A stretch of 64,000 nt of DNA from Rhodoferax ferrireducens (GTDB lineage: Bacteria > Pseudomonadota > Gammaproteobacteria > Burkholderiales > Burkholderiaceae_C), in contig MTEI01000011.1 in assembly GCA_002083775.1 (NCBI GenBank), positions 1 to 64,000 on the forward strand, in the 5' to 3' direction. Below are positions 1 to 64,000 of the stretch, one piece after another. The translations under genes were made by a program, and so were the position numbers. The notes beneath the pieces were generated by a model. That model worked only from the letters and a program-made list of their open reading frames with translations. It did no database searches and had not been told where the DNA came from. Numbering within the stretch: the stretch's first letter is position 1; every line of letters starts with the position of its first letter.

Positions 1-61
1 GCGATGGTGATAATCAACCAGGAACCCGACAAAACCGGGGTCTAAACACAAGAGTCCAAAT

Positions 62-844
62 GTGTCCGTGGGAACGGGTCAAGTCCATATTCCCCTTGAA
101 ATCCACGATTGCCCAAGCGCAGGAAGTCTTCGAGACGTCCTTTCCAAACTGATACTAGAAGCACAAGAGCACGGACACTCGCCAATCCTGCACTTCGAGT
201 GTCATGGTAGTGCGAACGGCGATGGACTTTTTCTTGCCAATGGTGAGAAGATGCCTTGGACGGAACTTGCGCCCATCCTTGCAAACCTGAATTTCTTGAC
301 CAAGTTCAACTTGCAAGTGTTTCTCGCAGCATGCAATGCCTTCTACTTCATTGAAGAAATGAGCGCAATTCAACCGTCTCCGGTGTATGCCGTTATTGCT
401 CCTTCGGATGAAGTGAATCCAGGTGAGGTAATGAGTGGGCCGCGAATCTACTATCGGACACTGTTTGAATCTGGAAATGCAGGTCTTGCCCTCCAACGAC
501 TTAAGCTTGAAAAGCTAAGCATTGGCAATTGGTTTGGGAAAACCGCTGAAGAATGGTTTGAGGATGTAGTGGTTGGCTATGTCAAGTCGCACTGCTCCAC
601 CAAAGATATTGCCGAGCGAGCGCGTTTGCTGTATCAAACTCAGCCATCCACGATGTCACGCAAGAGCGTTGGAGCTCTCAAACGCGGATTGCGTCATGAA
701 CATAACGATTTTGTTCAGAAGTACTTCCAAGAGTGTTTCCAGACAGCAAAAATCCCCGCAAACTTAGACAGGTTTAAAGGGCTTCGAAAGCGGGTTGAAC
801 TCAAGGTGAAGGACATCCTAACAAGCCCTGCGTTTCGGCGTTAG
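62..844 (+). CDS. CHAT/caspase-like cysteine protease domain protein, possibly 5'-truncated
   Basis: This 260-residue product looks like a stand-alone CHAT/caspase-fold peptidase. A His sits in HFECHG (H48) after a hydrophobic strand, and a Cys sits in FLAACNA (C91) after a second strand; these are the expected positions of the catalytic dyad. The last 120 residues are basic and helical and I do not recognise them. The start is GTG at 62, but the frame is open back to 14, and frame 1 upstream reads VIINQEPDKTGV before a stop. The true N-terminus could therefore lie in another frame (a frameshift) or the gene may start here. Base composition is more AT-rich than the core genes, and the gene lies in a decayed island next to a tRNA. 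A defence or protein-processing role is plausible but not shown. The substrate is unknown. Confidence 0.6.
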   Translation: MSVGTGQVHIPLEIHDCPSAGSLRDVLSKLILEAQEHGHSPILHFECHGSANGDGLFLANGEKMPWTELAPILANLNFLTKFNLQVFLAACNAFYFIEEMSAIQPSPVYAVIAPSDEVNPGEVMSGPRIYYRTLFESGNAGLALQRLKLEKLSIGNWFGKTAEEWFEDVVVGYVKSHCSTKDIAERARLLYQTQPSTMSRKSVGALKRGLRHEHNDFVQKYFQECFQTAKIPANLDRFKGLRKRVELKVKDILTSPAFRR

Positions 845-988
845 TCATATTTAGGCGAACAGAATGCGTCGAATTCGACTTTCGGCTATTCAGCACGATT
901 GGCTAAATGAATTCGCTGGTGGCTGGCTATATGGTGGGCGAGATGGTACAAAAACCAGTATTGGTGGCTACACAGCAACACAAAAGAA

Positions 989-1019
989 AAAGCCCACCAC
1001 TTTATTGATAGTGGGCTTT
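989..1019 (-). terminator. Hairpin after a tRNA 3' remnant
   Basis: The inverted repeat AAAGCCCAC...GTGGGCTTT is followed on the minus strand by a T-rich tail. It closely matches the hairpin at 1589-1619 that follows the intact tRNA, so the two copies are probably duplicated att-flanking sequence. Confidence 0.6.
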
Positions 1020-1031
1020 CGTTATCTGGCT

Positions 1032-1079
1032 TGGTGTGAACTGAGAGTTTCGAACTCTCAACCTACGGCGTAAGAGTTC
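1032..1079 (-). pseudogene. tRNA 3'-half remnant (attachment-site scar)
   Basis: Read on the minus strand this gives the anticodon 3' stem, a variable loop AGGTT, a perfect T-arm (GAGAG/CTCTC around TTCGAAA), an acceptor 3' strand AGTTCAC, a discriminator A and an encoded CCA. The 5' half is missing and is replaced by unrelated coding-like sequence. Counting back from the T-arm the anticodon would be CTT (Lys), but this is uncertain because the 5' stem is lost. The CCA begins exactly 600 bp before that of the intact tRNA at 1632. A tRNA 3' half with its own terminator is what tRNA-targeting integrases leave behind. Confidence 0.6.
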
Positions 1080-1106
1080 GATGAGCAGTTGACGGGTATC
1101 ACAGCG

Positions 1107-1232
1107 ATGGATGACCCGCAGGGCTGGACGGCTGAGGAAGGGCTGGAGCAGTACGCCATGCAAATCGCCGTGGATTTTCTGATGGAGCGGCACCTTCAGG
1201 GGCTGGAGGACGGGGTCGACCGCTCTTCATAG
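1107..1232 (+). pseudogene. C-terminal coding remnant of a mobile-element protein
   Basis: The frame is open from 1074, just after the tRNA remnant, to a TAG at 1230-1232. From ATG 1107 it encodes about 41 acidic residues that begin MDDPQGWTAEEGLEQYAMQ. The amino-acid composition and GC-rich third positions look like real coding sequence. The frame stops abruptly at the tRNA scar, which suggests the 3' end of a larger gene cut by recombination. It could also be an intact tiny gene. I do not recognise the family. Confidence 0.35.
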
Positions 1233-1288
1233 AGCGCCTCGGAAAATTCAGCGGATCCACCGTGCCGGGTTTCTTTTTCGCCTGGCAG

Positions 1289-1507
1289 TTTCGTGACAGT
1301 CACGAAAAGCCATTACTGGGTAATGACGTCGGGCCCCTCTGCTGGCGCTGGTGACCGTCACGCAATCCCGCTGACGGGTGGCATTCGCGGGCGCGGCATG
1401 GGCAACTGCCGAATCAGCGCCGCCTGAGCCGTTCTGGTGGCACCTGCCCGCCCTGCTGGGTGACCAGCGCCCGCCCGACGTGATTCACTGCCTTTTGTGA
1501 CAGTAAC
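1289..1507. promoter_or_regulatory. Cluster of palindromic operators in an element relic
   Basis: Four palindromes lie here: the 19-bp perfect TTTCGTGACAGTCACGAAA at 1289-1307, CATTACTGGGTAATG at 1311-1325, GTGACCGTCAC at 1351-1361 and the one-mismatch copy GTGACAGTAAC at 1497-1507. The same two motifs recur in the control region of the integrated element (GTGACTGTCAC at 47708 and CATTACTCGGTAATG at 47318). They are probably binding sites of an element-encoded regulator. The 1233-1588 stretch otherwise holds no convincing gene. Confidence 0.5.
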
Positions 1508-1588
1508 GAAACCCCGAGCATGGGCGTTTGCTGGCGCTGGATTTGGGAAACCGTCTTACATCCACCCTTACATCGTTCGGCCAAAGAA

Positions 1589-1619
1589 AAAGCCCGCTAT
1601 CTTTTAAATAGTGGGCTTT
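1589..1619 (-). terminator. Terminator of the tRNA (CAT)
   Basis: The stem AAAGCCCGCTAT/ATAGTGGGCTTT is followed by a T-rich tail on the minus strand. It lies just past the CCA end of the tRNA. Confidence 0.75.
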
Positions 1620-1631
1620 CCTTTACTAGCT

Positions 1632-1708
1632 TGGTAGGGCGTCACAGACTTGAACTGTGGACCAAAGGATTATGAGTCCTCTGCTCTAACCAACTGAGCT
1701 AACGCCCC
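1632..1708 (-). tRNA. tRNA with anticodon CAT (Met, possibly Ile2)
   Basis: This is a full 77-nt cloverleaf with encoded CCA. The acceptor strands are GGGGCGT/ACGCCCT, the D-arm is TAGCTCAGTTGGTTAGAGC, the anticodon loop is CTCATAA and the T-arm is around TTCAAGT. The CAT anticodon means elongator Met by default. The TTGGTC variable region and TTCAAGTC T-loop also resemble the lysidine-modified Ile2 tRNA, which needs a specificity check. It borders the decayed island to its left and is a likely integration target. Confidence 0.9.
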
Positions 1709-1731
1709 GACCGAATTGCGGATTGTAGGGG

Positions 1732-2736
1732 CTACTTGTGGTGGCTCAGCGCGTTGCTGACCAGCTTGGAGGTGATGTCCACGATCTGGATCATGCGGTC
1801 GTAGGCCATGCGCGTGGGGCCAACCACGCCGAGTGTGCCTACCACCTGCCCGTCCACCTCGTAAGGCGCGCTGACGATGGACAGGTCCTCAAAAGGCACC
1901 ACCTGGCTCTCACCACCGATGAAGATGCGCACACCTTCGGCACGCCCGGTGACATCCAGCAGACGCATGAGCTGGGCTTTTTGCTCGAACAGATCAAAAG
2001 CACGGCGCAAATGCCCCATGTCATTGGCAAAATCGCTGACCGACAACAGGTTTCTTTCGCCAGAGATGATGACCTCGTCAGCTGTCTCGGCCAGCACCTC
2101 GGTGTTGGCAGCCAGTGCTGCGTTCATCAGACTGGCGATTTCTGCACGCAGGGACTCGACCTCGCTTTTCAGGCGCTCGCGAACCTGTTCGATGTCCAGA
2201 CCGATGTAATTGGCGTTGAGGTAGTTCGCAGCCTCCACCAACTGCTGCTGGGCGTAGTCCACCTCGGTGAAGATCACGCGATTTTGAACATCGCCCTCGG
2301 GCGAGACGATGATGACCAGCAAGCGCCGATCGGACAAACGCAAAAATTCAATATGCCGAAACACAGAGGTTCGCTTGGGCGCCACCACCACGCCGACAAA
2401 CTGCGACAGGCTGGAAAGCAGGTTTGCCGCGTTGGAGATGACCTTTTGCGGCTGATCCGGCGCGAGGCTGTGTTCGCCAAAATGACTGCGCCGCACGGTC
2501 AGCATGGTGTCCACAAACAGGCGGTAACCGCGGGCGGTGGGAATGCGCCCAGCTGAGGTGTGCGGGCTGACGATCAAGCCCAGCTCTTCCAGATCAGACA
2601 TCACATTGCGGATGGTGGCAGGCGACAGTTCCAGACCTGATGCCTTGGACAATGTGCGCGACCCCACCGGCTGGCCATCAGCGATGTAACGCTCTACCAG
2701 CGCTTTGAGCAACAACTTGGCACGGTCATCCAGCAT
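1732..2736 (-). CDS. hrcA: Heat-inducible transcription repressor HrcA
   Basis: HrcA represses chaperone operons (groESL, dnaK) by binding CIRCE operators and is itself kept active by GroEL. The 334-residue length fits the family. The N-terminal winged helix (about residues 1-75, with the [18 protein letters not shown] recognition region and [12 protein letters not shown]) and the C-terminal GAF-like segment are clear. The gene is divergent from nadK with only 28 bp between their starts, the usual betaproteobacterial arrangement. No CIRCE element or chaperone target is visible in the window. Confidence 0.97.
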
Positions 2737-2764
2737 GATTTCATTTTAGTGATGTAATTTGTGG

Positions 2765-3667
2765 ATGGATTCCAAATTTAAGCTTGTAGCCCTGATCGGC
2801 AAGTACCAGAACACAGCGAGCAGCACAAGCATTGCCGGTTCCCGCGCAGCACTGGAAGCGGTTGCCAACTTTTTGCATGATCAGGGGTGTGACGTGGTGT
2901 TTGAACAGGACACAGCCCGCAACATGGGAATTGTTGGCTACCCGTCGTTGGCAGTCCCGCAAATCGGTGAGCAATGTGACCTGTGCCTGGTGGTGGGCGG
3001 CGACGGCACCATGCTGGGTATTGGCCGACAACTTTCTTCTTACGGGGTGCCACTGATTGGCATCAATCAGGGCCGCCTTGGCTTTATCACCGATATTCCC
3101 TATGGCAACTTTGCCAGCTGCCTAGAAAAAATGTTGCGCGGTGAGTATGTGGAAGACCACCGCAGCCTGATGAATGGCCGGGTGATGCGTGACGGGCACT
3201 GCGTGTATACCGCGATGGCGCTGAACGATGTGGTAGTCAACCGCGGCGCCACCTCGGGTATGGTGGAGTTGCGTGTGGAGGTAGATGGTCATTTTGTGGC
3301 CAATCAGCGGGCAGATGGGCTGATCATTGCATCACCCACTGGCTCGACCGCCTACGCCCTGTCGTCGGGTGGGCCGCTGCTGCACCCCTCCATACCCGGC
3401 TGGGTGATGGTGCCCATTGCACCGCATACCTTGTCAAATCGGCCTATAGTCCTTGCCAATACGTCACATATAGCTATTGAAATAGTAGCTGGCCGGGATG
3501 CCAGCGCCAGTTTTGACCAGCAGTCATTGGCCTCGCTCATGCATGGTGACCGCATTGAGGTCACCCGGTCTAACCACCACGTGCGGTTTTTACACCCCAA
3601 GGGCTGGTCTTACTTTGACACCTTGCGGGAAAAGCTGCACTGGAACGAAGGAGTGGCGTCCACATGA
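2765..3667 (+). CDS. nadK: NAD kinase
   Basis: NAD kinase phosphorylates NAD to NADP with ATP or polyphosphate. The signature GGDGTML, the [10 protein letters not shown] segment and the [14 protein letters not shown] motif are all present in 300 residues. ATG 2765 is preferred over the in-frame TTG at 2759. The stop overlaps the recN start (ATGA), so the genes are translationally coupled. Part of the coding sequence (about 3435-3490, [16 protein letters not shown]) resembles the interspersed repeat of this genome, yet the protein keeps its family pattern there, so either it is chance or the repeat was absorbed in frame. Confidence 0.96.
3435..3490 (+). repeat. Interspersed repeat copy inside nadK
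   Basis: The sequence matches the family in outline (GGCCTATAGTCCTTG, then TAGCTATTGAAATAG), in the forward orientation and in frame with nadK. It is one of the weaker matches. Confidence 0.4.
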
Positions 3668-5316
3668 GCTTGAAACGCATCATCCTGCGCGACTTTGTCA
3701 TCGTCAGCGAGCTGGACCTGGAGCTTGCTGGCGGCTTTACCGTGCTGACCGGCGAAACCGGCGCAGGCAAATCCATTTTGGTGGATGCCTTGCAACTGGT
3801 GACCGGTGGACGGGCCGATGTGGCGCTGATTCGCGAGGGCGCTGCCCGCACCGATGTCAGCGCCGAGTTTGACGCCACGGCGGCGGTGGCTGCGTGGCTT
3901 GGAGAGGCTGGGTTTGAGCTGGACAGTTGTTTGCTATTGCGTCGCACCATCGACGCGCAAGGCAAAAGCCGCGCCTGGATCAATGGCAGCCCGGCCACCG
4001 CCACCCAGTTGCGTGCCCTGGGCGAACAACTGCTTGACATCCACGGGCAACACGCCTGGCAAAGCTTGACGCGGCCCGAGGCGGTTCGTGGCCTGCTGGA
4101 CGCCTATGCCAAGCTATCCACCGACAGCGTTTCGGCGCTGTGGCACGCCTGGCGCACGGCCCAAGACAAACTGGCCCAGGCACGTAGTTCGCAAGACTCT
4201 TTGCTCAATGAGCGCGAACGACTGACTTGGCAGATTGGCGAGTTGGAAAAACTGGCGCCAGCACCAGACGAATGGCCTACGCTCAACGCCGAGCACGCAC
4301 GACTTTCTAACGCCCAGGCGCTACTGGACGCTGCACAGGCAGCAATTCTGTTACTCGACGAAGACGAGCCCAGTGCCAGCAGCCAGGTTGGGAGCGCTTG
4401 CGAATCCCTACAAAAACAAGAGCACATCGAGCCCGTTTTCAAAGGGCTTAGCGAGGTTTTGGCATCAAGCCTGGCGCAGCTTGAAGATGCTGTGCACTCG
4501 CTGCGCGGTTACCTGCGCAAGACCGAGCTGGACCCTGACCGACTCAGCGCGCTGGACGAACGCATGGGCTTGTGGGTGTCGCTGGCGCGGCGTTACAAAC
4601 GCCGCCCCGAAGAGCTTGCCGATCTGCTGGCCGGCTGGAAGCAGCAGCTACTGGCCCTAGACGCCGCAGCCAACCTGCAGGCCCTGGAGTGCGCGCAGGA
4701 CGCTGCCTGGCAAGGCTACCAGCTGGAAGCTGGCAAGCTGACCCAAGCCCGAAAAATGGCAGCGCCCAAGCTGGCCCAGACCATCACCCAAGCAATGCAA
4801 GGGCTCGGCATGCAGGGCGGACAGTTTGAGGTGCAGATTCAGGCTGCGGCCCAGCCGTTGCAAACCGGGCTGGAAGAGACCAGCTTTCTGGTGGCCGGCC
4901 ACGCAGGCAGCACACCGCGCCCGGTGGGTAAAGTCGCCTCGGGCGGCGAGTTGTCGCGACTGGCTCTGGCCATTGCGGTTACCACCAGCCAGCTGGGAAC
5001 TGCCCAAACACTCATTTTTGATGAAGTGGACGCAGGTGTGGGGGGTGCTGTGGCAGAAACCGTTGGGCGACTGATGCGCCAACTGGGCATAGACCGGCAA
5101 GTGCTGGCCGTGACCCATCTGCCGCAAGTGGCGGCCTGCGCCGACTGGCATCTGGTGGTGAGCAAGCAGCTGGCGGGTACCTCTACCGTCAGCTCGGTGA
5201 CGCCAGTCAAGGGCGAAGAACGGGTGACCGAATTGGCACGCATGCTGGGCGGCGAGCGCATCCTGGCCAGCACCCTCACCCATGCGCGTGACATGCTGTT
5301 GCTGCAGGGAGCCTGA
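3664..5316 (+). CDS. recN: DNA repair protein RecN
   Basis: RecN is an SMC-like ATPase used in double-strand break repair. The 550 residues show the N-terminal Walker A GETGAGKS near residue 35, a long central coiled coil, the ABC signature region [11 protein letters not shown] near residue 430 and the Walker [13 protein letters not shown]. Its start overlaps the nadK stop and its stop sits one base before the rapZ start, so nadK-recN-rapZ reads as one operon. Confidence 0.97.
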
Positions 5317-5317
5317 C

Positions 5318-6208
5318 ATGAACACCGCGCGGTTGGATGTGCAAATTGTGCTGATCACCGGCATGTCAGGCTCGGGCAAATCGGTTGCGCTGCATGCCCT
5401 GGAAGACTTGGGTTTTTACTGCGTGGACAATTTGCCACCCGAGCTGTTGATGCCGCTGGTAGACCTGGAGCATGCCCATCATGCCAAGCGCCTGGCGATC
5501 GCCATAGATGTGCGAAGCGCCAGCTCGTTGCCGCTGGTACCAGAGCAATTGCAACACCTCAAGTCATTGGGTTTTCAGGTGGACTGCGTTTTTCTGGATG
5601 CCACCACTGACACGCTGATCCGGCGTTTTTCCGAAACCCGCCGGCGCCACCCGCTTTCCCAGGGTGCACAAATGAGTGCCCTGCTGGACCAGCGCCACGT
5701 GCTGGCGGAAGCGATTGAACTGGAGCGCGACCTGCTTAGCGATCTGCGCATGCAGGCACATGTGATTGACTCCAGCATGATTCGTCCGACCCAATTGCAA
5801 AGCTATGTGAAAGCGTTTATCGAGGCGCCGGGTGAACAGCTGACTTTGGTGTTTGAGTCTTTTGCGTTCAAGCGCGGCATTCCCAGCGACGCAGACTTTG
5901 TGTTTGATGTGCGCATGCTGCCCAACCCGCATTACGAGCCCGAACTGCGGGCCCTCACCGGCCAGGACGCGCCGGTAGCCGATTTTTTAAGGCGGCAACC
6001 CGACGTGCAGCGCATGCTGGACCATATTCACGGTTTCCTGGACAGCTGGATGGACGATCTGGCCCAAAACCACCGCAGTTATGTGACCGTGGCCATTGGC
6101 TGCACCGGTGGGCAACACCGTTCGGTGTATTTGGTGGAGCAGCTCACCCAACTGTTCAAGGCGCGCTGGGTCACCCTGAAGCGCCACCGTGAAATGGACG
6201 CCCGCTAA
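5318..6208 (+). CDS. rapZ: RNase adapter protein RapZ
   Basis: RapZ is a P-loop protein that guides RNase E to small RNAs controlling glucosamine-6-phosphate synthase in enterobacteria. The Walker A GMSGSGKS is at about residue 15, and the C-terminal sensing domain carries the conserved [14 protein letters not shown] 5318 was chosen because it directly follows the recN TGA and gives the family N-terminus (296 residues). The longer ORF from 5282 only adds recN overlap. The stop overlaps the convergent mutY stop. Confidence 0.95.
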
Positions 6209-7251
6209 GCGCTCAGCAGTTTGCGGATGGGGGCGGGTAGACCCAACGCCACCCAGCGATTGGCAGCCATCCAATCCCCTGGCCCGACTGGTGCGCCACC
6301 CTCAGGCAATACCACGCGCACCGGATGTAAATACAGGTCTTTGTGTGTCAGCACATGCTTGATGACCGGCTGGTCATCCAAAGCGCCCTGCTGCCCCGCA
6401 GGCACCGCCGCCTGCAAACCGTCACGATCATCAAACAAAGGAAGGCAATACAAACCAGCCCAGACCCCGGGTGTGGGCCGCTGGCTCAACCAGACAGCGC
6501 CATTGGCAGACTGGGCCCAGAGCAGCCAGAGGGTTTGCGCCGTGCGTTTGAGTTTGCGCGTCTTGACCGGGAATTTGTCCGGATTGCCCAGCGCCTGTGC
6601 TTGGCATGGGCCAAGCAAGGGGCAGGCCTGGCAAGCTGGTTTTCTGACGGTGCAGACAGTGGCACCCAGGTCCATGATGGCTTGGGTGTAGCTTGGCATG
6701 GTGTTGGCCAGGTCATCTTTCGGCAGCAGCCGGGTAGCCTCATGCCACAAGAGGCGCTCGTTGGCAGCGCTGGCCAGGTCAGGCTCAAATGCCAGGTAAC
6801 GCGTCAGCACCCGTTTGACATTGCCGTCCAGAATCGCCACCCGCTCACCAAAACAGATGGCGGCCACTGCCGCTGCAGTGGAAGGCCCGATGCCCGGCAG
6901 AGTCTGGAGCTGTGCCGCAGTGCGCGGAAATACACCACCATGCAAAGCCATGACTTGTTGGGCGCAAAGGTGCAGGTTGCGCGCACGACTGTAGTAGCCC
7001 AGACCACTCCACAGGCCCAATACATCGTCCAAAGGCGCCTGCGCCAGCGCTGCCACATCGGGAAAACGCGTTAAAAACCTGGCAAAGTAGTCTCGCACGG
7101 TGACCACTTGGGTCTGCTGCAGCATGATCTCGGACAACCAGACGCGGTACGGTTCACGATGGGTCTGCCATGGCAGATCGTGCCGGCCATACGCCAGCTG
7201 CCAGCGCACCAGCGTGGGTGCGAAACCGTCTGCGCCGGGGTCAGGCCGCAT
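6205..7251 (-). CDS. mutY: A/G-specific adenine glycosylase MutY
   Basis: MutY removes adenine mispaired with 8-oxoguanine or guanine. The helix-hairpin-helix ([17 protein letters not shown]), the catalytic-Asp region ([13 protein letters not shown]) and the four iron-sulfur cysteines (C-X6-C-X2-C-X5-C, starting [11 protein letters not shown]) are all visible, followed by a C-terminal NUDIX-like recognition domain. ATG 7251 gives 348 residues; the longer ORF adds five residues. The gene overlaps the end of the upstream dynamin-like gene, and mutM lies on the far side of it, so the 8-oxoG repair enzymes MutY and MutM flank the GTPase on the same strand. Confidence 0.96.
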
Positions 7252-9196
7252 GCATGGCCAGCCCAAAGCGCGCGGGGGTGGTCATCTGCAGCAAAGAATC
7301 GGTCAACTCCACCAGCTTAAGCTCGGCCTGGTCCAGCTCAGTGCTGCGTGTGTTGATCTCGGCAATGCGTTCGTCCAGCCCGGTCGACGCCTGGGCAATG
7401 CGGTCGATGGCTTCGAGCCGACGCACGAAGTTCCTGCGGCGTTCTCGCAGCTGCGAGTCAAGCTGGGAGGCAGCAGACTTGCTCCAGGCCTCAATATCGC
7501 TCAACGCCGTTTCATTGACGGACCTCAAACGGGTGCTGAGGGCCCGCACCAGCCGGTCGGCAAACTCGGGCTGCGCCAGCCTGAACGCGTTGCCAATACC
7601 CAGGTACTGCACATGACTGCGCTCGATCAGGTCCAGATCGCTCAGATAGGGCTCAATCTGCGGTTCATCGGGGACCTGCAGCGAAAAACCATACTCGGTG
7701 TTGAGTTGCAAAAAGGTGGCCACCAGCATGGTGTGAATTTCCAGCCCCCTGGCGTGAACCTGGCGCAAATTGGCACGCAAACGCTCAAAAGTTTCACCAT
7801 ATGACCGCTTGATGCCGAGCTTGAAGCCTTTTTGCTTGAGCGCTGCTGTGAGATGCACCATCTCGTCCTTCAGCGCTTGCGGCCCCAGCAAGGCAAAGAT
7901 ATCGCGCATCAGCTTCATGTGTACCGAGCGCACGGCATGAATCTTCACACCCGCCGCATCAAACTCCGCCTGCTCCTGCGCCACCCGGGCACGCATATTT
8001 TTGATGACGGGCTTGTTTTTGCCTTGCAGGCCTTTGAGTTCCAGCAATTGCTCGGTCAGATCCCGACGGCGTACCTGCACAAAACGCCCTGTCTCACCGC
8101 GCAGTGCCGAAATACCCCGCGCCACCGCCGTGCCCAGAATTTTTTGCCGCCGCCCCATGATGTCCTTGCTCAACGCGTCTTCGAGCTTTTCCAGGCAACT
8201 GCGTTTCAACAGTGCTGCATCATTTTTAACCTTGCCAACCAGCCCCTTCTGTGCAGAAACAGCCACCACCTGGTCTTCCGGAATGCCCAAAATCTCGGCA
8301 GAACTGCGTTTTTGCTGATCAATTTGGGCCTGTACCTCCTGCGGGCTGTCCAGTGCGTCCCACAAGGTGTCGATCTTGTTCAAGACTACCAGGCGCGTCG
8401 ACAGGTCTTGCCCGTCTTCAACCAGATGCTCACGCCAGATGGACAAATCTGATTGGGTCACCCCGGTATCGGCTCCCAGGATAAACACCACCGCCTGCGC
8501 TTGCGGGATCAGGCTGACTGTCAGCTCAGGTTCAGCGCCAATGGCATTCAGGCCAGGGGTATCCAGAATGACCAAGCCCTGCTTGAGCAGCGGGTGGGCA
8601 ATGTTGATCAACGCATGCCGCCATTTGGGTACTTCAAGCAGGCCGTTGGCGTCGGGGGCGGGGTTGTTGCCGCTGGACTGGCTGTGCCAGAAACCCAGGG
8701 CGCGGGCCTCTTCCTGCGTGACTCGCCGCGTTTCAGCCACCTTGGCAAAGGCTTCGGACAACTGTTTGGGGTTGCTGACCTCCAGGTCGAAGCGTTCCCA
8801 CTTTTCTGGCACCATGCGCCATTCCATGAGGGACTGGGGCTGCAGGCGGGTTTCGATGGGCAGCAGGCGCAGGCAGGGCGGCACCTCGCCATCGAAACCC
8901 ATCTCGGTCGGGCACATGGTGGTGCGCCCAGCGCTGGCCGGCATGATGCGTCGCCCATAGCCAGCAAAAAAGATGGCATTGATCAGCTCCGACTTGCCGC
9001 GTGAAAACTCGGCCACAAAAGCCACCATCACCTTGTCGACGCGCACCTGGGCTTCAAGCCGGTGCAACCGATCCTCCACGGAGGCGTCTAGCAGATCCTG
9101 CTCCTGCAGCCATTGCGACAACAGCTTCAGCCGCAGTGCAAACTCACGCCGCCAGGCACCGTGCTGGTCGAATTTTTCGTTGAATGAAGTTCCCAA
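7241..9196 (-). CDS. Dynamin-family GTPase
   Basis: This is a large GTPase of the bacterial dynamin-like type (651 residues). The G1 loop EFSRGKSE is at about residues 63-70, a TT switch region is at about 92, G3 LDTPGL is at about 211-216 and G4 VLNKID is at about 271-276, followed by a long helical stalk. I chose the TTG start at 9196 because GGAGG lies six bases upstream; the ORF track's extension to 9469 runs through the mutM coding region in another frame. Bacterial dynamins remodel membranes or respond to membrane stress; the specific role here is unknown. It is embedded between mutM and mutY. Confidence 0.88.
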   Translation of the reverse strand: MGTSFNEKFDQHGAWRREFALRLKLLSQWLQEQDLLDASVEDRLHRLEAQVRVDKVMVAFVAEFSRGKSELINAIFFAGYGRRIMPASAGRTTMCPTEMGFDGEVPPCLRLLPIETRLQPQSLMEWRMVPEKWERFDLEVSNPKQLSEAFAKVAETRRVTQEEARALGFWHSQSSGNNPAPDANGLLEVPKWRHALINIAHPLLKQGLVILDTPGLNAIGAEPELTVSLIPQAQAVVFILGADTGVTQSDLSIWREHLVEDGQDLSTRLVVLNKIDTLWDALDSPQEVQAQIDQQKRSSAEILGIPEDQVVAVSAQKGLVGKVKNDAALLKRSCLEKLEDALSKDIMGRRQKILGTAVARGISALRGETGRFVQVRRRDLTEQLLELKGLQGKNKPVIKNMRARVAQEQAEFDAAGVKIHAVRSVHMKLMRDIFALLGPQALKDEMVHLTAALKQKGFKLGIKRSYGETFERLRANLRQVHARGLEIHTMLVATFLQLNTEYGFSLQVPDEPQIEPYLSDLDLIERSHVQYLGIGNAFRLAQPEFADRLVRALSTRLRSVNETALSDIEAWSKSAASQLDSQLRERRRNFVRRLEAIDRIAQASTGLDERIAEINTRSTELDQAELKLVELTDSLLQMTTPARFGLAMHAA

Positions 9197-9263
9197 TCTG
9201 CCTCCAAAACGTGAGCCTTCAAGCAATATAGCACCCTTGCAAACGCCTTCCGCGAAAGGCTTT

Positions 9264-10079
9264 TCAGGGTTTTTGACAAACCGGGCAGTAAAACGTGGAG
9301 CGTTGGCCTTGTCGGATCGTCCTGATGGTGGCGCCGCATTGGCTGCACGGCTGACCGGCACGACCATACACCCGTGCTTCGAGCTGAAAATACCCGGTTT
9401 GCCCGTGCGCATTGGAAAAATCCCGCAAGGTGCTCCCCCCTTGCTCCACCGCGCGGGCCAGCACATCACGTATGGCCGCGTGCAGGCGTGCCACCCGCGG
9501 CCGACTCAGCTTGTTGGCCCGGCAGGTAGGCCTAATGCCAGCCAGAAACAACGCCTCCGAGGCATAGATATTGCCTACGCCCACCACCAGATCACCCGCC
9601 ATCAACACTTGTTTGATGCTTGTTTTGCGTTGTTTGAGCCCCTGGGCAAACTTTGTCGGATCAAAGTCTTCCGAGAGCGGCTCCATACCCAGACGCCCTA
9701 ACAGCTTCAGGGCCGCAGGAGAATCAAGACTGTCTACATAAACCACTGCGCCAAAACGCCGTGGGTCGTTCAAGCGCAGCGTGCCTTGACTGGTGCACAA
9801 GTCAAAATGATCGTGCGGCCCCGGCGCGGTCAGGTCGCGGGCAAACCGCAAGCTGCCTGACATGCCCAGATGCACCACCAGCCAGCCTTGGCTCAAAGCC
9901 ATCAGCAAATATTTGCCACGCCTGCCAACAGTGCGAACGGTGCGCCCGAGCAGTTCATCTGGCGGGCAGCCCAATGGCCAGCGTAGCGGCTTGCCCAAAC
10001 GCAGTGCGGTGATCCGGGCACCCTCAATGGCGTCAACAAAACTGCGCCGGGTGACTTCAACTTCAGGTAATTCAGGCAT
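9264..10079 (-). CDS. mutM: Formamidopyrimidine-DNA glycosylase (Fpg/MutM)
   Basis: MutM excises 8-oxoguanine and FapyG and cuts the abasic site. The mature N-terminus PELPEVE with catalytic Pro and Glu, the H2TH region ([17 protein letters not shown]) and the C-terminal zinc finger (CSQCGATI...CPVC) are all present in 271 residues. The start lies opposite the divergent TPR-protein gene. Confidence 0.98.
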
Positions 10080-10100
10080 GGGAACAAACTCGGTAGGGGC

Positions 10101-11849
10101 ATGGATTATTATGAACGGATGCGCTTCAAAACAGTTTTATTGCCCTGGCTGATGTCCTGCACGCTAGGCTTGCATGCCCAAGGTGCCAGCGCTCCCGAGC
10201 CAGCTCCCAAAAGCTCGGCGCTAACGGCGCCGCTTTTTTACGAAATATTGCTCGGCGAGATCAGTGCCCGCGCGCAAGAGCCTGGGGCAGCTTTTTCGCT
10301 GATGCTTGATGCAGCGCAAAAAACTCGCGACCCGTCGGTGTTTCAGCGTGCCGTCCAGATTGCTTTGCAGGCTCGCTCGGGCGAGTCGGCGTTGCAGGCG
10401 GCCAAAGCCTGGAGCCAGGCGCTGCCCGAATCACGGGAAGCCAACCATTTTGTGCTGCAAATCCTTTTGGGCCTGAACCGGGTGGCCGACACCCTGGAAC
10501 CTCTTAAGCGCGAGATTGCGCTCGCACCTGCCAAAGAGCGGCGTGATCTGATCTGGTCGTTACCGCCCAACTATGAGCGATTGGGCGAGCGGCACCTGGC
10601 CGCGTTAACCTTTCAGAACGCGCTGACCAACTGGCTGAGCGACCCCGCCGTGGGTGCCACGGCTTGGGCGTCCATCGGGCGGGTCTGGCTGGCTGCAGCC
10701 GACAAACCCAAGGCATTGAACGCTGCCACCAAAGGCCTGGCGGCCGATGCCCGCTCTGAACACCCTGCGCTGCTGGCCCTGTCGATGATGAGCCCGGAGT
10801 TGCCCGCAGCCGAGAACCTGGTCAAAAAACATCTGCCCCATGCCCGCCCTGAGTACCGCATGGCCTATGTCAAATCACTGTTGAGAGGTCAGCGTGAAGA
10901 CGATGCCAAGCTCGAATTGCAGCGTATCAGAACCCAAACGCCAGAGTACGCCGATGCCTGGCTGATTGACGGTGCCTTGGCCCTGCAATTGGGACAGCTC
11001 GATCTGGCCGAGCAGCAACTGCAACATTATCTGGGCCTGGTGGATGCTGAGCCTGCCGTGCAACAACACGCCGACACCCAGCGTGGCCGGTCACAAGCGT
11101 ATTTTTCCCTGTCAGAACTGGCGCTCAAGCGCAAAGACCTGAACACTGCCCAAGAATGGCTGCAGCGCGTGGACAACCCCGACGACCTGCTTCGGGCGCA
11201 GACCCGCAGGGCATCGCTGATGGCTCGCCAGGGCAAGGTGGATGAGGCCATCACCCTGATCCAGGCGCTGCCTGAGAAGTCGGACGCAGATGTCAAACTC
11301 AAGCGTACCGCCGAGGTGCAAGTGCTGCGCGACAACCAACTCTTCGAGCGTGCCCGCGACCGGCTTCAAACACTCATCGGGCAGTACCCGCAGGACCTGG
11401 ACCTGGTGTACGAGATGGCCATGATTCACGAAAAATTGGACAACCTGGCCGAGATGGAGCGGCTGCTACGCCAACTGATCGCCGCCAAGCCCGACGACCC
11501 GCATGCTTACAACGCCTTGGGTTACTCGCTGGCCGACAAAAACCTGCGCCTGCCAGAGGCCATTGAGCTGATCAACAAAGCGCTGGCGATTTCCCCTCAA
11601 GACCCCTTCATCATCGACAGTCTGGCGTGGGCGCAATTTCGCAGTGGGAACCTTGGCGAGGCGTTGCGCCTGCTCAAAGGCGCCTTCAAAGACCGACCAG
11701 ATGCAGAAATAGCCGCACATCTGGGTGAAGTGCTGTGGACGGCCAACCAGCAACAGGAGGCCCTGGAGGTCTTTCGTGAAGGTATCAAGCTCAATCCAGA
11801 TAACGAAACGCTCACCGAAACGCTGAAGCGGCTGCGTGTTTCACCGTGA
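10101..11849 (+). CDS. Exported tetratricopeptide-repeat protein
   Basis: The product begins with a likely signal peptide ([19 protein letters not shown]) and then carries many helical TPR-like repeats across about 550 residues, with recognisable units such as [29 protein letters not shown] written here only in part. TPR proteins are scaffolds. In related genomes a TPR protein precedes lolB, and a link to outer-membrane lipoprotein or envelope assembly is an inference. Two starts are possible, ATG 10101 and ATG 10119; neither has a strong ribosome-binding site, and the second gives the more typical signal peptide. The stop overlaps the GTG start of lolB. Confidence 0.85.
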
Positions 11850-12364
11850 CAAGCCGCCGCGCTGTTTTAGCCTTTGGTGCGCTGACTACAACTTTTTTAG
11901 TAGCTGGGTGTGCAGTCAGCGAAAGGGCTAGAGACCAAAATGATGCCCAACTTTCGTTGTGGCGCGGGCGTCTTTCCATCCGGGTTCAGGCCGACCCGGC
12001 GCAAAACCAGTTACAAGACCAATCCTTCAGTGCAGCATTTGAATTGCAGGGCGATGCCAACCTCGGCGACTTGCTGCTTTACACGCCGTTTGGCAGCACA
12101 GCGGCAGCCATACATTGGGCGCCCGGCGGCGCTGTTTTGCAGGCGCGTGGTGAAACCCGCTCATTCGGTGATCTGGCAGCGTTGATCAAGCTGGTGCTGG
12201 GCACCGATGTTCCGGTGACAGCCCTGTTTGCATGGTTGGACGGACAAACCCAGGAGGTTGATGGCTGGCAGGTGGACCTGTCGCACCAACCAAAGGGGAA
12301 AATAGTGGCCCGCCGTTTGGCGCCCGCTCTGCCTGCCGAACTGCAATTGCTGCTTGACGACTGA
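11846..12364 (+). CDS. lolB: Outer-membrane lipoprotein receptor LolB
   Basis: LolB accepts lipoproteins from LolA and inserts them into the outer membrane. The lipobox LVAG-C puts the lipidated Cys at residue 22, and the remaining 150 residues have the LolB beta-rich pattern (WRGRLSIRV, GDLLLYTPFGSTAA). The GTG start overlaps the TPR gene stop (GTGA). Codons for about residues 14-32, including the lipobox, lie inside a copy of the interspersed repeat. Confidence 0.9.
   Translation: MTSRRAVLAFGALTTTFLVAGCAVSERARDQNDAQLSLWRGRLSIRVQADPAQNQLQDQSFSAAFELQGDANLGDLLLYTPFGSTAAAIHWAPGGAVLQARGETRSFGDLAALIKLVLGTDVPVTALFAWLDGQTQEVDGWQVDLSHQPKGKIVARRLAPALPAELQLLLDD
11887..11941 (-). repeat. Interspersed repeat copy in the lolB signal peptide
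   Basis: In reverse complement the copy reads TTTTGGTCTCTAGCCCTTTCGC...CCAGCTACTAAAAAAG, matching the intergenic copies. It encodes the hydrophobic core and lipobox of LolB. Confidence 0.65.
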
Positions 12365-12393
12365 TTCACCACCGCTTTGCCCGGCACCACACC

Positions 12394-13230
12394 ATGAAGT
12401 CCATCTACGACGTTTGCGCGCCAGCCAAACTCAACCTGTTTCTGCACATCGTCGGGCGCAGGCCCGACGGCTACCATTTGTTGGAATCGGTGTTCATGCT
12501 GATCGACTGGAGCGACACCCTGCACTTTGAGATGCGCAGCGATGGCCAGATCACCCGCGAAGACCTGGGCACAGCTCTCCCCCCGCATGACTTGATCATT
12601 CGCGCGGCGCAGGCGCTGCAGCAGGCCAGCGGCACTCGCCAAGGTGCACATATAGCCATAGACAAACAGATTCCTGCGCAAGCCGGCATGGGCGGTGGCT
12701 CATCAGATGCAGCCAGCACCTTGCTGGCTTTGAACCGGCTCTGGGGGCTGAATTTGAGCCTGAACCGCCTGATGACGATCGGCCTGACCTTGGGTGCCGA
12801 CGTGCCGTTTTTTTTGGGTGGCCACAACGCCTGGGTCACCGGTATCGGTGAAATCATGCAGCCCGTTGACGTGCCGCCCGCGCGCTTTCTGGTGCTCAAA
12901 CCTGGCACCGGGCTGGAAACCCAACGAATTTTTTCGCACCCTGATTTGAAAAGAGACACCAAACCCGCTATACTTTCAGGCTTCGCTGCAGACGCCTTTG
13001 GCTACGGCCAAAACGACTTGCAAGCCGTTGCCCAGCATTTGTGCCCCGAAATCAGTCAGGCTTTGCACTGGCTAAAAGTCTCAGGGCTCAGCGGTCGGAT
13101 GACGGGTTCTGGAAGTGCGGTGTTTGCGCAAATGTTGCATGACGTGGAAACAGACAGTGTTCCTGGCCAGTTTCAGTACAAAGTGTGCAACAACCTGCCA
13201 GTTCATCCGCTGCAAGGGTGGGCTGTCTAG
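12394..13230 (+). CDS. ispE: 4-diphosphocytidyl-2-C-methyl-D-erythritol kinase
   Basis: IspE is the GHMP kinase of the MEP isoprenoid pathway; it phosphorylates CDP-methylerythritol with ATP. The N-terminal APAKLNLFLHI motif and the ATP-binding PAQAGMGGGSSDAAS loop are clear, and the 278-residue length is normal. It follows lolB and precedes tRNA-Gln and prs, the conserved betaproteobacterial order. Confidence 0.97.
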   Translation: MKSIYDVCAPAKLNLFLHIVGRRPDGYHLLESVFMLIDWSDTLHFEMRSDGQITREDLGTALPPHDLIIRAAQALQQASGTRQGAHIAIDKQIPAQAGMGGGSSDAASTLLALNRLWGLNLSLNRLMTIGLTLGADVPFFLGGHNAWVTGIGEIMQPVDVPPARFLVLKPGTGLETQRIFSHPDLKRDTKPAILSGFAADAFGYGQNDLQAVAQHLCPEISQALHWLKVSGLSGRMTGSGSAVFAQMLHDVETDSVPGQFQYKVCNNLPVHPLQGWAV

Positions 13231-13272
13231 GCTGAATTTATCGGTGAGCCATGTTGCATGGCACACCCGTGT

Positions 13273-13349
13273 AGGGGAGTCGCCAAGCTGGTTAAGGCAC
13301 TGGATTTTGATTCCAGCATGCGAAGGTTCGAATCCTTCCTCCCCTGCCA
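13273..13349 (+). tRNA. tRNA-Gln (TTG)
   Basis: A complete 77-nt cloverleaf with encoded CCA is present. The acceptor strands are AGGGGAG/CTCCCCT, the anticodon arm is CTGGA-TTTTGAT-TCCAG (anticodon TTG) and the T-arm is GAAGG-TTCGAAT-CCTTC. It sits between ispE and prs. Confidence 0.96.
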
Positions 13350-13412
13350 AATTTCATTGCATGTTGTTTGCCAACATGCGAAAACCATAGCGACACATTA
13401 GTTGGGAACACC

Positions 13413-14390
13413 ATGCAAGCCGATCAAACTCCCGAGTTCATGGTTTTCACCGGCAATGCCAATCCTTCTCTGGCAGCAGACATTGCCAGCCACCTCAAGA
13501 CCCGGCTGGGTGCGGCTGAGGTCGGACGATTTTCTGATGGCGAAGTCACCGTTGAAATCAAGCAAAACGTGCGTGCCCGCGATGTGTTCGTGGTCCAGAG
13601 CACCTGCCAGCCCACCAACGAAAACCTGATGGAACTGCTGATCATGGTGGATGCACTCAAGCGTGCCTCTGCCGAACGCATCAGCGCTGTGATCCCGTAC
13701 TTTGGTTATGCCCGGCAAGACCGCCGCCCACGCTCCAGCCGCGTGCCGATTTCGGCCAAGGTGGTGGCCAACATGCTGCAGGCCGTGGGCGTGGCTCGCG
13801 TGTTGACCATGGATTTGCATGCTGACCAGATCCAAGGCTTTTTTGATATTCCGGTGGACAACATTTACGCCTCGCCCGTCTTGCTGGGTGACTTGCGCCA
13901 GAAAAATTACGACGACCTGATTGTGGTATCCCCCGATGTGGGTGGTGTGGTACGCGCCCGCGCCTTGGCCAAGCAGCTCAACTGCGACCTGGCCATCATC
14001 GACAAGCGCCGTCCGCGCGCCAATGTCAGTGAAGTCATGCATGTGATTGGTGAAATTGAAGGCCGCAACTGCGTCATCATGGACGACATGATTGACACCG
14101 CCGGCACGCTGGTCAAAGCAGCCGAGGTCTTGAAGCAACGCGGCGCCAAAAAGGTGTACGCCTATTGCACCCACCCGATCTTCTCCGGCCCGGCTATTGA
14201 CCGCATCAGCAATGGTCAGGCGCTGGACGAGGTGGTGGTCACCAACACCATTCCGCTCAGCCCGAACGCCATCGCCTGCCCGAAAATCAGGCAGATGAAC
14301 GTGGCACCGTTGATTGCGGAAACCATCCACCGCATTGCGGCGGGCAAGTCGGTCATGAGTTTGTTTTCTGATCAGGACAACCTGTTCTGA
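13413..14390 (+). CDS. prs: Ribose-phosphate pyrophosphokinase
   Basis: The enzyme makes PRPP from ribose-5-phosphate and ATP for nucleotide, histidine and tryptophan synthesis. The class I signature is seen in the ATP loop ([10 protein letters not shown]), the catalytic flexible loop ([14 protein letters not shown]) and the PRPP-binding [16 protein letters not shown] 13413 gives 325 residues and the family N-terminus [13 protein letters not shown]; the upstream part of the ORF overlaps the region just after the tRNA. Confidence 0.98.
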
Positions 14391-14402
14391 TCAGAATCAA
14401 AA

Positions 14403-14438
14403 GTGGCTCGCATCCATTCGGGATGCCGGGCTTTTTTT
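14403..14438 (+). terminator. Terminator after prs
   Basis: The hairpin GCATCC-ATTC-GGGATGC is followed by a run of seven T within a longer GGC...GGGC-flanked stem. Confidence 0.7.
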
Positions 14439-14484
14439 AATCAGGGTCGCACTGGTCGCGGTCGGCCCCAGCAGGAGTCAGTTT

Positions 14485-15171
14485 ATGAAAATCGTCGCTT
14501 TTGAGCGCGCCAAGCAAGGTACGGGTGCGAGCCGCCGTCTGCGCATCACCGGTCGCACGCCCGGTATCGTTTACGGTGGTAAGGCCGAGCCGCAACTCAT
14601 TGAAGTTGATCACAACGCCCTTTGGCACGCCCTCAAGAAGGAAGCCTTCCACGCCAGCATTCTGGACATGGACATCGCCGGCACCGAGCAAAAAGTGCTG
14701 CTGCGTGACGTGCAGGTGCACCCTTTCAAACAACTCGTGTTGCATGTGGATTTCCAGCGCGTTGACGCCACCACCAAACTGCACATGAAAGTGCCGCTGC
14801 ACTTTGTCGGTGACGACGAGTCCGTTGCCATCAAGTCCGAAGGCTGCATTGCCAACCACGTGTTCAGTGAAATCGACGTGTTGTGCCTGCCCGCCGATCT
14901 GCCTGAATTCATCACCGTCGACTTGAGCGGTCTGCGTAAGGGCAGCACACTGCACCTGCAGGACGTGCCGATGCCCAAGGGTGTCAAGGCCATTGCCCAC
15001 GGTAGCGACAAAAACCCGGTGGTGGTGTCTGTGGTGGTGGTGGCTGCCGCTGAAGCACCTGTTGCCGAGACGCCCGCCGCTGACGCTGCTGCCAAACCGG
15101 CTGGCAAGGGCGGCGCCAAGCCTGCTGCCAAAGCAGCTGCACCCGCAGCCAAGCCCGCTGCCAAGAAATAA
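14485..15171 (+). CDS. rplY: 50S ribosomal protein L25 (long, CTC-type)
   Basis: L25 binds 5S rRNA. The 228-residue product has the N-terminal L25 domain ([22 protein letters not shown] region) and the additional TL5/CTC beta domain, then an Ala/Lys/Pro-rich tail of about 40 residues built of AKPA-like units. Such a tail is common in this family in betaproteobacteria. A GCAGGAG ribosome-binding site lies just upstream. Terminators bracket the gene on both sides. Confidence 0.96.
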
Positions 15172-15190
15172 GTCAGCAGGGACGCTTCAA

Positions 15191-15216
15191 GAGCCCACCT
15201 CGGTGGGCTTTTTTGC
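15191..15216 (+). terminator. Terminator after rplY
   Basis: A perfect GCCCACC-TC-GGTGGGC hairpin is followed by six T. Confidence 0.85.
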
Positions 15217-15240
15217 GCCTGCACTTGCATAATCCGCAGC

Positions 15241-15911
15241 ATGATTCGACTATTTGTTGGCCTGGGAAACCCCGGCCCGGACTATGACCCCACCCGCCAC
15301 AATGCCGGTTTTTGGTGGATCGATGCGGTGGCCAAAGCCTTGAACGTGACTCTGGTCATGGACAAAAGCTACTACGGCCAGACCGCCCGAACCGTGGTCA
15401 ACGGGCAAACCGTGTGGCTGCTCAAGCCGCAGACTTTCATGAACTTGAGCGGCAAATCGGTCGCAGCGCTGGCCAACTTTTTCAAGATCAGCCCGCAGGA
15501 GATGCTGGTGGCGCATGATGAACTGGACATTGCGCCCGGCGAAGCCAAGCTCAAGCTCGGTGGCAGCCACGCCGGCCACAACGGTCTGCGCGACATCCAC
15601 GCCCAGTTCGGCACCGACCAGTACTGGCGGCTGCGCCTGGGCATCGGCCACCCGGGCAACAAGGCTGAAGTAATTCACTGGGTGCTGAAAAGGCCCTCAC
15701 CCGACCACCGCATCGCCATTGAGCAAAGTATTGACCGGGCCTTGAAGGCACTGCCGCAACTTCTGGCGGGCGACATGGAGCAGGCCACCCGCTTGATCCA
15801 CACCAGCAAGCCGCCAAGGCCCAAAGTGCCCAGACCGGTGCCCGCCGCGGCGGGAACTACGCCAGCTGACGCAGTTAACCCTCCGCAAACGGCCATTGCA
15901 CCGGACGCATC

Positions 15912-15915
<4 letters not shown>
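15241..15915 (+). CDS. pth: Peptidyl-tRNA hydrolase
   Basis: Pth recycles peptidyl-tRNAs released from stalled ribosomes. The [20 protein letters not shown] signature with catalytic His, the [10 protein letters not shown] loop and HDELDIAPG are present. At 224 residues it has a Pro/Ala-rich extension of about 30 residues past the usual end. The stop overlaps the next start (ATGATCC region), so the DUF4124 gene is probably co-transcribed. Confidence 0.97.
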
Positions 15916-16699
<784 letters not shown>

Positions 16700-17161
16700 T
16701 CAGGCCTGAAGGTCCGCGTCCGACGTGGGTTCTTCAACGCTCTTCACGATCATCACCGGCACGCCAGCAGCGTGCAGCAACTCGTTGGACACCGAGCCCA
16801 GCAGCGCACTGCGCAAGGTGCTGGTGCCGCTGGCACCCATCACCACCATGTCGCAGCCGTAATTCTCCAGAATGTCGACCAGGGTGTGCGCTGGGTCGCC
16901 GGTGGCCACTTCGGTCTCGAAGGCGATGCCGGCTTTCTCCAGCAGTGCCTGCGCGGGCATCAGGGTATTGGCGCCAGCAGCGGCACTCACCTGCTCGATC
17001 AGCTGCGGGTCATGCGCCACCATCAGCTCATACAGGCTGGCGGGTTCCTGCACATTGGCCAGCACCACCGAGGTGTCGAGCCCGTCAGCGGCCAGGCGAA
17101 TCGTCATCAGCACAGCTTCCAGCGCCGCGGCCGAGCCATCAAAGGGTAAAAGGATCTTCAT
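16700..17161 (-). CDS. Universal stress protein, UspA family
   Basis: The 153-residue single-domain Usp begins with the typical MKILLPFDGS strand and ends with the ATP-binding pattern G-X2-G-X9-GS (starting MGASGTSTLRSALLGS). ATP-binding Usp proteins act as stress-response switches. It lies downstream of coaD on the same strand with a 21-bp gap. Confidence 0.92.
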   Translation of the reverse strand: MKILLPFDGSAAALEAVLMTIRLAADGLDTSVVLANVQEPASLYELMVAHDPQLIEQVSAAAGANTLMPAQALLEKAGIAFETEVATGDPAHTLVDILENYGCDMVVMGASGTSTLRSALLGSVSNELLHAAGVPVMIVKSVEEPTSDADLQA

Positions 17162-17182
17162 GGTGTTCTCCAGATAAACAGG

Positions 17183-17683
17183 TCAGGCGGCCGACGTACT
17201 GCGCACTTTGTCGAGCAGGCGCTGGTTCACAGCTGGCGACACAAAAGGATCAACTTCGCCGCCCAGGGTAGCGATTTCCCGCACCAGGGTGCTGGAGATG
17301 AACTGGTATTTGTCGCTGGGTGCCAGAAAAATGGTTTCCACCGCGGGCATCAGGGTGCGGTTCATGCCGGCCAGCTGGAACTCGTAGTCGAAGTCGGTCA
17401 CGGCACGCAACCCACGCACCATGGCTTTGGCGCCACTGGCGATCACAAAATCACGCAGCAAACCGTGAAACTCGGCGACTTCAACACCAGGCATGTCCGA
17501 CAACGCAAAGCGCGCCATGTCGACACGCTCCTGCACCGAAAACAGCGCCTTCTTGTGATGCCCAGCGGCCACGGCAACAATCACCCGGTCAAACAATTGC
17601 GCGGCGCGGCGCACGATGTCTTCGTGGCCGAGCGTGATCGGATCAAACGTTCCGGGATAAACCGCTGTCAATTGGTGGGGCAT
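17183..17683 (-). CDS. coaD: Phosphopantetheine adenylyltransferase
   Basis: CoaD transfers AMP to 4'-phosphopantetheine in coenzyme A synthesis. The nucleotidyltransferase motif YPGTFDPITLGH and the C-terminal ISSTLVREIA are present; 166 residues is the family length. The last step of the same pathway, coaE, also lies in this window at 27.9 kb. rsmD lies upstream on the same strand, a common pairing. Confidence 0.98.
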   Translation of the reverse strand: MPHQLTAVYPGTFDPITLGHEDIVRRAAQLFDRVIVAVAAGHHKKALFSVQERVDMARFALSDMPGVEVAEFHGLLRDFVIASGAKAMVRGLRAVTDFDYEFQLAGMNRTLMPAVETIFLAPSDKYQFISSTLVREIATLGGEVDPFVSPAVNQRLLDKVRSTSAA

Positions 17684-17749
17684 GGGGCAGTTCTCTCAAG
17701 CCGTGAAAAAGAATGATTATCGTGCGGCCAGGCCAGTGCCAGCTGCTGC

Positions 17750-18370
17750 TCAAACCTCGGTAGCCCTAGCGCGCTGCAGCAAATGTGCATGCACCGCACC
17801 CGCCTTCAGATAGCGGTAAATCTGCAGCCCTGCCGATTGCAGGTGCGCATCGGTCCAGCGGGTGGGCGCTTCGAGGTAGACGAAGCCGCTGGCGGACACC
17901 GCCTGGCCTGCCGCCTGAACTGCCGCTGCAAACACATCCGCATCAAAAGGCGGATCGAGAAAAATCACCTCCAGGCTGGCGGGTGGTGCCTGTTTGAGCG
18001 CAGACAGACCGTCACCACGCAACACCTGTACGCCGGTCAGGTGCAGTTGATCCACGCTGCACTTGAGCTGGGCCACCAGCGCCGCGTCGTTTTCCACCAG
18101 CAGAACAGCTGCCGCGCCGCGTGAGGCGGATTCGATCCCCAGCGCCCCGGTGCCTGCAAAAGCATCAAGGCAGCGCCAGCCGGTCAAATCCTGGCCCAGC
18201 CAATTGAATAGCGTCTCGCGCACCCGGTCTGGCGTGGGGCGCAGGCCGGGTTTGTCGGCCACTGGCAATTTGGTGCGCTTGAGCAGGCCGCCAATGATGC
18301 GCACCTCATGGGTTTGCACTGCGCGGGGGCGCAGCGGTTTACGGTAAGGCTTGGGGGGTTCTTTTTTCAT
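17750..18370 (-). CDS. rsmD: 16S rRNA (guanine966-N2)-methyltransferase RsmD
   Basis: RsmD methylates G966 of 16S rRNA. The SAM-binding region (DAFAGTGALGIESASRGA) and the catalytic DPPF (FLDPPFDADVF) are visible. ATG 18370 gives 206 residues beginning MKKEPPKPYRKP; an earlier in-frame start at 18415 would add 15 basic residues and cannot be excluded. The gene precedes coaD. Confidence 0.93.
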   Translation of the reverse strand: MKKEPPKPYRKPLRPRAVQTHEVRIIGGLLKRTKLPVADKPGLRPTPDRVRETLFNWLGQDLTGWRCLDAFAGTGALGIESASRGAAAVLLVENDAALVAQLKCSVDQLHLTGVQVLRGDGLSALKQAPPASLEVIFLDPPFDADVFAAAVQAAGQAVSASGFVYLEAPTRWTDAHLQSAGLQIYRYLKAGAVHAHLLQRARATEV

Positions 18371-18468
18371 CGGTCTCAACAATCTGGCGCAAAGGCGGCG
18401 GCGCGGATCGGGCATGTTATCCCGTGTTGCCCGCGTGCCCTGTCACCAGGCACACAGAACCGCAGGGC

Positions 18469-19845
18469 TCAGCGGCTGGCAGGTGTACCGCCCAGCACCA
18501 CGGTCACCATCCGGTCAGGTTGCAGTTTGCGTGCAAAGGCGCTTTTGATGTCGGCCAGGGTGACTTTGGACACCTGCGCTGTCCAAGTGTCCAGATAGTT
18601 CAGCGGCAAGTTGTTCCACGCGATGTTGGCCACGTTGCCAAGCAGCTTGCGGTTGCTGTCGATCAACAGCGGGAAACCCCCCACCAGATTGTCCTTGGCG
18701 GCCTGCAGTTCGGCCTGGGTCGGACCGTTGGCCACAAACTCGGCCACCACCTCGCGCGCCACCCGCACCGCTTCATCCGCCTGATCGGGCCGGGTTTGCA
18801 GGCCCAAACTGAAAGCGCCCGCGTGCTGACCGGGCGCAAACCCGCTGTAGACGCTGTAACTCAGGCCGCGCTTTTCCCGCACCTCATGGGTCAGGCGCGA
18901 GACAAAACCACCACCGCCCAGGATGTAGTTGCCCACCGTCAGCGCGAAATGGTCGGGATCGTCACGCCGGTACCCCGGCTGCCCGATCAGCACATGCGCC
19001 TGTGCCGACTCAAAGGCAATGCGCTGCTCCACGGCGCTGGCCAGCGCTTGCACTTCCGCCACTGCAGGCAACGGCGCACAGGCAGCGGCGGCGCTTGGCT
19101 TGTCGTCGGCCAGCCGACTCAGCAGTTGCTGCACCAGCGTGTCGGCCTGGGCGCGGTTGATGGCGCCCACCAGGGTGACTTTGGCACGGCAGGGTGCCAT
19201 CACCCGGCCGTACAGCGCGGACATATCGGTGACCTCGATGTTGGCCAGCGTGCCCTCGGTCATTTCATACCCATAGGGATGCTGCCCGTACACCGCCTGG
19301 GCAAAGGCGCGCCCGGCCAAAGTGGCTGGGCGGGTGTTGGCTTCTTTCAGGGCAGATTGCAGGCTGCCACGCTCGCGCTGCCAAACGGCTGCAGGAAAGG
19401 CGGGCTGGGCCAGCTGCCGCGCCGCCAGTTCGACGGATCGGCCCAGCAAATCCGGGTAGGTGAGTGTGCGCAACATCAGACTCAGGCGGTCGTTGCCCGC
19501 ATGCGCCATGAAGCTGGCCCCGAGATCGGCCCAAGCTTCACCCAAAGCGTTTTCGTCCAGCGCGGGCTCGTTGGGGCCAACACCAGCCCGCACGCCTTTG
19601 CTGAGCATGCTGGCGGTCACGCTGGCCAGACCCGCCTTGTCGGCAGGGTCGCGGCGGCTACCGGCGTCAAAGTCGATTTGCACATCCAGCATCGGAATGG
19701 CGGGACTTTGCACCAGGTACACCTGGGCGCCGCTGGGCTGAGTCCAATGTTCAATGGGAATGCCCGCCCAGGCCACATTTATAAGAAATAGGCCTGTAGC
19801 CCCCGTCTTTAAAGCGCTAGTAGCTATTTTTTTTAGAGTATTCAT
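18469..19845 (-). CDS. M16-family peptidase-like protein, inactive subunit
   Basis: The 458-residue product has the two-domain M16 fold (for example YNYILGGGGFVSRLTHEVREKRGL-type sequence near residue 300) and a signal peptide. The zinc motif HXXEH is absent: the matching place reads LASVTASML. It is therefore the non-catalytic partner of the neighbouring M16 peptidase, as in heterodimeric M16B enzymes. ATG 19845 is preferred over a TTG at 19869 that would overlap the upstream stop. The signal peptide (MNTLKKIATSALKTGATGLF) is encoded by a repeat copy. Confidence 0.88.
   Translation of the reverse strand: MNTLKKIATSALKTGATGLFLINVAWAGIPIEHWTQPSGAQVYLVQSPAIPMLDVQIDFDAGSRRDPADKAGLASVTASMLSKGVRAGVGPNEPALDENALGEAWADLGASFMAHAGNDRLSLMLRTLTYPDLLGRSVELAARQLAQPAFPAAVWQRERGSLQSALKEANTRPATLAGRAFAQAVYGQHPYGYEMTEGTLANIEVTDMSALYGRVMAPCRAKVTLVGAINRAQADTLVQQLLSRLADDKPSAAAACAPLPAVAEVQALASAVEQRIAFESAQAHVLIGQPGYRRDDPDHFALTVGNYILGGGGFVSRLTHEVREKRGLSYSVYSGFAPGQHAGAFSLGLQTRPDQADEAVRVAREVVAEFVANGPTQAELQAAKDNLVGGFPLLIDSNRKLLGNVANIAWNNLPLNYLDTWTAQVSKVTLADIKSAFARKLQPDRMVTVVLGGTPASR
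19778..19840 (+). repeat. Interspersed repeat copy in an M16 signal peptide
   Basis: The sequence ATTTATAAGAAATAGGCC, then TGTAGCCCC..GCTAGTAGCTATTTTTTTTAGAG, matches the intergenic copy at 29479 and encodes the signal peptide of the 18469-19845 gene on the other strand. Confidence 0.75.
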
Positions 19846-19865
19846 GGAATGAAGAAGGCAATAGC

Positions 19866-21335
19866 TCAATGTCTGAATCCGGCGGGCGGGGTGCGTGGTT
19901 TGCGGGTTTTGTCCAGCGGCTGGGGCAACAGGTGCGCCACGGTGAGCTGGTCGTCGCCAAAATACTGGCGCGCCACCTGCTGCACCTGCTCGGCGGTGAC
20001 CGCGCGCAGGCGCTGCAGCAATTGATCACCGGCATCCGTTGGCAGGCCCTGGGCCCATTGGGTGCCGAGTTCACGCGCCTGGTTGAACAGTGAGTCGAGT
20101 TTGTAGACTTCGCTGGCCACCCATTGGGTTTTGACGCGCGCCAGTTCGGCCTCGGTGATGCCCTCGGTGGCGATGCGCTGCACTTGTGTGCGCAGCGCCT
20201 GCTCCACCTGCTCGGCGGTTTTACCCTGGGTAGGCACGCCGGTCAGCATGAACAGCTGCGGGCCACGGCCCCACAAGCCGTTGTAGGCGCCAGCACTGTC
20301 GGCCACCCGGTCCGGGCCCTGCGTCAGGCTGCGTTCTAGGCGCGCGCCCTGGTAACCGTCCAGCACGGCGGCGAGCACGGTCAGCGCCAGGGTGTCGGCA
20401 TCGTTGGCCGAGCCCACTTGCCATTTCAGCGACGGCACCTTGTAGGCCAGCACCACGTTGGCCTGTTCGGCCGGGGCCTTGAAGGCCAAGCGCTTGAGGC
20501 CCGACTGGACCGGCTCGGTGCGGGGCTTGCGCTCGGGCACGGCGCGGGTCGGCAGGCTGCCGTAATACTTGTCCGCCAGGGCGCGTACCTGGGCCACGTC
20601 CACATCCCCGGCCACCACCACCGCGGCATTGGCGGGCACATACCAGCGCTGGTAGAAGGCACGGGCATCCTCAGGCGTCAGGGCTTCCAGGTCACTCATC
20701 CAGCCGACGATCGGGCGGCGGTACGGAGATGCTACGAAGACAGTAGCATTGAGCGCTTCATACATAAGGGCTTGCGGGTTATCTTCCGTGCGAAGACGGC
20801 GCTCTTCCTTGACCACTTCCAGCTCTTTCTTGAACTCTGCGTCAGGCCACTGGCTGTGTGCAAAACGGTCCGACTCCAGACGCATCACGTCTTCGAGCTT
20901 TTGTACCGGAACCATCTGGTAGTAGCCGGTGTAGTCGCGGCTGGTGAAGGCGTTGTCGCGCCCGCCCAAAGCCGCCACGCGCCTTGAGAACTCGCCTGCG
21001 GGCACCTTGGGTGTGCCCTTGAACATCATGTGCTCCAGCACATGCGCCACGCCTGAGGCACCGTCCACCTCGTCCATGGCGCCCACCCGCACCCACAGCA
21101 TGTGCACCGCTGTCGGTGCGCGCCGGTCGGGCTTGACGATCAGCGTCAAGCCGTTGGCCAGGGTGAACTGCTGGGCAGACTCGGGCGCGACCGCCACGGC
21201 ACTGGCCGGGCTGGCTGGCGGTGCAGGCTGCGCCTGCGTCAGCGGCGGAGTGGTTAACAACAGGGCTGCCAGGGCGGGCAACAAGTAGCGCTTGGCAAAA
21301 CAAAGTGGGACAGTCAGAGCAGTTTGGCGTTTCAT
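19866..21335 (-). CDS. Zinc-dependent M16 peptidase, active subunit
   Basis: The 489-residue protein has an N-terminal signal peptide (KRYLLPALAALLLTTPPLTQA) and the zinc-binding HXXEH motif in VAHVLEHMMFKGT, with the distal Glu in the ELEVVKEERR segment. It is periplasmic by inference. It sits directly upstream of the inactive M16 subunit, so the two probably form a heterodimer. ATG 21335 was chosen because it starts the signal peptide. ftsY is divergent from it 29 bp away. A possible natural substrate cannot be named. Confidence 0.93.
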   Translation of the reverse strand: MKRQTALTVPLCFAKRYLLPALAALLLTTPPLTQAQPAPPASPASAVAVAPESAQQFTLANGLTLIVKPDRRAPTAVHMLWVRVGAMDEVDGASGVAHVLEHMMFKGTPKVPAGEFSRRVAALGGRDNAFTSRDYTGYYQMVPVQKLEDVMRLESDRFAHSQWPDAEFKKELEVVKEERRLRTEDNPQALMYEALNATVFVASPYRRPIVGWMSDLEALTPEDARAFYQRWYVPANAAVVVAGDVDVAQVRALADKYYGSLPTRAVPERKPRTEPVQSGLKRLAFKAPAEQANVVLAYKVPSLKWQVGSANDADTLALTVLAAVLDGYQGARLERSLTQGPDRVADSAGAYNGLWGRGPQLFMLTGVPTQGKTAEQVEQALRTQVQRIATEGITEAELARVKTQWVASEVYKLDSLFNQARELGTQWAQGLPTDAGDQLLQRLRAVTAEQVQQVARQYFGDDQLTVAHLLPQPLDKTRKPRTPPAGFRH

Positions 21336-21364
21336 AGAATGCTGTGATACCACGAAACCCAAAA

Positions 21365-22528
21365 ATGTTCAGTTTCTTCAAAAAAAAGTTCGCCTCGGCC
21401 CCGCCCGCAACGCAGGATCTGCCTGAAAGTGCTGCGCCCCAGAATACCCCGGTAGTGTCCCTGGCAAACCCGGCCACACCGACGGTGCCCGATGCCCTGG
21501 CACAACTGCAGCCAGCGCCTGTCAGCAGCTTGGCACCGGCTGCGCCAACTCCGGTGATACCGCCCGAAGCAGCCAAGGAGCCGCCTGCGCGCAGCTCCTG
21601 GCTGGCCAAGCTCAAGACCGGGCTGCGCAAGACCGGCGCCAGCATCGCCACCGTGTTCACCGGCACGCAGATTGACGACGCGCTGTATGAGGACCTGGAA
21701 AGCGCCCTGCTGATGGCCGACACCGGCGTCAAAGCCACCGAGCACTTGCTGGAAGACCTCAAACGACGCGTCAAAGACAGCAAAACCACCGACCCGGCTG
21801 CCGTCAAGGGGCTGCTGGTGCAGTCGCTAACCGACTTGCTGCGGCCCTTGCAAAAGCCGTTATTGATTGGCCAATTCAAACCCACGGTGATCATGGTCGC
21901 CGGGGTCAACGGCGCGGGCAAAACCACCTCGATTGGCAAACTCTCCCGGCATCTGGCCAGCGAAGGCGCAACGGTGCTGCTGGCCGCCGCCGATACCTTC
22001 CGGGCGGCTGCCAAGGAACAGCTTGGGGTGTGGGCCGACCGCAACACGGTAGACATCATCAGCCAGGACGGTGGCGACCCGGCCGCTGTGGCGTTTGACG
22101 CGGTGTGCGCGGGCAAAGCACGCGGGCGAGATGTGGTGCTGGTGGACACCGCCGGGCGCTTGCCGACGCAGTTGCATCTGATGGAAGAGCTGAAAAAGAT
22201 CAAGCGGGTGATCCAAAAAACCGGCCCGCTAGAAGACTTGGCCAATGGCACCGGCCAAAGCGCTGGCAGCGTGCCACCGCATGAAATTTTGCTGGTGATT
22301 GACGGCAACACCGGCCAGAACGCTCTCAGCCAAGTGAAGGCTTTTGACGATATTCTGGGCTTGACCGGGCTGATCGTGACCAAACTGGACGGCACTGCCA
22401 AGGGCGGCGTGCTGGCCGCCATTGCCCGCGAACGGCCGATTCCGGTTTACTTCATCGGGGTAGGTGAAAAGCTGGAAGACCTGGAGACGTTTAACGCTCA
22501 GGAATTCGCCCAGGCGCTGCTTTCTTGA
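21365..22528 (+). CDS. ftsY: Signal recognition particle receptor FtsY
   Basis: FtsY is the SRP receptor GTPase that delivers ribosome-nascent-chain complexes to the translocon. After the start MFSFFKKKF there is a Pro/Ala-rich linker, the NG domain with G1 GVNGAGKTTSIGKL, DTAGRLP and TKLDGTAKGG, and the C-terminal PVYFIGVGE. Length 387. ATG 21365 is chosen over 21344, which lies in the divergent promoter region. Confidence 0.97.
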   Translation: MFSFFKKKFASAPPATQDLPESAAPQNTPVVSLANPATPTVPDALAQLQPAPVSSLAPAAPTPVIPPEAAKEPPARSSWLAKLKTGLRKTGASIATVFTGTQIDDALYEDLESALLMADTGVKATEHLLEDLKRRVKDSKTTDPAAVKGLLVQSLTDLLRPLQKPLLIGQFKPTVIMVAGVNGAGKTTSIGKLSRHLASEGATVLLAAADTFRAAAKEQLGVWADRNTVDIISQDGGDPAAVAFDAVCAGKARGRDVVLVDTAGRLPTQLHLMEELKKIKRVIQKTGPLEDLANGTGQSAGSVPPHEILLVIDGNTGQNALSQVKAFDDILGLTGLIVTKLDGTAKGGVLAAIARERPIPVYFIGVGEKLEDLETFNAQEFAQALLS

Positions 22529-22649
22529 GAGCAAACCCGCCTTGTGAGACCCAAGAACTGATCAATACGTCGCGTATTTACCAATTCCTGCCCTGTCGGG
22601 TAAGACAGGCCATTTGAAAAAACCGCATCAGGTAGTACATTCTCACTCT

Positions 22650-24383
22650 ATGTCGATTACCGAAACAATGCCGCTCAGCATGCCTGCCAGCAACTTGCCG
22701 GGCTTGGGGCGCACGCTGGTGATGGCGGGCAAGCTGGATCAAAAGTTTGCCGAAGAGATCTTTCGCAAGGCGCAGGCCAAGCGCTCCAGCTTTATTGCCG
22801 AACTCACCGGCTCGGGCGCGGTGTCGGCCACCGACCTGGCACACACGCTGTCGCTGGCGTTTGCCGTACCGATCATCGACCTCGAAGCCATCAATCCTCA
22901 ACTCTTGCCACGTGGTTTGCTGGACAACAAGATCTGCCAGGACTACCGGCTGGTGGTGCTAGGCAAACGACAAAACCGGCTGATCGTCGCCACGGCAGAC
23001 CCGTCTGACCAGCAAGCTGCCGAAAAAATCAAATTCTCCACCCGCCAGAATGTGGACTGGGTGGTTGCTGAATACGACAAGCTGCTCAAGCTCGTGTCCA
23101 ACAGCACCCTGACGGCAACCGAGTCGATCGACAACATTGTTGGTGAAGATTTCGAATTCGACGACCTGATGACCGAGCAGGTCAGTGACAGTGCGACGAC
23201 GGCCTCGTCCGAGGTGGATGACGCGCCGGTGGTCAAGTTCTTGCACAAGATGATGCTCGACGCGTTCTCGATGCGCGCCTCTGACCTGCACTTTGAGCCT
23301 TACGAGCACAACTATCGGGTGCGTTTTCGCATTGACGGCGAACTGCGCGAAATTGCCTCGCCGCCGATTGCCATCAAGGACAAACTGGCTTCCCGCATCA
23401 AGGTGATCTCGAAGATGGACATCTCCGAGAAACGCGTGCCGCAAGACGGCAAGATGAAGCTCAAGATCGGGCCAGACCGGGTGATTGACTTCCGTATCAG
23501 TACCCTGCCGACCCTGTTTGGCGAGAAGATCGTGATCCGTATTCTGGACCCCAGCACGGCCAAGATGGGCATTGACGCGCTGGGCTATGAACCTGCAGAA
23601 AAAGAACGGCTGATGCAGGCCATCAGCCGACCCTACGGCATGATTCTGGCCACTGGCCCCACCGGCTCGGGTAAAACTGTGTCGCTATATACCTGCCTGA
23701 ACCTGCTCAACAAGCCAGGTGTAAACATTGCCACGGTGGAGGATCCGTCTGAAATCAACCTGCCCGGTGTCAACCAGGTCAACGTCAATGAAAAAGCTGG
23801 CCTCACCTTCTCGGTGGCCCTGAAATCATTTCTGCGACAAGACCCCGACATCATCATGGTGGGTGAAATCCGCGACATTGAAACCGCTGATATTGCCATC
23901 AAGGCCGCGCAAACGGGCCACTTGGTGCTATCAACCTTGCACACCAACGATGCGCCATCCACCCTCACGCGCCTGCGCAACATGGGTGTGGCACCGTTCA
24001 ACATCGCCTCCAGCGTATTGCTGATTTCAGCGCAACGGTTGGCCCGGCGCCTGTGCTCAACCTGCAAGAAGGCGATCGAGATTCCGGACAAGGCCCTGCT
24101 GGACGCCGGCTTCAAACCAGAGGAGCTCGACGGTAGCTGGAAACCCTTTCACCCCGTGGGTTGTAACGCCTGCAACAACGGTTACAAGGGCCGAATTGGT
24201 CTGTACCAGGTGATGCCCATCAGTGACGAGATTCAGCGCATCATCCTGCGCGATGGCAGCACGCTGGACATCGCAGACCAGGCCCGGCGCGAGGGTGTCA
24301 AAACCATGCGGGAAGCTGGCCTGCTCAAGGTCAGGATGGGCTTGACGTCCCTGGAAGAAGTTTTGGCAGTCACCAATGAATAA
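22650..24383 (+). CDS. pilB: Type IV pilus extension ATPase PilB
   Basis: PilB is the hexameric motor that drives pilin polymerisation. The N-terminal MshEN-type domains, Walker A GPTGSGKT, the Walker B region DPDIIMVGEIRD and a C-terminal zinc site (CSTCKK...GCNACNNGYKGR) are all present. ATG 22650 gives 577 residues starting MSITETMPL. pilC follows after 20 bp. Confidence 0.97.
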   Translation: MSITETMPLSMPASNLPGLGRTLVMAGKLDQKFAEEIFRKAQAKRSSFIAELTGSGAVSATDLAHTLSLAFAVPIIDLEAINPQLLPRGLLDNKICQDYRLVVLGKRQNRLIVATADPSDQQAAEKIKFSTRQNVDWVVAEYDKLLKLVSNSTLTATESIDNIVGEDFEFDDLMTEQVSDSATTASSEVDDAPVVKFLHKMMLDAFSMRASDLHFEPYEHNYRVRFRIDGELREIASPPIAIKDKLASRIKVISKMDISEKRVPQDGKMKLKIGPDRVIDFRISTLPTLFGEKIVIRILDPSTAKMGIDALGYEPAEKERLMQAISRPYGMILATGPTGSGKTVSLYTCLNLLNKPGVNIATVEDPSEINLPGVNQVNVNEKAGLTFSVALKSFLRQDPDIIMVGEIRDIETADIAIKAAQTGHLVLSTLHTNDAPSTLTRLRNMGVAPFNIASSVLLISAQRLARRLCSTCKKAIEIPDKALLDAGFKPEELDGSWKPFHPVGCNACNNGYKGRIGLYQVMPISDEIQRIILRDGSTLDIADQARREGVKTMREAGLLKVRMGLTSLEEVLAVTNE

Positions 24384-24403
24384 CCCAACACAAACGGCGC
24401 ACC

Positions 24404-25630
24404 ATGGCAACTGAGAAAGCAAAACCGAAGGCGGTGGTCAAGGAGTACGTCTTCGAGTGGGAGGGCAAGGACCGCAATGGCAAGCAGGTGCGTGGCGAAA
24501 CCCGCGCCGGGGGTGAAAACCAGGTCACTGCCGCGCTGCGCCGCCAGGGTGTGATGCCCACCAAGATCAAAAAGCGCCGCATGAGCGCAGGCAAACGCAT
24601 CCGGCCCAAAGACATCGCCATCTTCACGCGCCAGCTCGCCACCATGATGAAAGCTGGCGTGCCACTGTTGCAAGCGTTTGACATCGTGGGACGCGGCAAC
24701 CCGAACCCGAGCGTGACCCGCCTGCTCAATGACATCCGCAACGACGTGGAAACCGGTACTTCGCTGAGCGTGGCGTTTCGCAAGTACCCGTTGCACTTTG
24801 ACGCCCTGTATTGCAACCTGGTCGAGGCCGGTGAAGCGGCCGGTATTCTGGACCAACTGCTGGACCGCCTGGCGGTCTATATGGAAAAAACCGAGGCGAT
24901 GAAGTCCAAGATCAAGTCCGCCCTGATGTACCCCATTGCGGTGCTGGTGGTGGCTTTTGTGGTCACGGCGGTGATCATGATCTTTGTGGTGCCCTCGTTC
25001 AAGGAAGTGTTCACCAGCTTTGGCGCTGACCTGCCCGCCCCAACCCTGGTGGTGATCGCCATGAGCGAATTTTTTGTGGCGTATTGGTGGCTGATTTTTG
25101 GCGGCCTGGGTGGCGGCTTCTACTTTTTCATGCAGGCCTGGCAACGCAATAAAAAAGTGCAGATCTTCATGGACAAGCTGATGCTGAAGATGCCAATTTT
25201 TGGGGTGCTGGTGGAAAAATCCAGCATCGCCCGCTGGACACGCACGTTATCAACCATGTTTGCTGCGGGTGTGCCGCTGGTGGAGGCGCTGGACTCGGTG
25301 GGTGGTGCGGCAGGTAACTGGGTGTATGAAAACGCCACCATCAAAATTCAGCAAGAGGTGTCTACCGGCACCGCCCTCACTGCCGCCATGACCAATGTGA
25401 ACCTGTTTCCGTCGATGGTGCTGCAGATGTGCGCCATTGGCGAAGAATCCGGCTCCATTGACCACATGCTGGGCAAGGCAGCAGATTTCTATGAATCCGA
25501 GGTGGATGACATGGTGGCAGGTATCTCCAGCCTGATGGAACCCATCATCATCGTGATTCTGGGCACCGTCATCGGCGGCATTGTGGTGGCCATGTACCTG
25601 CCCATCTTCAAGCTCGGCCAGGTGGTTTGA
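24404..25630 (+). CDS. pilC: Type IV pilus inner-membrane platform protein PilC
   Basis: PilC is the GspF-type polytopic platform that couples PilB to pilin assembly. The 408 residues show two T2SSF repeats (RPKDIAIFTRQLATMMKAGVPL and SIARWTRTLSTMFAAGVPLVEA) and three hydrophobic helices, the last at the C-terminus (IVILGTVIGGIVVAMYLPIF). pilD is about 1.4 kb downstream and separated by three opposite-strand genes. Confidence 0.97.
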   Translation: MATEKAKPKAVVKEYVFEWEGKDRNGKQVRGETRAGGENQVTAALRRQGVMPTKIKKRRMSAGKRIRPKDIAIFTRQLATMMKAGVPLLQAFDIVGRGNPNPSVTRLLNDIRNDVETGTSLSVAFRKYPLHFDALYCNLVEAGEAAGILDQLLDRLAVYMEKTEAMKSKIKSALMYPIAVLVVAFVVTAVIMIFVVPSFKEVFTSFGADLPAPTLVVIAMSEFFVAYWWLIFGGLGGGFYFFMQAWQRNKKVQIFMDKLMLKMPIFGVLVEKSSIARWTRTLSTMFAAGVPLVEALDSVGGAAGNWVYENATIKIQQEVSTGTALTAAMTNVNLFPSMVLQMCAIGEESGSIDHMLGKAADFYESEVDDMVAGISSLMEPIIIVILGTVIGGIVVAMYLPIFKLGQVV

Positions 25631-25919
25631 TCGGGTTATCGAGGTAAATGGCGCGCTGGACGCGTCTCCAGGCTTGCCACGCCCACCAGAGGCGCCCGCT
25701 CCAGCGCGCCACCTGTCGCGGACGAAACACCACCAGTACCGTCAGGGCACCCAGCGGCACCAACGGGTGCGCGTACAACCATTTCAGACCCCGTTGAACG
25801 GTATCCATCACAGCCAGCGGCCGCTCCAGCACAACCACCTGCTCTGCCAGCGATGACCGCAACTGCTGGCTGCGGCGCTGCAACAGTTGCTGGCGAAGCA
25901 GCAGATCAGTGTTGTTCAT
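25608..25919 (-). CDS. YqjK-like small protein
   Basis: The 103-105-residue product has an N-terminal Gln/Arg-rich helix (LLLRQQLLQRRSQQLRSSL) and one hydrophobic segment (LVPLGALTVLVVFRP), matching YqjK-type proteins of the yqjDEK cluster. It overlaps the start-proximal end of pilC's terminus by 23 bp on the opposite strand and overlaps the upstream yqjE-like gene by 14 bp. The function is unknown. Confidence 0.65.
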   Translation of the reverse strand: MNNTDLLLRQQLLQRRSQQLRSSLAEQVVVLERPLAVMDTVQRGLKWLYAHPLVPLGALTVLVVFRPRQVARWSGRLWWAWQAWRRVQRAIYLDNPIKPPGRA

Positions 25920-26307
25920 GGTCAACCGGCTTGGCCAGGGCAGTCTGATCGCGTTGCAACTCAGTCAGACTGGCATTGAACATACCCTGCGAGCTGCGCA
26001 GGCGTCGCTTGGCATGCTGTACTGCCATGGCACCCCCGGCGAGAAACAGCAGCGCCAATGTTGCAACGGCGGCCAGACGGTAGCCGTCCCAGAGCAGCAG
26101 CACAACAAAGCCGCACAACAAGACCAGGCCCAAACCGAGCAGCAGCAGCGCGATACCGGCCCACAGCAAACCATCGAACAGGCGCCGTTTTTCAACCTCG
26201 ATTTCCGTGCCCAGCAGTTCCAGCCGAACTTGGGCAATGTCGATCAAGGTGCTGACCAGCTGGCGCAGCGAGGCAAGCAAACCTCTTGGCGGTGCGGGGT
26301 CCGACAT
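25906..26307 (-). CDS. YqjE-like / phage-holin-superfamily membrane protein
   Basis: The 133-residue product has two adjacent hydrophobic segments (residues about 48-72 and 78-95) and a charged C-terminus, the layout of YqjE (DUF1469). These proteins occur with YqjD and YqjK and may act in membrane stress or ribosome localisation; a lytic holin role is not implied. Coupled to the next gene by overlap. Confidence 0.75.
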   Translation of the reverse strand: MSDPAPPRGLLASLRQLVSTLIDIAQVRLELLGTEIEVEKRRLFDGLLWAGIALLLLGLGLVLLCGFVVLLLWDGYRLAAVATLALLFLAGGAMAVQHAKRRLRSSQGMFNASLTELQRDQTALAKPVDHEQH

Positions 26308-26318
26308 GCCCCGCAGGT

Positions 26319-26630
26319 CTAACGCCGACCGATCAGCAAACCAATCACCAGGCCTGCTCCGGCCGCGATGCCAATCGACTTCCAGGGGTTTTCGTGCACA
26401 TATTCGTCGGTCGCATGACCGGCTTCTTTGACCTTGGCCACAGCCATCTGCTGCAGATGGGCCAACTCGGTTTTAGCTTGATGCAGCCGGTCCATGATTC
26501 TTCCTCGCAGATCGGCAGCGCCTTCGCCAACCTCGTCTGATGTCATGCGCAGCAATGCCTCGGCATCGCCAATGACAACCTGTAAGTCGCTCATCAATTT
26601 TTCTTTCTGCAATGCGGTAATCGTGCTCAT
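26319..26630 (-). CDS. DUF883 (ElaB/YqjD) ribosome-anchoring family protein
   Basis: The 103-residue product is a long amphipathic helix with a C-terminal membrane segment ending in the glycine-rich AAGAGLVIGLLIGRR, as in YqjD/ElaB. In E. coli these stationary-phase proteins tether ribosomes to the membrane. ATG 26630 has a strong AAGGAGG site, so the longer ORF start is rejected. It leads the three-gene minus-strand operon. Confidence 0.88.
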   Translation of the reverse strand: MSTITALQKEKLMSDLQVVIGDAEALLRMTSDEVGEGAADLRGRIMDRLHQAKTELAHLQQMAVAKVKEAGHATDEYVHENPWKSIGIAAGAGLVIGLLIGRR

Positions 26631-26672
26631 ACAAACCTCCTTGAAAAAAAGTTGGGGGACCGTGAAACGCAA

Positions 26673-27009
26673 GTCTAGACCTGGCCAGACATCACCGCAA
26701 TCAGGTTATTGATGAACCCTGACCCGTTGTGGCAGTTACGGGCGGCTCAACCGCTTGGGGCGGCCGGGCCGATGTACCAGCTGCAATTCGGCGCGGCAAC
26801 TGGTTTGGACCCAGCTCCTTTTTCGGTCTGCAAGCTGATCCGTGCATCCTGGCGTCGTAAGATAGGTGACGGCCTGTTGCGGCCACCGTTTTCGAATGAC
26901 AGCAACTTTTGAGGAGTCTGAAGGACATGCATGCGATGGTGACTGGGTTTATGGCCATTCGCAGGATGGCTGTGCAAAAAAGTGGCTGTAACCAACCGGA
27001 GAAACGGCC
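26673..27009. other. Gene-free gap upstream of pilD
   Basis: About 340 bases between the divergent DUF883 and pilD genes contain only scattered short frames with no coding signal I trust. A CGGAG ribosome-binding site precedes pilD. Presumably it carries both promoters; no clear riboswitch or repeat is visible. Confidence 0.5.
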
Positions 27010-27867
27010 ATGCTGAGCCAGACCCCGTTCGTGTCAACCGGTTTCGATGCCGGACTTTGGGGCCTGCTGGGGCTACTGATTGGCAGCTTTCTCAACGTGG
27101 TGATCTACCGCCTGCCGGTCATTCTGGAGGCCCAGTGGAAGGCCGAATGCGCTGATCTGGCAGACAAAGCGCTGCCCGAGACGCCACCCTTTAACCTGAT
27201 GGTGCCGCGCTCGCGCTGCCAGAAGTGCAGCCACCAATTGGCGTGGTATGAAAACATCCCCGTGCTGAGCTATCTGGTGCTGCGCGGCAAGTGCAAACAC
27301 TGTGGCACAGCCATCAGCTTGCGCTACCCGGCCGTGGAACTGGTCACCGGGGCGCTGTTTTTCTTTTGCGCCTGGCGCTTTGGGCTCACACCCACGGCCA
27401 TGGTCTGGAGCGGTTTTGTTGCTGCGCTGATCACCCTGTGCATGATTGACTGGGACACCACCTTGCTGCCTGACAACATCACCCTGCCCTTCGTCTGGGC
27501 GGGGTTGATTGCCGCCACGCTGGGCTGGACACCGGTCACGCTGGCCGACTCGGTCTGGGGCGCGGTGGGTGGCTATATGTCGCTGTGGCTGGTGTACTGG
27601 GGTTTCAAACTGGCCACCGGCAAGGAAGGCATGGGTTTTGGCGACTTCAAGCTGTTTGCCGCTTTGGGCGCGTGGTTTGGCTGGCAGGCGCTGGTGCCCA
27701 TCATCCTGATGGCCTCGGTGATTGGTGCCATCGTCGGCATTGCCATGAAGTTCTCCAGCGGGTTGCGCGAAGGGGGTTATATCCCGTTTGGACCGTTTTT
27801 GGCTGGCGCTGGTCTGACGGCAATGATCTTTGGGCCGCAAACCATCCTGAGTGCTGTAGGTTTTTGA
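27010..27867 (+). CDS. pilD: Prepilin peptidase / N-methyltransferase PilD
   Basis: PilD cleaves and N-methylates type IV prepilins. The cytoplasmic zinc cysteines (CQKC...CKHC), the two active-site Asp motifs (MIDWDTTLLPD and GMGFGDFKLFAALG) and about seven membrane segments are present in 285 residues. It begins a run with coaE, zapD and yacG, a conserved betaproteobacterial order. Confidence 0.97.
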   Translation: MLSQTPFVSTGFDAGLWGLLGLLIGSFLNVVIYRLPVILEAQWKAECADLADKALPETPPFNLMVPRSRCQKCSHQLAWYENIPVLSYLVLRGKCKHCGTAISLRYPAVELVTGALFFFCAWRFGLTPTAMVWSGFVAALITLCMIDWDTTLLPDNITLPFVWAGLIAATLGWTPVTLADSVWGAVGGYMSLWLVYWGFKLATGKEGMGFGDFKLFAALGAWFGWQALVPIILMASVIGAIVGIAMKFSSGLREGGYIPFGPFLAGAGLTAMIFGPQTILSAVGF

Positions 27868-27870
27868 GCC

Positions 27871-28512
27871 ATGGCTGGCGCGTTCCGCTTGGGGCTGACC
27901 GGCGGCATTGGCAGCGGCAAGAGCACGGTGGCCACTTTTCTGGCAGATCTGGGCGCAGCCGTGATGGACGCAGACGCCATAGCACGCTCGGTGACCGCGC
28001 CTGGCGGCCTGGCCATTGCCCCGATCCGTGCCGCCTTTGGCAACGACATCATCACCGCAGAGGGCGCATTGGACCGCGATCAGATGCGGGCCAGAGCCTT
28101 TTCGGACGCCCGCGAGCGCAAGCGCCTGGAGGCCATCATTCACCCGCTGGTCGGGCAGGAAACGGCGCGCCAGGCCGATGCTGCCGTCGCTGCCGGCCAC
28201 CGCTGCCTGGTGTTTGATGTGCCGCTGCTGGTGGAATCAAGCCACTGGCGTACCCGAGTAGACGCGGTGCTGGTGGTGGACTGTCTACCGCAAACCCAGA
28301 TTGCGCGCGTGGTGGCCCGCAGCCAGTTGGACCCGGCGGGCGTGCAGACCATCATCAACGCGCAATCACCCCGGCTGCGCCGACTACAAGCCGCCGACGC
28401 GGTGATCTTCAATGAGGGCCTGTCTTTGGGGGTTTTACGCGATGAAGTGGCCACGCTGGCCACAGGCTTCGGGCTATCATTAGCGCACTCAACCCACCCC
28501 ACATCCGCGTGA
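27871..28512 (+). CDS. coaE: Dephospho-CoA kinase
   Basis: CoaE performs the last step of coenzyme A synthesis. The P-loop LTGGIGSGKST is at the N-terminus, with the DADAIARSVTAPGG lid region and the DVPLLVESS segment. It starts three bases after the pilD stop, and its stop overlaps the zapD GTG start. Confidence 0.97.
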   Translation: MAGAFRLGLTGGIGSGKSTVATFLADLGAAVMDADAIARSVTAPGGLAIAPIRAAFGNDIITAEGALDRDQMRARAFSDARERKRLEAIIHPLVGQETARQADAAVAAGHRCLVFDVPLLVESSHWRTRVDAVLVVDCLPQTQIARVVARSQLDPAGVQTIINAQSPRLRRLQAADAVIFNEGLSLGVLRDEVATLATGFGLSLAHSTHPTSA

Positions 28513-29264
28513 TTCTTTACGAATATCCTTTACACGAACGCATCCGCACCTATCTGCGGCTGGAGCACCTGTTTCTGCGTCTACAGCAATTGGTGACCCG
28601 CATGGACCCGCTGGACCATCACTTTGCGCTGGTGACCCTGTTTGAAATCATGGATGTGGCGGCCCGGGCCGACCTGAAATCTGACTTGCTCAAAGACCTG
28701 GACAAGCAAAAGCACATGCTTGATGGCTACCGCGGTAACCCGGCCATTGCCGAGGCGGTGCTCGACAAGGTGATTGCCGAGATCGACCAGCGCTACACCG
28801 CCCTGAACACCCAGCAAGGCAAGGCCGGGCAGCCGCTGACCGAAAACGATTGGCTGATGAGCATTCGCAGTCGCATCAGTATCCCCGGCGGCACCTGCGA
28901 GTTTGACCTGCCCTCGTATTACGCCTGGCAGCACAAGACCGGGGTCAGCCGACAGGCAGATCTGCACCAGTGGACCGACACGCTCACCGCTCTGGGCGAC
29001 GCCGTGCACCTGCTGCTGAAACTGCTGCGTGATTCGGGCACGCCGCAAAAGGTCATCGCCAATGGCGGGCAATTCCAGCAAAACTTGCCGCAGGGGCGCA
29101 CTTTTTTGCTGCTGCGCGTGGCGCTGGATGTGACGCAAGGGCTGGTCCCCGAGATCAGCGGCAACCGGCTGATGGTGTCGGTGCGGCTGATGCGCGCAGG
29201 CGACGACCAGCGAGCGCATCTGGTGGCCGACGATGTGGCGTTTGAACTGGCGCTGTGTTCATGA
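28509..29264 (+). CDS. zapD: Cell-division protein ZapD
   Basis: ZapD bundles FtsZ filaments at the division ring. The N-terminus [19 protein letters not shown] and the C-terminal beta domain ending in LALCS are characteristic of the DUF1342 family; 251 residues is normal. It starts at GTG 28509 inside the coaE stop and its own stop overlaps the yacG ATG (ATGA). Confidence 0.95.
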
Positions 29265-29470
29265 CCGGACCAGACGCACCCCCCGAACTGCCTGAAAAAT
29301 GGGTCACCTGCCCGCAGTGCGGCGGCCCCAGTCTGTACGCCGCCAGCAACCCGTTCAGGCCGTTTTGCTGTGAGCGCTGCAAGCAGATAGACCTGGGCGC
29401 CTGGGCCAGTGAACAGTTCGCGTTGCCCGCACAGCCTGATCCAGACGATTTGCCGTCACAGGCCCCCTGA
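29261..29470 (+). CDS. yacG: DNA gyrase inhibitor / zinc protein YacG
   Basis: YacG is a small zinc protein that inhibits gyrase in E. coli. The 69 residues contain the CPQCG and [14 protein letters not shown] zinc-binding motifs typical of the family. ATG 29261 overlaps the zapD stop. Confidence 0.94.
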
Positions 29471-29478
29471 ACCCACCT

Positions 29479-29542
29479 TATATAAGAAATAGGCCTCCAG
29501 CCCTTATACAGAAAGGGCAAGTAGCTCTACTTTCAATAGTAT
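29479..29542 (+). repeat. Interspersed repeat copy, intergenic
   Basis: TATAAGAAATAGGCCTCCAG, then CCCTTATACAGAAAGGGCAAGTAGCTCT, is one of the cleanest copies. The inner CCCTT...AAGGG makes a short hairpin. It lies between the convergent yacG and TSUP genes. Confidence 0.75.
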
Positions 29543-29550
29543 CTGTCAAA

Positions 29551-30318
29551 CTATTTGAACGCATCCCACAGCAGCTTGAGCCCGGTCAGCAGCATGCCAG
29601 CGTACAGAAACCCGTAAAACAGCCGCTGGCTGATGCGCCGCGCCAGCCACACCCCGACCCACACGCCAATGGGCGCAATCGGCAACAGCACCAACGAGGT
29701 CGCCATGTTGCGCCAGTCCAGCAGGCCCAGCCAGGCGTACGGGATCCATTTGGACAGGTTGATGACAAAGAAGAAAAACGCCATGGTGGCGGTGAAGCGT
29801 ACCGGCGACAGCCGCATCGGGATCACATAAGCGTTGACCGGTGGCCCGCCCGCGTGGGCGATAAAACTGGTGAAACCCGCCGTGGCGGTCAGGATCGCGC
29901 CCAGCCATTTGGGCGGCGGCGGGCTGTCTGGCTTGGGCGGAAACGCCACCCGCTGCGCCAGAAAAAGCAACGTGAAAGCACCCACCAAACCCGCTACCAC
30001 TTGCGCGTTGAGCACCTTGAACAGCAACGTGCCGACACCAATACCCACCAACCCCCAGGGCAGCAGGAACCGCAGCAGTTTCATGTCAAAGTCTTTGCGA
30101 AACGCGGCCATGCCCAGGATGTCCATCACCAGCAGCACCGGCATCAAAATGGCTGCGGCCTGTGGCACGGTCACCGCCAGCGCCATCATCGGCACCGCCA
30201 GCGAGCCAAAACCGGCGCCAAAACCGCTTTTGCTGATGCCCATCAACAGCACGGCGGGAATGGTGACCATGTAGAAATACGGGTCGGTGATCAGCGGAAA
30301 CGTGGTGGCAAACAACAT
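29551..30318 (-). CDS. TSUP-family (TauE/SafE) membrane transporter
   Basis: The 255-residue product is a polytopic membrane protein with the TSUP pattern: an N-terminal helix with GISKSGFGAGFGSLAVPMMAL and a central FTSFIAHAGGPPVNAYVIP. The family exports sulfite, sulfoacetate or other sulfur/organic anions; the substrate cannot be read from sequence. ATG 30318 begins directly at the first helix, unlike the longer track ORF. It is divergent from the DUF1841 gene. Confidence 0.88.
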   Translation of the reverse strand: MLFATTFPLITDPYFYMVTIPAVLLMGISKSGFGAGFGSLAVPMMALAVTVPQAAAILMPVLLVMDILGMAAFRKDFDMKLLRFLLPWGLVGIGVGTLLFKVLNAQVVAGLVGAFTLLFLAQRVAFPPKPDSPPPPKWLGAILTATAGFTSFIAHAGGPPVNAYVIPMRLSPVRFTATMAFFFFVINLSKWIPYAWLGLLDWRNMATSLVLLPIAPIGVWVGVWLARRISQRLFYGFLYAGMLLTGLKLLWDAFK

Positions 30319-30338
30319 GGCGCGACAATTAAACCACC

Positions 30339-30773
30339 ATGTTTGAACCCTCCCAAGCCGATGTTCGCCGTTTTTTTTGCTCCGTTTACGCCAAAGCCCA
30401 GGCCGGGCAAGCACTGGAAGCTCTTGAAACCATAGCTTCTCTGTGGATGAACGAGCATCCCGAATTCCATGCCGAACTCGCTGACCTGGACGGCGCGCTG
30501 GCCAGCATGGCGCTGCCGGAAGACGGCAAGAGCAATGCGTTTTTGCACCTGTCGATGCACCTGTCCATCACCGAGCAGTGCAGCATTGACCAGCCGCGCG
30601 GCATCCGCCAGGCGGTGGAGTTGCTTACCCACCGGCGCGACTCTTTGCACGACGCCCACCACGAGGTGATGGACTGCCTGGGCCAGATGATGTGGGAGAG
30701 CCAGCGCGCGGGCCGCCCACCCGATGGCAACGCCTACATGGCCTGTGTGCAACGGCGCGCTACACAAGACTGA
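30339..30773 (+). CDS. DUF1841 family protein
   Basis: The 144-residue helical protein begins MFEPSQADVRRFFCSVYAKA and contains HLSMHLSITEQCSIDQPRGIR and a His-rich HDAHHEVMDCLGQMMWE segment, the hallmarks of DUF1841. The function is unknown. The conserved His and Glu residues hint at metal binding (inference). It precedes the MoxR gene by 72 bp. Confidence 0.85.
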   Translation: MFEPSQADVRRFFCSVYAKAQAGQALEALETIASLWMNEHPEFHAELADLDGALASMALPEDGKSNAFLHLSMHLSITEQCSIDQPRGIRQAVELLTHRRDSLHDAHHEVMDCLGQMMWESQRAGRPPDGNAYMACVQRRATQD

Positions 30774-30845
30774 GCCGCCTGCCTTACCATCGTGCGCTTG
30801 CTGCGCCGCATTCGCTTTGACCCCCTCCTCACCCGACTGACCACC

Positions 30846-31700
30846 ATGAAATTCCAAGGCACCCCAAACTATGTCGCCACCGCAGACCTAATGCTGTCGG
30901 TGAACGCCTCCATCACTCTGCAGCGCCCGCTGCTGGTCAAGGGCGAGCCCGGCACCGGCAAAACCATGCTGGCCGAGGAAGTGGCGGGGGCGCTCAACTT
31001 GCCGCTGCTGCAGTGGCACATCAAAAGCACCACCAAAGCCCAGCAAGGCCTGTACGAATACGATGCAGTGAGCCGGTTGCGGGATTCTCAGTTGTCGGAC
31101 ATCGACGGTGGCGAGCGCGTCAAAAACATCCACAACTACATCGTCAAAGGCGTGTTGTGGCAGGCGTTCACGGCGGACCAGCCGGTGGCGCTGCTGATTG
31201 ACGAGATCGACAAGGCCGACATCGAGTTCCCGAACGACCTGTTGCGCGAGATCGACCGCATGGAGTTTTACTGCTACGAAACCCGTGAGCTGATCCGCGC
31301 CAAACACCGCCCGCTGGTGTTCATCACCTCGAACAACGAGAAGGAACTACCTGACGCGTTTCTGCGCCGCTGCTTTTTCCACTACATCAAGTTCCCCGAT
31401 GCAGTGACCATGAAGCAAATTGTGGACGTGCACTATCCGGGGCTGAAAGCCGAACTGCTGCAGGCGGCGATGAAGACGTTTTTTGACATCCGCAACCTGC
31501 CGGGCCTGAAGAAAAAGCCCTCTACCAGTGAACTGCTGGACTGGCTCAAATTGCTGATGGCGCAGGACATTCCGGCATCTGTGCTGCAAACCGAGGGTGA
31601 CAAGGTTGCGGTGCCGCCGATGGTGGGCGCGTTGCTGAAAAACGAGCAGGACGTGACGCTGTTTGAGAAACTGGTGTTTATGCAGAGCCGCAACCGCTGA
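30846..31700 (+). CDS. MoxR-family AAA+ ATPase
   Basis: MoxR ATPases act as chaperones with VWA-domain partners to assemble or load metals into enzyme complexes. Walker A GEPGTGKT is at about residue 36, Walker B ALLIDEIDKAD at about 115, and sensor motifs follow (VFITSNNEKELPDAFLRRC). ATG 30846 gives 284 residues starting MKFQGTPNYV. The VWA partner lies 1.5 kb downstream, separated by a GNAT gene and vapBC. Confidence 0.93.
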   Translation: MKFQGTPNYVATADLMLSVNASITLQRPLLVKGEPGTGKTMLAEEVAGALNLPLLQWHIKSTTKAQQGLYEYDAVSRLRDSQLSDIDGGERVKNIHNYIVKGVLWQAFTADQPVALLIDEIDKADIEFPNDLLREIDRMEFYCYETRELIRAKHRPLVFITSNNEKELPDAFLRRCFFHYIKFPDAVTMKQIVDVHYPGLKAELLQAAMKTFFDIRNLPGLKKKPSTSELLDWLKLLMAQDIPASVLQTEGDKVAVPPMVGALLKNEQDVTLFEKLVFMQSRNR

Positions 31701-31717
31701 ATTTTTGGAGATATGGA

Positions 31718-32314
31718 ATGGCTTTTGTTGAACCTGTCACCTTGACCGCTCGCGGTATCACTTTGCTGCCTTTGACGCTGGAACACGAATCGGGCTTGCG
31801 CGCGGCGGCGGCTGATGGCGAGTTGTGGAACATTCGCGTCACATCGGTACCCGAGCCGGAAGCCACCCGCAAATACATCGAAGACGCGCTGGCGATGCGT
31901 GAGGCGGGGAACCGGTTTGCCTTCTGCGTCACGGAAACGGCGACTGGCAAAGTGCTGGGCAGTAGCAGTTACCACGACATTCTGCCTGCCGTGAAACGGG
32001 TCGAAATCGGTTGGACCTGGTATGCCAAAAGCGTGCAGCGCTCGCACGTCAATAGCACCGCCAAGCTGCTGCTGATGACCCATGCGTTTGAGGTGCTGGG
32101 TTGCCATGTGGTCGGCTGGCGCACGGATAACTTCAACTTTGCGTCGCAAGCGGCCATCGAGCGGCTGGGTGCCAAGAAAGACGGCGTGCTGCGTGGCCAC
32201 GCCTTGCGCCGCGACGGCACCATCCGCGACACGGTGATGTACAGCCTGCGCAGTGGCGAATGGCCGGAAGTCAAGGCCCAGTTGCTGTATTCGCTGGACA
32301 AGCCGCGCGCCTGA
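31718..32314 (+). CDS. GNAT-family N-acetyltransferase (RimJ/RimL type)
   Basis: The 198-residue product has the GNAT core with VLGSSSYHDILPAVKRVEIGWTW and the acetyl-CoA-binding helix region NSTAKLLLMTHAFEVLGCHVV, closest to ribosomal-protein-type acetyltransferases. The substrate is unknown. It lies 17 bp after the MoxR gene and may be part of the same transcript. Confidence 0.88.
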   Translation: MAFVEPVTLTARGITLLPLTLEHESGLRAAAADGELWNIRVTSVPEPEATRKYIEDALAMREAGNRFAFCVTETATGKVLGSSSYHDILPAVKRVEIGWTWYAKSVQRSHVNSTAKLLLMTHAFEVLGCHVVGWRTDNFNFASQAAIERLGAKKDGVLRGHALRRDGTIRDTVMYSLRSGEWPEVKAQLLYSLDKPRA

Positions 32315-32334
32315 TCTGGACACGACGACTTACC

Positions 32335-32355
32335 GTATATACACTCGCAATATAC
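32335..32355. promoter_or_regulatory. Palindromic operator upstream of vapBC
   Basis: GTATAT and ATATAC form an inverted repeat around a 9-base spacer, 15 bases before the vapB ATG and just before an AAAGGAG ribosome-binding site. VapBC complexes usually bind such sites to repress their own operon, so autoregulation is likely. Confidence 0.65.
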
Positions 32356-32369
32356 TAAAGGAGTCGCTC

Positions 32370-32711
32370 ATGAACGCTCGCATACCCTCCAAAGCCATAT
32401 CAACCCGCAGTCTTGTGGAAACAACGGTGTTCCAGTCCGGCAACAGTCAAGCCATCCGTATTCCCAAAGAATTCCAGTTCCACACCAAGCGGGTAGAGAT
32501 ATTTCGGGAAGGCAATGCCATCGTATTGCGCCCTCTGCCGACAACCGCCACCGAAGCGCTTGCAGACCTCTCCCCTCTGAGCGCCGCTGAAGGCCGTGCG
32601 CTGGACCAGGCGATGGAACATCTTGACGACCTGTTGGCGCTGGATGAACCCCCTTCTGCCACGACACGGCGCCGTGCCAACACCCCTGCACGAAAACCCG
32701 GCACACCATGA
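32370..32711 (+). CDS. vapB: VapB-type antitoxin (AbrB fold)
   Basis: The 113-residue antitoxin has the swapped-hairpin AbrB/SpoVT core (TTVFQSGNSQAIRIPKEF, then VEIFREGNAIVLRPLP) and an acidic C-terminal half suited to wrapping the toxin. The N-terminus is about 20 residues longer than typical VapB, and the C-terminal Arg-rich tail is unusual. ATG 32370 has a strong ribosome-binding site. It overlaps the toxin start (ATGA). Confidence 0.9.
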   Translation: MNARIPSKAISTRSLVETTVFQSGNSQAIRIPKEFQFHTKRVEIFREGNAIVLRPLPTTATEALADLSPLSAAEGRALDQAMEHLDDLLALDEPPSATTRRRANTPARKPGTP

Positions 32712-33112
32712 AGCCGAGATACCTGCTTGATACCGACGTGTTCTCACTGATGGTCAAGGGCCAGGACGAAGCAATTAACACGCGGATGCAAACCCTGACA
32801 AAAGGCGAGGCGGTGCTGTCGGTGATCACGACTGGCGAATACTTCTATGGGATCGCACATGCCCCGGTGTCCGCACTGCGCGAAAAACGTGCCCAGCGTT
32901 TGATGGATTTTTTCGGTGTTTTGCCTCTGGATGCTGACGTGAGCATCAGCTACGGTGACATCCGTGCCGACTTGCGGAAAAAAGGTACGCCGATTGGCCC
33001 CAATGACCTGTGGCTCGCCGCCCAGGCCAAAACGCACGGGCTGATCATGGTGACACGCAACACCCGCGAGTTCAAGCGTGTCAAGGGCTTGAAAGTCGAG
33101 GACTGGTTGTGA
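32708..33112 (+). CDS. vapC: VapC-type PIN-domain toxin
   Basis: VapC toxins are Mg-dependent ribonucleases that often cleave initiator tRNA. The PIN acidic residues are in place: D8 (LLDTD), E44 (TTGEYFYG) and D100 (GPNDLWLAAQA), with a further acidic-neighbour position near TRNTREF. Length 134. The active site appears intact, so the toxin is probably functional. Confidence 0.93.
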   Translation: MKPRYLLDTDVFSLMVKGQDEAINTRMQTLTKGEAVLSVITTGEYFYGIAHAPVSALREKRAQRLMDFFGVLPLDADVSISYGDIRADLRKKGTPIGPNDLWLAAQAKTHGLIMVTRNTREFKRVKGLKVEDWL

Positions 33113-33164
33113 AAAAAATGTTTTCCCCGTGGTGGCTGCTGGTCATTGCCGCATTGGGTACCCC

Positions 33165-34379
33165 ATGCTGATCGACTTCTTCTACACCCTGCGTGCCGCC
33201 AAGCTGCCGGTTTCGGTCAAGGAATTCCTGACCCTGCTGGAGGCGCTCAAGCTCGGTGTCGTTGGACCAAAAACACCGCCAGCTGGCGACGATGACAGCA
33301 CCCCCAGCGGCTACAAGCTCGAAGACTTCTACTTTTTAAGCCGCGCCACACTGGTCAAGGACGAAAAGCACTACGACAAGTTTGACCGGGCCTTTGCCGC
33401 CTACTTTCACGGCGTGGAGCTGGTCACCGACTTCACCAAAGACATCCCTCTGGAGTGGCTGCAAAAAACGCTGGAACTCAACCTGACTCCCGAGCAAAAG
33501 GCGGCCATCGAGAAAATGGGCTGGGACGAGCTGATGGAGACGCTCAAAAAACGCCTCGAAGAGCAAAAAGAACGCCACGAAGGCGGCAACAAATGGGTCG
33601 GCACCGGCGGCACCAGCCCGTTTGGCCATGGTGGTTACAACCCGCAAGGCGTGCGCATCGGTGGCGCAGGCAAGAACAAAAGCGCAGTCAAGGTCTGGGA
33701 GCAGCGCGCCTACCGCGACTATGACGACACCCAGGAGCTCGGCACGCGCAACATCAAGGTGGCGCTGCGCCGCCTGCGCAAGTTCGCCCGCGAAGGCCAT
33801 GTGGAAGAGCTGGACCTGGACAACACCATCCGCTCCACCGCCGCCAACGCCGGGTACCTGGACATCAAAATGCGCCCGGAGCGCCACAACAACGTCAAGG
33901 TGCTGCTGCTGATGGATGTGGGTGGCACCATGGACGAGCACATCGCGCGTGTCGAAGAGCTATTCTCTGCCGCCAAGACCGAGTTCAAACACCTGGAGTT
34001 TTATTACTTCCACAACTGCGTGTACGACTTTGTCTGGAAGAACAACCGCCGCCGTTTTGCCGAAAAATTTCCCACCTGGGACATCGTGCGCAAATACAAC
34101 AAGGACTACAAACTGATCTTCATCGGTGACGCCACCATGAGCCCGTATGAGATTTTGCAGCCCGGTGGCAGCGTGGAATACAGCAACGAGGAAGCCGGTG
34201 CCGAGTGGCTGGGCCGCCTGACGCATGCCTACCCGCAGTTCGCCTGGATCAACCCCGAGCCGCAAGGCGTGTGGCAATACCGCCAGAGCATCAGCATCGT
34301 GCAACAGTTGATGAGCCAACGCATGTTCCCGATGACGCTCAAGGGGCTGGAAGACGCGATGCGCCTGCTCAGCAAATGA
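33165..34379 (+). CDS. VWA-domain protein (CoxE-like), MoxR partner
   Basis: The 404-residue product has an N-terminal helical region, a glycine-rich linker (GGTSPFGHGGYNPQGVRIGG) and a C-terminal von Willebrand A domain. The metal-site motif reads LLLMDVGGTMDEH, so it has DxGGT rather than the canonical DxSxS. These proteins work with MoxR ATPases. ATG 33165 is chosen because it begins MLIDFFYTLRAAKLPVSVKEF, the family N-terminus. The stop overlaps the tamA start (ATGA). Confidence 0.88.
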   Translation: MLIDFFYTLRAAKLPVSVKEFLTLLEALKLGVVGPKTPPAGDDDSTPSGYKLEDFYFLSRATLVKDEKHYDKFDRAFAAYFHGVELVTDFTKDIPLEWLQKTLELNLTPEQKAAIEKMGWDELMETLKKRLEEQKERHEGGNKWVGTGGTSPFGHGGYNPQGVRIGGAGKNKSAVKVWEQRAYRDYDDTQELGTRNIKVALRRLRKFAREGHVEELDLDNTIRSTAANAGYLDIKMRPERHNNVKVLLLMDVGGTMDEHIARVEELFSAAKTEFKHLEFYYFHNCVYDFVWKNNRRRFAEKFPTWDIVRKYNKDYKLIFIGDATMSPYEILQPGGSVEYSNEEAGAEWLGRLTHAYPQFAWINPEPQGVWQYRQSISIVQQLMSQRMFPMTLKGLEDAMRLLSK

Positions 34380-36313
34380 AGGCGCTCTGGCTGGCGCCGG
34401 CTGCGCTGCTGTTTCCCCTGCTGGGGGCTGCGCAGGCTGTGGCGCCGGTGGAGACCGACCCGGCCCAGTCCAGCCCCGAGGTACCCGCGCCGGCCAGCAG
34501 CGACGAGCCAGCCGGGGAACCACCCAACGCAGAAACCGACACCGATGACACCGCAGCCGAGACCTCCGAGCCAGCCACACCCGCCTTTGACCTCACCATC
34601 ACCGCTACCGATGAGATCAAGACCGTGCTGGAGCGTCAACTGGAGCTTCAGCGCTACCGCGCACTCACCGACCTGAGTGACGACGAGCTTGACCGCCTGA
34701 TGGACATGGCCCGGCTCGACGCGCAAAAGCTCCTTGCCACGCTGGGCTATTTCTCGCCGGTGATTGACATCAGCCGCACAGGTGACGACCAGGCCACCAC
34801 CGGGCGTGCCGTGCAGATCAGCGTGGTGGCGGGCGAGCCGGTGCAGGTCAGCCAGGTACAGTTGCGCTTCAATGGCCCGATCGCCACCGACCCGCAAGCC
34901 GCAGCGCAACGTGCCCTGATTGAGGGTACCTGGCTGCTGCCTGCGGGTAACCGAATGACGCAGGCCAGCTGGTCAGCCGCCAAACAGCAGGCGCTGCGCC
35001 AGCTCACCAGCCAGCGCTACCCCACCGGCACACTCAGCGCCACGCAGGCCGATGTGGACCCGGTCACGCATACCGCGCGTCTTGAAGTGACCCTGGACTC
35101 GGGCCCAGCCTACCAACTCGGCACGCTGGTCACCACCGGCCTGAAGCGTTATGACGCCGACCTGGTACGCCGCCTGGCCCGCCTGCCGCCCGGTGACGAT
35201 TACGACCTGAAAGAACTCATGGCTGCGCAGCAGCGCCTCACCAGCAGCGGCTACTTCAATTCGGCCTTTGTGCGGGTCGACACCACCACCGACCCGCAAG
35301 CGGCCCAGGTGCTGGTCACGGTACGTGAGGCGCGGCTGCAAAAAATCACATTGGGCGTGGGTGCCAGTACCGACAGCGGCGCCCGCATGAGCGTGGACCA
35401 CCTGCACAACCTGATGCCCGGGCTGGGCTGGCGCGCACTCACCCAGATCGCCATCGACCGTGAAACCCAGTCCATCGGCACCGAGCTGACCGCCCCACCC
35501 GACGACCGTGGCTGGCGCTGGAACACCTCGGTGCTGTTGCTCAATGAGCAGGGTGGCTCGTTTGACGTGGGCAGCCGACGCCTGCAGTTCGGCGCCAACC
35601 AGGCCGGTGAGCGCATCGACCGCAGCTACTACCTGCAATACGACCGCGCCGACACCACAGTCTCGCTGGAGGCGACTGAGCCCCAAGTGGCTGAGTCAGT
35701 CAGTGTCAACTACGCCTTCACGCTGCGCGAGTTTGACGCCTTGCCGTTCCCGTCCAGCGGCTGGGCGCTGGGGGTGGAACTGGGGGTGGGCACCACGCTG
35801 GGCAGCGACCGCTCGCCCTTCAGCCGGGTGCTAACACGCTGGCAAAGTTACTGGCCGCTGGGCAAAGACCCCGCCACAGGCGCCCCGGATCTGCACGCCG
35901 GACGCCTGGCCCTGCGCGCCCAGGTGGGCGCCGTGGTGGTCAGGGACGGCGTCAGCCTGCCCTCCACCCAACTGTTTCTGGCCGGTGGCGCCAACAGCGT
36001 GCGCGGCTACGGGCTGCGCACCATCGGCATCGAACTGCCAGACGGCCAGATCACCGCCGGGCGCTATCTGGCCACCGGCAGTGTCGAGTGGCAGCGCCCC
36101 ATCACCGCCAAGGGCCGCCTGACCGACTGGGAGAGCGTGCTGTTTGTCGACGCCGGGTCTGTGGCCAACAAGGCCGCTGACCTCAACACCCAGGTGGGTG
36201 TGGGTGCTGGCGTGCGCTGGAAAACACCGGTCGGCCCGCTGCAGATCGACCTGGCCTACGGTGTGCAGGTGAAAAAGTTGCGCCTGCACCTGAACGTGGG
36301 GTTTGTGTTTTGA
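34376..36313 (+). CDS. tamA: Translocation and assembly module protein TamA (Omp85 family)
   Basis: TamA is the outer-membrane pore of the TAM complex that helps insert some outer-membrane proteins. The 645-residue product has a signal peptide (LWLAPAALLFPLLGAAQA), an acidic Pro-rich linker of about 65 residues, POTRA domains with GYFSPVIDIS and SGYFNSAFVRV, and a C-terminal beta-barrel with the VRGYG loop motif. ATG 34376 was taken because it overlaps the VWA stop and starts the signal peptide. tamB follows with a TTGA overlap. Confidence 0.93.
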   Translation: MKALWLAPAALLFPLLGAAQAVAPVETDPAQSSPEVPAPASSDEPAGEPPNAETDTDDTAAETSEPATPAFDLTITATDEIKTVLERQLELQRYRALTDLSDDELDRLMDMARLDAQKLLATLGYFSPVIDISRTGDDQATTGRAVQISVVAGEPVQVSQVQLRFNGPIATDPQAAAQRALIEGTWLLPAGNRMTQASWSAAKQQALRQLTSQRYPTGTLSATQADVDPVTHTARLEVTLDSGPAYQLGTLVTTGLKRYDADLVRRLARLPPGDDYDLKELMAAQQRLTSSGYFNSAFVRVDTTTDPQAAQVLVTVREARLQKITLGVGASTDSGARMSVDHLHNLMPGLGWRALTQIAIDRETQSIGTELTAPPDDRGWRWNTSVLLLNEQGGSFDVGSRRLQFGANQAGERIDRSYYLQYDRADTTVSLEATEPQVAESVSVNYAFTLREFDALPFPSSGWALGVELGVGTTLGSDRSPFSRVLTRWQSYWPLGKDPATGAPDLHAGRLALRAQVGAVVVRDGVSLPSTQLFLAGGANSVRGYGLRTIGIELPDGQITAGRYLATGSVEWQRPITAKGRLTDWESVLFVDAGSVANKAADLNTQVGVGAGVRWKTPVGPLQIDLAYGVQVKKLRLHLNVGFVF

Positions 36314-39300
36314 AGCCCCTACTGCGCTGGAGCCTATGGACGCTGTTGGGCCTGTTGCTGGCCGGGCTGGGCCTGGGTGCCGGGCTGTGGGGCTGGTCGG
36401 GGAGCGACACCTCCCTGGCGGTGGCCTTGCGACAGGCGCAGCGTGTGCTGCCTGCCGGGCAGACGTTGGAGGCGCGCGAGGTCAGTGGCTCGCTGCGTTC
36501 TGGCGGGCGCATTGGCTGGCTGCGCTGGGAAAGTGGTGGCCTCAGTGTGGAAGCTTTTGACGTGACCGCCGCCTGGCTGCCTGCCGCGTTGCTGCAACGC
36601 CAACTGCGTTTGAGCCAATTGGCCATCCAGCGCCTCGTCATCCACGACCAGCGCGCGCCCTCACCGGCCAGCGCCAGCGAGCCACCCACCGATGTGGGCC
36701 TGCCGTTTCGGGTAGATGCCGCGGTACAGGTGAACGCGCTGGAATGGCTGGGGGTGAGCACCCAGCGGCTGGATCAACTGTCAGTTCATTATGTTTTTGA
36801 TAGCTACTTGCACAGACTGGAAAAGGGCCAGGGCCTGTTTTTATCTAATATTTACCGGTTTTCAGGCGAATTGCAAGCCAGCGGCCCGCTGGCGCTGAAG
36901 CTGCAGGTCGAGGGCGGGTTAGATGCCCCCGTGCCTGGCAGCACCGAGCCGCTGCACCTGAACGCACTGGCCACTGTGACCGGTGCGCTGGCCGGGCCAC
37001 AAGCCGAACTGGTGCTGCAAGCTGATCTGAAACCGCAGGGCACGCCAGCCCCGGCACCCGCCGCTGGTAGCAAAACCGCACCAGCGGCTATGCAGGCCAG
37101 CCTGTCGGCCCATATCGCCCCGTGGCAGGCGCAACGCATCCTGAGCGCAGAAGGACGCTGGCAGGCGCTGAACCTCGCCACCATCTGGTCCCAAGCGCCG
37201 CAAACCGCACTCACCGGCCAGGCCAGCGTCAGCCCGCAAGGCCCCGGCTGGCAGGCCAGGTTGGCCCTGGACAACACGCTCAGCGGCCCCTGGGACCAGC
37301 AACGCCTGCCGCTGCAGCAGTTGCAGGCGGGGCTGACCTATACCGACGGGCACTGGCTGCTGCAACACCTGCAGGCGCAAGCAGCCGGTGGCAGTGTGCA
37401 AGGCCGTGGCCAAACCAGCGCGGGTACCGCTGGTCTGTGGCAGGGCGAGGTGCAGGTGCAAGGCATCAACCCCGCTGCCATCGACACCCGCCTGGCTGCC
37501 GATGACATCAGCGGCACCCTCAGCGCACGCCAAAGCCTGGCCAGCGACCCGACCACGGCGCAGGGCAACGCCGCCAACCCGGTGCCAGTCACGCCCTTCA
37601 GTTTCGACATCGCCCTGCAGTCCACCCGCCAGCGCGCGGCCCAACGCGTGACCGCCAAGCCCGTCAGCGCCCAGGCGGATCTGCTGGCTGGCCTGCGGCT
37701 GGGCAGCCTTCAGGCCCAAGGTGTGTGGTCGGCACCGCAACTGGACCTGAGCTCGCTCACGCTGGAAGTCGCCCAGGCGCAACTGCGCGGCCAGCTCAAG
37801 GTCAACACCGCCAGCCTGGCCACCCAAGGCAAGCTCAGCCTGCAGCTGCCAGGCCTGCAGGCGCAGGCCGATGGCCGTCTGTCGCCTGCTGACGGGCTGG
37901 GCAACTTGTCTGTTCAGTTGCAAAACGCCAGCCAGGCCAACCAGTGGTTCCAGCAGTGGCCAGGTCTGGTCAGCCAACTCGCCAACCTCCAAGCCAGCGG
38001 CTCGGCAGCGCTCACCGCGCGCTGGCAAGGTGGCTGGCAGCAAAACGCCCAAGCGCTGCGCCTTGACGCCAGCCTGCAAGTGCCGCAGCTCGCCGTCGCC
38101 ACCCGCCCCGTACCACCCGCCGCGTCTGTGCAAATGCGGGTGCAAGACGCGCAGCTGGCGCTGTCTGGCCTGATGCGTGAGCTGACGATCAGCAGCCAGG
38201 GGCAAATTGGCTGGGACACACAGCAGGTCACTTGGCAAACGCAGGCCAGCGCAGGCCGTGGCCCAGACGGCGACTGGCAAGCCAGCATCCGGCAGCTGCA
38301 ACTGTCATTACGCCCGCCGGGCAGCCCCAACCCATGGCGGCTGCAAATCGGCACCGCCGAAGACGGCGCGCCCGGCCCATTGGCCCAACCCGTGACGCTG
38401 CGCTGGCAACCCGGCAGCGACGCCAGCACGTTGGCGGTGTCTGCGGGTTCAGCACGGCTGCGCGGCCCCCGGGCTGGCACCGTTGGCATCAGCTGGCAAC
38501 CCACACAATGGGTGCCGGCCAGCAACCCCGGCAAACCGGCGCAGTGGCGCAGCCAGGGCCGCGTTGAGGGTGTGCCGCTGGCCTGGCTGGACGCCTTCAC
38601 CGAACAGACCCTGGCCGAGCTGGGCGTCACCAGCGACCTGCTGCTGGCCGGCAGCTGGGACGCGGCTTCCAGCGACATGCTGCACTTTCGCGCCACGTTG
38701 GAGCGCAGCGCGGGGGATGTGCGCCTACAGGCTGAAGCCGGGCGCTCCGCCGCCCTGCCGGCAGGTTTGCAAGAAGCCTGGCTGCAGGTCAATCTGGACG
38801 GTGATCAGGTCGCCAGCACGCTGCGTTGGGACAGCGCGCGCGCTGGCAAGGCACTGGCGGCCTTCAGCACCCAATTGCGCCACGACAGCAGCGGCTGGGC
38901 CTGGCCTGACAGCGCGCCACTGGGCGGCAGCCTGCAACTGCAGTTGCCACCGGTCGACGCCTGGTCGGCTCTGGCACCGCCGGGTTGGCGCCTGCGCGGC
39001 ACGGTAGACAGTCACATCAACCTGGCCGGCACCCGGGCGCAACCCCAGTGGGAGGGCACGCTGCGCGCACGTGACCTGGCAGTACGCTCGCTGGTGGATG
39101 GCATTGACTTCAGCCAAGGCACGCTGGACGCCCGGCTGCACGGCCAGCAACTCGACATTCAGACCTTCACCCTGCGCGGCGCTGGCACGCCACAGAATAC
39201 CGCAGCGGGCGGGCAACTCAGCGTCACCGGCTCGGTGCGCTGGCTGGCACACCCAGGGCAGGCCAGCCCGGTACATCAGGTTCAGATGGCGCTGCAAGCC

Positions 39301-40272
39301 CAGCTCAGCGCCCTGCGCCTGAGTGCCCGCCCCGATCGCCGACTGTCGGCTTCCGGCCAACTGGAGGCCGAACTGAAAGATGCCCGGCTGACGCTGCGTG
39401 GCAATCTCAGCGCCGACCAGGCTCTGTTCACCCTGCCCGACGACAACACCCCGAAGCTCGACGATGACGTGCGGGTGCGGCCCACCGCCACCGCATCCGA
39501 CCAAACTGGCGCTCCAGCGCCAACCGGCACCCGTGCGGGCAGGACCATCAGCACCGACGTGTCGGTCAATCTGGACCTGGGGCCAGACTTTCAGGTGCGT
39601 GGCCGCGGCTTGCAAACGCGTCTCGCTGGCAAGCTGGTCTTAACCGCGCAGGGGGGCGCGGCGCCCGAGCTGACCGGCTCGATCCGCGCTGTCAACGGCA
39701 CCTACCAGGCCTACGGCCAGCGGCTGCAGATCACGCGCAGCTTCGTGCGCTTCTACGGACCCATCGACAACCCGGCGCTGGCCATCCTGGCCATTCGGCC
39801 CAAACTCACCCAACGCGTTGGCGTGCAGATCAGCGGCACTGCCTTGTCACCGGTGGTGGCGCTGTATTCCGACCCCAGCCTGCCCGACGTGGAAACGCTC
39901 TCGTGGCTGGTGCTGGGCCGCTCTGGCGGCGCAGGTGGGGCTGAGGCCGCATTGATGCAGCAAGCGGCGCTGGCCTTGTTGGGCGGTGGCAGCAAAACCC
40001 TGGCAGACAACCTGAGCAGCGCGCTCGGGCTCGATGAGTTGAGTTTTCGCAGCGGTGGTGATGGCAGCGACAACGGCGGCACTGCCAGCGGGGCCTCGGT
40101 CACGCTGGGCAAACGCCTGTCACAAGACTTTTATGTGGCCTACGAAAGCAGCCTGGGAAGCGCGGTGGGGGTGTTCTACATCTTTTACGACATCTCCAGA
40201 CGCCTCACTCTGCGGGCACAAACGGGTGAGCAAAGTGCGGTGGATCTGATCTATACCCTGCGGTATGACTGA
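36310..40272 (+). CDS. tamB: Translocation and assembly module protein TamB
   Basis: TamB is the inner-membrane-anchored periplasmic bridge of the TAM complex. The 1320-residue product has one N-terminal membrane helix (LWTLLGLLLAGLGLGAGLWGW), a very long beta-rich Ala/Gln/Leu-rich body, and the conserved C-terminal DUF490 domain (LTGSIRAVNGTYQAYGQRL, then LGKRLSQDFYVAYESSLGSAVGVF). It starts at TTG 36310, overlapping the tamA stop. A copy of the interspersed repeat is present in frame near residues 160-180. Confidence 0.93.
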   Translation: MKPLLRWSLWTLLGLLLAGLGLGAGLWGWSGSDTSLAVALRQAQRVLPAGQTLEAREVSGSLRSGGRIGWLRWESGGLSVEAFDVTAAWLPAALLQRQLRLSQLAIQRLVIHDQRAPSPASASEPPTDVGLPFRVDAAVQVNALEWLGVSTQRLDQLSVHYVFDSYLHRLEKGQGLFLSNIYRFSGELQASGPLALKLQVEGGLDAPVPGSTEPLHLNALATVTGALAGPQAELVLQADLKPQGTPAPAPAAGSKTAPAAMQASLSAHIAPWQAQRILSAEGRWQALNLATIWSQAPQTALTGQASVSPQGPGWQARLALDNTLSGPWDQQRLPLQQLQAGLTYTDGHWLLQHLQAQAAGGSVQGRGQTSAGTAGLWQGEVQVQGINPAAIDTRLAADDISGTLSARQSLASDPTTAQGNAANPVPVTPFSFDIALQSTRQRAAQRVTAKPVSAQADLLAGLRLGSLQAQGVWSAPQLDLSSLTLEVAQAQLRGQLKVNTASLATQGKLSLQLPGLQAQADGRLSPADGLGNLSVQLQNASQANQWFQQWPGLVSQLANLQASGSAALTARWQGGWQQNAQALRLDASLQVPQLAVATRPVPPAASVQMRVQDAQLALSGLMRELTISSQGQIGWDTQQVTWQTQASAGRGPDGDWQASIRQLQLSLRPPGSPNPWRLQIGTAEDGAPGPLAQPVTLRWQPGSDASTLAVSAGSARLRGPRAGTVGISWQPTQWVPASNPGKPAQWRSQGRVEGVPLAWLDAFTEQTLAELGVTSDLLLAGSWDAASSDMLHFRATLERSAGDVRLQAEAGRSAALPAGLQEAWLQVNLDGDQVASTLRWDSARAGKALAAFSTQLRHDSSGWAWPDSAPLGGSLQLQLPPVDAWSALAPPGWRLRGTVDSHINLAGTRAQPQWEGTLRARDLAVRSLVDGIDFSQGTLDARLHGQQLDIQTFTLRGAGTPQNTAAGGQLSVTGSVRWLAHPGQASPVHQVQMALQAQLSALRLSARPDRRLSASGQLEAELKDARLTLRGNLSADQALFTLPDDNTPKLDDDVRVRPTATASDQTGAPAPTGTRAGRTISTDVSVNLDLGPDFQVRGRGLQTRLAGKLVLTAQGGAAPELTGSIRAVNGTYQAYGQRLQITRSFVRFYGPIDNPALAILAIRPKLTQRVGVQISGTALSPVVALYSDPSLPDVETLSWLVLGRSGGAGGAEAALMQQAALALLGGGSKTLADNLSSALGLDELSFRSGGDGSDNGGTASGASVTLGKRLSQDFYVAYESSLGSAVGVFYIFYDISRRLTLRAQTGEQSAVDLIYTLRYD
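36792..36850 (-). repeat. Interspersed repeat copy inside tamB
   Basis: TTTTTGATAGCTACTTGCAC, then GGGCCAGGGCCTGTTTTTATCTAATA, is in reverse orientation and in frame, encoding about 20 residues around FDSYLHRLEKGQGLF. AT content jumps relative to the GC-rich surroundings, which supports insertion. Confidence 0.6.
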
Positions 40273-40290
40273 CTTTACAATCCGCCGTCC

Positions 40291-40365
40291 CTCGCTGTAG
40301 TTCAATGGATAGAACGAGTGCCTCCTAAGTGCTAGATACAGGTTCGATTCCTGTCAGCGGGACCA
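40291..40365 (+). tRNA. tRNA-Arg (CCT)
   Basis: A complete cloverleaf with encoded CCA: acceptor strands CTCGCTG/CAGCGGG (one T-G pair), D-arm TAGTTCAATGGATAGAAC, anticodon loop CTCCTAA (CCT) and T-arm ACAGG-TTCGATT-CCTGT. Its 3' end is the attachment site for the 9-kb element. Confidence 0.95.
40346..40365. repeat. attL direct repeat (tRNA 3' end)
   Basis: GATTCCTGTCAGCGGGACCA at the tRNA-Arg 3' end recurs at 49387-49405 with one G missing. The two repeats bound the integrated element and are the likely attachment cores. Confidence 0.85.
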
Positions 40366-40372
40366 TATTTGA

Positions 40373-40406
40373 AGCCGGATTGGTTTTTTACCGTCCGGCT
40401 TTTTTC
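40373..40406 (+). terminator. Terminator after tRNA-Arg
   Basis: AGCCGGA and TCCGGCT pair around a T-rich loop and are followed by six T, just inside the left end of the element. Confidence 0.75.
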
Positions 40407-40746
40407 TTTTTCCCTATGAAAACCCCGTTTTTGTCGTTCGTTAGCGTCCGCGATAGTTTGCCACATTCCAGCCCAACGAGGGGGCACATTCGGGGGCACG
40501 TTTTCAGAAAATGGGGGCATAAGTTCGAAAGGTGCCCCGTGGGCGGGTCGGTTTAGCAGGTTCCCCCAGTGCTGCGCTTGGTGCGCTCTCACTGGCCAGG
40601 GTGTGATTCATTGAGGAATATGCGCAAAAATGCCCCCAAATCAAGGGGCATTCGCTGCAAATTCTGGGGGCACTTTTGCCAGTTTTCGCAGCAACTGCCC
40701 CTTTTAACCCCCCGGGGGTAGTTTTGCTTTTCCATAAAAATCAGGT

Positions 40747-40916
40747 TAAGCGGTCGGTTTCCGGGGTGGGTTCGCCAGACTTTTGACCCGCCCCCACCCC
40801 ACCAGCCAACGGGCGAACCCCTCCCCCCTGCCCATTACGCGGCGTTGCGAGAAAGAATAAGCGGTCGGTCTAGGGGTTGCATCGTCCAGACTTTTTACCA
40901 CCCCCCGCCCGCCAGC
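40747..40916. repeat. Pair of about 60-bp imperfect direct repeats
   Basis: TAAGCGGTCGGT begins both copies, at 40747-40806 and 40858-40916; the copies share CCAGACTTTT, ACC and a C-rich tail ending CCAGC. The offset is 111 bp. They lie within the left control region between iterons. Confidence 0.7.
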
Positions 40917-41154
40917 ACGCGGGCCGGATCATGGGCACGCTGGCCACCAGCTCACGCCAGGCGGTGCGCAGCGCGTCGAGGTGGTGACACGGTGCAGGCA
41001 TGTGCCACGGCACGCTGGGTCGGGTGGGTGTTGCACTTGGTGAGCTCACACTGTGGGCATCAGTGCCATGCTGCCAGGCGGTCACGGTGCTGGCGCTGCC
41101 CACCAACACCCAGCCGCCGGGCTGGTTTGGCCGGGCTTCGGGCTTGTCTTTCAT
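40870..41154 (-). CDS. Possible small hypothetical protein of the element
   Basis: From ATG 41154 a 94-residue frame begins MKDKPEARPNQPGGWVLVGS and ends in a basic tail. Amino-acid composition is plausible for coding, and the frame is on the same strand as the other element genes, downstream of the primase gene. The ribosome-binding site is weak and the 3' half overlaps one of the direct repeats. I do not recognise it and it may not be a gene. Confidence 0.3.
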   Translation of the reverse strand: MKDKPEARPNQPGGWVLVGSASTVTAWQHGTDAHSVSSPSATPTRPSVPWHMPAPCHHLDALRTAWRELVASVPMIRPACWRAGGGKKSGRCNP

Positions 41155-41438
41155 CGGGGTATCGACAAAAAAAACTGGGGGCACTGGGGGCAACTGTGGA
41201 TAACAACCCTAACCCATTGATTCGATTGATGAATTCTGCCCCCAAAATAACTGGGGGCAGATCGTTTCAAACTGGGGGCACTGGGGGCAGTCGGTGCCGG
41301 GAACGTCCGGTAACGTCCGGCGGTCTGTTCGCTTGGTGCTTGGTGCCTGCTTTGCAGCAGGTTTTGCAGCGCGGAGAAAGCTCACCCGCCCGCCCCCTTC
41401 GGGCGGCCCGACACACGCTCACGCCGTGGGTTTGCGGG

Positions 41439-44372
41439 TCACAGATCAAGCTCAAAAATGGCAGGGGTCACCCGGTAGCACCACGAATTGCCCAAGCCAG
41501 GTAGGCGGGCTTTGCAGTCGAACGCCCGGCCCTTGTCGGGTGCCAGGCAGCCATGATCCAACAGCACCCGACTAACCGTTTTGTGGTCGAAGCCTTGGCA
41601 CACTTCGCCTCGGAAGCTCTCAGCCAGGATGAAATATTCAAAGCTCACGCCTTCACCCAGTGCCGGGGGCATCCGTTCGCCATACTCCCGCTGGTGGTCG
41701 CTGTCGGTTTTGATGGGGTTACCGTCTGCATCCAACATGCGACGCACTCCCGCCCGCTGCAAAGTTTTGGGGGCGTGGTCGTCGCTGCCCCGGTGCCACA
41801 TTGCGAAGCGGCCTTCACCGTGGGTTTCCAGAAAGCGGCGAACCTGTCGCAACATGGCCACCACCTCACCGTTTCCGCTGCCACCCCGGGCCGCCAGCCA
41901 CGATTCAAAGCAGACACGGGCGGCCCGCTCACTCTCACCCGCTGGCCAGCCTGTCAGCCCCGCCGCCGTGGCCAGTTCACCCGCTGCCCCCACCAGCGCA
42001 AAACGTGCCCCCACCCGTTCCACTTGCCCGCTGGCATTGGCTGGCATCATGGCCGCCGCCAGGGCGTTGGATGCGGTGCGAATGCTGGCCTTGAGGGTGT
42101 CGGCATGTTCCACCAGCCATTGCAGCCAAGCGCGGCCCGTGGCACCGTACACGCTTTGGGCGTGCCCCGTGATGTGCTTGGCAAAAGCAGCGCCGCCCGC
42201 CAGGCCGTGCAATTGCTCGAACGCACCCAGCCCAGCGCCTGCATCCGCCGCCAGGTCAACCATTCGCACCTCTTGCCCCACACGGGTTCGCTTCTGGCCT
42301 TCTGCCATATGGTCAGCCAGCCCCAGTTCACCAGCGGACAAAAACAGCAGCCGCCATGCCTGCCGGGCGCGGGGTGAACCTGTACGGGTTGCACGGGCCT
42401 TGCCTTGTTCGTTTGCCAGCATGTAGGCGCATTCGCCAGCCGTTTTGGGGTCGATCTGTGCCAATTCATCCAAGATCAACAGGCCGTCGCAGTGTTGGGC
42501 CGCAATGGCTTCAAGGGCGTTGTCCGTTGCCCGCCAGCGTTGCAGGTAGTTGGCACCGCCGTACACGCTGGCAGCCAGTTTAAGGGCCGTAGTCTTGCCG
42601 CTGGAACTGTCCCCCCGGTAGTGAAACCCGCCGGATTCCATACCCGCCGGGCGTAACAGCGGCCCGGCAAAAGCACTGGCCACAGCAAACACCAGCCGGG
42701 AATTGCCGACACACAGCGCCCCCACCCGGTCGCGCCATTGGTCGGGCGTGCCTTTGGTCTTGAAGGTGTTTTCAATCGGGGCATCAGACTGGAAAACAAT
42801 CCGCTCTGCATCCGTGCCACTGGTGACAGTTTCACGGGGCAGCACAAAGGCGGTGCCATGCCAGCCGATACGGTCGGTGCAACTGGCGAACTCAGCCGGG
42901 GCACGGGTTTGGATGTATTGGGTCAGCAGGTTACGGGCGCGGGGTGTGGTGGCAATGCGCAGCCCCATGTTTAACAGCGTGGCGCGGTATTCACCACCAT
43001 CGGCGGACAACATACGGGCGGGCATTGCCCATTGCTTCAAGGTTCCAAGCGGGTCATTGAACGCCACGTAATAGCCCCAGCCGCCGCCGTCCTGATCACG
43101 GGTCAGGGCTTGCACGTCCAAACGGCTGCACACCCATTCGGGCGGCTTGCGTTTGCCGTCCTGATCAGCACCACAGAACCACACGCCCGCATCGTCAACG
43201 GTGAACGGATCAAACATGCGCTCAGGATCATCCGGGGCAGCGCCGGGGGCAGCATTCGCCCCGCTGGGCTGGCGCGGCTTGGACTTGGCACCGTTGCCAG
43301 GCGCGGGCGCGGTCGTTGACTGGGTGGGCGTTTTGGCTTGTTGCTGGGGTGGTTCGTAATAGTCAATCGCCTGGTTTATGGGCGTGGCCACCGCGTCATA
43401 TCCGCAAAGCTGGTGCAGGTCGTTGAAGTCGGAACCGTCAGCCGGGAGCGGGTCGGGGAATTCTGGGAACAGCGCCAGCCCAGCCACCGCACGGGCCGCC
43501 GCCGTGGCCTTGTCGCGGCCCGGGTTGTGGCCAGTGCGAGCGTGGGTGTCGCGGTCGTCGTCGCCACAGATCACGATCAGCGCCGCCGGGTGTGCCTGGT
43601 GCACAGATTTGGCCACGTGCAACAAATTGCCCGCGTCAAAAGCCACAGCGCAGGGGCGGCCCGTGCATTCGTGCAGACTAGCCGCCGTGGCGTACCCCTC
43701 GCAGATCAGCAGCGCAGCGGCCCCGGTCGGATCACCGCACCAGTGAAACAGCCCGGCCTTGCGGCCCCCTTTCAAAAACAATTTGTCGGTGCCACCGCCA
43801 GCCGGGCGGGTGGGTGCAATGCGTTGCAGGTTCCACAACTTGCCCGCCGTGTCACGCAAGGGCACCAACACCCAGCCATCAGGCGCAAAGCGCACGCCGT
43901 AGGGCTGCACGCCCTTGCGGGTCAGGTAGGCGCTTTCGCCTGTTTCGCTGGCGGCCTGCCACAGTAACGCGGCTTCACTGGCTGCGCGTTCGTGGGCGGC
44001 TTGTCGCTGGGCAGCGTCAGCCTGTTGGCTGGCGGCCCGCTCGCTGGCCAGGCGTGCCACCGTTGCGGGGTCGGGCTGGGCTGGCGCTTGGTCGGGCTTG
44101 GGCAGGTTGAAGCCGTTTTGTTTTGCCATGAAAAGCAGCGTTCCAACAGTCACGCCGCCGCCCGGTTTGAGGCTTTTCCAAGTGTCGCGCAATGACTTTG
44201 CGTTGTAGTTTTCAGCGGTGCAGCTCCACGATTCAGCCAGATCAAACCCGGTTGCATCGTCGAATTCGCTTTTGATAGCTGCCAGCACTTTTGCCCATTC
44301 GTCACGGCTGACATTGGGCGGGATGAACCGCAAAGCGGATTCAATCAGGGGGGCGGTAATGGGTGTTTTCAT
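41439..44372 (-). CDS. Element primase-helicase (PriCT_2 + Toprim + DUF927)
   Basis: The 977-residue protein has a PriCT_2-type helical domain (residues about 8-90, ALRFIPPNVSRDEWAKVLAAI), a Toprim region with LLICEGYATAASLH (E225) and VICGDDDRD (D271), a Pro/Ala-rich linker (about 340-385) and a DUF927-type superfamily ATPase with Walker A YRGDSSSGKT (about 586-594) and Walker B LLILDELAQIDP. This architecture replicates phages, plasmids and satellites. ATG 44372 overlaps the stop of the upstream small gene. It probably acts on the TGGGGGCA iterons (inference). Confidence 0.88.
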   Translation of the reverse strand: MKTPITAPLIESALRFIPPNVSRDEWAKVLAAIKSEFDDATGFDLAESWSCTAENYNAKSLRDTWKSLKPGGGVTVGTLLFMAKQNGFNLPKPDQAPAQPDPATVARLASERAASQQADAAQRQAAHERAASEAALLWQAASETGESAYLTRKGVQPYGVRFAPDGWVLVPLRDTAGKLWNLQRIAPTRPAGGGTDKLFLKGGRKAGLFHWCGDPTGAAALLICEGYATAASLHECTGRPCAVAFDAGNLLHVAKSVHQAHPAALIVICGDDDRDTHARTGHNPGRDKATAAARAVAGLALFPEFPDPLPADGSDFNDLHQLCGYDAVATPINQAIDYYEPPQQQAKTPTQSTTAPAPGNGAKSKPRQPSGANAAPGAAPDDPERMFDPFTVDDAGVWFCGADQDGKRKPPEWVCSRLDVQALTRDQDGGGWGYYVAFNDPLGTLKQWAMPARMLSADGGEYRATLLNMGLRIATTPRARNLLTQYIQTRAPAEFASCTDRIGWHGTAFVLPRETVTSGTDAERIVFQSDAPIENTFKTKGTPDQWRDRVGALCVGNSRLVFAVASAFAGPLLRPAGMESGGFHYRGDSSSGKTTALKLAASVYGGANYLQRWRATDNALEAIAAQHCDGLLILDELAQIDPKTAGECAYMLANEQGKARATRTGSPRARQAWRLLFLSAGELGLADHMAEGQKRTRVGQEVRMVDLAADAGAGLGAFEQLHGLAGGAAFAKHITGHAQSVYGATGRAWLQWLVEHADTLKASIRTASNALAAAMMPANASGQVERVGARFALVGAAGELATAAGLTGWPAGESERAARVCFESWLAARGGSGNGEVVAMLRQVRRFLETHGEGRFAMWHRGSDDHAPKTLQRAGVRRMLDADGNPIKTDSDHQREYGERMPPALGEGVSFEYFILAESFRGEVCQGFDHKTVSRVLLDHGCLAPDKGRAFDCKARLPGLGNSWCYRVTPAIFELDL

Positions 44373-44644
44373 GGGGTGGGGAATAGGTCGGGCTGGGCTG
44401 TCGGGCGGTGTGTGAGTCGATACGTGCGCACCTCTCGCGTGCGGTTGCCACCAGCACACGACACGCGCCGCCAGTCTTTGCGCAGGCCGTACCCCAGGCC
44501 GTGCATGTCCGAAAGGACTTTTGTGATGCAGCCCGTATCGCACGCCGCGTCGATCTGCTTTGCGGTGCTGTCGGGGTGCAGTTCCAGATAGTCAGCCACC
44601 CGGGCCGCTTGGGCCGGGCGGTTGTCGGGGTGCCGGTTGTGCAT
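44369..44644 (-). CDS. Small element protein, winged-helix-like
   Basis: The 91-residue product has a helical segment that resembles a winged-helix DNA-binding start (RVADYLELHPDSTAKQIDAA, then CITKVLSDMHGLGYGLRKDW) and a basic Arg/Thr-rich tail. A GAAGGGG site precedes the ATG. It is translationally coupled to the primase-helicase, so it may be a replication accessory or regulator. The family is not recognised. Confidence 0.6.
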   Translation of the reverse strand: MHNRHPDNRPAQAARVADYLELHPDSTAKQIDAACDTGCITKVLSDMHGLGYGLRKDWRRVSCAGGNRTREVRTYRLTHRPTAQPDLFPTP

Positions 44645-44654
44645 AGCGGCCCCT

Positions 44655-44930
44655 TCAAAGGGTGCCGGGCATGGGGGGCAGAAAACCAGCCTTCAAAACT
44701 TCGGGCTGCCCAGGTTCCGACACTGCCAAAACGGTGCCCGTGTCTGGGTCAATCACCGCCAGCACACCGGGCCATTCCAGCCGCACAAAAACCGAAGCGC
44801 TGCCCTTGCCCATGCGCCGCTGGAACAGCGGATTTTTGATGTTGAACGCGGTGAAGTTTGCAGCCCGTTTGAGGTGGTTTTCAGCCGATTTCAAGGCTTG
44901 GGCTTTGAGGTATTCGGGGCCAAAATTCAT
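44655..44930 (-). CDS. Hypothetical element protein
   Basis: ATG 44930 overlaps the alpA stop (ATGA) and gives 91 residues beginning MNFGPEYLKAQALKSAENHL. The N-terminal half is a basic helix and the second half is beta-like (SASVFVRLEWPGVLAVIDPD). The function is unknown; its position between alpA and the replication genes suggests an early-operon role. Confidence 0.65.
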   Translation of the reverse strand: MNFGPEYLKAQALKSAENHLKRAANFTAFNIKNPLFQRRMGKGSASVFVRLEWPGVLAVIDPDTGTVLAVSEPGQPEVLKAGFLPPMPGTL

Positions 44931-45157
44931 GATTGATCCCCCGCCGCTGCAATGCGTTCTCTGATCCAACGATTAATGGAAGATTCAGGCCAGCACACTG
45001 CCCGGCGGCTCAATTTCAAGGGGCGCGGGAAAGCTGGCGGGGTGCGGTTCAGCATCTCATAAATTGCTGACTTTTGAAGCCCGACACGTGCCACCACAGC
45101 GGGTAGGCGTAATAGGGTTTCGGGTGCTGGCGTAGGGGTGTTTGCTTGGGTTTTCAT
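44927..45157 (-). CDS. AlpA-family transcriptional regulator / excisionase-like
   Basis: The 76-residue product has the AlpA/excisionase winged-helix pattern: LLRLPAVVARVGLQKSAIYEML, FPRPLKLSRRAVCW and SSINRWIRERI. In P4-like elements AlpA proteins control integrase expression and excision. An AGGAAA site precedes the ATG. It heads the coupled four-gene run that ends with the primase-helicase. Confidence 0.9.
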   Translation of the reverse strand: MKTQANTPTPAPETLLRLPAVVARVGLQKSAIYEMLNRTPPAFPRPLKLSRRAVCWPESSINRWIRERIAAAGDQS

Positions 45158-45207
45158 GGGTTTCCTAAAGTTGGAAACCCGATTTCATGCGGTGCGATCT
45201 TTGGTGG

Positions 45208-45846
45208 CTACGCTTTGCGCCGTTTCTCTAAAAACTGTGCAAGGGGTTGCTTTTCGCGTTTGTGTAAGTGTTCGGCCTGGTTTTCATCAATCCGCGTAAC
45301 CAGTTCGCGGGCTTTGCGCTTTTTGACGCCCCACTTTTTCAACGCTAGAACGCTATCAAGCACCATATCAAGGCTATTTGCATCAGTATGGTCTAAAGCA
45401 TATCGCCAGCATTCGCCCCAAAGCTGCACACCAAGCGCCCAATCTTGCCTTGCAGCAGCCGCCTTTGTTGGGGTATTGGTTGGTAAGCTGGCGCTACTAA
45501 AAACAAGATCCAATGAATGCGCCCCGCCAGGCTGCAAAAAGCCAGTCATAGCCTTTGAAAATGCCACAGCAAGCCAGCTTGGCATAGGTAGATTTTCATC
45601 GGCGCAAAGCTGAATCGCTTGCAATAGTGCTAGCGTATCGCCAGCCTCGAAACGCTCACGCCACACACCCAAAGCGGCCTTCATATCTGCCAGCGACCGA
45701 CAGTTAACAATCCCCTTTTTGTGACCGTAACGAATACCTGTCCGCAACCCAAGCGCTAACTTAGCCCAGCCACTATCAAGGATGTTCAGTTCTTTTTCGT
45801 CGTCGTTGTAGCGGCGATTTGGATCATCGCCAAAATACGGGATCAT
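45208..45846 (-). CDS. Unknown protein with atypical AT-rich composition
   Basis: From ATG 45846 (GGGGTGG upstream) the product has 212 residues, beginning MIPYFGDDPNRRYNDDEKEL. It is mainly helical, contains LLQAIQLCADENLPMPSWLA and WALGVQLWGECWRYAL, and ends in a very basic tail (REKQPLAQFLEKRRKA). I recognise no domain. Base and codon use are clearly more AT-rich than every neighbour, which marks it as recently acquired cargo or a gene of different origin. It sits upstream of alpA on the same strand. Confidence 0.75.
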   Translation of the reverse strand: MIPYFGDDPNRRYNDDEKELNILDSGWAKLALGLRTGIRYGHKKGIVNCRSLADMKAALGVWRERFEAGDTLALLQAIQLCADENLPMPSWLAVAFSKAMTGFLQPGGAHSLDLVFSSASLPTNTPTKAAAARQDWALGVQLWGECWRYALDHTDANSLDMVLDSVLALKKWGVKKRKARELVTRIDENQAEHLHKREKQPLAQFLEKRRKA

Positions 45847-45960
45847 CGCCACCCCTTCAGGTGCAGCCTTCAAAGGGTGCCAGCGCCAGGCGGGTGAAGG
45901 ACTCCCGCTTTTCGCCCGTGGGGATCAGCCGTGGGCTAGGCGTGGCAAAACGCTTGCGGG

Positions 45961-46170
45961 TCAGTCCCCCGCCGGGTGCCCCGCCGCCTTCAGGGCCGCG
46001 TGCAATTCGCGGCGAACGGTGTTCCAGTCTGGCACCGTGCCGAATTCGTCCGGGTTCACTTTGGTCTGGGCAAAAACGATGGTTGCGTGTGCGGTCAAAA
46101 CGGCTTGCAGCAGCTTTTGTGCCGCTTCGGGTGTGTCGTAGTTGGGGGCATAGCGCCAGGCTTCAGGCAT
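45961..46170 (-). CDS. Small hypothetical element protein
   Basis: A 69-residue frame (MPEAWRYAPNYDTPEAAQKLL onward) with an AAGGAAA ribosome-binding site lies between the RadC-like gene and the AT-rich gene. It is helical and not recognised. GC-rich third positions and the good ribosome-binding site support it as a real gene. Confidence 0.55.
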   Translation of the reverse strand: MPEAWRYAPNYDTPEAAQKLLQAVLTAHATIVFAQTKVNPDEFGTVPDWNTVRRELHAALKAAGHPAGD

Positions 46171-46206
46171 TGGGTTTTCCTTGGGTTGCGGGTGTGCGGT
46201 TCATTG

Positions 46207-46770
46207 TCACATCAGGCCACGTTCTGCCATGCTCAGGGCGTCACCCGGGGCAACAATGACATGATCCAACACCCTGACATCAATCAGCGCCAGCGTGGTT
46301 TTGAGGGTTTGCGTCAATTGTTCGTCCGCCCGGCTGGGATGAACTGTGCCGCTGGGGTGGTTGTGCGCCAGCACCACAGCGGACGCCCCTAGATTGATAG
46401 CCAGGTGCACCACTTCACGGGGGTAAACGCTGGTTTGTGTCAGGGTTCCAATGAACATGGTGTGAAAGCAGATCAGGCGGTTTTGCACGTCAAGGAACAA
46501 CACCGCAAAGCGCTCTGCATGTTCGCCCGCCAGTTGCAATTGAAGGTACGTTTTCACCGCGTCGGGCGTTTCAAACACGGTTCGCCCTTGGGTCAGGCAG
46601 CGCCCCACGATGGCCAGCGCCTTGTCTATGGCGTTGCGTTCGCGTACCTTCAGCCCGTGCCGGAATGACAGAACGCCATCGCCCGCCCCATAGGCTGCAA
46701 CGCAGTCGCTTACCTTGTGGGATGCCCGCCGGGGCGTGCGTGGTGTTGGTGTAGAGTTCACAGCAGCCAT
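46207..46770 (-). CDS. RadC/JAB-domain (MPN+) protein
   Basis: The 187-residue product has the JAB metalloprotease-like core with VVLAHNHPSG and the following PSRAD, which together give the H-x-H...D metal ligands, plus the DVQNRLICFHTMFIGTL strand. RadC-like proteins are common on phages, satellites and plasmids; the substrate is unknown and a role in recombination is not established. ATG 46770 has a GGAGG site; the track start is an upstream TTG. Confidence 0.9.
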   Translation of the reverse strand: MAAVNSTPTPRTPRRASHKVSDCVAAYGAGDGVLSFRHGLKVRERNAIDKALAIVGRCLTQGRTVFETPDAVKTYLQLQLAGEHAERFAVLFLDVQNRLICFHTMFIGTLTQTSVYPREVVHLAINLGASAVVLAHNHPSGTVHPSRADEQLTQTLKTTLALIDVRVLDHVIVAPGDALSMAERGLM

Positions 46771-46848
46771 TTTCAATCCTCCAGTGATTGTTGGTGGTCA
46801 GGCGGGGCGGGTGCTCGCAACACCCGCCCCGCCGCCTTTTTGCCCCGG

Positions 46849-47121
46849 TCAAATCGCGCCGGGGCTTCGCGTTGAATCAGTCGCTGGCGCTGCGCTGGGT
46901 TTGCTCAAATACTTGTCACGCAACGCCGCCAAATCCAGCAGAGTTTCAAGCCAGGCACCAGCCCACGGGGGCGGGGGTGCAAAGCCTGTTGCCCAGCGGT
47001 TTACCGTCTGGCGGGTTAACCCGGCACGGTCTGCAAAATCTGCCTGTTGCCAGCCTAGCCTCTCAAGTGCATTCCTGAATTGTTCGGCGCTCATACTGGG
47101 GTAAGTGGTGGGGCGTTTCAT
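46849..47121 (-). CDS. Helix-turn-helix regulator of the element
   Basis: The 90-residue product has an HTH (FRNALERLGWQQADFADRAGLTRQTVNRWATG) followed by a Pro-rich turn and a helical tail. It resembles small phage/plasmid repressors. The start ATG at 47121 lacks a clear ribosome-binding site. A 7-bp inverted repeat (TAGAGTT...AACTCTA) upstream at 47149-47182 is a candidate operator. Confidence 0.82.
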   Translation of the reverse strand: MKRPTTYPSMSAEQFRNALERLGWQQADFADRAGLTRQTVNRWATGFAPPPPWAGAWLETLLDLAALRDKYLSKPSAAPATDSTRSPGAI

Positions 47122-47148
47122 GTTTTTATTCTAGTCTTCAAATTTACT

Positions 47149-47332
47149 TAGAGTTCATAAATAGCTGTTTTTGTTAACTCTATGCGGTTCGATTCTCGGG
47201 CAGGAACCGCGTTGAGTGTCTAAGTGGTTGATTCAAATAGACATTTTCAAAACCACAAAAAAAAGTACCGTCAAAAGTACCGTCAAAAACAAATGTGTCG
47301 TTTTTTGACGTGTGAACCATTACTCGGTAATG
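47149..47332. promoter_or_regulatory. Control region with inverted and tandem repeats
   Basis: This gap holds TAGAGTT/AACTCTA (47149-47155 and 47176-47182), a hairpin GCGGTTC/GAACCGC (about 47184-47211), a tandem 12-bp repeat AAAAGTACCGTC twice (47261-47284) followed by a T-rich GTCGTTTTTTGACG, and the palindrome CATTACTCGGTAATG (47318-47332). It probably controls the HTH gene and neighbours. No gene is evident. Confidence 0.55.
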
Positions 47333-47364
47333 CGCAAGCGGTTGAAGCCTTGCGCCTGGTGTGC

Positions 47365-47691
47365 TCATGTTGGGGGCATCCGTGCCACGGTGCCGGGGCT
47401 TCGCGGTAACGGTATTTTGTAACGCTCACATAATTCATTGATGATCAGCCCCGCCAGCTCACGGGTTACGGGCGCATGGTCGGGGTCTGGCGTGGCCAGC
47501 GCCTTGAATTGACGCACCAGCGCAGCCACCAGCACCGCCGGGGGCGCATCCTTCAGGTTTTCATGCGCAGCGCTGGCGGCTTCGCGCCGTCGCATCCGGT
47601 AGGCAGCCGCCCGCATGGTGTCGGGCATCGCGTGGCCATATTTGGCCGGGCGGCCCGGTTTGCCTTTGGGGGTGTCGGTGGGTGTTGGCAT
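47365..47691 (-). CDS. Small basic regulator-like protein of the element
   Basis: The 108-residue product begins MPTPTDTPKGKPGRPAKYGH and continues with a helical Arg-rich segment (DTMRAAAYRMRRREAAS) and a second helical region. The GRPAKYG start and basic helix suggest DNA binding, as in small plasmid/phage regulators. Two 11-bp palindromes lie 17-51 bp upstream of its start, consistent with autoregulation. The family is not certain. Confidence 0.65.
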   Translation of the reverse strand: MPTPTDTPKGKPGRPAKYGHAMPDTMRAAAYRMRRREAASAAHENLKDAPPAVLVAALVRQFKALATPDPDHAPVTRELAGLIINELCERYKIPLPRSPGTVARMPPT

Positions 47692-47707
47692 GGTGTAGTT
47701 TTATTTT

Positions 47708-47742
47708 GTGACTGTCACGTAATTATGATTCGTGATGATCAC
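47708..47742. promoter_or_regulatory. Double palindrome operator
   Basis: GTGACTGTCAC (47708-47718) and GTGATGATCAC (47732-47742) have centres 24 bp apart, and an outer TTTTGTGA/TCACAAAA frames the pair. It lies in the divergent region between the 47365 gene and a possible small plus-strand frame. The same GTGACNGTCAC motif occurs near 1293 and 1351. Confidence 0.65.
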
Positions 47743-47756
47743 AAAAACAAGTATTC

Positions 47757-47903
47757 ATGAAAAATCGCGGCCCGGGGGCTGGTTCCAAGGGAATGCCCTT
47801 CGCGCTCAAATCCTCTACCGTTCGCAAACACCCGGCAAAGTGCGCAGCGGGCCGGGCCGGGCTGGGTGCTGGGCAGGGGGTCAAAGGGATAGAGAATGTT
47901 TGA
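47757..47903 (+). CDS. Possible 48-residue basic peptide
   Basis: A short frame starting MKNRGPGAGSKGMPFALKSS runs divergently from the 47365 gene just after the double palindrome. It is Gly/Lys/Ala-rich and would be the only plus-strand gene of the element. No ribosome-binding site is obvious, so this is a weak call that could be a chance frame. Confidence 0.2.
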   Translation: MKNRGPGAGSKGMPFALKSSTVRKHPAKCAAGRAGLGAGQGVKGIENV

Positions 47904-47924
47904 ATCATCTTCATCATTTAAGAC

Positions 47925-48029
47925 TGCCCCCACTTTGCCCCCAGTCTGCCCCCACATTGCCCCCACTGCCCAAACAGCCGCTAACCCGCATGGTTGCTGG
48001 GTTTCGCCCGTTTGCCCCCACTGCCCCCA
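47925..48029. repeat. Right TGGGGGCA iteron cluster
   Basis: On the plus strand TGCCCCCA starts at 47925, 47936, 47947 and 47958, exactly 11 bp apart, then at 48013 and 48022 (9 bp apart). Two more copies lie at 49310 and 49322 just before the integrase start, and one at 47371. The regular phasing on one helix face is typical of replication-initiator or regulator binding arrays. Confidence 0.85.
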
Positions 48030-48083
48030 CGTTTTCAGCTGGTAGCAGCCTGGAAATGTGGCAGAACGTGCCGGGCGTGGGCA

Positions 48084-49289
48084 TCAGGCGGCCCGCTTTT
48101 TCATTTTCAGCACCTTGCCCGTTTTGCGTCCGTCTAGGTAGTCCGCCCACCACTGCATCAATTTGGCGCGGTCTTCAAGGTAGGTTGAACGGTGGTAAGC
48201 AGCTCGCACGCCGTTGCGTTCAACGTGGGCAAGCTGGCGCTCGATAGCGTCGGGGTTCCAGTTGCATTCATTGGCCACCGTGGAAAACAGCGCCCGGAAA
48301 CCGTGGGCCGTCGCGCTGCCCTTGAAGCCCATGCGTGCCAGGGCGCTATTGAAGGTGTTTTCGCTCAGTGGTTTGCTGGGATAGAACGGGCTGGGAAACA
48401 CCAGCTCACGGTCACCACTCAGGGTTTTCATGGTGCGCAGCACTTCAAGCGCCTGCCGTGACAGTGGCACGCGGTGTTCAAGTTTCATCTTCATCCGGGC
48501 CGCCGGGATGATCCACAACGCCGCGTCAAGGTCAAACTCTGCCCACAGTGCCCCGCGTGTTTCGCCGGGCCGGGTTGCGGTCAGCATCAGCAGCCGCAAA
48601 GCGTTCACCGTGTGGGGGTCGCCGTCATAGGCTGCCAGTTTGGCCAGGAATGCGGGCAGGTCGCTATCTGCCAGGGCGGGGCGGTGTGTCACGTGCCGGG
48701 GTTTGAGAATCTCGGACGGCACCAGATCGACCATCGGGTTTGATTCGATGCGCTCATGAGTCACGGCCCAACGGTAAACAGCCTTGACTCGCTTCAGCAC
48801 CCGGTCGGCTTGGTCGGCTGCCCCGCGTGCCTCTACCTTTTTGACCGCCGCCATGATTTCGCCGGGCTTGATACTGGCAAGGGGCCGCGCCCCCAGCGTC
48901 GGGAAAATGTCCGCCTCAAGGGATGCGCGAATGCGGGCAAGTGTCACGGGTGCCCAGCGTGCGGTCTGGTGCTTCAGCCAGTCACGCGCCACCGCTTCAA
49001 GGGTGTTTACGGTTTCCTGCACTACCTTGGCTTTTTCGGCTTTGCGCAATGCGCCGGGGTCGTTGCCAGCCTTCAAGGTTTTGCGGGCGGTGTTTGCCAG
49101 GTCGCGGGCGGTCTTGAGGCTTACCATGGGGTACACGCCCAACGCCAGGCGCTTTTCTTTGCCGCCGTGCCGGTACTTCAAGCGCCAGTAGCGTCCGCCC
49201 GCCGGGGTCAGTTCCAGATAAAGCCCACCGCCGTCGAAGTGTTTGCCGGGTTCGGTCAGGTTGCGAAGCTGGGCATCAGTCAGGGGCAT
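48084..49289 (-). CDS. P4-type tyrosine integrase
   Basis: The integrase has an N-terminal DUF4102 arm-binding domain (LTDAQLRNLTEPGKHFDGGGLYL, then WRLKYRHGGKEKRLALG), an SAM-like core-binding domain and a catalytic domain with Arg in ATRPGE, His-x-x-Arg in HGFRALF and the Tyr near AYHRSTYLEDR. ATG 49289 with an AAAGGA site gives 401 residues; the track start is 78 bases earlier. It lies next to the right attachment repeat and presumably inserts the element into the tRNA-Arg gene. Confidence 0.95.
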   Translation of the reverse strand: MPLTDAQLRNLTEPGKHFDGGGLYLELTPAGGRYWRLKYRHGGKEKRLALGVYPMVSLKTARDLANTARKTLKAGNDPGALRKAEKAKVVQETVNTLEAVARDWLKHQTARWAPVTLARIRASLEADIFPTLGARPLASIKPGEIMAAVKKVEARGAADQADRVLKRVKAVYRWAVTHERIESNPMVDLVPSEILKPRHVTHRPALADSDLPAFLAKLAAYDGDPHTVNALRLLMLTATRPGETRGALWAEFDLDAALWIIPAARMKMKLEHRVPLSRQALEVLRTMKTLSGDRELVFPSPFYPSKPLSENTFNSALARMGFKGSATAHGFRALFSTVANECNWNPDAIERQLAHVERNGVRAAYHRSTYLEDRAKLMQWWADYLDGRKTGKVLKMKKRAA

Positions 49290-49386
49290 GGTGGGTATCC
49301 TTTGCAATTTGGGGGCACATATGGGGGCACATTCTGCCACCGTGCGACAAATCACTAGGTTTTTCAATCACTTACAGCGGAATTTT

Positions 49387-49405
49387 GATTCCTGTCAGCG
49401 GACCA
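49387..49405. repeat. attR direct repeat
   Basis: GATTCCTGTCAGCGGACCA repeats the tRNA-Arg 3' end with one G deleted. The first 14 bases are identical to the tRNA copy. It marks the right edge of the element. Confidence 0.85.
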
Positions 49406-49409
49406 CATG

Positions 49410-49465
49410 CTAAATTGACCTCCAGCCCTTTACCCACTTGGGTCAGAAGCTACATAAAACGTAGC
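49410..49465 (+). repeat. Interspersed repeat copy at the element's right flank
   Basis: TAAATTGACCTCCAGCCCTT, then ACCCACTTGGGTCAGAAGCTACATAAAACGTAGC, begins five bases after attR. It belongs to the host repeat family, so the host sequence resumes here. An extra GCTAC...GTAGC hairpin follows. Confidence 0.65.
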
Positions 49466-49487
49466 TTTTTGTGCGGCGCGACCGGCA

Positions 49488-49871
49488 TCACGCCCGGCTC
49501 ATGCCCAGCGCCTGCAGCTCTTCGTCGGTCAGTTTGTCCAGAGCGGCCTGGCGCAGCACACTCATTTTGCTCTTGCGGTTGAAGTCCAGATCCACAGCGT
49601 GCAGCACCGGGCTAGCGCCATCACCAAGCGCATAGGCTTCGCCAAGGGTTTCGTTGATCAGGATCCACATGCGGCGCACCTCACCACGCTGGCCGCCGCT
49701 GGGGTGTTTGTTGGCATAAGCCGTGGCATCGTCTCGACGGGTGAATGCGGCCTTGAGGTAATCCTCTTGCAGCAAGCGCATCCACACGCCCCAAGCTTCA
49801 CGGTAACTGGCCTGAAAACGTTGTTCCGGTGCCTGAATGGCGGGGTGTTCTGGTGTTTCGACTGACCTCAT
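49488..49871 (-). CDS. Hypothetical protein
   Basis: The 127-residue product begins MRSVETPEHPAIQAPEQRFQ; it is helical with YREAWGVWMRLLQEDYLKAAF and a C-terminal LTDEELQALGM. I do not recognise the family. An AAAGGG ribosome-binding site precedes it. It lies between the element and pckG on the same strand as pckG, downstream of a terminator. Confidence 0.7.
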   Translation of the reverse strand: MRSVETPEHPAIQAPEQRFQASYREAWGVWMRLLQEDYLKAAFTRRDDATAYANKHPSGGQRGEVRRMWILINETLGEAYALGDGASPVLHAVDLDFNRKSKMSVLRQAALDKLTDEELQALGMSRA

Positions 49872-50028
49872 GCTTGTGCTGTCCCTTTAAACGCTGATCG
49901 TGATAACCCGGCTCCACTGATGGCCATCAGTTTCCTGGCGTTGCCATCATAGGCCCGCAGCAACGGTGAACTCAAGTACCCGGGCTTGCGCCGCACGACC
50001 GGCCAGCGTCTGCGCCTGAAGCACACCA

Positions 50029-50068
50029 CCATTAAAAACGGCGAGTCATTGACTCGCCGTTTTAATGG
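50029..50068. terminator. Bidirectional terminator after pckG
   Basis: CCATTAAAA-ACGGCGAGTC-ATT-GACTCGCCGT-TTTAATGG is a long near-perfect hairpin flanked by A and T runs. It ends pckG transcription. Confidence 0.85.
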
Positions 50069-50104
50069 CTGACCCCGCAGCAGGCTGACGGGGCAAAGGC
50101 AGGC

Positions 50105-51952
50105 TTACTCGTGGGCCAGTTCCCAACGGTCTGGCGAGCGCCACAGGCGTGAGCGCAACAGTTCACGCTCAAAAGTGAACTCCTTGGGCAGGCGGTCACG
50201 GAAGCGGTCAAACAGTTCCTCGTGCGCGTGGGCTTCAGCGGTGCCAGCTTCCCGGCCTACGGCCATCAGGTCATAGAAAGCATCCTGAGAGAAGTCCAGA
50301 CCGGTCCAGTCGATATCCTCGAAGCGGGGCATCCAGCCAATCGGGCTTTCCACCGCGGAGGCCTGGCCGTGCACGCGGCCAGCAATCCACTTCAGCACGC
50401 GCAGGTTATCACCAAAACCAGGCCAGATGAACTTGCCTGCGTCGTCCTTGCGGAACCAGTTGACGCGGAAGATGCGCGGCGGGTTGCTGACCTGGCGTCC
50501 CACATTGAGCCAATGGGTGAAGTAGTCGGCCATGTTGTAGCCGCAAAACGGCAGCATGGCCATCGGGTCGCGCCGGGTGGCGACCACACCAATGGCAGCC
50601 GCGGTGGCTTCCGAGCCCATGGTGGCGGCCAAATAGACACCGTGCGCCCAGTTGAAGGCCTGGAACACCAGCGGCATTTCCTTGCTGGCGCGGCCGCCAA
50701 AGATGAAGGCCGCCACGGGCACACCTTCGGGGTTTTCCCAATCGGGGTCGATGGACGGGCACTGGCTGGCTGGCGCGGTAAAGCGCGAATTGGCGTGTGC
50801 CGCCGGTCGGCCACAGCCGGGTGTCCAGTCTTTGCCTTGCCAGTCGATGCAATGCTCGGGCGGCGCACCGTCCATGCCCTCCCACCACACGTCGCCGTCG
50901 TCGGTCAGGGCCACGTTGGAGAAGATCGAGTTTTTCGTCATCGTCAACATGGCGTTGGCGTTGGACGAGTAGTTGGTACCCGGCGCCACGCCGAAGAAAC
51001 CCGCCTCGGGGTTGATGGCGCGCAATACACCTTCGGGCGACTTCTTGATCCAGGCGATGTCATCCCCCACGGTGGTGACCTTCCAGCCTTCCATGCCTTT
51101 GGGTGGGCGCAGCATGGCCAGATTGGTTTTGCCACAGGCGCTGGGGAAAGCCGCCGCGATATAGGTTTTTTGCCCTTCAGGCGATTCCAGGCCCGAGATC
51201 AGCATGTGTTCGGCCAGCCAGCCTTCCTTGCGGGCAATGGCCGAGGCGATGCGCAGGGCCAGGCATTTCTTGCCCAGCAATGCGTTACCGCCGTAACCCG
51301 AGCCATACGACCAGATTTCGGTGGTGTCCGGGAAGTGGGCGATGTATTTCTTGGAAATATCCGGCTCACAGGGCCAGGTCGAGTCGACTTGGCCCGGGGC
51401 GAGCGGCGCGCCCACCGAGTGCATGCAGGGGATAAAAGTGCCGTTGCCCAGCACATCCAGCACCTTGGCGCCCATACGGGTCATGATGCGCATGTTGGCC
51501 ACCACATAGGCGCTGTCGGTGATTTGCACGCCAATCTTGGCAATGGGCGAGCCCAGCGGGCCCATGCTGAACGGGATCACATACAGGGTGCGCCCGGTCA
51601 TGCAGCCGGCAAACACGCCCTTGAGCGTGGCACGCATCTCGTCCGGTGCTGCCCAGTTGTTGGTGGGGCCAGCTTCGTCTTTAGTGGCGGAGCAGATGAA
51701 GGTGCGCTCTTCCACACGGGCCACGTCCGACGGATGCGTGCGGGCCAGGAAACTGTTCGGGCGTTTGTCCGGGTTGAGGCGGATGAAGGTGCCTGCGGCC
51801 ACCATCTCGTTGCACAGCCGGTCATATTCTTCTTGCGAGCCGTCACACCACACCACGCTGTCGGGCTTGCAGAGCTCAGCCATCTCACTGACCCAGGTGA
51901 GAAGTTTCTCATTGCTCAAATTAGCCGGAGAACCCATAGACATGCCACTCAT
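50105..51952 (-). CDS. pckG: Phosphoenolpyruvate carboxykinase (GTP)
   Basis: PckG interconverts oxaloacetate and PEP with GTP, the entry to gluconeogenesis. The 615-residue protein has the GTP-type P-loop [13 protein letters not shown], the [15 protein letters not shown] segment, and the active-site Lys region [14 protein letters not shown]. The neighbouring cbb operon shares lower-glycolytic enzymes with gluconeogenesis. Start [15 protein letters not shown] as in the track. Confidence 0.97.
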
Positions 51953-52188
51953 TGAACGACTCCTTACAGTTAAAAAACCTGACCACGATGCCCGGAGTTC
52001 GAACCCATGTGCGGCTCCAGGCGACTTATATTCAAAAATATTAATTTATTTTTAATAATTATCTCGGAAGGTTCTCCTTGATGCAAATCAATCACTTCAG
52101 TGTAGTGTGGACTTGCGTTATATCAAATTGATGACAATCAGCCAGCGCCACCAAGGGTTATTGGCCTGATAACCGATGCGGAAAAAAG

Positions 52189-52240
52189 TATCAAAATCAG
52201 AGCTATCAACGTTTGCCAGACAAGGGTTAGAGGCCAATCT
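52189..52240 (-). repeat. Interspersed repeat copy, intergenic
   Basis: In reverse complement it reads AGATTGGCCTCTAACCCTTG...AACGTTGATAGCTCTGATTTTGATA, a clear family member. Confidence 0.75.
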
Positions 52241-52247
52241 GGCGCAT

Positions 52248-52274
52248 AAAAAAGGGCCCGAAGGCCCTTTTTTT
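52248..52274 (-). terminator. Terminator of the cbb operon
   Basis: AAAAAAGGGCC-CGAA-GGCCCTTTTTTT is a perfect hairpin 21 bp past the cbbA stop, with T runs on both strands. Confidence 0.9.
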
Positions 52275-52295
52275 AATCTGGCAGCCGAGGCTGCT

Positions 52296-53333
52296 TCAGG
52301 CGTAACGCGCAGCCATCACGTCCAGGTGGATCGGTTTGATCTTGGAGCCCTGGCCAGCGCAGCCAAAGGCTTCAAAGCGCAGCTTGCAGATGCCCATGGC
52401 GGCCTTGCGGGCGGCGATCAGACTCTTGCGCGGGTCGAACTCGCTCGGGTTTTTGGCAAAACTCTCGCGCATGGCACCGGTCATGGCCAGGCGGATGTCG
52501 GTGTCGATGTTGACTTTGCGCACGCCATTGGCAATGCCGCGCTGGATTTCTTCCACTGGCACACCGTAGGTTTCTTTCAGGTCGCCACCGTACTGGCGGA
52601 TGATGGCCAGCCACTCTTGCGGCACCGAGCTGGAGCCGTGCATCACCAGGTGGGTGTTGGGAATCTGCGCGTGGATTTGGGCGATGCGGTCAATGGCCAG
52701 AATGTCGCCTGTGGGCTTGCGGGTGAATTTGTAAGCGCCGTGGCTGGTGCCAATGGCAATGGCCAATGCGTCCACGCCGGTTTTTTCGACAAAGTCTTTA
52801 GCCTGCACCGGATCGGTCAGCATCTGGTCGTGGCTGAGTTTGCCTTCGGCACCAATGCCGTCTTCCTCGCCTGCGTCACCGGTTTCCAGGGAACCCAGGC
52901 AACCGAGTTCGCCTTCAACCGACACACCCACGGCATGCGCCATCTCACACACCTTGCGGGTGATGTCAACGTTGTACTCGTAGCTGGACGGGGTTTTGCC
53001 GTCGCCCATGAGCGAGCCATCCATCATCACGCTGGTGAAACCTGAGCGGATGCTTTGCTGGCACACGGCGGCGGTGGTGCCGTGGTCCTGGTGCATGACC
53101 ACCGGAATGTCCGGGTAGGTTTCCACCGCGGCCAGCACCATGTGGCGCAGGTAAGCTTCACCCGCGTATTTGCGGGCGCCAGCGCTGGCTTGCAGGATCA
53201 CCGGGCTATCGGTCAGCGCTGCGGCTTCCATGATGGCCTGGATTTGTTCCAGGTTGTTGACGTTGAAGGCGGGCACGCCATAACCGTTTTCAGCGGCGTG
53301 GTCGAGCATTTGTCGAAGGGATACAAAGGCCAT
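52296..53333 (-). CDS. cbbA: Class II fructose-bisphosphate aldolase
   Basis: The aldolase joins DHAP with G3P or erythrose-4-phosphate in the Calvin cycle and in gluconeogenesis. The zinc-ligand regions ([30 protein letters not shown]) and the phosphate-binding NIDTDIRLA segment are present in 345 residues. It is the last gene of the operon, followed by a terminator. A repeat copy separates it from cbbK. Confidence 0.96.
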
Positions 53334-53351
53334 GGTGATCTCCAGTTAGTT

Positions 53352-53410
53352 ATATGTTAAATCAGGCTCTAGCCCTTACTCAATAAGGGTAAGCAGCTCT
53401 ATTTAGGGTA
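53352..53410 (+). repeat. Interspersed repeat copy between cbbK and cbbA
   Basis: ATATGTTAAATCAGGCTCTAG, then CCCTTACTCAATAAGGGTAAGCAGCTCTATTTAG, has an internal CCCTTA/TAAGGG hairpin. It is an intercistronic copy in the cbb operon. Confidence 0.8.
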
Positions 53411-53441
53411 GCAAAAGCACGTTCGCTACCCCGGCTGTGCC

Positions 53442-54635
53442 TCAGCCTTCAGCGCGTTTTTGCAGGATCTCGAAGGCGGGCAGGGTTTTGCCCTCCAACA
53501 CTTCCAGGAAAGCGCCGCCGCCTGTCGAGATGTAGCCCACATCTTTTTCAATCCCGTACTTGGCAATGGCCGCCAGGGTGTCGCCACCACCGGCGATGCT
53601 GAACGCGTCAGACTCGGCAATGGCCATGGCGATCGCTTTGGTGCCGCCTTCAAAGGCTGGGAACTCGAACACCCCCACCGGGCCGTTCCACACAATCGTG
53701 CCCGCCGCTTTGAGCTGCTCAGCCAGTTTGGCAGCAGTGACCGGGCCGATGTCCAGAATCATGTCGTCATCTTCCACCTCGGTGGCGGCTTTGACCGTGG
53801 CCACCGCATCGGCGGCAAAGGTTTTGGCGCAGACCACGTCGGTGGGGATCGGTACATCGGCACCGCGTGCCTTCATGGCGGCGATCACGGCGGTGGCTTC
53901 ACCCAGCAGACTCGGTTCGGCCAGGCTCTTGCCAATCTTCAGGCCAGCCGCCAGCATGAAGGTGTTGGCAATGCCGCCACCCACAATCAGGTTGTCCACG
54001 TTTTTAGCCAAGGCTTGCAGGATGCTCAGCTTGGTGCTGACTTTGCTACCGGCCACGATGGCGACCAATGGGCGCTTCGGGTTGGCCAGGGCTTTATTGA
54101 TCGCGTCAATTTCAGCCGCCAGCAAGGGGCCAGCGCAAGCGATGGGTGCAAACTGGGCGATGCCGTAGGTGGTGCCTTCGGCGCGGTGGGCGGTGCCAAA
54201 CGCGTCGTGCACAAACACGTCGCACAACGCCGCCATTTTTTTGGCCAGTTCTTCGTTGTTTTTCTTCTCGCCCTTGTTGACGCGGCAGTTTTCCAGCATC
54301 ACCAGGTGGCCGGGTGCGACGCTGACACCGTCGACCCAGTTGGCCACCACCGGCACCTCAAAGCCCAGCAGCTCGCCCAGGCGCTTGGCCACCGGGGCCA
54401 GCGAGTCTTCGGGCTTGAATTCGCCTTCAGTGGGGCGGCCCAGGTGGCTGGTGACCATGACGGCGGCACCGGCGTCCAGCGCCATCTTGATGCACGGCAC
54501 GCTGGCGCGGATGCGGGTGTCTTCGGTGATGTTGCCCGCATCGTCCTGCGGCACATTCAGGTCGGCGCGGATGAATACCCGCTTGCCCTTGGCAGCGCCA
54601 CTGGCAATCACATCGGCAAAACGTAGTACTTTCAT
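53442..54635 (-). CDS. cbbK: Phosphoglycerate kinase
   Basis: Pgk phosphorylates 3-phosphoglycerate in the Calvin direction. The [10 protein letters not shown]-terminus, the nucleotide-binding [12 protein letters not shown] and the C-terminal [13 protein letters not shown] are typical; 397 residues. It follows cbbG after two bases, so the two are tightly coupled. Confidence 0.97.
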
Positions 54636-54637
54636 GA

Positions 54638-55657
<1,020 letters not shown>

Positions 55658-55670
55658 CTATAAAAATATG

Positions 55671-55718
55671 ACAAAATGGCCTCTAGCCCTTACTTAAGCT
55701 GGGCGAGCAGCTATGTAT
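55671..55718 (+). repeat. Interspersed repeat copy between cbbZ and cbbG
   Basis: ACAAAATGGCCTCTAGCCCTTACTTAAGCTGGGCGAGCAGCTATGTATTC matches the family; the inner stem is degenerate. Confidence 0.75.
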
Positions 55719-56382
55719 TCAGAAGTGCAGAGAAGTCCTGGATGATGCGGTCTGGTCCACAAGCCTCAATGGGCTCACCCATGTTGTAGCCATACGGCAG
55801 CATCCATACCGGCACCCCACCCGCACGGGCCGTGGCCACGTCAATGCTGGAGTCACCCACAAACAGCGCCCGCTTCTGGTCCACACCAAACGCCTGCAAG
55901 CAATGCGCCACACCCACCGGGGTGGGTTTTTTGGTGGCAAACGTGTCGCCGCTGATGACGGCGTCAAACAGGTGGGAGAGCTGGTGCACATCCATCACCA
56001 CCTGGGTGTAGCGGCCTTCCTTGTTGGTCACCACCGCCAATTTCACGCCCTGCTCGCGCAGGGCCACCAGTGTTTCACGCACCTGCGGGTACAAATGGCT
56101 GCGCGTGCCACAGCGCGCGTTGTAAGCCATGTTGTACACCGGCACGATCTGGCTCAGCAGTGCGCTGGTGCGCACCACCTCCGGTGTGAAGCCCGTGATC
56201 TGCACCAGGGCTTTCACCAGCAGTTCCAGCGTGCCGTGGCCGATCCAGTCATCCACCTGTTTTTGCGTCACTTCCGGTAGGTTGAAACGCTGCAAAGCGT
56301 CGTTGACCGCGTCCATGATCTCGGGCGCAGTCTCCACCAGCGTGCCATCCAGGTCAAACATGACCAGATCAAAACCATTCAT
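55711..56382 (-). CDS. cbbZ: Phosphoglycolate phosphatase (HAD family)
   Basis: It removes phosphate from 2-phosphoglycolate, the RuBisCO oxygenation by-product. HAD motif I (MFDLDGTLVETAPE), motif II Thr in AVVTNKEGR and motif III/IV (KPTPVGVAHC, FVGDSSID) are present in 223 residues. Its presence beside the Calvin enzymes supports photorespiratory detoxification even though no RuBisCO gene is in the window. Confidence 0.94.
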   Translation of the reverse strand: MNGFDLVMFDLDGTLVETAPEIMDAVNDALQRFNLPEVTQKQVDDWIGHGTLELLVKALVQITGFTPEVVRTSALLSQIVPVYNMAYNARCGTRSHLYPQVRETLVALREQGVKLAVVTNKEGRYTQVVMDVHQLSHLFDAVISGDTFATKKPTPVGVAHCLQAFGVDQKRALFVGDSSIDVATARAGGVPVWMLPYGYNMGEPIEACGPDRIIQDFSALLNT

Positions 56383-56390
56383 GAAAAACC

Positions 56391-58460
56391 TTAGTTGATA
56401 GACGGCACAACGGTGTCAGGCAGCGAATCGCCACGCTTGCTGGCGGCGCGGTGCACGATGGTGCGGATGTTTTCCACCACACGTTCTACCGTGATGCCAA
56501 AGTGCGCATACAGCTTGGGTGCCGGGGCCGACTCGCCAAAGGTGGGCATACCGATCACCACACCGTGGCGGCCGACATACTTGCGCCAGAAGTCAGGGTG
56601 CGCAGCCTCAATGGCCAGCGATGGCGTGCCGAACGGAATCACCATCTCCTGGTAGGCGTCGGTCTGACGGTCAAACACGTTGGTGGAAGGCATCGACACC
56701 ACACGGGTGGCAATACCATCAGCGGCCAGCTCGGCCTGCGCCTTCATGGCAATTTCCAGCTCGGAACCCGTAGACACGATCACCGCCTGGAAGTTTTCCA
56801 TGTCAGACAGGATGTAGCCACCCTTGCGGATGTTGTCGACCATGCTCACATCGGTCAGGCGTGGCAGGTTCTGGCGCGACAGGCACAAGGCGCTCGGTCC
56901 GTCTTTGCGCTCCACGGCACAGGCCCAGGCCACCGCAGTTTCCAGGCCATCGGCCGGACGCCAGACATCCAGACCCGGGATGATGCGCATGCTGGGAATG
57001 TGTTCAATGCTCTGGTGCGTGGGGCCGTCTTCGCCCAAGCCAATGGAGTCGTGGGTGAACACGTGGATGACACGGATCTTCATCAGCGCCGCCATGCGGA
57101 TGGCGTTGCGGCTGTAATCGCTGAAGGTCAGGAACGTGCCGCCGTAAGGGATGTAGCCACCGTGCAGGGTGATGCCGTTCATGATGGCCGCCATGCCGAA
57201 CTCGCGCACGCCATAGCTCATGTGGTTGCCCCACTTGTCGCGGCCAGCCTTGACGCAACCCTTGAAGTTGGTCAGGTTGGAGCCGGTCAGGTCGGCACTG
57301 CCGCCAAAAAATTCGGGCAGCAGCGGTGCAATGGCATCCAGGGCGTTCTGGCTCGATTTGCGGGTGGCAAATGACGTGGCGTTGGCGGCAATGCCTTCCA
57401 GCAGGCCGGGCAGCTTGTCGGCAAATTCGGCAGGCAAATCACCCGCCATGCGGCGCACAAACTCAGCCGCCTGCGTGGGGAAAGCCGCGCGATAGGCGGC
57501 AAACTTGGCGTCCCAGGCGTGTTCGGCAGACACGCCACGGGCCACGGCGTTCCAGGCGGTGGCAATGTCAGCGGGGATCTCGAACGGTGCTGCCGTCCAG
57601 CCCAGCGCTTCGCGGGTGGCGGCCACTTCAGCCGCGCCCAGCGCAGCGCCGTGCACGTCGTGCGTGCCAGCCTTGTTGGGCGAGCCCATACCGATGACGG
57701 TTTTGCAGCAGATCAGTGTTGGTTTGCCGTCGGGCAGAACGGCTTGTGCCTTGGCGGCCTTGATGGCGGCGTCAATGGCAGCCGGGTTGTGGCCGTCCAC
57801 CGCGGGGATCACGTTCCAGTCGTACGCTTCAAAACGCTTGGGCGTGTCGTCGGTGAACCAGCCTTCGACGTGGCCGTCAATGCTGATGCCGTTGTCGTCA
57901 TAAAACGCCACCAATTTGGACAGGCGCAGCGTGCCAGCCAGTGAACAGGCTTCGTGGCTGATGCCTTCCATCAGGCAACCGTCGCCCAAAAACACGTAGG
58001 TGTAGTGGTCGACGATGGCGTGCTCGGCCTTGTTGAATTCGGTTGACAGGAGCTTTTCAGCCAGCGCCATGCCCACGGCATTGGTGATGCCCTGGCCCAG
58101 CGGGCCGGTGGTGGTTTCCACGCCGGGGGTCACGCCCACTTCGGGGTGACCAGCGGTTTTGCTGTGCAGCTGGCGGAAGTTTTGCAGCTCGCTCATGGGC
58201 AGGTCGTAACCTGTGAGGTGCAACAGCGCGTAAATCAGCATGGAGCCATGGCCGTTGGAGAGCACAAAACGGTCGCGGTCCGGCCAATGCGGGTTGGTCG
58301 GGTTGTGACGCAGGTGGCGGTTCCACAGCACTTCGGCAATGTCGGCCATGCCCATGGGCGCGCCGGGGTGGCCGGACTTGGCTTTTTCAACAGCGTCAAC
58401 GGCCAGCATACGGATGGCATTGGCCATCTGCTTCGCAAATTCAGGGGTGGGTGTGGTCAT
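56391..58460 (-). CDS. cbbT: Transketolase
   Basis: Transketolase transfers two-carbon units in the Calvin and pentose phosphate cycles with thiamine diphosphate. The TPP motif [13 protein letters not shown] to FYDDN, the N-terminal [23 protein letters not shown] and the [17 protein letters not shown] active-site region are present in 689 residues. The gene lies 8 bp upstream of cbbZ. Confidence 0.98.
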
Positions 58461-58612
58461 GGTTCGTAAAGGGTGGGGTTGTCAATGAGAAGGGTCGGCG
58501 CTCGCTGGCGGCGAGCTGCTGACCCGTATCTTACAGTCGGAACCGGGGCTGACCGACCCGGCGCTGCGCTGGCCGGTTGCCCTTTTTGCGGTTCCGCTGC
58601 AGTCTGGCGAAA

Positions 58613-59488
58613 TTAGCTTGCCTTCTTCTGGCGCTCCATCATGCGCCACACAAATGGCGTGAAGATGAGTTGCATGGCCAGTTCCATCTTGCCGCCGGGC
58701 ACCACGATGGTGTTGGCGCGGCTCATGAAGCTGTCGTTGATCATGCTGCGCAAATACTGGAAGTCGATGCCCTTGGGGTTGTTGAAGCGAATCACCACCA
58801 TGCTCTCGTCGGCGCTGGGGATGTCGCGGGCGATGAACGGATTGCTGGTGTCAACCATCGGCACGCGCTGGAAGTTCACATGGGTGTGCATGAACTGCGG
58901 GCAGATGTAGTTCACATAGTCGGGCATGCGGCGCAGGATGGTGTCGGTGACCGCCTCGGTGCTGTAGCCGCGCTGTTTTTTGTCGCGGTAGAGTTTTTGA
59001 ATCCATTCCAGGTTGATGACCGGCACCACCCCAATCAGCAAGTCAGGATGCTGGGCAATGTTGACTTCTGGGGTGATCACCGCGCCGTGCAGGCCTTCGT
59101 AAAACAGCAGGTCGGTACCGGCGGGCACGTCTTCCCAGGGGGTGAAGGTGCCGGGGTCTTGCTTGTAGGGCGCGGCCTCTTCGGTGTCATGCAGGTACTT
59201 GCGGCGCTTGCCGGTGCCGGTTTTGGCGTAGTTGGCAAACAAGGCCTCAATTTCGGCAAACAGGTTGGTATTGGCACCAAAGTGGCTGAAATTTTTGTCG
59301 CCAGCGGCTTCGGCCTCAGCCTGCTTGAGCTTCATTTCCTTGCGGTCGTAGCGGTGAAAGCTATCGCCTTCGATGATGGCGGCCTTGATGTTCTCGCGGC
59401 GGAAAATGTTGTCAAACGTGCGCGTGACAGAAGTGGTGCCGGCACCGCTGGAGCCGGTGATGGCGATGATGGGGTGGCGTGCTGACAT
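58613..59488 (-). CDS. cbbP: Phosphoribulokinase
   Basis: Prk makes ribulose-1,5-bisphosphate, the CO2 acceptor, and is specific to the Calvin cycle. The P-loop ITGSSGAGTTSVTRTF has GAGT in place of GSGKT, as in proteobacterial Prk; the family's Asp/Glu catalytic region is FYEGLHGAV. Length 291. An intercistronic repeat lies between it and cbbF, and a 150-bp gap precedes cbbT. Confidence 0.97.
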   Translation of the reverse strand: MSARHPIIAITGSSGAGTTSVTRTFDNIFRRENIKAAIIEGDSFHRYDRKEMKLKQAEAEAAGDKNFSHFGANTNLFAEIEALFANYAKTGTGKRRKYLHDTEEAAPYKQDPGTFTPWEDVPAGTDLLFYEGLHGAVITPEVNIAQHPDLLIGVVPVINLEWIQKLYRDKKQRGYSTEAVTDTILRRMPDYVNYICPQFMHTHVNFQRVPMVDTSNPFIARDIPSADESMVVIRFNNPKGIDFQYLRSMINDSFMSRANTIVVPGGKMELAMQLIFTPFVWRMMERQKKAS

Positions 59489-59514
59489 GGTGCGTGACTC
59501 CTGAAAGTTAAAAA

Positions 59515-59572
59515 ATTTATAAGAAATAAGGCTCTAGCCCTTATTGAATAAGGGTAGGCAGCTATTTATTTT
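59515..59572 (+). repeat. Interspersed repeat copy between cbbF and cbbP
   Basis: TTTATAAGAAATAAGGCTCTAG, then CCCTTATTGAATAAGGGTAGGCAGCTATTTATT, is the cleanest copy; the inner CCCTTATT/AATAAGGG forms a perfect hairpin with one base in the loop. Confidence 0.85.
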
Positions 59573-59589
59573 GACTGTCAAAACCACGA

Positions 59590-60687
59590 TCAGTCGCGGA
59601 ACAGGCTGCGCTCGGCAAACAGCGGGTTGATCAGTTCAACCTGCACCGGTTCGCGGTGGTAGCGCTCAATGCGCTCCACTTCGTTTTTGGAGCCAAACAC
59701 AAAGCCAATGCGCTGGTGCAGGCTGGTGGGTTGCACCTCCAACATCGGCATCTCGCCGGTGGAGGCACGCCCGCCGGCCTGCTCCATGATCATGCCGACC
59801 GGGTTGGCCTCATACAACAGGCGCAGGCGGCCGGGCTTGGACGGGTCTTTGGTGTCGCGCGGGTACATGAACACACCGCCGCGCATCAAGATGCGGTGCG
59901 CCTCAGCCACCATGGAGGCAATCCAGCGCATGTTGAAGTCTTTGCCGCGCGCACCGGTTTTGCCAGCCAGGCATTCGTCCACATAACGCTTCACCGGGGC
60001 TTCCCAGAAGCGCGCGTTGGAGGCGTTGATGGCAAATTCTTGCGTATCTGGCGGAATCTGCATGTTGCGGTGCGTCAGCATGAACTCACCCAAATTGGGG
60101 TCCAGTGTGAAACCGTTGACGCCGTCACCCACCGTCAGCACCATCATGGTGGTGGGGCCGTAGAGCGCGTAACCGGCAGCCACCTGCTGGGTACCGGGCT
60201 GGAAGAAGTCGGCATCGACCACATCACGACCGGAGTCAATCACCTCTTGCGGCGCACGCAGCACGCTGAAAATACTGCCTACCGACACGTTCACGTCGAT
60301 GTTGCTGGAGCCGTCCAGCGGGTCAAACACAATCAGATAGCTACCGCGCGGGTACTGTTTGGGGATCTGGTACGGCGCGTCCATCTCTTCAGAGGCCATG
60401 CCCGCCAGGTTACCCGACCACTCGGTGCGCTGCATGAACACGTCGTTGGACAGCACGTCGAGCTTTTTCTGCGTCTCGCCCTGCACGTTGACCGAGCCGC
60501 CTTCATCCGCAGCATGGTTGCCCATGACACCCGCCAGTTCACCATAGGCCACGGCCTTGGCAATGCCCTTGCAGGCCAGCGCCACGTCCAGGATCAGCGA
60601 GTTGAAATCACCGCTGGCGCTGGGAAAGCGGCGGCGCTCCTCAATGAGAAACTGCGTCAACGTGGAACGCTTGGAACGAAGGGTCAT
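59590..60687 (-). CDS. cbbF: Fructose-1,6-bisphosphatase, class I
   Basis: FBPase removes the 1-phosphate of fructose-1,6-bisphosphate (and often of sedoheptulose-1,7-bisphosphate in autotrophs). The metal-site motifs [18 protein letters not shown] and the C-terminal GGVFMYPRD and EQAGGRAS are present. Either ATG 60693 or ATG 60687 can be the start; the second gives 365 residues. Confidence 0.97.
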
Positions 60688-60736
60688 GGGCATGCTGTAT
60701 CTCCTGGTAATGAAATGGGGTGGCTCTGGCGGCGAT

Positions 60737-61435
60737 TCAGGCAGGGTGCGCGGCGCGGCGCAGCGCCTGCATCACGGTTTTGTAGCCGCCACCTGCATCT
60801 GGCGCGCCAAACACGGCGCTGCCGGCCACACAGGTGTCGGCACCTGCAGCCACGATTTCTGCAATGTTGTCGGTCTTGACGCCGCCGTCCACCTCGAGCC
60901 AGATCGGCTGGCCGCCAGCGGCCACATGCGCGTCGATCTTGGCGCGCACCAGGCGCAGCTTGGCCAGGGTGGAGGGAATGAACTTCTGGCCACCAAAACC
61001 GGGGTTGACGCTCATCAGCAAAATCATGTCGAGCTTGTCCATGACGTGATCCAGCACGCTGATAGGGGTTGCCGGATTGAGCACCAGGCCGGCCTTGCAG
61101 CCCAGCTCGCGAATCATCGACAAACTGCGGTCGACGTGTTTGGACGCTTCGGGGTGGAAGGTGATGATGTTGGCACCGGCCTTGGCAAACAGCGGAATGA
61201 TCGAATCGACCGGTTCCACCATCAGGTGCACGTCTATCGGGATGCTGACATGCGGGCGGATCGCTTCGCAGACCAGCGGGCCAATGGTCAGATTCGGCAC
61301 GTAATGGTTGTCCATCACATCAAAGTGCACCAGGTCGCAACCAGCGGCCTCAATGGCGCGCACTTCTTCACCCAGGCGGGCGAAGTCTGCAGACAGAATG
61401 GACGGGGCCAAACGCAGGACGGCGGTAGAGCTCAT
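60737..61435 (-). CDS. cbbE: Ribulose-phosphate 3-epimerase
   Basis: Rpe interconverts ribulose-5-phosphate and xylulose-5-phosphate. The TIM-barrel signatures [34 protein letters not shown] and [14 protein letters not shown] are present in 232 residues. It lies between cbbF and cbbY on the same strand. Confidence 0.97.
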
Positions 61436-61482
61436 GGGGCAGGCTTTCTGAAAGTTGGAAACTGTTGGAGGTATCTTGTGGC

Positions 61483-62202
61483 TCAGACCCGGCCAGAATT
61501 TTGCCAGTCGGTCAACTGCGCCAACGTGACATGGCTCAAGTCGGGCACAACGCGCAGCGCATCACTGAAGTCGTGGTGCAACGTGTAACGGTTGGTGGTG
61601 ATCAGCGTTTTCAGACCCGCGGCGGTGGCGGCACGCAGCCCGTTGCTGGAGTCTTCAATCACCAGGCACTGGCTGGCTGGCACGCCCAAAGCCTCTAGCA
61701 CCTGAAAATACACCTGCGGGTGCGGCTTTTTGAGCGGTGCCGTGGCGGCATCACCAATCACGGCAAACATGTCGCGCCAGTGCTCGCCCAGCGCGCCACG
61801 TAACAAGGCAGCGATGTTGGCCGGTGTGGTGGTGGTGGCAATGGCCAGCTTCAGCCCGGCTTGGCGGGCCTCGTTGATCAGCGCCAGCACGCCGGGGCGC
61901 AAGCTGACCGAGCCACTGTTGACCAGGTTTTCATAAATGGTGGTTTTTAGCGCGTGGATGCGGTCAATCTCGCCCTTGTGCGCCTGGGCATCCAGCGCCG
62001 GGTCGATCTGCTTCCAGTACAGGAGAATGCGCTCTTTGCCACCCGACACGTCCAGCAGGTGGAGGTACATATCATCGGTCCAGACCCAGTCCATGCCGAG
62101 TTCGGCAAAGGCGTGGTTGAAGGCCGCCAGGTGCACACTCTCGGTCTCGGCGAGCGTGCCATCCACATCAAATATCAAGGCTTGAAGTGCACCAGATGCC
62201 AT
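61483..62202 (-). CDS. cbbY: CbbY-type HAD phosphatase
   Basis: CbbY dephosphorylates xylulose-1,5-bisphosphate, a RuBisCO inhibitor, in autotrophs. The HAD motif [20 protein letters not shown], the CbbY cap signature and [16 protein letters not shown] are present in 239 residues. It is the promoter-proximal gene of the operon, divergent from cbbR. Confidence 0.9.
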
Positions 62203-62305
62203 GGAAAAGGATCCTTTGTTGAGCGCGTGGGGGCCGACAAAAGTGCGGCATGGGTTTACTTTAATCGGCCTGACTCATAAACTCTAATCACGTTTTATTG
62301 AAAAA

Positions 62306-62325
62306 TCATCAGTATCACCTGATGA
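62306..62325. promoter_or_regulatory. Inverted repeat at the cbbR start, candidate CbbR/LysR site
   Basis: TCATCAG and CTGATGA form a perfect inverted repeat with a 6-base spacer, 5 bp before the first possible cbbR start codon in the 130-bp divergent region between cbbY and cbbR. LysR regulators usually bind such dyads, so it may serve autoregulation. Confidence 0.5.
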
Positions 62326-62330
62326 AATAA

Positions 62331-63254
62331 ATGGAGACCCCCATGCGCCCCTACACCTTCAAACAGGTTCAGACGTTCATGGAGGTGGCGCGCCAGCGTT
62401 CCGTCTCCAAAGCGGCCGAGCGCCTGTTTGTGACCCAGCCCGCGGTATCGATGCAATTGCGCCAACTGGAAGACGCCTTTGGCCTGCCGCTGGTGGAACC
62501 GTTGGGCCGCAACATTCGGCTCACCTCTGCCGGCGAGGCATTTCTGACCTATGCCACCAACGCCATGAGCCAGTTCAAAGACCTGGAAGCGCTGATGGCT
62601 GAACACGTGGGCCTGAAAAAAGGCCAGCTGGACCTGGCCGTGGTCAGCACCTCCAAATACTTCATCCCCATGCTGCTGGTGCGCTTTGGCAAGCTTCACC
62701 CGGGCATCGACGTGAAACTCAGCATCGACAACCGCGACAACGTGCTGGGCCTGATGGTGCGCAACGAGGCTGATCTGGTGGTGATGGGCCGCGCGCCCAG
62801 CCACCTGGACTGCGTGGCCACCGTGTTTGCCACCAACCCGCTGGTGATGGTGGCGCCGCCTGATCACCCGCTGGCCCGGCGCAAAAACCTGCCCTTCAGC
62901 GCCCTGGCCGACTACAGCTTTGTCGTGCGCGAAGAAGGTTCGGGCACCCGCGCCGCCATGCAGCGCCTGTTTGAAGAACACCAGACCGCGCTGAAGATTG
63001 TCATGGGGCTGCCCAGCAACGAAACCATCAAACAGGCGGTGATGGCCGGCATGGGCCTGAGCTTTTTGTCTATGCGCACCATCCGCCACGAACTCGCCAG
63101 CGGCCACATTGCCCTGCTGGACGTGCAGGGCCTGCCGCAGATGAACCATTGGTATGTGACCCACCTCAGCCATAAAAAACTCTCCCCCGCCACCCGGGCG
63201 TTCAAGGAGTTCCTGATAGAGCAAGGCGGCGCGCTGATGGACACCTGGAGTTAG
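62331..63254 (+). CDS. cbbR: LysR-type regulator CbbR
   Basis: CbbR activates Calvin genes in response to metabolites such as NADPH and RuBP. The N-terminal winged HTH (FKQVQTFMEVARQRSVSKAAERLFVTQPAVSMQLRQLE) and the C-terminal effector domain are complete in 307 residues. An in-frame ATG at 62343 is an alternative start. It is divergent from the cbb operon. Confidence 0.92.
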   Translation: METPMRPYTFKQVQTFMEVARQRSVSKAAERLFVTQPAVSMQLRQLEDAFGLPLVEPLGRNIRLTSAGEAFLTYATNAMSQFKDLEALMAEHVGLKKGQLDLAVVSTSKYFIPMLLVRFGKLHPGIDVKLSIDNRDNVLGLMVRNEADLVVMGRAPSHLDCVATVFATNPLVMVAPPDHPLARRKNLPFSALADYSFVVREEGSGTRAAMQRLFEEHQTALKIVMGLPSNETIKQAVMAGMGLSFLSMRTIRHELASGHIALLDVQGLPQMNHWYVTHLSHKKLSPATRAFKEFLIEQGGALMDTWS

Positions 63255-63339
63255 TGTCGGTGACAGGTAGCGCTGTGGTGTGATGCCCACACCCTGCGGT
63301 TTCGTTACCCGTTCGTAACCAAACCCACATCAAGGTTAT

Positions 63340-63353
63340 TAGGGTTAACCCTA
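63340..63353. promoter_or_regulatory. Perfect palindrome TAGGGTTAACCCTA
   Basis: A 14-bp perfect palindrome lies 41 bp before the start of the next gene, in a likely promoter position. It looks like the binding site of a dimeric regulator (LysR or similar); the regulator is unknown. Confidence 0.55.
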
Positions 63354-63393
63354 TACTGCACTGCAACAAAGTTTGTTTCTGGAGGACCCCATC

Positions 63394-63669
63394 ATGACAA
63401 ACACCGCAGTGCAACAAGCTGGCCTGAGCCAAGAGCTCCAAAATGTATCCGCTGCCTGGCGCGAGCTCGGCACCACCACACGCCAGCTGATCATCGCCCT
63501 TTTTTCAAAACTGACGCAGCGCCAACCAGCCTGCCCCGTACAAACGGCCCGCCAGGAAGCCGACAAGCTGCGCGCTTACGCAGACTCGCTGTACCGCGCT
63601 GACCCGCGCTACGCCCAAGACCTGTATGCCGCCGCCACCCGCCACGAGCGCTCTGCTGCCAACCAGTGA
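63394..63669 (+). CDS. Small hypothetical protein
   Basis: The 91-residue product starts MTNTAVQQAGLSQELQNVSA and has a CTGGAGGA ribosome-binding site; the longer track ORF is rejected. A hydrophobic segment (TRQLIIALFSKL) precedes a charged helix (ARQEADKLRAYADSLY). I infer a link to YjiS/DUF1127-type small proteins from the C-terminal half, but the match is not certain. Confidence 0.65.
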   Translation: MTNTAVQQAGLSQELQNVSAAWRELGTTTRQLIIALFSKLTQRQPACPVQTARQEADKLRAYADSLYRADPRYAQDLYAAATRHERSAANQ

Positions 63670-63767
63670 CCGACCTCGCCGTCAACACACAGACGCCAAA
63701 CCATTTTTAACCACCGGCCAAGCGGGCGATCCCCGACCTTGCGCTGACCAACTTTGGAGGACACACC

Positions 63768-63962
63768 ATGTCCGTTATGACCAACCTGGGCCACACCACC
63801 AGCCTGATCCTAGGCCTGCCCTTTGACCTGGCCCGTGCCAACTACGCCCGGGCTGTGCGCCTGGGGCTCATTGAACATTCGATGCTGAAATCTGCCCGGT
63901 TTGCGCAAGAGCTGACCGAGATAGAACGTCTGACCCTGGGCCTGTGGGCGCGCCGGGTATGA
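63768..63962 (+). CDS. Small hypothetical protein
   Basis: The 64-residue product starts MSVMTNLGHTTSLILGLPFD with a TTTGGAGGAC ribosome-binding site, and ends in a Leu/Arg-rich helix. It lies 98 bp after the previous small gene and has the same style, so the two probably form a small stress- or envelope-linked cluster. Function unknown. Confidence 0.6.
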   Translation: MSVMTNLGHTTSLILGLPFDLARANYARAVRLGLIEHSMLKSARFAQELTEIERLTLGLWARRV

Positions 63963-64000
63963 GGCGCACGCTGCTTCAAAGGCGGTGACCACGGCCACGA

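Follow-up and report, generated by a model that had tools for sequence, protein, structure and literature searches.

Just ahead of its alpA gene, an integrated island of Rhodoferax ferrireducens carries a gene for a 212-residue protein, here called X, and the question raised by this locus is what a gene in that place does for its island. A preliminary description had taken X for the likely variable cargo of the element, of the kind that confers defence, anti-phage activity or superinfection exclusion, at a place where genes could be swapped. We followed up this reading in the window, meaning the whole 64,000-nucleotide stretch of DNA that was analysed, and by comparing the locus with its counterparts in other bacterial genomes and in viral sequences.

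The island and gene X

Direct repeats of 15 bp (GATTCCTGTCAGCGG) at 40346 and 49387 mark the two ends of the island, whose size is thus ~9.06 kb. Its main features are as follows.

40291-40365, tRNA-Arg(CCT)
40346-40360, plus strand, attachment repeat GATTCCTGTCAGCGG, within the 3' end of tRNA-Arg(CCT)
41439-44372, minus strand, primase/helicase of the PriCT_2-Toprim-DUF927 type
44927-45157, minus strand, alpA (Phage_AlpA, PF05930)
45208-45846, minus strand, X, 212-aa slot gene with an ATG start, predicted all-helical, without a known domain
45867-45946, minus strand, int-alpA RNA (RF02996), P1-P2-P3 plus motif M1, a covariance-model match
45961-46170, minus strand, 69-aa ORF, its stop 14 nt upstream of the int-alpA RNA
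46207-46764, minus strand, RadC/JAB protein, facultative between int and the RNA (present in 4/100 loci)
48084-49292, minus strand, integrase, tyrosine type
49387-49401, plus strand, second copy of the attachment repeat, at the far end of the island

Read leftward, the gene order is integrase, a 108-aa ORF, an HTH protein, RadC, the 69-aa ORF, X and AlpA, followed by two small ORFs and the primase/helicase. All recognised genes run in one direction, and no packaging gene was recognised in the island. X does lie between RadC and alpA, as first described, but the 69-aa ORF and the int-alpA RNA separate it from RadC. A strong hairpin is present at 46763-46836, between the HTH gene and RadC, where there is also a sub-threshold Rfam match to an R1162-like plasmid antisense RNA (41.8 bits; gathering score 55; E 1.5e-4).

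Both the GC content of X (50.5%) and its GC3 (49.3%) are the lowest among the island genes, the remainder ranging from 55.8 to 65.9% GC with AlpA second lowest, which bears out the remark that its base composition is unlike that of its neighbors. The protein has no family match in Pfam, PHROGs, NCBIfam or PADLOC, a profile search of the PDB matched no solved structure, and the predicted all-helical structure has no Foldseek match; the earlier statement that X has no recognisable domain therefore stands. No HTH or other DNA-binding domain was recognised in it by Pfam or Foldseek.

Direct matches to X were found in 2/401 genomes of the family, the window's own genome being one of these, and a further homologue lies on a Variovorax megaplasmid (tblastn, one record). 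Because the two outside homologues are 48-50% identical to X over nearly the whole length, and a wider superfamily exists, sequence comparison confirms X as a genuine conserved coding gene and no chance ORF. A profile built from the three X proteins recovered more distant relatives within the order, and together these form one superfamily with the common pattern CAxxxLPMPxW...F...GIGKT; a member of this superfamily occupies the same slot in the viral locus L214. Other searches were less productive: tblastn found no X homologues in phages, single-protein pattern searches of the genome and viral collections gave zero matches, alignment-based scans returned either just the previously identified Rhizobacter homologue or nothing, and a profile search across the phylum added no relatives. 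By eye, superfamily genes in the loci L009 (1306-1881) and L010 (1336-1899) stand right behind the integrase stop with no int-alpA RNA, an AlpA-like gene then following downstream and the palindrome shared by the superfamily (described below) being present. The int-alpA RNA is therefore not indispensable.

A conserved slot with unrelated occupants

About 100 int-alpA loci were fetched for a survey of the position held by X, with counts that are inflated by related sequences. The order across these copies is int, RNA, gene, alpA. An integrase is present in 92/100 loci, nearly always upstream of the RNA and on its strand, and AlpA in 68/100, nearly always downstream and again on the same strand. 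In the window the end of the RNA lies 20 nt from the ATG of X. This spacing is general: in 77 of the 100 loci an ORF of 120 aa or more opens with an ATG 12-26 nt past the RNA, compared with 4.2% of random positions and 2/100 loci in an opposite-strand control, and the start codon of an ORF of 80 aa or more was found behind the RNA in 22/28 held-out class-wide loci. Several int-alpA loci have no ORF after the RNA.

The gene in this position is as variable as its surroundings are constant. The share of similar locus pairs is 76% for the integrase and 63% for AlpA, against 1.2% for X, and loci paired by their integrases (78-87% identical), with AlpA proteins 60-74% identical, carry unrelated X proteins. 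The 113 X proteins, including those of the class-wide loci, fall into 73 clusters, 60 of them singletons, and profile-profile comparison of the window's X group with two other groups disclosed no hidden relation. Among 86 slot proteins we found 11 Pfam families, each in one protein. X proteins are also modular, the 62 pairwise relations between them being confined to the C-terminal half in 21 cases and to the N-terminal half in 9. Comparison of the loci thus shows a slot, running from the start codon behind the leader to just before alpA, that holds unrelated genes in different elements. The early suggestion that this is a place for swapping is borne out by the same-position comparison over ~100 loci and by the sister elements discussed below: rather than being conserved in all related elements, the occupant changes, while the slot itself is core.

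Two further loci deserve mention. The slot protein of L139 (5694-6155) appears by eye to be an HNH/AP2-type endonuclease, fitting the sole HNH_3/AP2 match of the set, and is possibly a homing gene in the slot. In L120, on another contig of the window's own genome, a pair of small ORFs resembling the BrnT/BrnA toxin-antitoxin (by eye) lies between int and the RNA, ~670-90 nt before the RNA end. This is where the window has RadC, which points to a second variable place in these islands.

Direct exchange in viral relatives

An exact search for the int-alpA pattern yielded 31 viral contigs, including a group of elements of ~10.4-11.4 kb that align over almost their entire length, X excepted, with 83-99% identity in the aligned stretches. 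The replaced stretch extends from the X start codon to ~55 nt beyond the X stop. Thus L202 and L218 are 97% identical over a stretch that begins with the integrase and stops 3 nt short of the X start codon; they encode unrelated X proteins of 274 and 213 aa, and resume at 91% identity ~55 nt past the X stop, over 8.2 kb. The swap is also seen in L198/L207, L190/L218 and others, and between L190 and L202 the C-terminal part of X is kept and the portion before it is different. With its genes for capsid, prohead protease, portal and terminase, L202 resembles a capsid-forming satellite. Capsid-forming PICI-type satellites such as L202 share with the window's island the order int, int-alpA RNA, X, AlpA-like HTH and helicase, but the window's island has none of these four L202 genes. 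No near-identical sister of the window's own island was found.

Operator-like repeats in front of alpA

The ~55 nt that are exchanged with X in the viral elements contain inverted repeats that depend on which X is present (CCTATTGGG..CCCAATAGG, CGTATCGGA..TCCGATACG and TACAGTCT..AGACTGTA), each occurring once in its own element and absent from the sister elements tested. In the clearest cases, then, alignment of these elements shows that the swapped unit is X, or its N-terminal part, together with a short X-specific palindrome before alpA. The viral loci L190-L219 also have a conserved hairpin, TTGCCTCGTC-N11-GACGAGGCAA, immediately before alpA, which is retained when X and its repeat are swapped.

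Similar elements are enriched in the X-alpA gaps of the wider set. Of 60 gaps, 25% contain perfect inverted repeats with arms of 8 bp or longer, compared with 1.8% of shuffles, and direct repeats exactly 21 bp apart occur in 7/60 gaps and in no shuffles. One group comprises five loci (L059, L063, L076, L126 and L145) whose X proteins have only a ~60-aa C-terminal domain in common. All five of their gaps contain CGA..TCG palindromes, compared with 1/55 others (p = 1e-6). These palindromes are paired, exact or with one member imperfect, at a distance of 20-22 bp (two helical turns), as in the CCGAATTCGG pair of L126, and the motif is found nowhere else within the five loci. Structure comparison of the recurrent C-terminal domain gave no significant match, and a vinculin-like sequence match was rejected as a chance all-helical likeness. 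Within the superfamily of the window's X, the loci L009, L010, L113 and L214 have in common a 30-nt palindromic element behind X, CCCGCTAATTTTnnAAAATnTTGCGGGAATAC (consensus by eye), with local-alignment scores of 13-25 compared with a background 99th percentile of 10.9. The gaps of L072 and L130 have no strong repeat. Longest-common-word tests on the gaps of C-terminally related X genes were mostly negative, the palindrome and local-alignment tests being the informative ones. In L119, again from the window's own genome, two near-copies of AGCGGTGGTTGCGGTA ~21 bp apart precede alpA (by eye), which fits the operator pattern.

The window has one such element:

45158-45180, minus strand, inverted repeat GGGTTTCC-AACTTTA-GGAAACCC, operator-like, immediately ahead of the alpA start

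It has no other close match in the window. Shuffling the gap produces arms as long as these in 0.4% of cases, and 1.6% of random 53-mers from the window have them. The repeat is missing in the two closest X homologues, L002 and L003, the latter having no annotated AlpA nearby. Since it abuts the alpA start codon, it could alternatively be an RNA hairpin. The putative operator of the window's own X is thus put forward from this single inverted repeat and from the pattern in relatives.

That X is accessory cargo for defence or superinfection exclusion, the slot being a cargo hotspot and the palindromes being autoregulatory or belonging to alpA, seems to us unlikely. Extreme variability, low GC and single-gene replacement are all typical of cargo, and the slot proteins include one nuclease of the HNH/AP2 type. 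Phage resistance is common among satellites, and EcCIMP1 confers superinfection immunity without a known system (PMC11773190). However, X matches no family of known anti-phage defence systems (PADLOC, zero hits), and PADLOC found nothing convincing among the 86 slot proteins, its best hit, for a single protein, being to an HNH or homing endonuclease; no other slot protein resembles known defence proteins. Moreover, the X-specific repeat precedes alpA rather than X and swaps along with X, and motif identity tracks the C-terminal domain of X. Of the original cargo proposal, what survives is that X is the variable gene of the element in a swap slot; a defence, anti-phage or superinfection-exclusion role finds no support. 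The exchange of X together with an operator-like palindrome ahead of alpA points instead to a regulatory switch, and an exchangeable control switch is the more likely description of X than a defence gene.

Alternatively, X might bind the palindromes for a DNA-level purpose other than transcription, for instance as an origin-binding or partition protein or as an aid to excision. A spacing of 21 bp between paired palindromes or repeats would also suit partition sites or origins, and the model of the C-terminal domain is faintly, non-significantly like the DNA-binding domain of StbA from R388 (TM 0.56, E 3.5). Against this, the repeats occupy the position of the alpA promoter, the elements have their own primase/helicase and integrase, and satellite origins have been reported downstream of pri (PMC10111431). 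We regard such a role as improbable.

The int-alpA RNA as a probable leader of the slot gene

The RNA ahead of X matches Rfam RF02996 with 60.9 bits, above the gathering score of 35.8, and the same leader is found upstream of several distant X homologues. It is present in 83/399 genomes from the order and 40/364 from the class. Four copies are found in the genome to which the window belongs; one of them, L121, is degenerate and below cut-off, with int, two AlpA-like genes and no ORF after the RNA. The elements with a putative role in translation of X are:

45895-45903, minus strand, P3 loop AGUCCUUCA, whose CCUUCA is complementary to UGAAGG in M1 and M2
45867-45872, minus strand, M1 (UGAAGG), pseudoknot partner of the P3 loop
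45850-45863, minus strand, P4 hairpin CACC-UGAAGG-GGUG, whose loop is the Shine-Dalgarno-like M2

Compared with RF02996, the window's leader is distinguished by the P3-M1 pseudoknot and by the Shine-Dalgarno hairpin, which lies outside the Rfam model.

In 73/93 loci the RNA starts no more than 60 nt, usually 6-16 nt, past the stop codon of the long ORF in front of it, whether or not that ORF is the integrase. Beginning just after an upstream stop, the RNA fills the intergenic gap, in which there is no space for a separate promoter. Past the end of the Rfam model, hairpins with the ribosome-binding motif in the loop have stems of at least 4 Watson-Crick pairs in 62% of cases, compared with 16% of shuffles. 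Leader pairing was tested by permutation, a MAFFT alignment having misplaced the P4/M1 region. Complementarity between the P3 loop and M1 is 5.27 nt and drops to 4.26 when partners are exchanged between loci; for the P3 loop and M2 the corresponding values are 5.12 and 4.40 nt, with a control region unchanged. Not one of 10000 permutations matched the covariation of P3-M1, P3-M2 and the P4 arms, and the result held in subsets below 70% identity, though such counts are not exact probabilities as the sequences are related. The pairing of the P3 loop with M1 and M2 was reproduced in held-out loci. Viral leaders keep the pairing with motifs unlike ribosome-binding sites (UUGAGUGA, UCGGUG, CGAUGAU), and complementarity to M2 is not universal, the L190-type viral leaders pairing with M1 only. 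Single-sequence folding of the window's leader is no better than that of shuffles (z -0.1) and is therefore uninformative, so that it is the covariance model and the covariation that support the proposed structure.

Taken at the level of sequence, the int-alpA RNA looks like an intercistronic leader of the variable gene, despite its filing as an sRNA in Rfam. That it is a trans-acting sRNA with the downstream ORF as an incidental neighbor would agree with the Rfam type ('Gene; sRNA') but is very improbable given the fixed spacing of the start codon, the covarying hairpin around the ribosome-binding site and an RNA placed 6-16 nt behind a stop codon with no promoter room, an sRNA processed out of the same transcript being possible.

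Discussion

We consider it probable that X fills an exchangeable control slot in an AlpA-type, PICI-like satellite island, encoding a DNA-binding regulator that, with its operator, controls alpA and is expressed behind a leader. Because X is encoded just before alpA and an X-specific palindrome lies ahead of alpA, we infer that X is an element-specific regulator of alpA. X would bind the palindrome in front of alpA and set alpA transcription; AlpA would activate the excision and replication cycle of the island, so that X would act through alpA, possibly sensing a helper or a rival island. An island that swaps X and operator would then change its trigger and its compatibility with other islands or helpers, much as with the heteroimmune regions of lambdoid phages or with Stl in SaPIs.

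The island has the sequence features of a Gram-negative PICI. As in those elements, integrase, AlpA and primase follow one another in that order and in one direction (Fillol-Salom et al. 2018, PMC6092414), and both an integrase and tRNA attachment repeats (15 bp) are present. The window's island differs in having, between int and alpA and behind the int-alpA RNA, a hypervariable gene with its own operator-like repeat. The likeness is one of sequence features, and no packaging gene was recognised. In Gram-negative PICIs AlpA activates the cycle and its expression rises on helper induction, the responsible phage factor being unidentified in that study (PMC6092414).

The Stl/Rpr repressors of Gram-positive PICIs are similar in being element-specific regulators that lie beside the switch genes and vary between elements, with an operator between regulator and target, as proposed here for X. 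X, a putative regulator, differs in being co-directional with int and alpA and in having no recognisable HTH, and for these reasons we do not file it as an Stl protein. By analogy, X may work like a swappable immunity regulator. Lambdoid phages that are otherwise alike exchange, in their immunity regions, a single module made up of a regulator and its operators. The joint exchange of X and its palindrome in the viral relatives resembles this arrangement, if X is indeed the regulator that its position suggests; the protein families differ, and the X slot exchanges only one gene and ~55 nt. The Bro-N network described for related satellites (PMC10111431) likewise comprises modular proteins, encoded in a dynamic zone, whose N- and C-terminal domains have been exchanged. 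However, the zone of X lies before alpA and that of the Bro-N network after the integration zone, and neither Bro-N nor an associated Pfam domain is among the families found in the 86 slot proteins. There is thus no sign that X belongs to that network.

The leader would set the translation of X. In this scheme the P3 loop would have two alternative partners: M1, a little upstream, and, in most copies, M2, the Shine-Dalgarno motif of the P4 loop. More tentatively, and with less confidence than we place in the control slot itself, the int-alpA RNA may be a two-state translational switch that meters the slot regulator, and the regulator-operator cassettes may be exchanged among AlpA-type satellites as a form of heteroimmunity that sets responsiveness to helper phages and the coexistence of several islands within a cell; the window's genome has four int-alpA copies.

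If correct, this model would give a function-level reading to the int-alpA RNA, which is filed as an sRNA without a target, and to the step ahead of alpA at which PICI-type satellites of Gram-negative bacteria sense their helper. It would predict which gene and which DNA site matter in each of many islands, and these slots would constitute a large natural set of regulator-operator pairs from hitherto undescribed protein families.
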